Below, in pieces: positions 1-40,142 of a DNA stretch of 40,142 nt (its first letter is position 1; each line of letters opens with the position of its first letter). This DNA comes from Rhodospirillaceae bacterium (GTDB lineage: Bacteria; Pseudomonadota; Alphaproteobacteria; SMXQ01). The notes beneath the pieces were generated by a model. It did no database searches. It was given only the letters and a program-made list of their open reading frames with translations, and had not been told where the DNA came from. The DNA lies in contig CANJIM010000023.1 of the NCBI GenBank assembly GCA_947474495.1, forward strand, positions 1-40,142, written 5' to 3'. Both the position numbers and the translations under genes were made by a program.

Positions 1-612
1 ACCTGGGCTTCGTTGATGGCCGGTTTTTCCTTCATCAAGAGCAAACCCATCGTGCTGGGTGCCATATCGATGGATCTGTTCGCCGTCATCTTCAGCGGCC
101 TGCCGGCGCTCATGCCGATCTATGCGCGCGACATCCTGCATGTCGATGCCGACGGACTCGGCCTATTGCGCAGCAGCCAGGCGGTCGGTGGCCTGCTGTC
201 GGCCCTGGTGCTGACGCAAATTCCGCCGATGCGCCGCTCCGGGGCGATTCTGTTCGTCTGCGTCGGCCTGTTCGGCCTTGCCACATTGATTTTTTCCTAT
301 TCGACGATCTTCCTCGTCTCTTGCGCGGCGCTGGTGTTGCTCGGCGCTTCCGATGTGATCAGCGTTTATATACGCCTGACGCTGATCCAATTGATGACGC
401 CAGATGAGATGCGCGGCCGCGTCGCGGCAGTCAATTCGGTGTTCATCACCGCCTCGAACGAGCTCGGCGATTTCCGCGCCGGCCTCATGGCCTCGATCGT
501 TGGCCCCCTCGCGGCGGCGGCGGCCGGCGGCTTCGTTGTGCTCGGCGTCACCGCGCTGTGGTGGAAACTGTTTCCCGATTTACGCGCCGCCGACAGACTC
601 GACGGAAAGTAG
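1..612 (+). CDS. MFS exporter, EntS-like (5'-truncated by window edge)
   Basis: This is the C-terminal part of a major facilitator superfamily transporter. The reading frame is open at the left edge, so the start lies outside the window. About 200 residues remain, with several hydrophobic helices. The stretch DEMRGRVAAVNSVFI followed by SNELGDFRAG matches the cytoplasmic loop typical of MFS_3/EntS-type efflux proteins (enterobactin exporter family). It probably exports a small molecule across the inner membrane by proton antiport. The substrate cannot be told from this piece. The gene ends at a strong terminator, so it is not co-transcribed with what follows. Family call is firm; function beyond efflux is open. 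Confidence 0.85.
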   Translation, partial: TWASLMAGFSFIKSKPIVLGAISMDLFAVIFSGLPALMPIYARDILHVDADGLGLLRSSQAVGGLLSALVLTQIPPMRRSGAILFVCVGLFGLATLIFSYSTIFLVSCAALVLLGASDVISVYIRLTLIQLMTPDEMRGRVAAVNSVFITASNELGDFRAGLMASIVGPLAAAAAGGFVVLGVTALWWKLFPDLRAADRLDGK

Positions 613-617
613 ATGCA

Positions 618-645
618 AAAAAGGCCGGCGAATGCCGGCCTTTTT
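618..645. terminator. Bidirectional rho-independent terminator
   Basis: Perfect hairpin with a 7-bp GGCCGGC/GCCGGCC stem (623-629, 634-640) and a GAAT loop, flanked by A5 on the left and T5 on the right. It can terminate both the plus-strand MFS gene and the minus-strand Bug genes that converge on it. Confidence 0.9.
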
Positions 646-664
646 CGTTGAGCATCGGGCCGCT

Positions 665-1711
665 CTATTGCGGAATCTTCACCAGCTTCTGGGCGGCGGC
701 GACGACATCCGTCGGCGTGGCATAGAGCTCGGTGATGATCTTCAAGGCATCCTCGCCATAGACCGGGCTGAGCGCGAAGCGCTGGCGCTCGAGCTCGGCG
801 CGCATCGCCGGATCGTCGACCGATGTCTTGAAAGCGGCCCGCAGCATCGCGGCGCGGTCGGCCGGGATGGCCGGCGGCGCGGTGAAGGGCTGGCCGAGGA
901 TCTGGCGGCCGAACAGGAACTTCAGAACCTCTTTGTCCTTGGGGTTCTCGATCACGTCCATCACGGTCGGAATCTCGGGATAGTCCGGATCTTTTTCGAG
1001 GCCCATCTGCACGAAGATTTTCCAGTCGCCCTTCGCCACCTTGTCTTTGACATAGGCGCGGCCGCTACCGGACCAGCCGGACAGGAACAGGCCATGCACT
1101 TCGCCCTTCTCGACGGCGTTCAACGTCTCGGGCTGGCCTTGGTAGCCGGCGATGTTCTTGAGCTTGGTGCCGTAGAGCGAGTTGAACAGCCGGGAATACA
1201 TCGCCGGGTCGCCTTCGAGCCCGCTCACGCCCATGGTGATCTCGGCCTTCTTCATCTCGTCGAGCGTGGTGGCCGGCGAATTCTTGGCGACGACGCCCAT
1301 CCCCATCTCCTTCACCAGACTGCCGATCCAGGTAAACTTGGTCGCCTCGAATTGCGATTGGGACTCGGCGCCGTAGAGCAGCGGCGCGGTCGGAATGGCG
1401 CGCGCCATGATCATCATGGTCGAGCCGTCTTTCGGTGCGACGTTATAGAGGTAGTTTGCCGCGCGCATGCCGCCGCCGCCCGGCATGTTGTTGGTCACGA
1501 AGTTCGGATGGCCCGGCAGGTTGGCGCTCAGGAACTTGCCCATGACACGCGCGTAGGTGTCGTAGCTGCCGCCAGCGGCACTGCCGACGATGATCGTCAT
1601 GGTCTTCTGCGCCTTGTAGAACTGTTCGGCCGACTGGCCGAGGGCGGGCGCGGCAAGGCTGACTCCGGCGATCAAGGTCAGGCAGAGTTTCGCGGGGGAA
1701 AGGGTCGGCAT
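665..1711 (-). CDS. Bug/TctC-family periplasmic solute-binding protein 1
   Basis: A 348-residue extracytoplasmic receptor of the Bug (TctC) family. The N-terminus is a signal peptide (hydrophobic stretch, ending near ALGQS). The family core follows: SAAGGSYDTYARVM, then NNMPGGGGMRAANYLY and VAPKDG. Family members capture organic or aromatic carboxylates for tripartite tricarboxylate transporters or for signalling. The ATG at 1711 was chosen because AGGAG lies 5 bases upstream. An in-frame ATG at 1726 overlaps the stop of the preceding gene but lacks such a site. It is the last gene of a three-paralog array. No TctA or TctB membrane subunit is nearby, so it is an orphan receptor. Ligand unknown. 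Confidence 0.9.
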   Translation of the reverse strand: MPTLSPAKLCLTLIAGVSLAAPALGQSAEQFYKAQKTMTIIVGSAAGGSYDTYARVMGKFLSANLPGHPNFVTNNMPGGGGMRAANYLYNVAPKDGSTMMIMARAIPTAPLLYGAESQSQFEATKFTWIGSLVKEMGMGVVAKNSPATTLDEMKKAEITMGVSGLEGDPAMYSRLFNSLYGTKLKNIAGYQGQPETLNAVEKGEVHGLFLSGWSGSGRAYVKDKVAKGDWKIFVQMGLEKDPDYPEIPTVMDVIENPKDKEVLKFLFGRQILGQPFTAPPAIPADRAAMLRAAFKTSVDDPAMRAELERQRFALSPVYGEDALKIITELYATPTDVVAAAQKLVKIPQ

Positions 1712-1722
1712 CGTCACTCCTG

Positions 1723-2763
1723 TCATTGTGCGGCTTTGAGCAGACTGCGGGTGGCTTCGATGGTTTCGCCGGACGTGGCGTAAATGCGTCCGACGATCTC
1801 TTGCGCCTCGTCGCCGAACACCGGGCTGATGGCGTATTTCTGCTTATCGGCTTCGGCGAGCAGAGCCTTGTCTTCCAGCGCCTTCTTGAAGGCGTCGCGC
1901 AAGAGGGCGATGCGGTCGGCGGGCACGCCCGGCGGCGCGACGAAGGGGCGACCGAGAATCTGGCGTTCGAACAGCAGGGTCAAGATCTGCTTGTTCTGAT
2001 CGCCGGGGATCACCTCGAAGACGCTTGGCGCGTCGAGATGCTCTTCGTCCTTGCGGCTGGTCATCTGCACGAAGACCTTCCATTCGCCGCGCGCGACTTT
2101 GTCCTTCACATAAGCGCGGCCGGCGCCCGACCAGCCCGACAGGAACAGGCCATGCAATTCGCCTTTTTCGACGGCAAGGAGCGTTTCGGTCTGGCCGGGA
2201 TAGGCGGCGATCACCTTTATCTTGGTGCCGTAGAGCTTGTTGAACAGGCGGGCATACATGGCGGGATCTGTTTCCGGCCCGCTGGCGCCGAACACCACTT
2301 CGGTCTTCTTCATCTCTTCCAGCGTGGTGGCGGGGGCTTTCAGCGACACCGCGCCCATGCCCATCTCGATCACGGCGCTGCCAAGCCAGTTGAACTTGGT
2401 GGCTTCGAATTGCGCCTTGGATTCCTCGCCGTAAAGCAGGGGGGCAGTGACGATGCCCCGATCCATGATCGAGATCACCGTGCCGTCCTTGGGCGCGACC
2501 GAATAGAGGTAGTTGGCGGCGCGCATGCCGCCGGCGCCCGGCATGTTGTTCGAAACGATGGTCGGATTGCCGGGAATATATTTGCTCATGTAGCGGGTGA
2601 CCATGCGGCCGTAGACGTCGTAGCTGCCGCCGGGGGCGCTCGAGATGATGATCGACATCTCGCCCTTGGATTTATAGAAATCGCCCGCCGACTGCGCCAT
2701 CGCGGCGGCGGGCATGACGGCGAGCAAGGCGACGCAGGCGGATAGTAAGTTTCGTGCAGTCAT
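1723..2763 (-). CDS. Bug/TctC-family periplasmic solute-binding protein 2
   Basis: A 346-residue paralog of its two neighbours, with a signal peptide (hydrophobic core ACVALLAVMPAAAMAQS) and the core SAPGGSYDVYGRM / NNMPGAGGMRAANYLY / VAPKDG. The ATG at 2763 is preceded by GGAG at 7 bases, which decides against the longer frame from 2787. It ends 11 bases before the next gene and the two are likely translated from one message. Upstream, a terminator (2818-2848) separates it from paralog 3, so this pair may be expressed at a lower level. As in other Bug proteins it should sit in the periplasm and bind a carboxylate. Ligand unknown. Confidence 0.9.
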   Translation of the reverse strand: MTARNLLSACVALLAVMPAAAMAQSAGDFYKSKGEMSIIISSAPGGSYDVYGRMVTRYMSKYIPGNPTIVSNNMPGAGGMRAANYLYSVAPKDGTVISIMDRGIVTAPLLYGEESKAQFEATKFNWLGSAVIEMGMGAVSLKAPATTLEEMKKTEVVFGASGPETDPAMYARLFNKLYGTKIKVIAAYPGQTETLLAVEKGELHGLFLSGWSGAGRAYVKDKVARGEWKVFVQMTSRKDEEHLDAPSVFEVIPGDQNKQILTLLFERQILGRPFVAPPGVPADRIALLRDAFKKALEDKALLAEADKQKYAISPVFGDEAQEIVGRIYATSGETIEATRSLLKAAQ

Positions 2764-2817
2764 GACGGTCTCCAAACAGGGTTGCATGACTGCGCCTGGG
2801 GGGCAGCGCAGGATGTG

Positions 2818-2848
2818 AAAAACCCCGGCGGCTCGCGCCGTCGGGGTT
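2818..2848 (-). terminator. Rho-independent terminator between Bug genes 3 and 2
   Basis: Reading on the minus strand: 10-bp GC-rich stem CCCCGACGGC/GCCGCCGGGG (2823-2832 with 2837-2846, one G-T pair), 4-base loop, then T5. It sits 8 bases after the stop of the first gene in the array and before the next two genes, so it should reduce read-through from the upstream promoter. Confidence 0.85.
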
Positions 2849-2856
2849 CAGGAGGG

Positions 2857-3918
2857 TTACTGCGCCGCGGGCGGCTTTACATAAGTGCGGATTTTGGCGA
2901 TCACCTCGGGCGAGGTTTTATAGACCGCCTCGATCATCTTCTGCGTCGTCGCGCCGTCGATTGGTTCGATGTAACGGCGCGTCTTGTCGCCTTCGAGCAC
3001 CAGTTCCGGATCGGCGCAAGCATCGCTGAACGCTTTGCGCAGCATGGCGATGCGATCGGCCGGCACGCCCGGCGGCGCGACGAAGGGCCGGCCGAGTTCG
3101 AGGCGGCCGAGGATGACTTCCATCACCTGACGGTCCTCGTCGTTCTTGATCAATTCCATAATTGTCGGGACGTCGCCGACGTCGGGATCGCGCTTGAAGC
3201 CCATCTGCACCATGAAGCCGACTTCGTTCAGCTTGTACATCTGCAGCAGTTGCTCGCGGGTCTGGCCCGACCAGCCGCTCATGAACAGGCCGTCGAGCTC
3301 GCCTTTCTGCACGGCCTGGACCACTTCGGGCTGGCCCTTGTAGGCGGTAATGACCTTAAACTTGGTGCCGAACATTTCATTGAGCATGCGCGGCATCATG
3401 GCGGTATCGCCTTCGGCGCCGGTCGAGCCTAGCACGACCTCGACCTTGGTCGCGTCCATCAGCGTCTTGGCCGGAGAGCGGGCGCCGAACACGGCCATAC
3501 CCGATTCGCTGGAGGCGCTGCCAAGCCAATTGAGCGTCGACGGGTTGAATTGCGTGTTGGACTGCTCGCCGTACAGCAGCGGCGCGGTCGGCAGGCCACG
3601 GTCCATGATCGAGATCGTCGCCCCGTCTTTCGGCGCGATATTCGCGATATAGTTGGCGGCGCGCACGCCGCCGGCGCCCGGCATATTGTTGGTGACGATA
3701 TTGGGATGGCCGGGCAAATATTTGCTCATGTAGCGCGACAGCATGCGGGCGTAGCCGTCATAGCCGCCGCCCGGGGCGCTGCCGACGACCATGTACATCT
3801 CTTTTCTGGACTTATAGAACTCCTCGGCCGTTTCGGCGCTGGCCGGAGCGAGAATAGCGCTGGCGCCGATGGCAAATCCGAGAAGCACACTGAAAGTCGC
3901 TGTGCGGGTCACGCGCAT
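2857..3918 (-). CDS. Bug/TctC-family periplasmic solute-binding protein 3
   Basis: A 353-residue member of the same receptor family and the promoter-proximal gene of the array. The signal peptide is hydrophobic (SVLLGFAIGASAILAPASA). The core motifs are SAPGGGYDGYARML, NNMPGAGGVRAANYI and IAPKDG. The ATG at 3918 has a purine-rich AAGGGGA about 6 bases upstream. The longer frame to 4002 would run through the promoter and the 17-bp palindrome at 3961-3977, so it is not used here. The gene is divergent from the H1-tailed hydrolase, and the two probably share a control region. Ligand unknown. Confidence 0.9.
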   Translation of the reverse strand: MRVTRTATFSVLLGFAIGASAILAPASAETAEEFYKSRKEMYMVVGSAPGGGYDGYARMLSRYMSKYLPGHPNIVTNNMPGAGGVRAANYIANIAPKDGATISIMDRGLPTAPLLYGEQSNTQFNPSTLNWLGSASSESGMAVFGARSPAKTLMDATKVEVVLGSTGAEGDTAMMPRMLNEMFGTKFKVITAYKGQPEVVQAVQKGELDGLFMSGWSGQTREQLLQMYKLNEVGFMVQMGFKRDPDVGDVPTIMELIKNDEDRQVMEVILGRLELGRPFVAPPGVPADRIAMLRKAFSDACADPELVLEGDKTRRYIEPIDGATTQKMIEAVYKTSPEVIAKIRTYVKPPAAQ

Positions 3919-3945
3919 GATTTTCCCCTTGGCCTGTTGACTTCG

Positions 3946-3977
3946 ATTTTTGTCGGCGTCACTTTGACTGTCAAAGT
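3946..3977 (-). promoter_or_regulatory. Candidate promoter with overlapping 17-bp palindrome
   Basis: On the minus strand a perfect -35 TTGACA (3974-3969) is followed after 17 bases by AAAAAT (3951-3946), upstream of Bug gene 3. The -35 lies inside a perfect inverted repeat, ACTTTGAC-T-GTCAAAGT (3961-3977). A dimeric repressor bound there would block the promoter. The palindrome is read directly; the regulator is not known. The -10 is a weak match. Confidence 0.5.
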
Positions 3978-4019
3978 TTAGAGGACCGATCCGCGAAAGC
4001 AACGGGCGTGCGTCTTCCC

Positions 4020-4038
4020 TGAAACGATTGCCGTTTCA
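4020..4038. promoter_or_regulatory. Inverted repeat, possible operator
   Basis: Perfect 7-bp arms TGAAACG/CGTTTCA with an ATTGC spacer, in the divergent region and 50 bases before the hydrolase start. It has no T tract, so an operator or a 5'-UTR hairpin is more likely than a terminator. Confidence 0.35.
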
Positions 4039-4087
4039 TTGGGCGTGACGTGCCGTGCTTTCCATCATGTCTGCGACGGGAGACACC

Positions 4088-5890
4088 ATGCGCAAGCCCA
4101 AGACCTCCGCGAAAAAGACCGCCGCCAAAAAGCTCGGCACAAAAAAGACGGCGAAGAAGAAATCCCTAGTCAAAAAGGCGAAGCCGGCATCGGTGAAAAA
4201 GCCGGTCAAGAAAGCTTCGAAGGCGAAGGCTGCGAAATCGAAACGACCGGCCAACACCAAAAAGGCCTTGAAGAAGAAGGCCGTTAAGAAAGCCGTGCCC
4301 AAAAAGATCAGCAAGAAGGTCGTCGCTAAAAAGGCGGCGAAAAAGAAGAGCCCGGCGAAGAAGGTGACGGTCGCCCGCAAGGTGCGTGCCGCGCGTCCCG
4401 CCGCGCGCACCACGGCGCGCGCCCGCCTCGAAGCCCGCAACCGTCCCGCGACACGTCCCTCGGCGGTCGCCAAGCCGGTCAAGGCGAAGTCCTCTGCGCC
4501 CAAGAGTTCGCCGGCGAAAAGCGCGCCCGTCTCCGGCTGGACGCCGCCGGCCGAATATTCGCGCGCCGAGGTAATCGCGATTTCCGACCGCCTGATCGCG
4601 CAGCCGGACATTCCGCTCAAGCAGACCGAGGACATATTCCGCATCCACGAGGTCGGTCTCGATTGGGACATGGGCTGCATGGTCTATGAACCGAAAGACC
4701 CGTCGCAGATCGCCGTCGGCGCCGACGGCAAGAAGATCGGTATTTTCCTGCTGCATGGTGGCTCGGGCGACTACAAGTCGATGGAGCCCATCGCCAAGCT
4801 TTACGCCGGCAAGTTCGGCCACAAGTGCGTGGCCATGACCTTCCCCGGCCGCCATTACTTCGACAGCCCGACGCGCGACTGGCCGGGCGACACGATCAAC
4901 AAGGACGGCACCGTGCGCACGCCGATCTGGCTGCGCGGCGAAAAAATCACGCCGGACATGTACGAGGTCGTGAACGACGATACAAAACGCCTGCGCTACG
5001 GCGTGCGCACGGTCGCGCGCGCCAAGCCGGGCACGATCTTCTACGACCGCATGGCCGGCTGGCTGCCCGCCTTCGAGACGGCGATGAAGGACGCCATGCG
5101 CCGCCATTTCCCGGAAGGCGAATATTCGATCTACGTCACCGGCCATTCGACCGGCGGCCCGCATGTCTTCATGATGTGCCAGCGCGTGCCGAACATCGCC
5201 GGCGTCATTGCCGTCGAGAATTCGCCGTTCGGCTTCATCCAGGAAGAGCAGCACAATTGGTCGGGCGCCCTCGGCAAGGTGGCGGGCTATGAGCGCGTCA
5301 GCAAGAAGCCGGCGCCCCGCACCGATCCGTTCGACGAGCTGTATATCCGCACCTGGCGCGACCGCGCGCGCTATGCCGGTCCCGAATCGCTCGGTCAGGA
5401 AGGCCCGGCAGCGCTCATGCGTCTGCCGTGGCTGATGGAGGAGATTCTCGACTTCTGGAACCGGACGAAGATGCGGCCGCAGTTCAAGGCCGAATACATC
5501 CTGACCCACAACATCAAGTCGTCCTTGCGCAAGGCGGCGGAAGCGACCGCCAAGCGCATGGGCCTCTCCGGGCCGGACAAAGAGGCGTTGATCAAGCGCT
5601 ATCTCAGCTTGCCCTATCCGGTGATGGGCCCCGGCGCGAAGCCGGTGCCGCCGGTGCTGTTCGGCATCTCCAAGGACAGCCGCGACCACAGCCCAGAGGT
5701 CTATCAGGAAGTGGTGCTGCCGATGTTCAAGGAGCGCATTGATCCGCCGCCCAAGGTCATGGTCACGCGCTTTGGCGCCGGCGTGCATCTCTACACCAAG
5801 GCGGAGAAAGACCTGCCGCTCGGCATCGGCCCGGCGGTGGCGGAGTTTTATCACCAGGCCATCACCGGCGGTTATTTCCTTACGAAGTAG
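4088..5890 (+). CDS. Alpha/beta hydrolase with histone-H1-like lysine-rich N-terminal tail
   Basis: 600 residues. Residues 1-148 are almost entirely K, A, P, S, T and R. They begin with PAKK/AAKK-type repeats like bacterial histone-H1-like or AlgP tails, and residues 97-125 are arginine-rich. From about residue 149 a soluble hydrolase domain follows: oxyanion-type HGGSG at His223, nucleophile elbow GHSTGG with Ser354, and a likely catalytic His567 in GVHLY. The acid residue is not clear. No signal peptide, so it is cytoplasmic. The ATG at 4088 was chosen for GGGAG 5 bases upstream; ATGs at 4055 and 4067 lack one. The H1-like tail could bind DNA, RNA or another polyanion. It is divergent from the Bug array. 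Substrate unknown, and I do not recognise a named family. Confidence 0.8.
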   Translation: MRKPKTSAKKTAAKKLGTKKTAKKKSLVKKAKPASVKKPVKKASKAKAAKSKRPANTKKALKKKAVKKAVPKKISKKVVAKKAAKKKSPAKKVTVARKVRAARPAARTTARARLEARNRPATRPSAVAKPVKAKSSAPKSSPAKSAPVSGWTPPAEYSRAEVIAISDRLIAQPDIPLKQTEDIFRIHEVGLDWDMGCMVYEPKDPSQIAVGADGKKIGIFLLHGGSGDYKSMEPIAKLYAGKFGHKCVAMTFPGRHYFDSPTRDWPGDTINKDGTVRTPIWLRGEKITPDMYEVVNDDTKRLRYGVRTVARAKPGTIFYDRMAGWLPAFETAMKDAMRRHFPEGEYSIYVTGHSTGGPHVFMMCQRVPNIAGVIAVENSPFGFIQEEQHNWSGALGKVAGYERVSKKPAPRTDPFDELYIRTWRDRARYAGPESLGQEGPAALMRLPWLMEEILDFWNRTKMRPQFKAEYILTHNIKSSLRKAAEATAKRMGLSGPDKEALIKRYLSLPYPVMGPGAKPVPPVLFGISKDSRDHSPEVYQEVVLPMFKERIDPPPKVMVTRFGAGVHLYTKAEKDLPLGIGPAVAEFYHQAITGGYFLTK

Positions 5891-5913
5891 CTGAGCGCGG
5901 CGGCGAAAAAGCG

Positions 5914-5946
5914 AAGGGGCAGACGTTAGTCCGCCCCTTTCTTGTG
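5914..5946 (+). terminator. Rho-independent terminator of the H1-tailed hydrolase
   Basis: 11-bp stem AAGGGGCAGAC (5914-5924) with GTCCGCCCCTT (5929-5939), one mismatch, GTTA loop, followed by T-rich TTTCTTGT. It starts 24 bases after the stop codon. Confidence 0.75.
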
Positions 5947-6016
5947 ACAGGGCCATTTTCCTGGCGCGGGGAGTCGCCATCGGTTAACGTGCCGGCGTTT
6001 TCACGAGGCGAGTTTC

Positions 6017-7567
6017 ATGACGGGTCAGTCCCCCCAACCCGCGCCCCTCACGGTTCCCAATAGCGGCATCTACAGCTTGCCGGGCGCGCTTCTCGTGCTC
6101 GCGGCCATTACGCTGTTGCGCCTCGTCTATCTCACGGTTTATCCGTTCGACCTGCATCCGGACGAAGCGCAGTATTGGGTCTGGGCCCAGGATCTCGCCT
6201 TTGGCTACTATTCCAAGCCGCCCATGGTCGCCTGGCTAATCGCCGCGACCACCTCGCTGTGCGGCGACGGCGGCGCCTGCGTGCGCGCCGGCGCGCCGGT
6301 GCTGCATTTCTTCACGGCGCTCGCTGTCTTTGGCATCGGCCATCGCCTCTACGACCGCCGCGTCGGCTTCTGGTCGGCGCTGCTCTATGTCACCTTGCCG
6401 GGCGTCGCCTTCTCGTCAGTGGTGATGTCCACCGACCTGCCGCTGCTGCTGTTCTGGGCCGTCGGTCTCTATGTCTATGTGCGCGCCTTGCAGCGCGGCG
6501 TCGCGGTCGGCCATGCTTGGCGCTGGTGGCTGGTGCTCGGCGTCGCCCTTGGCCTTGGCCTGCTCGGCAAATACGCCATGGTCTTCTTCCTGCTGTCGGC
6601 CGGCGTGCATGTCGCCTTGGCGCGCGGCCGGTTGGCCGGCTGGAGTTGGCGCGGCATCATGATGGCCATTGTGGTCGGCCTGGCGATCTATGCGCCCAAC
6701 GTGTTTTGGAACGCCGACAACAGCTTCGTCTCCTACGCCCACACCAGCGACAATGCCAATCTCGGCGGTCATCTGTTCAGCGTCACGGCGTTCCTCGAAT
6801 TCTTCGGCGCGCAGTTCGGCGTCTTCGGGCCGGTGCTGTTCGCGGCGTTGATTTTCATCGCCGTCCGCTGGCGCGGCTGGTGGCAAGATGACCGAGCTCG
6901 TCTGCTCGTCGCCTTCGCGCTGCCGACGCTGCTGATCATGCTGTTGCAGGGCTTTCTCTCGCGCGCCAATGCCAATTGGGCGGCGCCGGCCTATGTGGCC
7001 GCCTCGGTGCTCGTCGTCGCCTGGGCGTTGCATGCCAATCCGAGATTGTGGTGGGGCCGCGCCTTGGTGGCGAGCGGCTCGGTCGCGCTGCATGCCGGCC
7101 TTGTCGCCGTCTTCTTGGTCTTCATCGCCGCGACCTACGGCCGGCCCGATGCGCTGCCGAGCAAGGCTGATCCGTTCAAGCGGGTGCGTGGCTGGCTCGA
7201 GCTTGGCGCCGCCGTCGCTCATGTGCGGACCAATGAAATGCCGGACGCCGTGCTGCTGGTCGACGAGCGGAAATTGATGGCCGAACTGCTCTATTACGTG
7301 AAGCCGCATCCGGTCGAGGCTTTTAAATGGCGGCCGACCAGCCGCATCCACGATCATTTCGATCTGACGCGGCCCTACTATCAGGCGCTGTCGCCGGCCA
7401 AGGTGCTCTATGTCACCGAGCGCACGGATGCCAGCGAGATCACCTCGCGCTTCAAAACGGTGGAGTTGATCGCTGAAGTGCGGACGCCGATCGGCGTCGG
7501 ACGTGAGCGCGTCGTGCGGCTCTATGAGCTGGAAGGCTTCAAGGGCTACCCGCAGGCCGACGAGTAA
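6017..7567 (+). CDS. GT-C family membrane glycosyltransferase (GT39/PMT_2, ArnT-like)
   Basis: 516 residues with about ten hydrophobic segments. The first loop carries the acidic motif DLHPDEAQY (Asp45, Asp49, Glu50), which is the catalytic and metal-site signature of GT39/PMT_2 enzymes. The C-terminal 130 residues are soluble and probably periplasmic. Such enzymes take a sugar from a polyprenyl-phosphate donor and place it on lipid A, another lipid or a protein on the outer face of the inner membrane. The ATG at 6017 has GAGGCGAG upstream. It converges on a second GT39 gene. Acceptor and sugar are unknown. Confidence 0.85.
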   Translation: MTGQSPQPAPLTVPNSGIYSLPGALLVLAAITLLRLVYLTVYPFDLHPDEAQYWVWAQDLAFGYYSKPPMVAWLIAATTSLCGDGGACVRAGAPVLHFFTALAVFGIGHRLYDRRVGFWSALLYVTLPGVAFSSVVMSTDLPLLLFWAVGLYVYVRALQRGVAVGHAWRWWLVLGVALGLGLLGKYAMVFFLLSAGVHVALARGRLAGWSWRGIMMAIVVGLAIYAPNVFWNADNSFVSYAHTSDNANLGGHLFSVTAFLEFFGAQFGVFGPVLFAALIFIAVRWRGWWQDDRARLLVAFALPTLLIMLLQGFLSRANANWAAPAYVAASVLVVAWALHANPRLWWGRALVASGSVALHAGLVAVFLVFIAATYGRPDALPSKADPFKRVRGWLELGAAVAHVRTNEMPDAVLLVDERKLMAELLYYVKPHPVEAFKWRPTSRIHDHFDLTRPYYQALSPAKVLYVTERTDASEITSRFKTVELIAEVRTPIGVGRERVVRLYELEGFKGYPQADE

Positions 7568-7601
7568 GCTTTCGGGCCTTCAGCGGCGCCGCTTCGGGCG
7601 G

Positions 7602-9314
7602 TTAGCGCGGCGTGCCAGACCAAAACAGCGTGATATTCTCGAAGCGGCCGCGCGCCATGTTGAAGCCGCGGATGCCGTCGATGCGCCAGACTTCCGCGCC
7701 GAGCTTCCTCGTCGCTTCGCGAAAGCGCGCCTCTTCGCGGTCGTTGACCAAGGCGAGGCGGTTCTTGGCGCCGGCGAGATAATTGGCGGCGCCGTCCGGC
7801 GTCGTCAGCATCGTGTTGGTGCCGAGGAAGAACACCAGGCTCGGCTCGTGGTAGCCGACGGCGGCGACTGGTTCGCTCGGCGGCCAGTCCGGCGTCTGGT
7901 TGGCGACCATCAGCATGGCCTGTTGCGCCGGCCATAGCGGCTTCAGTCCCGGCAGCAGACGGCCGAAAATCGGCGGCCAGATCAGCAGCACGCCGAGCGC
8001 GGCGACGACGGCGGCACGCAAGGCCTCACCACGCCAAAAGGCGCGCCCGGCTAAACCGATCGCGAGCAGGCTGCCGAGGATCGGCAAGAAGCCGCTCGGT
8101 GCGATGCGATGCTCGCCGATCCAGGTGGCGACGATGAAGGCGAAGCCGAGGATGAGCCCGATGACGCTCCACAGCACGAGCAGCGTGCGCCCGGCCCAGT
8201 GGCGCATCATGGCGGCCATAGCCTCTGGCGCGTCGCGCAAGGCCAGAGCGCTCATCAGGGCGACGGCGGGCAGCAGCGGCAGCACGTAATGCGGCAGCTT
8301 GGTCGGGATCAGTTCAAACAGAATCCAGGTCGGGATCAACCAAGCGAGCAGGAAGCGCGTCGTCGGCGTTTTGCGGTTGCGCCAGGCCCAGATCGCGCCG
8401 AACCAGCCGACCAGGGACGCCGGCCAAAAGGTCAGCGTCACGGTCAGCAGGTAATAGCCGGGCGGCGCGCCGTGGGCTTCCTGGCCGCCGATCAATTTGG
8501 GCAGCAGGTCCTGGCCGACGGCTTCTTTGAGGAAGTTCGATTCGCCGAGCGAGATGGCAATGAACCAGGGCGCGGCGATCACCAGCATGACGAGCAGGCC
8601 GGGCAGCAGGCGGAGCGCGCGCAGATGCGCCCATTTGCGGTCGGCAAGGCCGAGGGCGACGATGGTGAGGGCGGCGATCAGCGGCGTCACCGGGCCTTTG
8701 ATCAGGATGCCAACGCCCTGGGCGATCCAGAAGACGAGGGGCCAGCGCCAGTCGGCCGTCTCAGCGGCGCGGCTTTGCAGATAGACGCGTGCCAGCGCCA
8801 ACTGCGCCGCCATCACGGTGAGCAGCAGCATCGAATCGGTCTTGGCGATATGGGATTCGACCGACGGCATCAGCGCCGCCGCAAACAGCAAAGCGGCAAG
8901 CAAGGCCGCGCCGCGCCCGAAGCTGGGCCGCGCCAATCCGGCGAGCGCGATCACGGCGGCCAGCGCGCCGAGCAGCGAGGGCAGGCGGTAGGGCCAGATG
9001 GCGTCCTTGCCGAAGAGATTGGCCGCAGCCGACTGCAGCCAATAGATGCCGACCGGCTTCTTGTTGCGTGATTCGTCCTGGAAATGGATATCGACGTAAT
9101 TGCCGCTCTCGACCATTTGGCGCGAGGCTTGGGCGAAGCGCGCTTCGTCGCGGTCGGTCGGTGGAATGCTGGAAATGCCGGGCAGGAACAGCGCCAGGGC
9201 GAAGAGGGCGAGCAGGGCATAGGCCCAGCGGCTGGCGAGCAGGCGGCCGCAGCGGCCGGAGAGCGGCGCTCGGTCGTGCAAAACGGCGGTCAGAAAGGCG
9301 GTCACAGCGGTCAC
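7602..9314 (-). CDS. GT-C family membrane glycosyltransferase (ArnT-like)
   Basis: About 570 residues. A first transmembrane helix is followed by PPTDRDEARFA (Asp54, Asp56, Glu57), the periplasmic acidic loop of ArnT-type transferases. Many further helices follow, with KLPHYVLPLLPA typical of the family, then a soluble C-terminus. The expected substrate is an undecaprenyl-phosphate sugar, with lipid A or a related lipid as acceptor. No ATG is available before the conserved loop. GTG at 9314 or 9305 is the most likely start, without a clear Shine-Dalgarno, so the 5' end is uncertain. The frame stays open far upstream but only as antisense of the GT2 gene. The gene is divergent from that GT2 gene, which could supply its lipid-linked donor. 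Confidence 0.85.
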   Translation of the reverse strand: MTAVTAFLTAVLHDRAPLSGRCGRLLASRWAYALLALFALALFLPGISSIPPTDRDEARFAQASRQMVESGNYVDIHFQDESRNKKPVGIYWLQSAAANLFGKDAIWPYRLPSLLGALAAVIALAGLARPSFGRGAALLAALLFAAALMPSVESHIAKTDSMLLLTVMAAQLALARVYLQSRAAETADWRWPLVFWIAQGVGILIKGPVTPLIAALTIVALGLADRKWAHLRALRLLPGLLVMLVIAAPWFIAISLGESNFLKEAVGQDLLPKLIGGQEAHGAPPGYYLLTVTLTFWPASLVGWFGAIWAWRNRKTPTTRFLLAWLIPTWILFELIPTKLPHYVLPLLPAVALMSALALRDAPEAMAAMMRHWAGRTLLVLWSVIGLILGFAFIVATWIGEHRIAPSGFLPILGSLLAIGLAGRAFWRGEALRAAVVAALGVLLIWPPIFGRLLPGLKPLWPAQQAMLMVANQTPDWPPSEPVAAVGYHEPSLVFFLGTNTMLTTPDGAANYLAGAKNRLALVNDREEARFREATRKLGAEVWRIDGIRGFNMARGRFENITLFWSGTPR

Positions 9315-9500
9315 GTGGGGGTTACGAACGATGGGGCGCGGCAGGGGCGGCGCGCGCCGCCGCCCAATGGTTATAAAGCCGCCGCACTCTATCAGACCTT
9401 GCCCCGGAAACCGCGAAAAACCTAGCCTTCGCGGGAGGGCCGTGCTAATGCCCGGACCGGAAAACGACCCCCGTTTCGCAGTCATTTGGCCACATATTTC

Positions 9501-10241
9501 ATGGATTCCGCGCCCCTTCTCTCCGTCGTCGTGCCCGTCCGCAACGAGCAGGACAATGTTCTGCCGCTGATCGAGGAAATTCACGCGGCGCTGGCCCCCT
9601 CTGGTTCGGTCAAATGGCCCTTCGAGGTGGTCTATGTCGACGACGGCTCGACCGACGCCACACCGGCCAAACTGGCGGAGGCGCAAGCGCGCTTCCCGCG
9701 CCTGCGCGTGCTGCGCCACGCCATGAGCTGCGGCCAGAGCACGGCGATCTGGACGGCGGCGAACGCCGCGCGCGGCGACTGGATCGTCACCCTCGATGGC
9801 GACGGCCAGAACGATCCGGCGAACATTCCGGCCATGGTCGAGATCGCGCTGGCCGGCGGCCCCGGTCTCAATCTCGTCGCCGGTATCCGCCGCAAGCGCC
9901 AGGACGTCTGGCTCAAGCGCATCTCCTCGCGCCTCGCCAACGGCATCCGCCAGAAGATGCTGCAGGACGGCGTGCGCGACACCGGCTGCGGTCTCAAGGT
10001 GATGCGCCGCGCCGCCTTCGTGCGGCTGCCCTACTTCGATCATATGCATCGCTACTACCCGGCGCTCATCCTGCGCGGCGGCGGCACGCTGTTGTGTCAC
10101 GACGTCAACCACCGCGCGCGCATGCGCGGCGTGTCGAACTATGGCTTCTGGGATCGCCTGTGGGTCGGCGTTACCGACCTGTTCGGCGTCGCCTGGTTGC
10201 TGCGCCGCGCCAAGCGCCCCATCGTCGAATACGAGCGTTGA
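9501..10241 (+). CDS. GT2 polyprenyl-phosphate glycosyltransferase (DPM1/ArnC-like)
   Basis: 246 residues. The GT-A fold is shown by VVVPVRNEQDN at the N-terminus, VDDGSTD (residues 46-52) and DGDGQNDP (99-106), then DTGCGLK and HRARMRGVSNYG in the acceptor half. These match dolichol-phosphate-mannose synthase and ArnC-type enzymes, which load a sugar from a nucleotide donor onto a polyprenyl phosphate at the cytoplasmic face. Unlike ArnC it lacks two clear C-terminal membrane helices. The ATG at 9501 is used; a TTG 15 bases earlier is possible. The stop overlaps the next start (TTGA). It likely makes the lipid donor for one of the two GT39 enzymes. Sugar unknown. Confidence 0.87.
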   Translation: MDSAPLLSVVVPVRNEQDNVLPLIEEIHAALAPSGSVKWPFEVVYVDDGSTDATPAKLAEAQARFPRLRVLRHAMSCGQSTAIWTAANAARGDWIVTLDGDGQNDPANIPAMVEIALAGGPGLNLVAGIRRKRQDVWLKRISSRLANGIRQKMLQDGVRDTGCGLKVMRRAAFVRLPYFDHMHRYYPALILRGGGTLLCHDVNHRARMRGVSNYGFWDRLWVGVTDLFGVAWLLRRAKRPIVEYER

Positions 10242-10936
10242 AGCTCAAGCCCTACCTGCGCGGGCTGGTGCTGATCGCCACCTTCGTGGCGGTTGGCTAT
10301 GTCGTGCAGGCGACCGGGCTGCATGGCCTGTTCGACGAGTCCTGGGTTGATAGCCAGATTCGCGGCCAAGGCCTCAATGGCGAGCTGCTGTTCCTTGCTA
10401 TGGGCGCGGCCCTCACCGCCATCGGCTTTCCGCGCCAAGCCGTCTGCTTCCTTGCCGGCTACGCTTTCGGCTTTGGCCTCGGCATGGCGCTGGCGCTGAT
10501 CGCCTCGCTCGGCGGTTGCATACTGGCGTTTTACTATGCACGCCTGCTCGGTCGCTCCTTCGTGCTGGCGCGCTTTCCCGCCCGCATCAAGCGCATCGAC
10601 GATTTCCTACATGACAATCCGCTGTCGATGACGCTGCTGCTGCGGCTCCTACCGGTCGGCAGCAATCTCATCGCCAATCTCGCCGCCGGCGTCTCGGGTG
10701 TGCGCGCCCTGCCGTTCTTCGTCGGCAGCGTTTTGGGTTATGTGCCGCAGACAGTGATCTTCGTACTGCTCGGTAGCGGCATCCGCCTCGATCCCGCCTG
10801 GACGACGGGCGTCTCCGTTGCGTTGTTCGTCGTCTCCAGCGCGCTCGGCGTCTATCTGTTCCGCCGCTATCGCAAGAATCGCGCGCTCGATGCCGACGTG
10901 AATGCGGCGCTCGACGAACCGGAGAGCAAGGCATGA
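10238..10936 (+). CDS. TVP38/TMEM64 (DedA-like, VTT domain) membrane protein
   Basis: 232 residues with five or six hydrophobic segments. The central region [15 protein letters not shown], the helix-bounded segment [17 protein letters not shown] and GYVPQTVIF fit the VTT/SNARE-associated domain of TVP38/TMEM64 and DedA proteins. Members of this superfamily act in membrane lipid homeostasis, and some flip polyprenyl phosphates. The start is a TTG overlapping the TGA of the GT2 gene, which implies translational coupling; no ATG exists before the first helix. The stop overlaps queC by ATGA. Next to a polyprenyl-phosphate glycosyltransferase, a role in carrier recycling is attractive, but this is inference. 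Confidence 0.82.
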
Positions 10937-11646
10937 GCAAGAAAGCGGTCGTCCTGCTGTCCGGCGGCCTCGATTCGGCGACCGCCCTCGCCATCGCGCA
11001 GAGCCGCGGCTTCGAGGTTTATGCCATCACCTTCGCTTACGGCCAGCGCCATGCCATCGAGATCGAAGCGGCGCGCAAGGTGGCGGCGGCGGCCAAGGTG
11101 GCGCGTCATATCGTGCTGCCGATCGACTTGCGGGTGTTCGGCGGCTCGGCCCTGACCGACGACATCGCCGTGCCGAAGGGCCGCGACGAGGCCGAGATGG
11201 CGAGCGCCATTCCGGTCACCTACGTGCCGGCCCGTAACACGATCTTCCTGTCTTTCGCCATGGCCTGGGCCGAAGTGCTGGACTCGCGCGACATCTTCAT
11301 CGGCGTCAACGCGCTGGATTATTCCGGCTATCCCGATTGCCGGCCGGAATTCGTTGCTGCCTTCCAGCACATGGCCAATCTGGCGACCAAGGCGGCGGTC
11401 GAGGACAGCGCGGCGGGCGTCGGCGCGCCGCACCTGACGATCCACGCCCCGCTGATCGATTTTTCCAAGGCCGACATCGTCGCCAAAGGTTTGGCCCTCG
11501 GGGTGGATTTCGCTTTGACGCGAAGCTGCTATGATCCGTCGCCGGACGGCTTCGCCTGCGGCGAGTGCGACTCTTGTCGCCTGCGTCTCAAAGGTTTCGC
11601 CACCGCCGGCGCCATCGATCCCGCGCCGTACCGTAAAACCTCGTAA
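10933..11646 (+). CDS. queC: 7-cyano-7-deazaguanine synthase QueC
   Basis: 237 residues. QueC converts 7-carboxy-7-deazaguanine to preQ0 using ATP and ammonia, a step of queuosine biosynthesis in the cytosol. The ATP-pyrophosphatase loop SGGLDS is at residues 10-15. The zinc site is complete with Cys199, Cys209, Cys212 and Cys215 (CYDP then CGECDSC). Length is normal for the family. It overlaps the preceding membrane protein gene by ATGA, so it is translated from the glycosyltransferase message at least in part. A queuosine-precursor transporter follows directly, and queF, tgt, queA and queG are on the opposite strand. Identification is firm. Confidence 0.96.
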
Positions 11647-11660
11647 GTCGAGTTTTGATC

Positions 11661-12170
11661 ATGCAGAGCCTGCTCTCCACCCGCTTCACGCTGCTTTACA
11701 TCGCGCTCATCGTTGCGGTGAATTACGGATTCAGCGTCGTGCCGCTGGTGAAATTGCCGGACGGTACCATGTGGCCGCCGCTCTCGCTGGTCGTCGGCTT
11801 CATCTTCGTGGTGCGCGATTTCGCCCAGCGCGAAGTCGGCCATAAGGTTCTGCTCGCCATGCTGGTCGGCGCCGCCCTGTCCTATGTGATGGCCGACCCT
11901 TACGTCGCCATCGCGTCGACGGCGGCCTTCCTGGTGTCGGAAGTGGCGGACTGGCTGATTTACTCGCTGACCAAGCGTCCGCTCAGCCAGCGCATCATCT
12001 ATTCGAGCCTGCTCAGCGCTCCCCTCGATAGCGCCGTGTTCCTGTTCGGCATCGGGCATTTCTCGATCGCCGCCGTTCTCACGATGACGGCGAGCAAGCT
12101 GGTCGGCGCGTTGATCGTCTGGTGGATGATCCGCAAGCGCGAAGCGACCGGCAGCCTCAAGACGATCTAA
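11661..12170 (+). CDS. VUT-family (YhhQ-like) queuosine precursor transporter
   Basis: 169 residues, nearly all hydrophobic, with about six membrane helices and the family segment [13 protein letters not shown] followed by [12 protein letters not shown]. This matches the Vut_1/YhhQ family (COG1738), whose E. coli member imports preQ0/preQ1. It starts 14 bases after queC (ATG 11661; a TTG at 11655 is in frame). Its stop codon overlaps the stop of the convergent queF by 4 bases. Location inside a queuosine locus supports import of a 7-deazaguanine precursor and argues against the older vitamin-uptake annotation. It is shorter than E. coli YhhQ, as is common for this subgroup. Confidence 0.87.
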
Positions 12171-12631
12171 CCGCGACCTTTGTAGCTCGCCACGCCCTGA
12201 TCGGGCAGCCAGAGGCCCTTGGGCGGCAGGCCGGTCTGGTAGAACACGTCGATCGGCATGCCGCCGCGCGGATACCAATAGCCGCCGATGCGCAGCCATT
12301 TCGGCTTCATCGCCTTGACGAGGCGCTTGGCGATGCCAACGGTGCAATCCTCGTGGAAGGCGCCATGGTTGCGGAACGACGCCAAAAACAATTTCAGCGA
12401 CTTGCTCTCGACCAGTTGGGTGGCGGGCACATAGTCGATCACCAGATGGGCGAAATCGGGCTGGCCAGTGATCGGGCAGAGCGAGGTGAACTCGGGCGCG
12501 ACAAAGCGCACGAGATAGACCTCGCCGGGGTGCGGGTTCGCCACCGTTTCCAGCAACGCCTTGTCGGGCGAAGCGGCGATGGCGGCGGCCTTGCCGAGCT
12601 GTGTGAGTTTGCCGGTCTTGGTTGTGCTCAT
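12167..12631 (-). CDS. queF: NADPH-dependent 7-cyano-7-deazaguanine reductase QueF
   Basis: 154 residues, the short unimodular (YkvM) type of QueF. It reduces the nitrile of preQ0 to the amine of preQ1. Catalytic Cys52 and Asp59 lie in [10 protein letters not shown], the NADPH motif ESKSLK is at residues 75-80, and FHEDC supplies the substrate-binding Glu94. All key residues are present. It is the last gene of the minus-strand queuosine operon, 9 bases after tgt, and converges on the transporter gene with a 4-base overlap of stop codons. Confidence 0.96.
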
Positions 12632-12640
12632 GGCTGAACC

Positions 12641-13771
12641 TTAAGTCGAAATTTCCGGAATGTCGCCTTCGTCGAGCTTGGCAAGGAAGGCGTTGGCGAA
12701 GGCGCTCAGCGCGCCCTGTTCGATGGCGGCGCGCAAGGATGCCATCATGTCCTGGTAGAACTGAATATTATGCCAGGTCAGCAGGATCGGCCCGAGCATC
12801 TCGTTCGCCTTGAACAGATGATGCAGATAGCCGCGGCTGTGGTTCTGGCACAGCGGGCAGGCGCAACCGGCGTCAAGCGGGCGCGGATCGCGCGCATGGC
12901 GGGCGTTGCGGATGTTCACTTCGCCGCGGCTGGTAAAGCCCTTGGCGGTGCGGCCGGAGCGCGTCGGCATGACGCAGTCGAACATATCGATGCCGCGCAT
13001 CACCGCGCCGACGATGTCGGCCGGCGTGCCGACGCCCATCAGGTAATGCGGTTTGTCGTCGGGCAGTTGCGGCACGACGGCCTCCAGCGTTTCGAACATC
13101 TCGGCCTGCGGTTCGCCGACCGCCAGGCCACCGACGGCATAGCCGTCGAAGCCGATGTCCGATAGGCGCTTGGCCGATTCGGCGCGCAAGTGCATATAGC
13201 CGCCGCCCTGGTTGATGCCGAACAGGCCGTAGCCCTCGCGCTGTTTGAACGCCGCTTTGCTGCGCTCGGCCCAGCGCATCGACAGATTCATGGCGCGTGC
13301 CGCCTCGGCTTCCTCGGCGGGCCATTTGATGCATTCGTCGAACGCCATGGTGATGTCGGCATCCAAGAGATGCTGCACTTCCATCGAGCGTTCGGGCGAG
13401 AGCTCGATCTTGCTGCCGTCGAGATGCGATTTGAAGATCACGCCGGTCTCGCTGACTTTGCGCAGGTCGGCTAGCGACATGACCTGGAAGCCGCCCGAAT
13501 CGGTGAGGATCGGACCCGGCCAGTTCATGAACTTATGCAGGCCGCCGAGCGCCGCCACCGTCTCAGCGGTCGGGCGCAGCATCAGGTGATAGGTATTGCC
13601 GAGCACGATCTGCGCGCCGGTGCCGGCGACCGCTTGCGGCATCATGCCCTTCACCGTGCCGGCGGTGCCGACCGGCATGAAGGCCGGTGTGTCGAAGGCG
13701 CCGTGCGCGGTATGAACCTGGCCGCGCCGTGCCTTGCCGTCGCGATGGCTGATGGTGAAGCTCAAACTCAT
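12641..13771 (-). CDS. tgt: tRNA-guanine transglycosylase Tgt
   Basis: 376 residues. Tgt exchanges G34 of tRNAs with GUN anticodons for preQ1. Asp91 of DSGGFQ is the general base and Asp265 of DCVMPTR the nucleophile. The zinc ligands Cys303, Cys305, Cys308 and His334 are present. GGLAVGE is intact. The loop usually written GIVQGG reads GINQGG here, a mild variation. The start ATG overlaps the queA stop (ATGA), so the two are coupled. Cytosolic enzyme; identification is firm. Confidence 0.97.
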
Positions 13772-14817
13772 CCTTGAATCCTTGCGCCTTTGGCGGGATG
13801 CAGCAGGCAGCAGTCGCCGTAGGAATAGTAGCGATAACGCTCAGCGATGGCGTGATCGTATGCCGCCTTCATGCGCTCGAGGCCGGCGAAGGCCGAGACC
13901 AGCATGAACAGCGTCGAACGCGGCAGGTGGAAATTGGTCAGCAGCATATCGATAGCCTTGAAGCGGTAGCCCGGTGTGATGAAGAGGCGGGTTTCATCCG
14001 CGAAAGGATGGATCATGCCTCGATCGTCGGCGGCCGATTCGAGCGTGCGGGTCACCGTGGTGCCGACGGCGACGACACGGCCGCCTTGCGCGTGCGCAAA
14101 ATTGATCGTCGCCGCCGTGCCAGCGTCGATCATGCAGACTTCGGCGTGCATCTTGTGATCCTGGGTGTCCTCGACCTTCACCGGCAGGAAGGTGCCCGCG
14201 CCGACATGTAGCGTCAATGTCGCGTGCAGGATACCGCGCGCCTTGAGCGCCGCGAGCAGGGCCGGGGTGAAATGCAACCCTGCGGTGGGGGCGGCGACGG
14301 CGCCCTCATGGCGGGCGAAGACGGTCTGGTAATCCTCGCGGTCGCGCGCGTCAGGGCCTTGGCTGCGGGCGATATAGGGCGGCAGCGGCATGAAGCCATA
14401 TTGCGCCAAGGCGGCCATCAATTCGGGGCCGCCGCGGTCGAAGTCGAGCGTCACCTCGCCGTCCTCGCCCTTCTCGGCCACGGTGGCGGCGAAACTGTCG
14501 GCGAAATCGATGCGGTCCCCGTCCTTGAGCTTGCGCGCCCCCTTGGCGAAAGCGCGCCAACGCGAATCAGACTCGCGCTTGTGCAGGGTCACTTCGACCT
14601 TGGCGACGCCGCGCAGGCCGGAGAGGCGTGCCGGGATCACCTTGGTGTCGTTGACGACGACGATGTCGCCGGGCGCCAGCAGATTGGGCAGATCGCGCAC
14701 GATACGGTCGGCAAGCTGTTCGCCGATTTCCAGCAGGCGCGCCGATTCACGCGGCTCAGCGGGATGGGTGGCGATCAGCTCGCGCGGCAGCTCGAAATCG
14801 AAATCGGAAACTTTCAT
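13768..14817 (-). CDS. queA: S-adenosylmethionine:tRNA ribosyltransferase-isomerase QueA
   Basis: 349 residues. QueA transfers and isomerises the ribosyl group of SAM onto preQ1-tRNA to form epoxyqueuosine. The sequence opens with the standard [18 protein letters not shown] and carries [27 protein letters not shown] and [10 protein letters not shown], all family signatures. ATG 14817 places this conserved N-terminus correctly; the longer frame to 14877 runs into queG and is not used. It begins 13 bases after queG and its stop overlaps the tgt start. Identification is firm. Confidence 0.97.
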
Positions 14818-14830
14818 GGACGCGGTTCTA

Positions 14831-15979
14831 TCACGCGGCCCATTCGGCGCGCACGGCCTCATCGGCCTCATCCGCATGGGCGGCGGCGAGCCGCGCGAAG
14901 CGGTCGGCGGGGAGCAGCCGCTTCAAGGCCCAGGCGGCCATGGCGCGCACGAGTGGCGAGGCGTCGGCGGCCAGCGTCTCGGCGACGGGGATGAGGCTGG
15001 CGTCTGTGCTGTTCCCAATCGCGATCAGCACGTTGCGCACAAAGCGGTCGCGGCCGATGCGCTTGATCGGCGAGCCGGAGAACACCTGGCGGAATCCTTC
15101 GTCGTCGAGTCCGGCGAGGTCGGCAAGCTTCGGCGCGGTCAGCTCGACGCGCGGCAGGAAGGCGTAATCGGCGGTGCGCACGGCATATTTGTTCCACGGG
15201 CAGGCGGCCAGGCAATCGTCGCAGCCGTAGATGCGATTGCCGATGGGAGCGCGGAATTCCGCCGGGATATGGCCCTTGTTCTCGATGGTGAGATAGGAGA
15301 TGCAGCGGCGCGCGTCCAACTGATGCGGCGCGGGGAAGGCGGCGGTTGGGCAGGCGTCGAGGCAATCGCGGCACGTGCCGCAATGGTCGGTCTCAGCGGC
15401 ATCCGGCGCGAGGTCGAGATCGGTGAAGATCTCGCCGAGGAACAGCCAGGAGCCGAACTCGCGCGACACAAGGTTGGTGTGCTTGCCCTGCCAGCCGAGG
15501 CCGCCGGCCTGGGCCAAGGGCTTTTCCATCACCGGCGCCGTGTCGACGAACAATTTGACTTGGCAGTCGAAGGTTTCGGCCATCCAGCGCGCCAGCTGGC
15601 GCAGGCGCTTCTTGGCCTCGTCGTGATAATCGCGGTTGCGCGCGTAGACCGAGACGGCGCCACGGTCTTTCTCGGCAAGCAGGGCGCGCGGGTCGCTCGG
15701 CGGGCCGTAATTCATCGCCAGCACCACGGCGCTCTTCGCCGCCGGCCATAGGCCCTGCGGTGTGGCGCGCTCTTTCGCCCGCGCCGCCAGCCAGTCCATG
15801 TCGCCGTGAAAGCCTTTCGCCAGAAATCCCATCAGCCCGTCGGCAGCGGCGCCGCCCATGTCGGCGGGGGCAATGCCGGCGGCGCTGAAGCCGAGGGCGC
15901 GGGCGCGCGCCAGGATCGCCGTTTTGGGATCGGCGTCGTGAAACGAGGGGGTGGCCTTGCTGCGGGGAGCGAGGGGCAC
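14831..15979 (-). CDS. queG: Epoxyqueuosine reductase QueG
   Basis: About 382 residues. QueG is a cobalamin-dependent iron-sulfur enzyme that reduces epoxyqueuosine to queuosine in tRNA, the last step of the pathway. Two ferredoxin-like clusters are visible: Cys200, 203, 206, 210 ([12 protein letters not shown]) and Cys253, 256, 260 (CDDCLAACP) with Cys226. The catalytic Asp146 is in VDTAPV. A HEAT-like tail ends the protein. No ATG lies before the conserved region. GTG 15979 has AGG 7 bases upstream; an upstream GTG at 16042 would add 21 residues. First gene of the minus-strand queuosine operon. Confidence 0.94.
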
Positions 15980-16191
15980 GGGCGAACCTGGCAGGAAAAT
16001 GAAGGCCTTACCTATCGCTGGGGCGCCAAGGGCGCAAGTCACGGCCCATTCCGGGCCGCGCCCATAGGCGGTTGGAATGGCTTATAGGATTGATTTTGCT
16101 CGCTTTTGAACCCTTAGGCTTCGATATATCCGATGGTGCGGCGAGATGGCCTCCTATATGCTCAGCGGCCTGGGAAACGCGGAAACCGCAC

Positions 16192-16692
16192 ATGCCGATT
16201 ATGCCCGACACTCATGTCACGCCGACCGCTTCGGGATTGGATATTCCCGATCCGCTCGAGTTTTTGCCGCAGCACAGCCTCGGCTACTTGCTGCGCGACA
16301 CCTATCGGGCCTTCTCCAAGATTCTGCAGTCGCGCATCTCGCCCCATGGCGTGACCATCGGGCAATGGTATTTCCTGCGGGTGCTGTGGGAGGAAGACGG
16401 CCTGACCCAGCGCGAGCTGAGCCAGCGCGTCGGCATGATGGAGCCAACCACCGTCACCGCCCTCAACGGCATGGAAAAGCGCGGCTACGTCCGGCGCGTG
16501 CGCAACGCGACAGACCGCCGCAAGGTCAACATCTTCCTCACGGAGAAGGGGCGCGCGCTGCGCACGCGCTTGCTGCCTCATGCCGCCGAGGTCAACCGGA
16601 TCGCCGCGCGCGCCCTCACGCCGGCCGATATCGAAAAGCTCCGCACGATTTTGAGCGCGATGAAGGGCAGCCTGGATACCGAATCCATTTAA
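16192..16692 (+). CDS. MarR-family transcriptional regulator
   Basis: 166 residues. A winged helix-turn-helix of the MarR type spans roughly residues 60-125: GLTQRELSQRVGM, then PTTVTALNGMEKRGYVRR, and the wing DRRKVNIFLTEKG. MarR dimers usually repress nearby genes and release DNA on binding an aromatic ligand. It lies 57 bases before the two class II aldolase genes on the same strand and probably controls them. ATG 16192 is chosen; ATG 16201 is equally possible and neither has a strong Shine-Dalgarno. The 212 bases between queG and this gene hold an AT-rich patch near 16125 but no convincing operator that I can define. Confidence 0.9.
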   Translation: MPIMPDTHVTPTASGLDIPDPLEFLPQHSLGYLLRDTYRAFSKILQSRISPHGVTIGQWYFLRVLWEEDGLTQRELSQRVGMMEPTTVTALNGMEKRGYVRRVRNATDRRKVNIFLTEKGRALRTRLLPHAAEVNRIAARALTPADIEKLRTILSAMKGSLDTESI

Positions 16693-16749
16693 CGTTTATG
16701 CGAAAACCGCGCCGATCGGTCGAATCCGGCGCGGGCAGGGAGACTTCAT

Positions 16750-17523
16750 ATGAATACGGCCATTAAGCCGTCGAACCGTGCCGCCAGCCTCGAGCCGCTC
16801 AAGGAGCAACTCGCCGCCGTCACGCGTATTTTGAACCGGGAAGAGATTCTCAGCTATTCAGGCCATGCCGCCGCGCGGGTGCCTGGCCAGGACGCCTTTA
16901 TCATCCATGGCATCAACGACAGCCGCGCCAATGTGAAGCCGGAGCAGATGGGCATCGTCGATTTCGACTGCAAGGTGCTCGAAGGCCCAAAGGGCTATAA
17001 GCCGCCGCTCGAAGCCTTCATCCATGCCGAGGTCTTCCGTGCTCGTCCGGACGTCAACGCCTCGGTTCATATCCATTCGGACGTCTGTGCCACCTTCACG
17101 ATCGTCGAGGGCGTCGAATTGGCGTTGCTCAAGGGCCATTCGGTGCGTTGGCGCAGCGGCATTCCGACCCATCCCGATCCGAGCCATATCAAGTCGCGCA
17201 GCCAGGGCGAAGCTCTGGCCAAGACGCTCGGCCAGCACAACGGCGCGCTGATCCGTGCCCATGGTGGCCTGATCGTCTCGGAAGACGTGCCCGCCCTGCT
17301 GATCGACGCCGTGCATTTCGACGAAAACGCCAAGGCCTGCCTACAGGCCGCGTCCATCGGCAAGATTAAGCCCCTCACCGAGAAAGAGCTCGACATGCTC
17401 GGTGGGAACAACAACCGTGCCCAACATGTTTATAAACTCTGGTCCTATTACGTCGGCAAGGCGCAGGAGAGCGGCGTCGTGCCGGCCGAATGGACCGGCC
17501 TGGCTCAGGAGGCCGTGTATTAA
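16750..17523 (+). CDS. Class II aldolase/adducin family protein A
   Basis: 257 residues. The metal site of the class II aldolase fold is complete: His107 and His109 (VHIHSD), His161 (RAHGG), and an acid/base Glu88 in PLEAFIHAE. Family members are zinc or manganese aldolases, epimerases, or decarboxylases of hydroxylated aromatic and pyridine carboxylates (for example the pyridoxine-pathway HMPDC decarboxylase and 3,4-dihydroxyphthalate decarboxylase). ATG 16750 is preceded by GGGAG. It is followed after one base by a paralog. With MarR upstream and Bug receptors downstream, a decarboxylase or lyase in carboxylate breakdown is likely, but the substrate is unknown. Confidence 0.88.
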   Translation: MNTAIKPSNRAASLEPLKEQLAAVTRILNREEILSYSGHAAARVPGQDAFIIHGINDSRANVKPEQMGIVDFDCKVLEGPKGYKPPLEAFIHAEVFRARPDVNASVHIHSDVCATFTIVEGVELALLKGHSVRWRSGIPTHPDPSHIKSRSQGEALAKTLGQHNGALIRAHGGLIVSEDVPALLIDAVHFDENAKACLQAASIGKIKPLTEKELDMLGGNNNRAQHVYKLWSYYVGKAQESGVVPAEWTGLAQEAVY

Positions 17524-17524
17524 A

Positions 17525-18277
17525 ATGGCGACCGCACTCGATCTATCGAAGAGCAATTCCGGCGAGCTGCTGCGCACGCAGCTGGCCACCGCGACCCGCA
17601 TCATGAATATGGAAAACGTGCTGGAATACAGTGGCCATATCTCGGTCCGCGTGCCTGGCAAAGACGCCCTCTATATCCAGCAGCGCACCGAAAGCCGCGC
17701 CGAGGTGTCCCCCGAAAGCGTGCTGATGGTCGACTTCGACTGCAACGTGATCGAAGGCAAGGGCAAGCCGCCGAGCGAGACGGTGATCCATTGCGAGATC
17801 CTCAAGGCGCGCCCCGAGGTCAACGCCGTGATCCATAATCATATGGAGCTGGCGATCGCCTTCACCATGATGAAGGGCGTGACCATGCTGCCGATGCGCA
17901 GCCGCGCCGCGCGCTGGGCGAGCGGCATTCCGCTGCACAACGATCCCAGCCACATCAAGCGGCTTGAGCAAGGCCAGGCGCTGGCCAAGACGCTCGGCAG
18001 CCACAACGCGGCGCTGATGCGCACGCATGGCATGGTGCTGGTGGCAGAAAGCCTGCCGGCGCTGACCGCCGACACGATCCACTTCGAGGAAAACGCCCGC
18101 GCCATGATGGAAGTGCTGCAGGCCGGCAAAGAGCCGATTCCGCTCAGCGAAGAGGACATGGTGCAGATCAATCGCAACGAAGATCGCGAGCATCACGTCC
18201 GCAAGCTGTGGAACTACTACGTCAACAAGGCCAAGAAGGGCGGCAACATGCCGACCGCTTGGGACAGCGAATACTAA
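17525..18277 (+). CDS. Class II aldolase/adducin family protein B
   Basis: 250 residues, a paralog of the preceding gene. It carries the same metal ligands His104, His106 (IHNHME) and His158 (RTHGM), and Glu85. Both share SGIPxHxDPSHIK and a KLWxYYVxKA tail. The ATG is one base after the upstream stop. An AGGAGG lies 12 bases before it, which suggests coupled translation. The longer frame from 17402 only antedates the real start inside gene A. Two adjacent, fully conserved active sites could form a hetero-oligomer or handle two related substrates. The exact reaction is unknown. Confidence 0.88.
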   Translation: MATALDLSKSNSGELLRTQLATATRIMNMENVLEYSGHISVRVPGKDALYIQQRTESRAEVSPESVLMVDFDCNVIEGKGKPPSETVIHCEILKARPEVNAVIHNHMELAIAFTMMKGVTMLPMRSRAARWASGIPLHNDPSHIKRLEQGQALAKTLGSHNAALMRTHGMVLVAESLPALTADTIHFEENARAMMEVLQAGKEPIPLSEEDMVQINRNEDREHHVRKLWNYYVNKAKKGGNMPTAWDSEY

Positions 18278-18332
18278 GACACGCTTGAGGCCGGGCACCG
18301 ACCGCAGAGTCGGGCTCGGCCGCGTTGCCAAG

Positions 18333-18356
18333 GAACGACGCGGGCCGGCGTCGTTC
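18333..18356 (+). promoter_or_regulatory. Perfect hairpin in the leader before Bug gene 4
   Basis: 9-bp perfect stem GAACGACGC/GCGTCGTTC with a GGGCCG loop, in the 209-base gap between the aldolase pair and the next Bug gene. No U tract follows (CTCATAAAA), so it is a weak terminator at best. It may be a message-stabilising hairpin or an attenuator. A second long-range pairing, CTGGGAG (18374-18380) with CTCCCAG (18425-18431), lies just downstream. Confidence 0.5.
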
Positions 18357-18486
18357 TCATAAAACAAAGGCCGGTCTGGGAGCGTGCCTATCGCCAACCG
18401 CGGTCATGACTGTTGCCCGCAGGCTCTCCCAGGCGTCGAGGATTTGCCCAACGACGGCCCTTAGCGACAGCCACTGGGAGAAACAT

Positions 18487-19521
18487 ATGCCTTCATTTCG
18501 CCTCGCCGTCCTTGCCGCGCCGCTTGCCATCGCGCTGGCGTCCGCCGCTTCGGCGCAATCGCCGGACCAGTTCTTCAAAGGCCGCTCGATCGACATGGTC
18601 ATCGGTGCCGACGCTGGCGGCGGCTATGACGTTTACGCCCGCGTGTTGACGCGCCATCTCGGCAACCATATTCCCGGCAATCCCAGCGTGGTGCCGAAGA
18701 ACATGCCGGGCGCCGGCAGCAATAAGGCGGCGCAGTTCATTTATGCGGTGGCGCCCAAAGACGGCACGGCGATCGGCGCGATCTTCGGCGGCGGCATCAC
18801 GCAACCGCTGCTCGGCGATGCCAAATCCGTTCAGCACGATCCGACGAAATTCATCTATCTCGGCAGCGCCAACCGCGAAATCTCGCTCTGCGTGGCACGC
18901 GCCGACGCGGTGAAATCGTTCGAGGAGGTCTTGCAGAAGCCGATCATTCTCGGCGCTTCGGCCGCCGGCGGCACCAGCCGCGATTTCCCGGCAGCGCTGT
19001 CCAACGTGCTCGGCGCCAAGTTCAGTATCGTCAGCGGCTATCCCGGCACCAAGGAGATCGGCCTCGCCGTCGAGCGCAACGAAGTGCAGGGCTTCTGCGG
19101 CTATTTCCTCTCCAGCTTGATGACGCAGAATCCCGGCTGGATGACCGATCCGAACATGCGGATTCTCGTGCAGGAGGTCAGCAAGGGCGATCCGGAGTTG
19201 ACCAAGCGCGGCGTGCCGGTGGCGGTCGATTTCGCCAAGACGCCGGAAGATCGCCAAGTGCTCGAACTGATCTTCGATCAGCTGGTGTTCGGCCGGCCCT
19301 ACGTGTTGCCGCCGGGCGTGCCGAGCGACCGTGTCGCGGCGTTGCGCAAGGCTTTCCTCGATGCGTTGAAGGATCCGGCCCTGCTGGAGGACGCCAAGAA
19401 GTCCCGCATCGACATCGATGCGGTGTCCGGCGAAGAGGTCCAGACGTTGGTGGCCAAAATGTTCGCCACGCCGGAGGCCATCGTGCAGCGCGCCCGCGAG
19501 GCGCAGATTCCGAAGAAATAG
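18487..19521 (+). CDS. Bug/TctC-family periplasmic solute-binding protein 4
   Basis: 344 residues with a clear signal peptide (AVLAAPLAIALASAASAQS). The receptor core follows: GADAGGGYDVYARVL, KNMPGAGSNKAAQFIY and VAPKDG. It differs from the 0.7-3.9 kb set in the segment GITQPLLGDAKSVQHDPTKF and forms a subgroup with the next gene. The ATG at 18487 has GGGAG 6 bases upstream; the longer frame to 18325 has no signal peptide at its start. Periplasmic carboxylate receptor with no membrane transporter nearby. Co-directional with the aldolase pair and perhaps delivering its substrate. Confidence 0.9.
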   Translation: MPSFRLAVLAAPLAIALASAASAQSPDQFFKGRSIDMVIGADAGGGYDVYARVLTRHLGNHIPGNPSVVPKNMPGAGSNKAAQFIYAVAPKDGTAIGAIFGGGITQPLLGDAKSVQHDPTKFIYLGSANREISLCVARADAVKSFEEVLQKPIILGASAAGGTSRDFPAALSNVLGAKFSIVSGYPGTKEIGLAVERNEVQGFCGYFLSSLMTQNPGWMTDPNMRILVQEVSKGDPELTKRGVPVAVDFAKTPEDRQVLELIFDQLVFGRPYVLPPGVPSDRVAALRKAFLDALKDPALLEDAKKSRIDIDAVSGEEVQTLVAKMFATPEAIVQRAREAQIPKK

Positions 19522-19565
19522 TTTTGCGAGCTGGGGAGTACCCGGCCGTCAACAGGGAGAGACCC

Positions 19566-20609
19566 ATGCAGACGAAGCGTAATTTCGGCATCGTGCTTGG
19601 CGCCGCGCTGCTTGCCGCCGCCGGTTCGGCGCAGGCGCAGGACGCGGCCCAATTCTACGCCGGCCGCACCCTGGACATGATGATCGGCGCCGATCCCGGC
19701 GGCGGCTTCGATATCTATGCCCGCTTGTTTTCCAAACATATGACCAATCATATCGCGGGCAAGCCGACGATCGTGGCGAAGAACTTGCCGGGCGCCGGTA
19801 GCAACAAGACGGCGCAGTTCATCTATGCTCAGGCGCCGAAAGACGGCAGCGTGATGGGGGCGGTCTTCTCGGGCGCCATCATCCAGCCGCTGCTCGGCGA
19901 TCCGAAGACGGTGCAGCATGATTCGACCAAGCTGATCTATCTCGGCAGCGCCAATAACGAGGTCGGCGTCACGGTGGTGCGGGCTGACGCGCCGGTGCAG
20001 AGCTTCAAGGAGCTGTTTTCCAAGGAGCTGATCTCGGCGGCGAGCGCCGCCGGTGGCTCGAGCCGCGATTTTCCCGCGGTGCTCAACAACGTGCTCGGCA
20101 CCAAGATCAGCCTGGTCACCGGATATCCCGGTACCAAGGAGATGAGTCTCGCCATCGAGCGCAATGAGGTGCAAGGCACCGGCGGCTATCTGTGGTCGAG
20201 CTTGAAGACGCAAAACCCCGATTGGCTGAACCCGGCGAAGATGAAGATCATCGTCCAGGAGGCCATCAAGGGGAATGCCGAGCTGACCAAGATGGGCGTG
20301 CCGCTGGCCATCGATGCCGCCAAGACCGATGAGGACCGCCAAGTGATGGAGCTGTTCTACGGCCAGCTCGTGTTCGGCCGGCCTTACATTCTGCCGCCGG
20401 GCACGCCGAGCGACCGGGTGAAGCTGCTGCGGACCGCCTTCATGGAGACGGCCAAAGACAAGGCCTTCTTGGAAGACGCCGCCCGGGCGCGGCTCGAGGT
20501 TGACCCGGTCTCCGGCGAAGAGGTCCAGGCCCTGGTGACCAAGATGTTCAGCGCGCCGGACAACATCGTCGCGCGCGCCAAGGAGGCGATGATCTACAAG
20601 AAACCCTAG
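19566..20609 (+). CDS. Bug/TctC-family periplasmic solute-binding protein 5
   Basis: 347 residues, a close paralog of the preceding gene, with a signal peptide (VLGAALLAAAGSAQAQD) and the core GADPGGGFDIYARLF, KNLPGAGSNKTAQFIY and QAPKDG. It also shares the QPLLGDPKTVQHDSTKL segment. ATG 19566 is preceded by GGGAGAG. The 44-base gap after gene 4 and shared direction suggest one message. Probably a tandem duplicate tuned to a related ligand. Ligand unknown. Confidence 0.9.
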   Translation: MQTKRNFGIVLGAALLAAAGSAQAQDAAQFYAGRTLDMMIGADPGGGFDIYARLFSKHMTNHIAGKPTIVAKNLPGAGSNKTAQFIYAQAPKDGSVMGAVFSGAIIQPLLGDPKTVQHDSTKLIYLGSANNEVGVTVVRADAPVQSFKELFSKELISAASAAGGSSRDFPAVLNNVLGTKISLVTGYPGTKEMSLAIERNEVQGTGGYLWSSLKTQNPDWLNPAKMKIIVQEAIKGNAELTKMGVPLAIDAAKTDEDRQVMELFYGQLVFGRPYILPPGTPSDRVKLLRTAFMETAKDKAFLEDAARARLEVDPVSGEEVQALVTKMFSAPDNIVARAKEAMIYKKP

Positions 20610-20638
20610 GCGGGTCTGAGCGGCGCGAAAAGCAGACC

Positions 20639-20668
20639 TTGTGAAAAGCCCACCCGCCCCCATATGCT
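20639..20668 (+). promoter_or_regulatory. Candidate sigma-70 promoter of the small transcript
   Basis: TTGTGA (20639-20644), an 18-base spacer and TATGCT (20663-20668). Transcription would start near 20675, about 13 bases before the extended Shine-Dalgarno. The match to consensus is moderate. Confidence 0.45.
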
Positions 20669-20687
20669 GAGGCGTGTTCAATCAGCG

Positions 20688-20700
20688 AAAGGAGGTGATC
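20688..20700 (+). promoter_or_regulatory. Extended 13-base Shine-Dalgarno
   Basis: AAAGGAGGTGATC is complementary over all 13 bases to the usual 16S rRNA 3' tail (GATCACCTCCTTT). Ordinary genes in this window use 4 to 6 bases. It stands 2 bases before the GTG of the small ORF, or 7 bases counted from the GGAGG core. Confidence 0.85.
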
Positions 20701-20702
20701 TC

Positions 20703-20774
20703 GTGTCTCATTGTGAATGGCTGAAGTCTGCCGAGGCTCGGATTGTCGCCGGTGCGGTGTTTGCTGTCGCCTAA
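20703..20774 (+). CDS. 23-residue small protein with exceptional ribosome-binding site
   Basis: A GTG-started ORF of 23 codons. It begins MSHCEWLKSAEARI and ends in a short hydrophobic AGAVFAVA, which suggests an amphipathic or membrane-touching peptide. It is preceded by the 13-base Shine-Dalgarno at 20688-20700. After the stop come inverted repeats (GCCTAA at 20769-20774 with TTAGGC at 20793-20798; alternatively GGCCT 20783-20787 with AGGCC 20795-20799), then a strong terminator. With its own promoter candidate it forms a transcript of about 180 bases. It could be a translated small protein or an RNA whose anti-16S sequence matters. I do not recognise a named family. Confidence 0.6.
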   Translation: MSHCEWLKSAEARIVAGAVFAVA

Positions 20775-20817
20775 CGACGCGAGGCCTCAGGCTTAGGCCA
20801 AGGCCAGACAACAATGG

Positions 20818-20853
20818 AAAGGCCGTCTCTCACGAGACGGCCTTTCTTTTTTT
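20818..20853. terminator. Strong rho-independent terminator
   Basis: Perfect 12-bp stem AAAGGCCGTCTC/GAGACGGCCTTT with a TCAC loop, followed on the plus strand by C and T7. It ends the small transcript and also blocks read-through into the convergent flavin reductase gene. The A-rich left side gives some function for minus-strand transcripts too. Confidence 0.9.
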
Positions 20854-20867
20854 AGAGTCCGTTGCGA

Positions 20868-21350
20868 CTAGCTTTGATGAAGCAGGCCGTATTTGCCGCG
20901 ATAATAGAGCAGCGGCGCGCTTTCGATGACGCGCGTCGACTGCGCCTCGCCGATGATGATCTCATGGTCGCCAGCGGTGAAATGCTGCGACACTTTCAAT
21001 TCCGCCACGGCGAGCGCGCCGCGGATCAACGGCACATCGAGCGCGCCCATGTCGTATTCCACCTTGGAAAAGCGGTCCTCGCCCTTGGTGGCGAAGATGG
21101 TGGAGACCTTGTCCTGATCCCAGGCGAGGATATTGATGGCGAAGCAGCCGAATTCGAGCAGCGGTTTCAGCGTCGCCGCCTTCTGGTCGACGCAGATCAG
21201 GAACAGCGGTGGGGTGAGCGACACGCAACTCACTGCGTTCATCGTCAGGCCGCACAGGGTGCCGTTAGGATCGCGCGTGGTGATCACCGTCACGCCCGTG
21301 GCGAAATGCCCGGCGAACAGGCGAAGGTCAGGGGCTTCCAGCATCGACAT
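20868..21350 (-). CDS. Flavin reductase of a two-component monooxygenase
   Basis: 160 residues. FATGVTVITTRDPNG, GLTMNAVSCVSLTPPLFLICVD and FAINIL are the flavin-binding signatures of the HpaC/RutF-like flavin reductase family, and a C-terminal Hx(9)GEAQS element is present. It would reduce FMN or FAD with NAD(P)H and pass it to the LLM oxygenase two genes upstream. The ATG at 21350 shares a base with the hydrolase stop (TGATG), a coupled arrangement. ATG 21344 is an alternative. Last gene of the four-gene operon. Cytosolic. Confidence 0.9.
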   Translation of the reverse strand: MSMLEAPDLRLFAGHFATGVTVITTRDPNGTLCGLTMNAVSCVSLTPPLFLICVDQKAATLKPLLEFGCFAINILAWDQDKVSTIFATKGEDRFSKVEYDMGALDVPLIRGALAVAELKVSQHFTAGDHEIIIGEAQSTRVIESAPLLYYRGKYGLLHQS

Positions 21351-22174
21351 CAGCCCTTCAAGAACGCGATCACGCGCCGGTTGAACTCGTCGGCGCATTC
21401 GATATTGCCCATATGGCCGGCCTTTTCGAAGACATGCAACTCGGCGCCGGGAATGCCCGCCGCCAGCTTGTCGGCATAGCCGGGCGCACGCAAGGGGTCG
21501 AGCTTGCCGGCCATGATGAGGGTCGGAACCTTGATGGCGCCATAGGAGATGCTGTCGCGTTCGCGCGGGCCGCTGGCGCTGCGGAACGGCGCTTTGAAGC
21601 GCGCCGCCTGGGTCGCTTCCCAGCCGCCGGGCAGGTTGGCGATCTCGTGCCGGCGCGCGATATAGGCCTCGTCGGCGGCCCATTTGGGGTCGACGAACAT
21701 GACCTCGACAATGCGCCGCATATGCTCGCGTGTGCCGTCGTAGCTGTTCAGGATTTGCCGCGCTTCGTTGTTGGGCGCATCGCCACCGCCCGAGCAGCAG
21801 ACAAGCTTGGCGATCGGCCAATCGGGGTTCGGGCGCGCCGCCACGGTCAGCGTCAGGCCGCCGGACATGGAACTGCCGATCACATGGCAGCGCTTGACGC
21901 CCATGACCTCGAGGAAGCGGCGGATATGGGCGATGCGGCGGTCGAACTGGCCGTTAAAATCGAAGATCTTGTCGGTCAGACCGAAGCCGAGATGGTCCGG
22001 GGCGAGCACATGGTAATGCTCGCCCAACGCGGCCATGTTGAATTCCCAGGAGAATTCGGCGCAGCCGCCGAACTCGGCGGAATGCAGCAGCAGCACCGTC
22101 TCGGCTTTGCCCTGTCCAGCCTGGAAATAATGCGTCCGTACGCCGTCGACGACGACGTATTCACCAACCTTCAT
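21350..22174 (-). CDS. Alpha/beta hydrolase (MhpC-like fold)
   Basis: 274 residues. The catalytic triad can be read as Ser102 (GSSMSGG), Asp226 (GKLDPLR) and His254 (KAGHMGN). The oxyanion-hole strand ends HSAEFGG. The length and order of elements fit MhpC-type C-C hydrolases and RutD-like hydrolases. It lies 4 bases after the LLM oxygenase gene and overlaps the flavin reductase start, so it probably acts on the oxygenase product. ATG 22174 is preceded by an AGCGG-type weak site within the previous gene's end. Substrate unknown. Confidence 0.88.
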   Translation of the reverse strand: MKVGEYVVVDGVRTHYFQAGQGKAETVLLLHSAEFGGCAEFSWEFNMAALGEHYHVLAPDHLGFGLTDKIFDFNGQFDRRIAHIRRFLEVMGVKRCHVIGSSMSGGLTLTVAARPNPDWPIAKLVCCSGGGDAPNNEARQILNSYDGTREHMRRIVEVMFVDPKWAADEAYIARRHEIANLPGGWEATQAARFKAPFRSASGPRERDSISYGAIKVPTLIMAGKLDPLRAPGYADKLAAGIPGAELHVFEKAGHMGNIECADEFNRRVIAFLKG

Positions 22175-22178
22175 CGGT

Positions 22179-23345
22179 TCAAGCGGCCTTGGCGTGGCGG
22201 ATCGGCTTGGTGCGCGGCAGGTCCTTGAGTTGCGGCGCCACTTCCTTTGCGAACAGCGTCATGCTGCTCACCGTGCGCTCGTGGCTGAGGAAGCCGGCCT
22301 GCTGCATCATCAAGAGATGGTCGAAGCCGCCGACCTTTTCGTAGAAGCGCTTGATCTGCTGGGCGACCGAGTCGGGCTTGCCATAGATCAGCACGCCTTG
22401 CTCGCGCAGGTATTCCAAGCCTTGCGTGCGGACCGCGTCGGTACGGCCGGAATAGGTGCCTTGCAGCGCTTTGACGTTGAAGGCCACCGGCACGTAGCCC
22501 GGCGGGTTGCGGAACTGCGGCTCGGTCTTGGCGCTGAGGTACCAGGTCAATTCCTTGGCGCCCTTCTCGGCTTCTTCGTCCGTCTCCGCCGTATAGACGA
22601 GGGGCATGTAGGCGAGGCCGCCGCCGCCCGGCAGGCCATGCTCGACGAAGCTGGCGCGATAGGTGTCGAACATGTCCTTCACCTTGTCGTAGGGCTGCAG
22701 GAACATGGCGAAGATGTAGCCGCGCTCGCCGACTTTGCTGATGGCGCCCTTGTCGCTCGATCCGGTGATCCAGATCTGCGGGTGCGGCGTCTGGTAGGGG
22801 CGCGGCCACAGGTTGACCTGGCGCTTGTGCCAGAACTTGCCTTCGAAGTTGAACGGGCCGTCGTGCGTCGTCCAGGCCTTGACGATCAGATCGAGGCCTT
22901 CCCACAGACGTTCGACCGTCTGCGTCGGATTGGAGTTCGCCGCAAAGGTTTCATAGGGCACGCCGCGCACGAAGCCGGTGTCGAGGCGGCCGCGCGAGAT
23001 GCAGTCGATCATCGCCATTTCTTCGGCGATGCGCAGCGGGTTGGCGCGGTTGGCGACCGGGTTGCCGAGGATGCAGATGCGGGCCTTGCTGGTCTGGCGC
23101 GCCAGAATTGCGGCCGACAGCGGCGCGCAGACATCCATGCAGGTGGCGGTCTGATGATGTTCGTTGAGCATGATGTTGAGGCCGAGGTCGTCGGCCAGCA
23201 GATGCTCGTCAAGGTAGCGGTTGTAAAGGTCGGCGCCGATCTTGGGATCGAAATGCTTGCTCGGAAGGTTGACGCGCATCGAGCTGATGGTGTCGAGGTC
23301 CGGCAGATGCGGATAGGGCATCTCGGTGAAGTGCCAGAAATACAT
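22179..23345 (-). CDS. LLM-class flavin-dependent monooxygenase
   Basis: 388 residues of the bacterial luciferase-like monooxygenase superfamily. LNEHHQ near residue 62, DCISRGRLDTGFVRG with YETFAAN, and PHPQIWITGSS are typical of the TIM-barrel group that uses reduced FMN supplied by a separate reductase. Such enzymes cleave or hydroxylate rings, amides and sulfonates. AAGGAG stands 7 bases before ATG 23345, a strong ribosome-binding site. Its reductase is the last gene of the same operon, and two hydrolases flank it. The arrangement oxygenase, hydrolase, reductase recalls pyrimidine (Rut) and pyridine ring-opening systems. The substrate is unknown. Confidence 0.9.
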   Translation of the reverse strand: MYFWHFTEMPYPHLPDLDTISSMRVNLPSKHFDPKIGADLYNRYLDEHLLADDLGLNIMLNEHHQTATCMDVCAPLSAAILARQTSKARICILGNPVANRANPLRIAEEMAMIDCISRGRLDTGFVRGVPYETFAANSNPTQTVERLWEGLDLIVKAWTTHDGPFNFEGKFWHKRQVNLWPRPYQTPHPQIWITGSSDKGAISKVGERGYIFAMFLQPYDKVKDMFDTYRASFVEHGLPGGGGLAYMPLVYTAETDEEAEKGAKELTWYLSAKTEPQFRNPPGYVPVAFNVKALQGTYSGRTDAVRTQGLEYLREQGVLIYGKPDSVAQQIKRFYEKVGGFDHLLMMQQAGFLSHERTVSSMTLFAKEVAPQLKDLPRTKPIRHAKAA

Positions 23346-23405
23346 TGTGCGCTCCTTGTATGAACTATTTTCGCGCGGCGCTGTGGAATGGCGCCTGCTT
23401 ATGCG

Positions 23406-24236
23406 TCAGACGAATCCCTTCACGGCTTTCAGGAAGGCTTCGGGCTGTTCGAGTTGCGGAAAATGGCCGGCCTTGGCGACGGTGACGAATTTCGCGCCCT
23501 TGATCAGCTTGGCGTAAGCTTTGCCGTAGCTCGGCTTGACGACGCCGTCTTCCTTGCCCCAGACGAACATCGTCGGCACTTGGACGCGGTTGAGGCGGTG
23601 CTTCAGCTTGGGATTGTGCATGTAGGGCTCCCAGCAGAAGCGTGCGGTGGTCTCGCTATTGCGCGCGACGATGGAGAGCTTGTCCTCGGACATCGACGGG
23701 AAGTCGCGCTTGCCCTTGGCGGGGTCGGCCCACTTGAGCTTGGCGAGAGTCGCGGGATGGGTGCACCAGATGTCTTCGATGTCGCGGTCGAACGGTCCGC
23801 CGATCTTGACGCCGTAGGGGTCGACCAGCAGCAGCTTGGCCAAGCGCGAGTCGTCCTTGGTCGCCATTTCGAGGGCGATCCAGCCGCCAAGCGAGCAGCC
23901 GACGACGGTGACTTTCTTGAGGTCGAGCTTCTCGAGCAGGTCGAGATAAATGTAGGCGATGTCATCCATGTTGGTGACCCAATCGGCGCGATTGGACCGG
24001 CCGAAGCCCGGCGGCGATGGGATGATCACTTCATATTTACGCGCCAGCTCGTCGACGAACGGCGCTTCGAGCTCAAGCGCTTCCTCGCCGTAGAGCAACA
24101 GCAGCGGCTTGCCGCTACCGCGGCGCTCGACTTCGATCTTATTGTCGCCGAGCGTGATGAACTTGGTGGAGGATTTGACTGCCGCCGGCTTCTTGGCCGC
24201 CGCTTTTTTGCCCGTCGCTTTTTTTATCGTCGCCAT
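23406..24236 (-). CDS. Alpha/beta hydrolase with short lysine-rich N-terminal tail
   Basis: 276 residues. Residues 2-25 are a basic KKATGKKAAAKKPAAVKSS-type tail. The hydrolase domain has Ser115 in VVGCSLGGW, Asp230 in GKEDGV and His258 in KAGHFPQ. The usual HGxG oxyanion segment reads YGEEA, which is unusual. ATG 24236 is the only start that gives a sensible N-terminus; the open frame to 24458 runs through non-coding leader. First gene of the minus-strand operon, 60 bases before the LLM oxygenase. The tail resembles a shortened form of that on the 4088-5890 hydrolase. Substrate unknown. Confidence 0.87.
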   Translation of the reverse strand: MATIKKATGKKAAAKKPAAVKSSTKFITLGDNKIEVERRGSGKPLLLLYGEEALELEAPFVDELARKYEVIIPSPPGFGRSNRADWVTNMDDIAYIYLDLLEKLDLKKVTVVGCSLGGWIALEMATKDDSRLAKLLLVDPYGVKIGGPFDRDIEDIWCTHPATLAKLKWADPAKGKRDFPSMSEDKLSIVARNSETTARFCWEPYMHNPKLKHRLNRVQVPTMFVWGKEDGVVKPSYGKAYAKLIKGAKFVTVAKAGHFPQLEQPEAFLKAVKGFV

Positions 24237-24543
24237 TCCCAGACTGACCTTTCGCGTGTGAACCGCTTCCCCAGGCCATGGCTCGCGTGCTGATGACGCC
24301 GATTGTCCCTGCCGGCTCAGGCGTTGCGCCGAACCGAGTGAACGATCCCAAGTGCGGGAATGCTCAGGTGGGAATGAGTCCAATAACCTTAGTTTTTTTA
24401 AGGGGTCTGCGCGGCAAAGGCAAGCTGCTGAACGCGCGTCATTTTGACGGCGGCGCATTTCGCAGACCGGTAGTGCTGTTTTACTTTTTTGCGAGCCGCG
24501 CGAGGGAGAGTCCCCTCGTGCGACTCGGCTATTCGCCCGTCAT
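24237..24543 (-). other. Non-coding leader region between ribB and the monooxygenase operon
   Basis: 307 bases without a credible gene. It should hold the promoter of the minus-strand operon, but I see no good sigma-70 match. Notable elements are a 14-bp imperfect hairpin (24493-24506 with 24513-24526, one mismatch and one wobble) just past the ribB stop, lacking a T tract on the proper side; CCTTA/TAAGG around a T7 run near 24387-24403; and two direct copies of GGGAATG 14 bases apart near 24356-24376. Confidence 0.4.
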
Positions 24544-25686
24544 TTATTCAAGCGGCTTTTGGCCGACCAGCGTGATGCCGTAGCCGTCGAGGCCGACGAT
24601 GCTGCGCTTGGTGTTTGACAGCAGGACGATGTTCTTCACGCCAAGATCGGTGAGGATCTGCGCGCCGATGCCATATTGACGCAGTTCGGCGATCGGCTTC
24701 TTCAGCGCTTGGCCATCGCGCTCCTTCAAGAAGCGCGACAGGCTGGTGACCGTCGGCTCGCGGATAATGACGATTGCGCCGCGGCCTTTCTCGCTGATCA
24801 TCTTCATGGCGGTTTCCAATTCGCCGCCGCGCGCGCGCGACTCGCCGGCGAAGAATTGGCCGACCGTCATGTCGCCGAGCGCATCTGCCACCATGTTCAT
24901 CTGATGCATGCGCACGTAAACCGGCTCTTCGCCGCCCAGATCACCCTTCACCAGGGCGACATGCTCGGCATATTCGACCGTATTGGCATAGACGATGAGC
25001 TTGAACTCGCCGCCGAAGCGGCTGTTGATCTTGCTTTCGTGGATGCGCTCGATGACGCGTTCGTTGCGCCGGCGATAGGCGATCAGGTCGGCGATGCTGG
25101 CGACCTTCAGGCCATGGACTTGCGCGAATTTCACCAAGTCGGGCAGCCGCGCCATGGTGCCATCGTCGTTCATGATCTCACAGATCACGCCGGCCGGGTT
25201 GAGGCCGGCCATACGCGCGACGTCGACCGCCGCCTCGGTATGGCCGGCGCGCACGAGCACGCCGCCGTCCTGGGCGATCAGCGGGAAGATGTGGCCGGGG
25301 GTGACGATGTCGCCGCGACCCTTCTTGGGGTCGATGGCGACGGCGATGGTCTGGGCGCGGTCGGCGGCGGAGATGCCGGTGGTGACGCCGTCACGCGCTT
25401 CGATGGAGACGGTGAAGGCGGTCTGATGCCGTGCCTCATTTTTGGGCGACATCAGCGACAGCCCGAGCTGCTCGACGCGTTCGCGCGGCAGCGTCAGGCA
25501 AATCAGGCCACGACCATGTTTGGCCATGAAGTTGACCGCGGCGGCGTCGGCTTTCTCGGCGGGCATGACGAGATCGCCTTCGTTCTCGCGGCCCTCGTCG
25601 TCCACCAGGATGAACATGCGGCCCTGACGGGCATCTTCGATGACGTCCTCGATTGACGACAAAAATTCGCTATAGGGGCCTGACAC
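24544..25686 (-). CDS. ribB: RibBX-type DHBP synthase with degenerate GTP cyclohydrolase II domain
   Basis: 380 residues. The N-terminal domain (to about residue 205) is an intact 3,4-dihydroxy-2-butanone-4-phosphate synthase: [12 protein letters not shown] (29-40), [10 protein letters not shown], and RAGHTEAA with His149. It supplies the four-carbon unit of riboflavin. The C-terminal domain has the GTP cyclohydrolase II fold but lacks the zinc cysteines and the HSECLTGD/RCDCG motifs; the equivalent region reads [13 protein letters not shown]. This is the RibBX form known in proteobacteria, so it should not open GTP. GTG 25686 has AAAGG 7 bases upstream. It lies just upstream of a flavin-dependent oxygenase operon. 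Confidence 0.9.
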
Positions 25687-26006
25687 GCGACGACCTTTCG
25701 GACTTGGCCGGGCGAGGCCCGGCGAGGGGCGCAAGTTATCCCGCTGGCGGGGCCGGTTCAAGGCCTCGTCCGGGCGCTGCCGCGTGGCGCCTTATGCCGC
25801 GGCAGCTCAGAAAGCCCCATAATCTCTAGGGATTGTGCCGATTAGCGGCACGCATATGTGCCCCGCGTTCAATTGACGGGGGTAGGGGGCGATGATACCA
25901 AGTGCTCAGATCGCGCCGTTTGTGAAACGCAAACGAGTGCAATCCAATGAAAAAGATACGAACGCATCCGGTTTACGGATGCGTCAACAGGACAAGGATT
26001 TCACGG
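25687..26006. promoter_or_regulatory. Divergent control region with three perfect hairpins
   Basis: 320 bases between ribB and Bug gene 6. Three perfect inverted repeats follow one another: GTGCCG/CGGCAC (25835-25851), CGTTTG/CAAACG (25917-25935) and ACGCATCCG/CGGATGCGT (25962-25984). The last is only 22 bases before the Bug start codon and close to its ribosome-binding site. A possible promoter TTGACG (near 25873) with a 17-base spacer has a poor -10 (TACCAA). No FMN riboswitch features are seen upstream of ribB. Confidence 0.5.
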
Positions 26007-27101
26007 ATGGAAGCTCGCAAGCTTTCGGCGCTTGTCGCCATGAGCCTTTTCGCGTCTTCGCTCGCCATGGTCGGCATCGGCGCGGCGCAAGCGGACAGCG
26101 CTGATGAATTCTTCGCCGGCAAGCGTATCAACGTCGTCATCGGCTACAGCGGCGGCGCCGGCTACGACCAATATGCCCGCGTGCTCGCACGCTACATGGG
26201 AGAGCATATTCCCGGCAAACCGACCCTCATTCCGCAGAATATGCCGGGTGCGGGCAGCCGCAAGGCCGCCAACTGGCTCTATAACGTCGCGCCCAAGGAT
26301 GGCACGACGCTCGCGACGCTCGGCCAGAACACGGCGACCGACCAGGCGCTGAAGGCCGATGGCGTGCAGTTCGACGTACGCCAGTTCAACTGGATCGGCA
26401 ACATGGTGGTGGTGAACAACGTGCTCTCCACCTGGGCCGCCTCGGGAATCAAGACCATCGAAGACGCCACCAAGACGCCGTCGTCGATCGGCGGCACCGG
26501 CGCGGCGTCGCCATCAGTCATCTATCCGCAGGTGGCCAATAACCTGCTCGGCACCAAATTCAAGATCATTGCCGGCTATCCGGGCGGCGGCGACGTCAAT
26601 CTGGCGATGGAGCGCGGCGAAGTCGATGGCCGCGGCAGCAACAGCTGGGCGTCATACAAATCGACCAAGGGCGATTGGCTGCGCGACAATAAGGTGAATA
26701 TCCTGTTCCAGGTCGGGCCCAAGCGCGAAGATGACCTACCCGACGTGCCGTTGCTCACCGATCTGGCCAAGACGCCGGAGCAGAAGAAGGTCTTCGAGGT
26801 GCTCTCCGCCGATGTCTCAGTGGGCCGTCCGATCCTGACCACGCCGGGCGTGCCGCAGGATCGCGTCGCCGCCTTGCGCAAAGCCTTCGACGATACCTTC
26901 AAGGACAAGGCCTTCCTCGCCGAAGCCGAAAAGCAGAAGATGGACATCTCGCCGATGAGCGGCGCCGAACTGCAGAAGATCGTCGCTGCCACGGTGGAGA
27001 TGCCCGATTCGATCATCGCCATGGTCAAAGCGGCGATCCAGATTCGCGACATGGAAGCGCTCGCCCCGGAAAAGGGCGGCGTTAATCCGAACGCTGAGTG
27101 A
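26007..27101 (+). CDS. Bug/TctC-family periplasmic solute-binding protein 6
   Basis: 364 residues with a signal peptide (SALVAMSLFASSLAMVGIG, cleavage near AQADS). The core is GYSGGAGYDQYARVL, QNMPGAGSRKAANWLY and VAPKDG. It is the most divergent of the six and has a longer C-terminal tail. ATG 26007 has AAGGA 8 bases upstream. The longer frame to 25947 would translate the hairpin region, so it is not used. It is followed by a hairpin and a palindrome, then a ThDP enzyme in the same direction that may act on its ligand. Ligand unknown. Confidence 0.9.
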   Translation: MEARKLSALVAMSLFASSLAMVGIGAAQADSADEFFAGKRINVVIGYSGGAGYDQYARVLARYMGEHIPGKPTLIPQNMPGAGSRKAANWLYNVAPKDGTTLATLGQNTATDQALKADGVQFDVRQFNWIGNMVVVNNVLSTWAASGIKTIEDATKTPSSIGGTGAASPSVIYPQVANNLLGTKFKIIAGYPGGGDVNLAMERGEVDGRGSNSWASYKSTKGDWLRDNKVNILFQVGPKREDDLPDVPLLTDLAKTPEQKKVFEVLSADVSVGRPILTTPGVPQDRVAALRKAFDDTFKDKAFLAEAEKQKMDISPMSGAELQKIVAATVEMPDSIIAMVKAAIQIRDMEALAPEKGGVNPNAE

Positions 27102-27107
27102 CTCTTC

Positions 27108-27139
27108 GCCGCCGCTCCCGATGACTGGGGCGGCGGCTT
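27108..27139 (+). terminator. GC-rich hairpin after Bug gene 6 (weak terminator)
   Basis: GCCGCCGC (27108-27115) with GCGGCGGC (27130-27137), extended by CCC/GGG past a one-base bulge, 7-base loop, followed only by TTATCG. It may stabilise the Bug message or partly terminate before the ThDP gene. Confidence 0.5.
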
Positions 27140-27155
27140 ATCGATTCAAATCGAT
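27140..27155. promoter_or_regulatory. 16-bp palindrome, candidate operator of the ThDP gene
   Basis: Perfect inverted repeat ATCGATT-CA-AATCGAT, 41 bases before the ThDP enzyme start. The position suits binding of a dimeric regulator; the LysR gene 2.6 kb downstream is one candidate. No matching palindrome was noticed elsewhere in the window. Confidence 0.45.
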
Positions 27156-27196
27156 TCCACGTGCCGCCATTCATTCTGTTCTTATCTGAGGGAATT

Positions 27197-29026
27197 ATGA
27201 AAAAACCGACCGCGAAAAACCCGCCGAAGGCGATCGAGACGGGCGTCGACAAGCCCGCCGGCCTGAAAGGCAAGAGCAACAAGCCGGCTTGGGCATCCGA
27301 CGCGATTGCCGACGTCCTGCGCGGGCTCGGCTACCAGTATTGCTTCTTGAATCCGGGTTCGAGCTATCGCGGCCTGCATGACTCCTTCGTCAACTATCTC
27401 GGCAATCGCGAGCCGCTCGCCGTCCTCTGCAATCACGAGGACATCGCCGTCGCCATGGGCCACGGCTACGCCAACGCCACCAACGGCCCCGCGCTCGTCG
27501 CGCTGCACGATCTCGTCGGCCTGATGCACGGCGTCATGGGCGTCTACGACGCCTATGCCGCGCACGCGCCAGTCGTCATCATCGGCGGCTCCGGCCCGGC
27601 CGATCCGGCGCTGCGCCGCGCCATCGACTACATCCACTCGGCCAATTCGCAAGGCTCGTTGATCCGTCCCTTCGTGAAGTGGGACGACGAAGCGATCACC
27701 GCGCAGGGCATTTGCGATTCCATCGTGCGCGCTAACAAGATCGCCACCACCGGCCCGCGCGGCCCGGTCTATGTCGCGATCGACGCCGGCGTGCAGGAGC
27801 AGAAGCTCGACAAGCCGCTCGATATGCCTGACGTGACGGCGTCGTACAACCAGGCACCGCCGCCGCCGGCCATCGCCAAAGACGCGCTCGATCAGGCGGT
27901 CGACGTGCTGGTCAAGGCGAAGAACCCGGTCATCACCTGCGGCCGCGTTGCCCTGAACCCGGCGATCACCGCGCCTCTGGTGCAGTTGATCGAAGCGCTC
28001 GGCGCGACGTTCCATGAAGATCGCGGTTCGGTCAGCGTTCCGTCGAAGCATCCGCAGAACCTGACGGGCGACAAGGCTGTGATCAAGGAAGCCGACGTCG
28101 TGCTTTGCATCGATTCTCACGACGTCAGCACCGTCGTCGACGCCTATTCGAGCAAGATCCGCGGCGAGCGCGGCGAAGGCGCGGCCGGCAAGAAGATCCT
28201 CGATCTGTCGCTCAACGACTACGCCCACCGCTCGTGGCAGCGTCTCGGCGGCATGGTCGCCCCGACGGCGGTCCAGTTGCTTGCCGATCCGTTGGAAGGC
28301 ACGATGCAGCTCGCTGCCGCCGTGAAGGCCCGCCTCGCCAAGGACAAGTCGCTCGGCAAGGGGATCGACGCGCGCAAGGCCAAGATCGCCAAGCGCAAGG
28401 CAGCCTTCCTCGCCAAGCAGGCGGAGACGACCAAGAAGCGTTGGGCCGAAAGCCCGATGTCGCCGCACCGCTTCGTCTCCGATATTTGGAGCGCGACGAA
28501 AGGCAAGCCGTGGTTCCTCACTATCCGTAACCACCGCAATTGGCCGGAAGGCATTTGGGAGTTCACAGGCGGCGGCCAGTACACCGGCCATTCGGCAGGC
28601 GGCGGCGTCGGCCACGGCCCGGGCGCTATGGTCGGTGCGGCGTTCGCCGCGCGCGATCGCGGCCAATTCCCGATCGGCATCCTCGGCGACGGCGATTTCA
28701 TGATGTCGTCGGGTGCGCTATGGACGGCCGTGCACTACAAGGTGCCGTTGCTCGTCATCATCAACAACAACTGCTCGTGGTATAACGATGAAGAGCATCA
28801 GGTCGAAGTCGCGCATATGCGCAATCGTCCGCCCGAGAACGCCTGGATCGGCACCACGACCAATAATCCGGAAGTGAACCACTGCGAGTTGGCGCGCGGC
28901 TGGGGTTGCTGGGCGGAAGATCCGGTGATCAACCCGGACGATTTCCTGCCGGCGCTCAAGCGCGCCGTCAAGCAGGTCGAGGCCGGCAAGGTCGCCGTGA
29001 TCGACGCCCGCACGAAGCCTCGCTAA
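27197..29026 (+). CDS. ThDP-dependent enzyme (acetolactate synthase/benzoylformate decarboxylase superfamily)
   Basis: 609 residues. The three-domain ThDP fold is clear. The cofactor-activating Glu81 is in LCNHEDIAVAMGHGYA. The diphosphate/Mg motif starts at GDGDFMM (497-503) and ends at INNN near residue 523. A central domain lies between. It carries a basic N-terminal tail (residues 1-30, KKPTAKNPPKAIE onward) and a lysine-rich linker at about 376-416. Such enzymes decarboxylate 2-oxo acids or form C-C bonds. The ATG at 27197 has GAGGG 5 bases upstream; the frame to 27161 has none. It stands between a Bug receptor and a LysR gene. The reaction cannot be assigned; it is not a standard IlvB. 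Confidence 0.88.
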   Translation: MKKPTAKNPPKAIETGVDKPAGLKGKSNKPAWASDAIADVLRGLGYQYCFLNPGSSYRGLHDSFVNYLGNREPLAVLCNHEDIAVAMGHGYANATNGPALVALHDLVGLMHGVMGVYDAYAAHAPVVIIGGSGPADPALRRAIDYIHSANSQGSLIRPFVKWDDEAITAQGICDSIVRANKIATTGPRGPVYVAIDAGVQEQKLDKPLDMPDVTASYNQAPPPPAIAKDALDQAVDVLVKAKNPVITCGRVALNPAITAPLVQLIEALGATFHEDRGSVSVPSKHPQNLTGDKAVIKEADVVLCIDSHDVSTVVDAYSSKIRGERGEGAAGKKILDLSLNDYAHRSWQRLGGMVAPTAVQLLADPLEGTMQLAAAVKARLAKDKSLGKGIDARKAKIAKRKAAFLAKQAETTKKRWAESPMSPHRFVSDIWSATKGKPWFLTIRNHRNWPEGIWEFTGGGQYTGHSAGGGVGHGPGAMVGAAFAARDRGQFPIGILGDGDFMMSSGALWTAVHYKVPLLVIINNNCSWYNDEEHQVEVAHMRNRPPENAWIGTTTNNPEVNHCELARGWGCWAEDPVINPDDFLPALKRAVKQVEAGKVAVIDARTKPR

Positions 29027-29078
29027 AGACTGCGCCACATCGAGACAACAGCCGCGCTAAATATGGGGCCCGGCCAAG

Positions 29079-29114
29079 ACAAAGGGGAAGCTTCGGCTTC
29101 CCCTTTGTTATTTT
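29079..29114 (+). terminator. Rho-independent terminator of the ThDP gene
   Basis: Perfect 13-bp stem ACAAAGGGGAAGC/GCTTCCCCTTTGT closed by a stable TTCG tetraloop, followed by TATTTT. It separates the ThDP gene from the convergent RcnB-like gene. Confidence 0.92.
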
Positions 29115-29130
29115 CGGCTTGGGAATTCGG

Positions 29131-29556
29131 TTAGCTGCGGCCGAGGTCTTCGATCGCGTCGAGCACCAGGCCGGTGCCGGCGGCGATCAGCAGGATGTCG
29201 GCCGCGACGCGGACATAGCGCGCGCCGGCCGGCGCATGGAGCCGCCCAGCGAGTGTGGGCGGCAAGGCATAATAGATGAGGTCATGGGGCAAGCGCTGGC
29301 CGCGCGCCCATTTCTTCGCCTGGCCCGGCGGTTGGCAGCCGTTGTTCTTCTTGGCGAGGCCGGGCGGACAATGGCCCTGGGCGATCTGCTGGCCGTAATA
29401 CTCCTGGATGATGCCGCGGTCCGACCCGCCGATTTGGATCGAGACATTCGTCCCGCCTGAATTGCGCGCAGGCTGGCCTTTGCCGGGATGGTCGGCCGCC
29501 AGGGCGGGGCCGGCGAGGAAGCTGGTGAGGAGCGTGACGGCAATGAGGCGTCGCAT
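29131..29556 (-). CDS. RcnB-like periplasmic protein
   Basis: 141 residues. The signal peptide (LIAVTLLTSFLAGPALAAD) is followed by a region containing CPPGLAKKNNGC and QPPGQAKKWARGQRLP, then YYALPP and VRVAADILLIAAGTGLVLDAI. This arrangement is found in RcnB-family proteins, small periplasmic proteins linked in E. coli to nickel/cobalt homeostasis. The two cysteines could form a disulfide. ATG 29556 has AGG 7 bases upstream. Single gene, convergent with the ThDP gene and divergent from the LysR gene. A metal role is not shown by its context. Confidence 0.72.
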   Translation of the reverse strand: MRRLIAVTLLTSFLAGPALAADHPGKGQPARNSGGTNVSIQIGGSDRGIIQEYYGQQIAQGHCPPGLAKKNNGCQPPGQAKKWARGQRLPHDLIYYALPPTLAGRLHAPAGARYVRVAADILLIAAGTGLVLDAIEDLGRS

Positions 29557-29716
29557 GACAGCACCTATAAAACCCGGCGAGCGGAATGGCTCCTCCGGCT
29601 AACGCAAACGGCGACTGCAGGGCCGGGTTCCATCGGATTGCGCTATAGCCAATATTCCCAATGCGGCCAGCGCGGATTAGGATCGCCGCCATAAGAACAA
29701 GGCTGGGAGAAGCGTC

Positions 29717-30703
29717 ATGGATCGCCTGAAGGCGATGGAGACCTTCGTGCGTGTCGTCAAGGAGGGCAGTTTTGCCGCCGCCGCCGACCAAATGGGCCTG
29801 TCGCGCGCCATCGTCACCAAACATGTCATGCAGCTCGAAAAAGAGCTCGGCGCGCGGCTGATCAACCGCACGACGCGGCGCTTCAGCGTCACCGAGATCG
29901 GTCAGGATTACGTTGTCTTTTGCCAGCGCATGCTGGAGCAGATGAGCGAGCAGGACGCGCTGATCGGCCGCCTGCAGGAGGAGCCGCGCGGCGAGCTGAA
30001 GGTACTGACGCCGAAATCTTTCGGTAGCCTCTATCTCGGCAATATCGTTTCCGACTTCATGGCGCTCTACCCCGACATTCATGTGACGCTGATTCTCAGC
30101 GACACGTCGATGCGTTATCTCGACCTCATCGAGAACGGCTTCGATCTGGCGATTCGCCTGACCTCTCATGTCGATTCCAGCCTGATGGCGCGCCGCATCG
30201 GCGCATTGCGCTGGGTGCCCTGCGCGTCGCCTGAATATCTCGACCATCATGCGGCGCCGCGCACGCCGGCCGATCTCGCTGGTCATAACTGTCTGCTGCA
30301 TACCAAACATGCCGACGGCATCTGGCGCTTCGCCGGCCAGGGCAAAACGAGTGAAGTGACCGTCAAGGTGAAGGGTCCCATCGCGACCAACAGCGTCATG
30401 GTGTTGCGGCAGGTGGCGCTCAACGGCAAGGGTATCGCGCTGTTGCCGACCTATTGCATCGGTCCCGACCTCGCCGACGGCAGCTTGCGGCAAGTGCTGC
30501 CCAATCACGCCGGACCCGACGAGGCGATCTACGTGATGTTCCCGCACCGCCAGCTGGTGCCGACGAAAATCCGGCTCTTCATCGACTTCGTCGCCGAGCG
30601 TATCAGCGCTTCGCCGTGGGATTTGCCGCAGGAGCGCAAGAGCAAGAGATCGGCCCCGGTGATGTCGCTGGCGAGCCGGCGGCGTAAAGCCAAGCCGGCC
30701 TGA
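29717..30703 (+). CDS. LysR-family transcriptional regulator
   Basis: 328 residues. The helix-turn-helix occupies residues 1-60 (AMETFVRVVKEGSFAAAADQ, then TKHVMQLEKELGARLINRTT). The periplasmic-binding-like effector domain follows to about residue 295, and an unusually basic C-terminal tail rich in K and R ends the protein. ATG 29717 has GGGAG 7 bases upstream. It is divergent from the RcnB-like gene with 160 bases between. The divergent partner is a classical LysR target, but the catabolic genes to the left are also possible. Effector unknown. Confidence 0.92.
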   Translation: MDRLKAMETFVRVVKEGSFAAAADQMGLSRAIVTKHVMQLEKELGARLINRTTRRFSVTEIGQDYVVFCQRMLEQMSEQDALIGRLQEEPRGELKVLTPKSFGSLYLGNIVSDFMALYPDIHVTLILSDTSMRYLDLIENGFDLAIRLTSHVDSSLMARRIGALRWVPCASPEYLDHHAAPRTPADLAGHNCLLHTKHADGIWRFAGQGKTSEVTVKVKGPIATNSVMVLRQVALNGKGIALLPTYCIGPDLADGSLRQVLPNHAGPDEAIYVMFPHRQLVPTKIRLFIDFVAERISASPWDLPQERKSKRSAPVMSLASRRRKAKPA

Positions 30704-30715
30704 GCCGGACGAAGA

Positions 30716-30744
30716 AAAGGGGAGCCGTGAAGGCTCCCCTTTGT
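30716..30744. terminator. Bidirectional terminator
   Basis: Perfect 11-bp stem AAAGGGGAGCC/GGCTCCCCTTT with a 5-base loop. It serves the LysR gene on the plus strand and the converging lipoprotein gene on the minus strand, where TTTTCTT follows the stem. Confidence 0.85.
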
Positions 30745-30766
30745 ATCCGCGCCTATGAGGCTGCGC

Positions 30767-31021
30767 TTACTTCCAGGCCGGCTTGCCGAGGTTGACGTCG
30801 TCCTTGTCGGTCAGCGCGCCGCCGGCTGCGCCGAGGGCGCCGCCGATCACCGCGCCGCCGAGGATGCTGCCGCCGGTGAGGGCGCCGACGCCGGCACCCG
30901 CTGCGGCGCCGAGACCGCCACCGCTAAGCGCGCGATCGCCTTTGGTCTCGCCGCAGGCTGCAAGGCTAAGCAACGCAAGAGAACTCAGGGCGAGGGCCGC
31001 TGCCGTGATGGTGCTGCGCAT
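30767..31021 (-). CDS. Glycine-zipper lipoprotein, copy 1
   Basis: 84 residues. A type II signal peptide ends in the lipobox LAAC, with the lipidated Cys at residue 23. The mature part is a glycine zipper (repeats of GxxxG type such as GLGAAAGAGVGALTGG) and a DKDDVNLGKPAWK end. Such small proteins insert in or line the outer membrane and are linked to envelope stress. ATG 31021 has GGAG 10 bases upstream. It is almost identical in its mature part to the gene 236 bases away, which marks a recent duplication. Confidence 0.8.
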   Translation of the reverse strand: MRSTITAAALALSSLALLSLAACGETKGDRALSGGGLGAAAGAGVGALTGGSILGGAVIGGALGAAGGALTDKDDVNLGKPAWK

Positions 31022-31081
31022 GATGTTTTGCTCCAGGGGCGCAGTTCTGTGAGAAGAATTCCTCCGCTGGCCTCAAAGCTG

Positions 31082-31200
31082 TTTTATAGGAATACTTGTT
31101 CTATTGTTGGACTATTAAACATTCACAAGAATAATTATTAGTTCCCTGTAGTCTATAATAAATAAAGCCAATAAAGACTAAGAGATAAGCCGGCAAGCCA
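31082..31200. other. AT-rich spacer between the two lipoprotein genes
   Basis: About 120 bases far richer in A and T than the rest of the window. It includes TATAAA on the minus strand (complement of TTTATA near 31083-31088), a fair -10 for copy 1, and outer arms TAGTCT/AGACTA about 30 bases apart near 31150-31183. No gene is seen. It may be a strong promoter or UP element, a curved region, or a scar of the duplication. Confidence 0.5.
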
Positions 31201-31204
31201 TAGC

Positions 31205-31232
31205 AAAAAGGGAAGCCGCGAGGCTTCCCTTT
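31205..31232 (-). terminator. Rho-independent terminator of lipoprotein copy 2
   Basis: 11-bp stem AAAGGGAAGCC/GGCTTCCCTTT (31207-31217 with 31222-31232) with a 4-base loop and T5 on the minus strand, 24 bases after the stop. Confidence 0.87.
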
Positions 31233-31256
31233 GTCGCCAGAACCGCAGACGCGGTC

Positions 31257-31505
31257 TTACTTCCAGGCCGGTTTGCCGAGATTGACGTCGTCCTTATCGG
31301 TCAGATAACCACCAGCCGCGCCAGCCGCGCCGCCGATCACGGCGCCGCCGAGGACGCTGCCGCCCGTCAAGGCGCCGACGCCGGCGCCAGCCGCCGCGCC
31401 GAGACCGGCACCGCTCAACGCACGGTCGCCCTTCGTCTCGCCGCAGCCGGCGAGAGCCAATAACGCGATAGCACTGACAGCAATGGCCGCTTGTTTAATG
31501 CGCAT
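31257..31505 (-). CDS. Glycine-zipper lipoprotein, copy 2
   Basis: 82 residues. The lipobox LAGC places the lipidated Cys at residue 21. The mature part repeats copy 1 with only a few changes (for example a Val for an Ile, and GGYLTDK for GGALTDK). The signal peptides differ more than the mature regions, so the mature part is under selection or was recently homogenised. ATG 31505 has GGAGG 8 bases upstream, which excludes the longer frame from 31520. It has its own terminator, and is therefore a separate transcription unit from copy 1. Likely outer-membrane located. Confidence 0.8.
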   Translation of the reverse strand: MRIKQAAIAVSAIALLALAGCGETKGDRALSGAGLGAAAGAGVGALTGGSVLGGAVIGGAAGAAGGYLTDKDDVNLGKPAWK

Positions 31506-31630
31506 CTTCTTCTCCTCCATTGGCGAAACTCACGGGAAGAAAACGGCGGCCCAAGTGGAATGTTCCTGTGGCGATTTTAGGTCAAGGAACTCGACTGGGA
31601 ATGAAGCCCTAGGCGGGAGAGATCAGGGGG

Positions 31631-33748
31631 TCAGCGGCCTTCGCGGCGCCAAGCGAGCAGCAGCGTGCCGGCGGCGAGGATGAGCGCCAGCAGCGGCGGC
31701 AGCAGCGGAATTTCGCTGACGCCCTTCACGACATAGTCGTGGTTTGCACGCAGGCCGATCCAGCCGCGGCCCGCGACGGTGCGCTCGGCGCCGACGCGGC
31801 GGATGTCCGGCAGTCGCACCGACGAGCCCGGCTCGGCGGCGAGCCAATTGATACTGCCGCCTTGCGCCTTGATGACCGGATCGAGCTTGTCGCCGGTCGA
31901 GCGCACGTCGGCGAACTCCAGCGGATTGAGCGTGCCCGCCACCGCATAAACGCTATGCATGGCATCGCTGATGCGGTGCAGGCCCTGTTCGCCGGCGCGG
32001 TAGATGGCGGTGGCGCGGCCGTCGCCCTGATCGGCGAGCGTGATCTGGCGCTCGTCGCCCGACGGGCTGCGCACGGTGACGGGGGAATCATCCGGCTTCA
32101 GGCTGCGCCGGGTGACGAGGATGTCGCTGCCGCGCGACGTGGCGCGCAGATCGTCTTCTTCAAGCTCGGGCTCCTTCATGAGCCAATGGGCGATGCGGCG
32201 CAGCAGTTCGGCCTGCGGGCCGCCGCCGTCGAAGCCGCGCGCCCACAGCCACACCTGGTCGGTCATGATCTGCGCCACGCGGCCCTTGCCGACGCGGTCG
32301 AGCACCAGGAGCGGCGTCGCGTTCGGCCCGTCCATCACCACGTCGCCGCGCCGCGCGTCGCCTTCAGTCTGGATGAACCAGCGGCCCCAAGTGGCCGGTT
32401 TCGGCTCGCCGATGCGATCGGCAGGCAGCGCGCCGGAGCCCTCGAGGCCAGCCGTCACCGGATGGCGGCGGCCGACGTCGGTGACATGGGCGCGGTAAGC
32501 CTGCTTGATGATCTGGCCCGACGGCACCACCGGCATGATCTCGCCGAGCGGCGTGCGGAACAGGCCGAACGGCGAGGCGTAGGACGGTCCGCCGGCTTCG
32601 AGCACAGCGCCGCCTTCTTCGACATAGCGCGCGATGTTCTCGAGATAGGCGGTCGGCAGGATGCCGCGCCGGTGGTAGCGGTCGAAAATGATGAGGTCGA
32701 AGTCGTTGAGCTTCTCTTCGAACAATTCGCGGGTCGGGAAGGCGATCAGCGACAGCTCACGTACCGGCGTGCCGTCCTGCTTCTCCGGCGGGCGCAGAAT
32801 GGTGAAATGCACCAGGTCGACGGCGGGATCGGCCTTGAGAAGATTGCGCCAGACGCGCTCGCCATTGTGCGGCACGCCCGAAACGAGCAACACGCGCAGG
32901 CGGTCGCGCACGCCGTTGATCACCACGGCGGCGCGATTGTTCTCGGTCGTCAATTCGCCTTCGACCGGCTCGGTCTCCAGCTCGATGACATTGGCGCCGC
33001 CATGCTCGACCGTCACCTCGAAGCTGGTGCTGACGCCGCTTTGCAGTTGGATGGTTTCGCGCGCGCTGCCGTCGCGCTGCACGAACAGCCGCGCCGTGCG
33101 CGCCGCGCCGGCCGGCATGTCCTCGATACGGACCGTGATGGTGGCGCGGCTGCCGACGATGCCGTAGCTCGGCGCCTGCTCGACGACGAGGCGGCGGTCG
33201 CGCGCGTCGCGCCGGCCGGTGAGCAGGGCATGCAGTGGCCCGCGCGCGTTGCCGCCCGCCGGCACGTCGTGCACTTGGCCGTCTGTCAGCATCAGCACGC
33301 CGGCCAAGCGCTGCGGCGGCACGTCGGCGAGCGCCTTGTCGATCTCGCCGAACAAGAGCGTGCCATCGGGCGCATCGGCGATGCCGTCGCCGCGGCGGCT
33401 GTCGGGGCCGCCGGCGCGCAAGATGCGGACCTCAAGATCGGGATAGCGCGCGAGCTTTTCGCGCAGATCCGCCAGAGCCTCTTCGGTCTGCGGACGGCGT
33501 TCGCCGATGGTTTGGCTCGGGCTGTCGTCGACGACTATCAGGGCGATGTCGGTCAGCGGTTCGCGCTGTTCTTCCTTGAGCGACGGATTGAGCAGCATGA
33601 CGATCAGCACGGTGAAGGCCAGCGCGCGCCACCAAATGCCGCGTGCGCCGCGCGCCACGCCATAGCCGAGACTGACGGCGGCCAGCAGGGCGAAAAGGCC
33701 GATGGCGATCCAGGGCGCGAGGGGCGCGAGGGCGATGCTGAAATTCAC
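31631..33748 (-). CDS. Large membrane protein of the moxR-DUF58 operon (VWA-like and amidotransferase-like parts)
   Basis: 705 residues. Two N-terminal membrane helices precede a large extracytoplasmic part. That part begins with a VWA-like segment (IALIVVDDSPSQ, then VLMLTDGQVHD), continues with beta-rich regions, and later has a class-I-amidotransferase-like stretch (VEEGGAVLEAGGPSY). A C-terminal helix ends the protein before RREGR. It starts at GTG 33748, 3 bases after the preceding gene, without a strong ribosome-binding site, so coupled translation is likely. In related bacteria this gene closes the moxR-DUF58-DUF4159 operon. The role may be in envelope or complex maturation; no enzyme activity can be assigned. 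Confidence 0.8.
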   Translation of the reverse strand: MNFSIALAPLAPWIAIGLFALLAAVSLGYGVARGARGIWWRALAFTVLIVMLLNPSLKEEQREPLTDIALIVVDDSPSQTIGERRPQTEEALADLREKLARYPDLEVRILRAGGPDSRRGDGIADAPDGTLLFGEIDKALADVPPQRLAGVLMLTDGQVHDVPAGGNARGPLHALLTGRRDARDRRLVVEQAPSYGIVGSRATITVRIEDMPAGAARTARLFVQRDGSARETIQLQSGVSTSFEVTVEHGGANVIELETEPVEGELTTENNRAAVVINGVRDRLRVLLVSGVPHNGERVWRNLLKADPAVDLVHFTILRPPEKQDGTPVRELSLIAFPTRELFEEKLNDFDLIIFDRYHRRGILPTAYLENIARYVEEGGAVLEAGGPSYASPFGLFRTPLGEIMPVVPSGQIIKQAYRAHVTDVGRRHPVTAGLEGSGALPADRIGEPKPATWGRWFIQTEGDARRGDVVMDGPNATPLLVLDRVGKGRVAQIMTDQVWLWARGFDGGGPQAELLRRIAHWLMKEPELEEDDLRATSRGSDILVTRRSLKPDDSPVTVRSPSGDERQITLADQGDGRATAIYRAGEQGLHRISDAMHSVYAVAGTLNPLEFADVRSTGDKLDPVIKAQGGSINWLAAEPGSSVRLPDIRRVGAERTVAGRGWIGLRANHDYVVKGVSEIPLLPPLLALILAAGTLLLAWRREGR

Positions 33749-33751
33749 CGG

Positions 33752-36598
33752 CTACTGCCCCAGCCGTTCGAGGATCGACGGTACATGGACCTGGTCGGCC
33801 TTGTAGTTGCCGGTGAGCACGTACATCACGAGGTTGACGCCGAAGCGATAGGCGATCTCGCGCTGCTGCTCGCCGCCGGGCGTCACCGGCAGGAGCGGGC
33901 GCAGGTTGGCGTCGCTCGCCCAGGCGCCGGCCCAATCGTTGCTGCCGATGATGATGGTGGCGACGCCGTCGTTGGCGGCGCTGTCGGATTGCTCGACCCA
34001 CAGCTGGCCGCCTTGCCAGCGGCCGGGGAAATCCTGAATCAGGTAGAAGGCCTTGGTCAGGATATGGTCGGACGGCGTCTGGATCAGCGTCGGCACGTCG
34101 AGGCCGGCAAGAATGTCGCGCAGCTTCTGGCCGCCGGGGCCGCTCGCGCCGAAACCGCCCTGGATGCTGAGGCCGCCATATTGCTGATCGCGCGTGTCGA
34201 ACAGGATGGTGCCGCCGCTGCGCAGGAAAGCGACCAGCTTGTCGCGCGCTTGCGCCGAGGGGACGGCTTGCGCCTCGGTCATCGGCCAATAGAGCCAGGG
34301 GAAGAAGGTCAGCTCGTCGCGCTCGATATTGACGCCGATCGGCGCATCGGGTTCGACCGAGGTGCGGTTGCGCAGGATGAGGCCGAGGCCGAGCAGCCCG
34401 GCGCGGCTGATGCGGTCGACCGCAGCGTCGCCGGTCTGCACGAAGGCGAGTCGCGTCGTCTCGCTGGCTTCCAGCGCGAAGCCTTCATCGATCGCGCCGG
34501 CGACCGGCGCTTGCGCGACGGTGGGAATGGCGAAGGCGAGCGTGCCGCCGATCAGCAGCAGGGCCAGTGCCGCCTTGGCAGCGCGGGTCTTCAGCACATC
34601 TCGTTTCCAGTTCGGCACCGGAACGAGGCCGCGCAGGCCAAGCCCGATCCACAGGTCGGCGATGGCGAGAAGCAGCGCCAGGGCGAAGAACCAGGGCCGC
34701 AAATCGCGCTCGCGGCTCTCGGCATAGGCGCTGTCGATCACGCCGGACGGCAGCGGGCCCATCGGGCGCAATTCCGTCAGCCCAGCGGCGAGGTTGAGGG
34801 CGACACGCGCCGAATCGTTGCCGTAAAGGCCGGGCGGATGAGCCGGGCTCGGCGTCACCCGCGGACTGGCGTTGGCCGCGCCGCTGTTGAATTGACCGGA
34901 GGCGAGGTTGCCGAGCTGCGCGACCATCTCGGCCGGCAGGGCGCTGGCGTTGGACGGCGGCGCCTGTAGGCGGCCGAAGCCGTCCAGTGTTTGCAGCGGC
35001 GGCAGGGCGCGGGCGCCCGCCCCGTCGGCGATGCCCGATGACAGCGCGGTGATTCGCCGCAGCATGTCGACATAGAGGCCTGACAGCGACAGGTTCGACC
35101 ATTCCGGCGTCGCCGTGGTGTGCACCAGCACGATGCGGCCCTGGCCGCGCTTGTCGGCGGTGACCAGCGGCGTGCCGTCGGCGAGTTGCGCCCAGGTCTT
35201 CTCGCCGAGATCGAGCTCCGGTTCGGCCAGCACCTGGCGCGAGATGGTGACGTCGGGCGGCGTCGTCAGTCCGTAGAACGGCGAATCCTTGGCGAAGGGC
35301 GCCAGCGCCGCCGGCTGCGCCCAACTCATGGCGCCGCCCAGACTGCGGCCGCCGCGCAGAGTGATCGGCAGGAGATCGTCGGACTTGTCGACGAGGTTTG
35401 GCCCGGCGAAGCGCAAGAGCGTGCCGCCGGCCTCGACCCAGGTCTTGATCTGGCGGCGCTCGGCTTCGGTCATCGGCGCATCGTCGGGCACCGCGAGCAC
35501 CGCGAGGCCGCGCTTCAAGAGCTCGTTGACAGGGCCGAGGCGCACTTCGCTGAACGGCGACAGCGCGCGCTCGAGATAATAGCCGGCGCTGAGTAGCGGC
35601 TGGGCTTGGCCGGCGGCGAGTTGCGGCGCGACGACGCCGACCGGGCGGCGGCGCCAGCGCTCGTCGAGCAGCGCGACCGCGCCGGCGCTCTCCTCGCCTT
35701 CGATCGAGAGACGCGTCAGGCGGTTGCGCAGTTCGGTCGGCAGATCGAGGCGGACATTATGGGCGCGTTCGCCGGGCGCGAAGGCGCTGTCCTCGCGCAG
35801 CAGCACCTGGCCGCCTTCGCCGGTGCCGCGCAGCACGAAGGGCAATTCGCCGCCGCCATCGGCGCGTAGCACGCGGGCGACGAGCAGCGCGCCGTCCGGC
35901 GTCGGCGGCGGCAGGGCGCGGGCGAGGCGGCCGACCGGCTCGCGGAAAATTTCCAGGCTGCCGAAGCGTTGCAAGCGTTCGGCCAAGGCGCGCGCTTCGC
36001 CGTCTTCCAAGCCATCCGACAGCCAGACGACGCTGGCGCTGCCGTTCGGCACGTCGATCTTGTCGGCGGCCTCGCGGGCGGCGGCGCGGCTGACCGGCCA
36101 GGGCTTTGGCTGCAGCGCCTGGGCGACGCTGCGGGCGTCCTGCGCCGACAGCAGCTTGCTCGCCGCCAAGGGCGATCCGTCGGCCGGCGCGGCGGTCGGC
36201 AAGATCATCACCGGGCGACCGGCGCGTTCGGCGCGGCCCAGCGCCCCGTCCATGGCGCGCTGGCGGGCGGACCAATTGCCGGCGGCGGCCCAGCCGTCAT
36301 CGACCACCAGCAACAAGGGTCCGCTGCCGGTCAGCTGCGTCGTCGGATTGAGCAGAGGCCGGGCGAGCGCCAGGATCACCAGCGCGGCAAGGATCATGCG
36401 CAGGATGACAAGCCACAGCGGCGTCTTGTGCGGCGTCTGCTCCTGCTCCTTGACGTCGAATAGCAGGGCGATGGCGGGGAAGCGCATATGACGCGGCGCC
36501 GGCGGCGTCACCTTCAGCAGCCACCATAGGGCGGGCAGCGCGGCGAGCGCCGCGAGCAGCCAAGGAGAAGCGAAAGCGATGGCGCCGAGACCGAGCAT
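33752..36598 (-). CDS. BatA-like N-terminal and DUF4159 C-terminal membrane protein
   Basis: 948 residues. The N-terminus has the two-helix BatA/RDD-type segment (FASPWLLAALAALPALWWLL and a second helix near LVILRMILAALVILALA). A degenerate VWA-like domain follows (LLLVVDDGWAAAGNWSARQ). The last 220 residues match DUF4159 (FFPWLYWPM, SGGTILFDTRDQQYGG), which resembles a glutamine-amidotransferase fold. One helix near residue 680 separates the parts. It starts 6 bases after DUF58 and ends 3 bases before the next gene. Such proteins are thought to act with MoxR ATPases; the client is unknown. Confidence 0.85.
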   Translation of the reverse strand: MLGLGAIAFASPWLLAALAALPALWWLLKVTPPAPRHMRFPAIALLFDVKEQEQTPHKTPLWLVILRMILAALVILALARPLLNPTTQLTGSGPLLLVVDDGWAAAGNWSARQRAMDGALGRAERAGRPVMILPTAAPADGSPLAASKLLSAQDARSVAQALQPKPWPVSRAAAREAADKIDVPNGSASVVWLSDGLEDGEARALAERLQRFGSLEIFREPVGRLARALPPPTPDGALLVARVLRADGGGELPFVLRGTGEGGQVLLREDSAFAPGERAHNVRLDLPTELRNRLTRLSIEGEESAGAVALLDERWRRRPVGVVAPQLAAGQAQPLLSAGYYLERALSPFSEVRLGPVNELLKRGLAVLAVPDDAPMTEAERRQIKTWVEAGGTLLRFAGPNLVDKSDDLLPITLRGGRSLGGAMSWAQPAALAPFAKDSPFYGLTTPPDVTISRQVLAEPELDLGEKTWAQLADGTPLVTADKRGQGRIVLVHTTATPEWSNLSLSGLYVDMLRRITALSSGIADGAGARALPPLQTLDGFGRLQAPPSNASALPAEMVAQLGNLASGQFNSGAANASPRVTPSPAHPPGLYGNDSARVALNLAAGLTELRPMGPLPSGVIDSAYAESRERDLRPWFFALALLLAIADLWIGLGLRGLVPVPNWKRDVLKTRAAKAALALLLIGGTLAFAIPTVAQAPVAGAIDEGFALEASETTRLAFVQTGDAAVDRISRAGLLGLGLILRNRTSVEPDAPIGVNIERDELTFFPWLYWPMTEAQAVPSAQARDKLVAFLRSGGTILFDTRDQQYGGLSIQGGFGASGPGGQKLRDILAGLDVPTLIQTPSDHILTKAFYLIQDFPGRWQGGQLWVEQSDSAANDGVATIIIGSNDWAGAWASDANLRPLLPVTPGGEQQREIAYRFGVNLVMYVLTGNYKADQVHVPSILERLGQ

Positions 36599-36604
36599 GC
36601 TGCG

Positions 36605-37519
36605 TCAGTCCCGTTGATTGGCCATTAGGCCATAAAGCGCCAGCAGCGCCGCCTGTGGCGGCCTGTCGGTGTGATGCAGGGTGAAGCTCCAGCCGCGCGG
36701 CCGGCAGAGATCGCGCAAGCGGTCGCGGCGCGTGGCGAGGCGCTGCATATATTGCTCGCGCACCTGTTCGGCGCGGTTGATCAGATGTGTGCCTTCGGCC
36801 TCCAAACCCTCGAAGCGGATTCGCCCACTGAAGGGCAGCGTCTCCTCGGCGGGGTCGAGCAACTGCACGACATGGCCCATGACGCCGCGTCCGGCCAATC
36901 CGGCGATCGCCTCTTCAATCTCGCCGATCGGGCCGAGGAAATCGCTGATCAACACGACATGGGCGTGGCGCGGCAAAGGATCGCTGCTCGGAATGTTCGC
37001 GCCGAAGCCGCCGCCGCGCGCCAGCGTCTCGGCGACGCGGATCATGGTGGCGCGGCCGACCGACGGCGGATAGCCGGCACCGAGTAGGGCGATACGCTCG
37101 CCACCGCGCATCAGGATACTGGCCAGCGCCAGCAGCAGCAGTTCGGCGCGTTCAGCTTTTTCCTGGAGATTGCGGTTCGAGCGCCAGCGCATCGAGGGCG
37201 AATCGTCGCGCCACAGCCAAACGCTCTGTGCCGCTTCCCATTCGTTTTCGCGAATGAAGACATGCTGCGTCTTGGCGGTCTGGCGCCAGTCGATCTTGGT
37301 CGTCGTGTCGCCTTGCTGGTAGGGGCGGAATTGCCAGAACGCGTCACCCTGGCCGACTCGCCGCCGGCCGTGCACGCCCTGCGCCACCGTATTGGCGACG
37401 CGCTCGGCCGCCACCAGCAGCGGCGGCAGGGCGCCGCCGGCCTCTTCCGCGCGTTGCAGCGCAGACTGAGCGGGCGCGGTGACGCCCTTGGTCGCTGGGG
37501 CAGAAGACGGTGACGCCAT
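36605..37519 (-). CDS. DUF58 family protein
   Basis: 304 residues. The DUF58 signature is clear: FRPYQQGD at residues 64-71, IDWRQTAK at 76-83, and a VWA-like region with DDSPSMRW. DUF58 proteins are usually encoded beside MoxR ATPases and are considered its partner, perhaps binding metal through the VWA domain. ATG 37519 is used, with GGAG further upstream than usual. It lies 69 bases after the moxR gene in the same direction. No signal peptide; probably cytoplasmic or membrane-bound. Confidence 0.92.
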   Translation of the reverse strand: MASPSSAPATKGVTAPAQSALQRAEEAGGALPPLLVAAERVANTVAQGVHGRRRVGQGDAFWQFRPYQQGDTTTKIDWRQTAKTQHVFIRENEWEAAQSVWLWRDDSPSMRWRSNRNLQEKAERAELLLLALASILMRGGERIALLGAGYPPSVGRATMIRVAETLARGGGFGANIPSSDPLPRHAHVVLISDFLGPIGEIEEAIAGLAGRGVMGHVVQLLDPAEETLPFSGRIRFEGLEAEGTHLINRAEQVREQYMQRLATRRDRLRDLCRPRGWSFTLHHTDRPPQAALLALYGLMANQRD

Positions 37520-37588
37520 GCTCGTCCGACTCTCCTTGAACTCGCCTGAAACGGATCGGCCTAAATGTATCGGGCGAGGAGATCCGGC

Positions 37589-38614
37589 TTAGAGATAGGG
37601 CGCGCAGAGGCGCTGGATGATGCCGTCGATAGTGACGCCGTCGGCGCGCGCCGAGAAGTTGAGTGCCATGCGGTGGCGCAGGATCGGCGGCGCCAGGGCC
37701 AGTACGTCGTCGATCGACGGCGCGAAGCGGCCTTCGAGCACGGCGCGGGCGCGGCAGGCGAGCATCAAGGCCTGGCTCGCGCGCGGACCGGGGCCCCAAG
37801 CAACATGGCGTTTGACGTCGTCGATGTCGCTGGTCTCCGGGCGGCCCGAGCGCACGAGGGCGAGGATCGCTTCCAGCACGCTCTCGCCGACCGGCAAGCG
37901 GCGCACCAGTTTCTGCGCGGCGATCAGGTCAGTGCCGTTCATCACGCGCACGGCGGGGGCTTCGGCCGCGCCGGTGGTGGCGATCAGCATCTCGCGCTCG
38001 GCGTCGAGCTCGGGATAGTCGACGTTCACCTGCAGCAGGAAACGGTCGAGCTGCGCTTCGGGCAGCGGATAGGTGCCTTCCTGCTCGAGCGGGTTCTGCG
38101 TCGCCAGCACATGGAACGGATCGGGCAGCGAGTGAACGTGGCCGGCGACCGACACCTGATGCTCCTGCATGGCTTGCAGCAGCGCCGATTGGGTGCGCGG
38201 GCTGGCGCGGTTGATTTCGTCGGCCATCAGCAGCTGGCAGAACACCGGCCCCTTGATGAAGCGGAAGGCGCGCTGGCCGCCGTCGGCCTCTTCCAGCACT
38301 TCCGAGCCGATGATGTCGGCTGGCATCAGGTCGGGCGTGAACTGCACGCGCTTGGTGTCGAGACCGAGAACGGTGCCGAGCGCCTGCACCAGACGCGTCT
38401 TGGCGAGGCCGGGCACGCCGATCAGCAGCAGATGGCCGCCGGCGAGCAAGGTGACGAGGGTTTCGTCGATCACCTGGCGCTGGCCGAAGATCACCCGGCC
38501 GAGGGCGCCGCGCACCTTGGCGAGCGTTTCGCCCAGGCGTTCGATATCCTGCGCGAGGGCGACAGCGTCGGCGCTGGCAGTGGTCGTGGTCGTCGGGGCA
38601 TCCGTCAGGGTCAC
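37589..38614 (-). CDS. MoxR-family AAA+ ATPase
   Basis: 341 residues. Walker A reads GVPGLAKT (66-73) and Walker B LLMADE (128-133), with sensor-type elements FHVLATQNP and the [16 protein letters not shown] segment typical of MoxR proteins. MoxR ATPases act as chaperones for the assembly or activation of other complexes, with DUF58 and VWA proteins. GTG 38614 was chosen because GAGAGG lies 6 bases upstream; the frame to an ATG at 38656 would use up the divergent promoter region. First gene of the four-gene operon. Confidence 0.93.
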
Positions 38615-38730
38615 GCTGGCCTCTCTGTGTTGAGAGCGATGCGGGGATATGGGCATACTATATGATGAAAACTCCGAGGCGGAATACGGGGCAGATCACA
38701 AAAGAGAGACCGACAGAGGGATCACCCGTC

Positions 38731-39378
38731 ATGCAGGAAAAAGGGTTGTCACATCCGGGAAAGTCTGCCCCGGCGGCACAAGCGCGGGAACAAGCCGCGA
38801 TTCCGTCCGATTCCGCCGATTCGCCGCAAAATGCGGGGTCCGATTCTTCTCAGGCCATGGCCGCCATTCCGCGCAGCGAGTGTGGCGATTTCGACATCCG
38901 CATCGCCCGCGACGGTAGCTGGTTCTACAAAAATTCGCCGATCGGTCGCCCCGCCTTGGTTAAATTGTTCGCCAGCGTGCTCAAGCGCGACGCCGAGGGC
39001 GCCTATTGGCTGGAAACGCCGGCGGAGCGCGGCCGCATTGTCGTCGATGACGCGCCGTTCGTCGCCGTCGAGGCGAGTTTCGCTGGCGCCGGCGAATCGC
39101 AACAACTGACCTTGCGCACCAATCTCGATGCGCTCGTGCCGGTCGATGCGGATCATCCGCTCGTCATGCGCGGGGACTTGGCCGATGAGCCGCGTCCCTA
39201 TGTGATGTTGGACGGCGGTCTGGAGGCGCTGATCGCGCGCAGCGCGTTTTACGCGCTGGTCGAGCGTGCGGTGCCGCGCGACGTGGATGGCGTCCGAATG
39301 CTCGGCCTATGGAGCGCCGGCCAGTTCTTTGTCCTCGGTCCTGACGAAGGTGGGCCCGACGAGGACGCCGCGCCGTGA
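38731..39378 (+). CDS. DUF1285 family protein
   Basis: About 215 residues. The conserved part begins near ECGDFDIRIARDG and WFYKNSPIGRPALVKLF, and includes YWLETPAERGRIVVDD, which identifies DUF1285. Before it lies a variable, low-complexity N-terminus. ATGs exist at 38662, 38731 and 38857. I use 38731 because 38662 would leave only 47 bases for two divergent promoters; its ribosome-binding site (GAGG, 11 bases away) is not strong, so the start is uncertain. The stop overlaps the Nudix start by GTGA. Function unknown; it travels with the CoA pyrophosphatase in related genomes. Confidence 0.82.
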   Translation: MQEKGLSHPGKSAPAAQAREQAAIPSDSADSPQNAGSDSSQAMAAIPRSECGDFDIRIARDGSWFYKNSPIGRPALVKLFASVLKRDAEGAYWLETPAERGRIVVDDAPFVAVEASFAGAGESQQLTLRTNLDALVPVDADHPLVMRGDLADEPRPYVMLDGGLEALIARSAFYALVERAVPRDVDGVRMLGLWSAGQFFVLGPDEGGPDEDAAP

Positions 39379-40028
39379 CGCGTGATCAAGATCTTTTGCG
39401 CCGTCTCAGCGGCGCGCTTGCGTCGGACCGTGCCGCCGAGGTGGTCTTTGGTCCCGGCGAACGCGACCTTGCCGAACAGCAGCTGCGCAAGCGCGGCTTC
39501 GTCGCTGGCGATGGGGCGGCGCTGAAGCCCGCTGCCGTCCTCATCCCCCTGGTGCTGCGGCCCGAGGGCACGACGATTCTGCTTACCGAACGCACGTCGC
39601 ACCTTGCCGATCATGCCGGGCAGATCAGTTTTCCCGGCGGCCGTCTGGAGCCGGAGGACGCCGACGCCGTCGCCGCTGCTCTGCGCGAGACGGAAGAAGA
39701 AATCGGCTTGGCGCGCGCCCATGTCGAGGTGCTCGGCTATTTCGAAGATTACGGCACCGTCACCGGCTATCGCGTCACGCCGGTGATCGGTTTCGTGCGG
39801 CCGCCGTTCGATCTCACGCCCGACCCGCATGAGGTGGCGGAGATCTTCGAGCTGCCGCTCGACTTCATCCTGCAGCCGACCAACGTGACGCGGCAGCGCG
39901 AAACGCGCGGCGGCCAGCTGCGCGATGTCTATGAAATCTCTTACGGCAAATGGCGCGTGTGGGGCTTCACCGCGCGCATCCTGGTGCGCCTGATTGCCGC
40001 CCTCGATCAGGAGTTGCCCGCGCGATGA
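39375..40028 (+). CDS. Nudix hydrolase, CoA pyrophosphatase type
   Basis: 217 residues. The CoA-specific motif LLTERTSHLADHAGQ leads into FPGGR and the Nudix box ending RETEEEIGL (104-112), with the catalytic glutamates present. It should cleave CoA or its derivatives to 3',5'-ADP and phosphopantetheine in the cytosol. GTG 39375 overlaps the TGA of DUF1285, and the stop overlaps the next ATG, so three genes are tightly coupled. Family assignment is firm, substrate range inferred. Confidence 0.93.
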   Translation: MTRDQDLLRRLSGALASDRAAEVVFGPGERDLAEQQLRKRGFVAGDGAALKPAAVLIPLVLRPEGTTILLTERTSHLADHAGQISFPGGRLEPEDADAVAAALRETEEEIGLARAHVEVLGYFEDYGTVTGYRVTPVIGFVRPPFDLTPDPHEVAEIFELPLDFILQPTNVTRQRETRGGQLRDVYEISYGKWRVWGFTARILVRLIAALDQELPAR

Positions 40029-40142
40029 TCCGAATTTTCCTCATCTATGTACTGCCGTTGTTGGCGCCGTCGGTGGTCTATGTCCTGTGGTGTCTATGGC
40101 AGATCAAGCGCAGTAGCGGCAGCGTCGAGGGTGATCTGCGCA
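40025..40142 (+). CDS. DUF6111-like small membrane protein (cut by window edge)
   Basis: The first 39 codons from ATG 40025, which overlaps the Nudix stop (ATGA). The visible part is one hydrophobic helix (FLIYVLPLLAPSVVYVLWCL) and a basic turn QIKRSSG. In related genomes a DUF6111 membrane protein stands here, before a CCA-adding enzyme. The assignment rests mainly on position. Confidence 0.6.
   Translation, partial: MIRIFLIYVLPLLAPSVVYVLWCLWQIKRSSGSVEGDLR

Follow-up and report, generated by a model that had tools for sequence, protein, structure and literature searches.

The DNA analyzed here (the window) is the 40,142-nt contig CANJIM010000023.1 of a Rhodospirillaceae bacterium (assembly GCA_947474495.1). 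By direct reading, positions 20638–20847 of the window contain a promoter-like pair of hexamers, a Shine-Dalgarno (SD) sequence, a GTG-started open reading frame (ORF), a folded 3′ part and a terminator, all on the forward strand (Table 1). Judging from these parts, the element appears to be a monocistronic transcript of roughly 175 nt with a predicted promoter and terminator of its own. The upstream neighbour is a Bug/TctC-like receptor gene on the same strand (its Pfam score is marginal), and the SD lies 77 nt past its stop codon. Bug/TctC-like genes are arranged in tandem directly upstream, at 18325–20609, with adjacent copies sharing ∼65% protein identity over the compared stretch; local gene amplification is the probable origin of this tandem. 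The downstream neighbour is a flavin reductase gene. Because it is convergent and not co-directional, the RNA has no adjacent target in cis on its downstream side.

Table 1. Features of the element in the window (all coordinates are window positions)
Feature	Position	Strand	Basis and remarks
Promoter candidate	20638–20666	+	−35 CTTGTG at 20638–20643, 17-nt spacer, −10 CATATG at 20661–20666; direct reading
Predicted transcription start	about 20672–20675	+	From the promoter candidate
5′ leader TTCAATCAGC	20677–20686	+	Variant of the class-wide (T)CAACAAC motif directly 5′ of the SD
RF01867 (CC2171) match	20679–20844	+	Model positions 1–159 of 159
Extended SD GAAAGGAGGTGATC	20687–20700	+	Pairs with the 16S 3′ tail over 14 nt
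GTG ORF, MSHCEWLKSAEARIVAGAVFAVA	20703–20774	+	23 codons plus stop; direct reading; length selected, sequence not
P1 5′ arm, CAUUGU	20709–20714	+	Codons 3–4; fold, Rfam consensus pairing, clan covariation
Internal folded body with nested hairpins	20718–20806	+	MFE and centroid agree; UGGCU at 20718–20722 pairs near 20802–20806
P1 3′ arm, ACAAUG	20811–20816	+	Abuts terminator; fold, Rfam pairing, covariation; identical in sister genome
Intrinsic terminator	20816–20847	+	13–14 bp stem, UCAC loop, U tract; supported by the fold

A preliminary description of this DNA had proposed a self-contained small transcript, and its anatomy held. The 23-codon GTG frame was confirmed, the terminator stem is 13–14 bp where 12 bp had been given, and the structured 3′ part folds with a z score of −6.0 against shuffled sequences (20706–20847), or −2.3 once the terminator is removed. 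The sequence of the internal body is not conserved across the class. The promoter candidate was absent from the output of a sigma-70 scan, which used the E. coli consensus. In a clan-weighted profile of the family (clans are defined below), the −35 and −10 regions give weak, T-rich signals. The same profile contains the leader motif (T)CAACAAC at −24 to −17 from the start codon, a position not fixed by the search pattern.

The extended SD GAAAGGAGGTGATC forms 14 contiguous pairs with the alphaproteobacterial 16S tail (15 if a flanking U–G wobble is counted), one more than the 13 of the preliminary description. The 16S gene is missing from the source assembly; in related genomes, most intact 16S genes give AGAAAGGAGGTGATCCAGCC as the complement. 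The next-best anti-16S match before any ATG or GTG in the window is 10 nt. An exact 14-mer is expected by chance about 0.02 times in a 3-Mb genome, and the core 12-mer of the SD occurs once in the 2.99-Mb assembly. The GTG start follows GATC by 2 nt and the GGAGG core by 7 nt, which is normal spacing.

The element was compared with its counterpart at the syntenic locus of a congeneric sister genome (G001). There, the −35, −10, leader, SD and first codons are identical or nearly so, and CTTGTGAAAAG and CCCCCATATGCTG of the promoter region are kept. Between the Bug stop codon and the promoter the two genomes differ by substitutions and indels, and they have diverged past the terminator as well. 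The last part of the ORF has also drifted (VFAVA in the window, ELAIA in the sister genome), and the terminator stem has changed in compensatory fashion, from GTCTC/GAGAC to GCCTC/GAGGC. Because the block from promoter to ORF is kept, the flanks have diverged and the terminator is compensated, these differences favour selection on the RNA and disfavour the reading of the element as a 3′ UTR fragment or terminator of the Bug/TctC-like gene. That reading draws on the shared strand and short distance; across the class, however, the family is found away from Bug genes, and as a rule none occurs in the fetched flanks. With its own conserved promoter region and, as a rule, no Bug gene beside it across the class, the element is largely refuted as a Bug 3′ UTR, an origin to which we assign almost no probability. 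The promoter candidate and the self-contained transcript of the preliminary description are thereby supported.

A search of Rfam at the gathering threshold gave no match in the window. In E-value mode, the element aligned end to end with the covariance model of CC2171 (RF01867; positions 1–159 of 159, 65.6 bits, E = 1.1e-13), and the P1 closing helix and the terminator hairpin that follows it are paired in both the alignment and the fold. The leader, SD, GUGUCUCAUUGU start, P1 helix, terminator and bacterial class are all those of CC2171. The gathering cut-off is 75 bits, a score reached by neither the window copy nor the sister copy (71.0 bits), so the window copy should be considered a homologue below the automatic cut-off and not a listed member. 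Six named loci score above the cut-off. When 14 control genomes were searched with the model, Caulobacter alone matched. We regard homology of the window element to CC2171 as close to certain. CC2171 itself is a Caulobacter sRNA, connected with the screen for such RNAs by Landt et al. 2008 (cited in PMC4117421). PMC4117421 reports translation of two previously predicted ncRNAs of Caulobacter, which its excerpted text leaves unnamed. Rfam types the family as an sRNA gene, and the portion of its description displayed contains no ORF. Rfam 15 counts CC2171 among families whose structure was improved with R-scape, and a Mesorhizobium survey lists one CC2171 candidate.

Copies from Bradyrhizobium, Rhodobacteraceae, Sphingomonas and Mesorhizobium match CC2171 at 34–45 bits. 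Bradyrhizobium copies encode GTG-started peptides of 14 amino acids (43.6 bits) and Rhodobacteraceae copies encode peptides of 18 amino acids (43.2 bits), which we take to be the published peptide sizes for rreB and rreR, respectively. As reportedly described by Hahn et al. in 2017, rreB (Bradyrhizobiaceae) and rreR (Rhodobacter/Roseobacter) are small mRNAs with an extended SD. In the same work, rreB is said to have bound 30S subunits strongly while being translated weakly, and to have been stabilized when a stop codon took the place of the start codon. The window copy resembles these RNAs in its extended anti-16S SD, its GTG start and its very short ORF at canonical spacing within a small mRNA (23 codons). 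It differs in that its peptide, of 23 amino acids, is unrelated in sequence and its SD pairs over 14 contiguous nucleotides rather than 16–17, the definition of rreB/rreR presumably requiring complementarity to the 16S 3′ end over 16 nt or more. Because both peptide-size classes match CC2171 and agree with the rreB and rreR sizes, CC2171 and rreB/rreR look like one family under two names. The 2016 Bradyrhizobium literature examined does not give the peptide.

The core 12-mer of the SD is present in many alphaproteobacterial genomes. Outside 16S and protein genes it is followed two bases on, with few exceptions, by ATG, GTG or TTG and then TC; SD copies within protein genes or antisense to 16S were set apart by the start codon required at +2. 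A 20-base pattern was found in 78 of 387 genomes of the class, and a reversed control pattern in none. In a phylum-wide sample of Pseudomonadota, all matches were in Alphaproteobacteria and none was found in the other classes sampled. Named records cover Rhizobiales, Rhodobacterales, Sphingomonadales, Caulobacterales, Rhodospirillales and Acetobacteraceae. Most genomes have a single copy; one (G022, contig C1, positions 805113 and 2922049) has two, of which one is MSHC-type (L028). Two pattern matches lie in bins labelled as other phyla, L077 in a Gemmatimonadetes MAG and L183 in a Nitrospinota MAG, and may reflect contaminating alphaproteobacterial contigs or transfer.

In all, 158 copies were collected, 153 of them with a terminator hairpin. 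The copies were sorted into 55 clans that share less than 70% identity around the start of the ORF; common descent links the clans, which should not be considered fully independent. Note that the search pattern itself included SD, start codon and TC, which makes the perfect conservation of these parts in the profile circular. Copies detected by the covariance model alone are free of this constraint. Fourteen were fetched; one of these is apparently false, and in another the start is shifted. Most retain 14–16 of 17 SD bases, commonly as GGAGGTGGTCC, at unchanged spacing and with an open frame of 21–29 codons; changes are often A to G, which retains G–U pairing.

The ORF is 14–36 codons long in 54 of the 55 clans. 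A shuffle test was run on the 54 clans whose ORF is shorter than 50 codons (the 59-codon clan was left out): 54 of 54 were observed in this range, where 17 (about a third) were expected and the maximum in 300 shuffles was 24. The lone clan departing from the short-ORF rule (L145, L193 and L196, from Azospirillum sp. B21 and two further genomes) has ORFs of 56–59 codons, and that of L145 begins MSHGASPVVAALFGLAALLTAGIANAEC-like, resembling a signal peptide. The amino acid sequence behaves differently from the length. Values of pN/pS, which are biased upward by RNA constraint on synonymous sites, could be obtained for eight clans with sufficient sequences: seven gave 0.7–1.6, and the remaining small clan gave 3.6. 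The values well below 1 expected of purifying amino acid selection were thus not seen. Within clans, changes are spread about evenly over the three codon positions. Weak selection on the peptide may nevertheless act.

These data bear on the proposal that the element is a small-protein gene, with the 23-residue peptide as its product and a long SD that merely secures translation. A clear start, SD and stop and selection on length agree with it, as does the similarity of the peptides within a genus. The MSHCEW peptide, for which the preliminary description suggested a search in related genomes, is kept within the genus, but not beyond. Against the proposal, pN/pS is about 1 in most clans, the peptide has no Pfam match, and only the first residues are shared across the class, all of them within P1. 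Bradyrhizobium peptides have KRCHLAGIAR in common; however, the shared codons show no synonymous variation, so that this conservation may be at the nucleotide level. A gene for a functional peptide is therefore improbable. What survives of the proposal is an mRNA whose translation matters, since an ORF of fixed length is selected. Because length is held while the peptide drifts, the sequence comparison suggests that the working part is the RNA and its being translated, not the peptide. Many MSS-type copies (L008, L016, L072, L126, L163, L181, L185 and others) share a C-terminal EQP motif. Its codons (GTGGAGCAGCCTC-like) are able to base-pair with the SD and with the nucleotides that follow the SD, and they vary synonymously in one clan group; the repeat is read as anti-SD pairing, and peptide-level selection could also account for it.

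Conservation of RNA structure, which the preliminary description had set beside codon conservation, is seen in a long-range helix (P1) that is absent from that description. P1 joins codons 2–7 to the 14 nt just ahead of the terminator, with a duplex energy over the 55 clans of −9.16 kcal/mol for a clan's own partner and −6.24 kcal/mol for swapped partners (z = −8.7, 0 of 10,000 permutations; a control segment gave z = −0.1). Some clans have no advantage over swapped partners. Codons 8–13 gave z = −3.6 in the same test. The SD gave no signal with the last 14 nt before the terminator (z = −0.6) and a weak one with the last 30 nt (z = −3.0). P1 is already part of the Rfam CC2171 consensus, and the swap test extends it to clans that Rfam scores weakly. 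In the window copy, P1 comprises no more than 6 bp, with a further 5 bp nearby.

Many copies also carry an internal anti-SD mimic, which shows enrichment across the family (mean z = −1.24 ± 0.14, with 18 clans below −1.64). None was detected in the window copy (z = +0.78), and the mimic therefore has no part in the explanation of that copy. The strongest internal SD-sequestering element seen is in L137, where a 12-bp mimic (GCGGATCACCTCCG) lies about 95 nt past the start codon, between stop codon and terminator.

The preliminary description also offered a dual-function RNA and a ribosome-binding sponge as possible readings. Two further alternatives were weighed. In one, the GAAAGGAGGUGAUC tract, free in the leader, would titrate sRNAs with anti-SD (CCUCC-type) seeds. 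Copies that differ in their other parts keep an almost unchanged SD, and there is precedent in the same class for RNA pairing through such a seed: in Caulobacter, CrfA sponges four sRNAs, SisA–D, which have in common a 10-mer bearing an anti-SD signature (PMC12559287, excerpted text). CrfA and SisA–D are different RNAs, however, for which the excerpt describes no ORF or 16S-tail match, and the excerpt does not name CC2171. A sponge would also need neither tracking of the 16S tail (up to 17 nt) nor start-codon spacing nor an ORF of fixed length, and we consider it unlikely. In the other alternative, the RNA is a pure decoy that sequesters 30S subunits, with translation incidental. Near-complete complementarity to the 16S tail throughout the class is what a decoy would have, but it would make selection on ORF length and stop position unnecessary and would require very high abundance to matter; this too has a low probability.

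Taken as a whole, the element is best explained as a ribosome-tethering RNA of the CC2171/rre type, an assignment we hold to be probable. From its sequence, the best reading is a structured, ribosome-gated RNA and not a gene for a conserved peptide. The gating mechanism itself is proposed tentatively, with confidence somewhat short of even. A 30S subunit would be held by the leader and SD through pairing with its entire 16S 3′ tail, and P1 (+6 to +11 from the start) would lie inside the mRNA channel of the initiating ribosome. Since P1 begins 6 nt into the ORF, within the channel, initiation would require P1 to melt, and ribosome binding and RNA folding would therefore compete: folded P1 would exclude the ribosome, and translation would open P1. 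A minimum of 14 codons would let the ribosome clear the SD, and because the stop codon is about 40 nt before the terminator, terminating ribosomes would leave the 3′ structure intact. The state of the RNA (closed, open or translated), and probably its stability, would then report or titrate ribosome activity. For the window copy, we infer 30S capture, switching and any downstream role on this basis.

The small RNA gene is not new in kind, given that CC2171 is already in Rfam and the rre small mRNAs are already published. A well-conserved alphaproteobacterial RNA has seemingly entered the literature under two descriptions, as a non-coding sRNA and as a small mRNA, and both labels fit poorly because the frame is kept open at a set length while the peptide drifts. 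The comparison also warns that a fixed-length ORF is not by itself evidence of a functional small protein. A broader proposal, which we find possible though doubtful, unites CC2171 and rreB/rreR in a single ancient RNA of the whole class, with selection on its ORF acting on the fact and length of translation and not on the product. It would serve as a free-standing ribosome sensor in which 30S loading on a complete anti-16S SD is set against a long-range helix (in many lineages also against an internal anti-SD mimic), setting its stability or its action on other RNAs. If the mechanism is true, the ribosome itself would be the gate of a stand-alone RNA.
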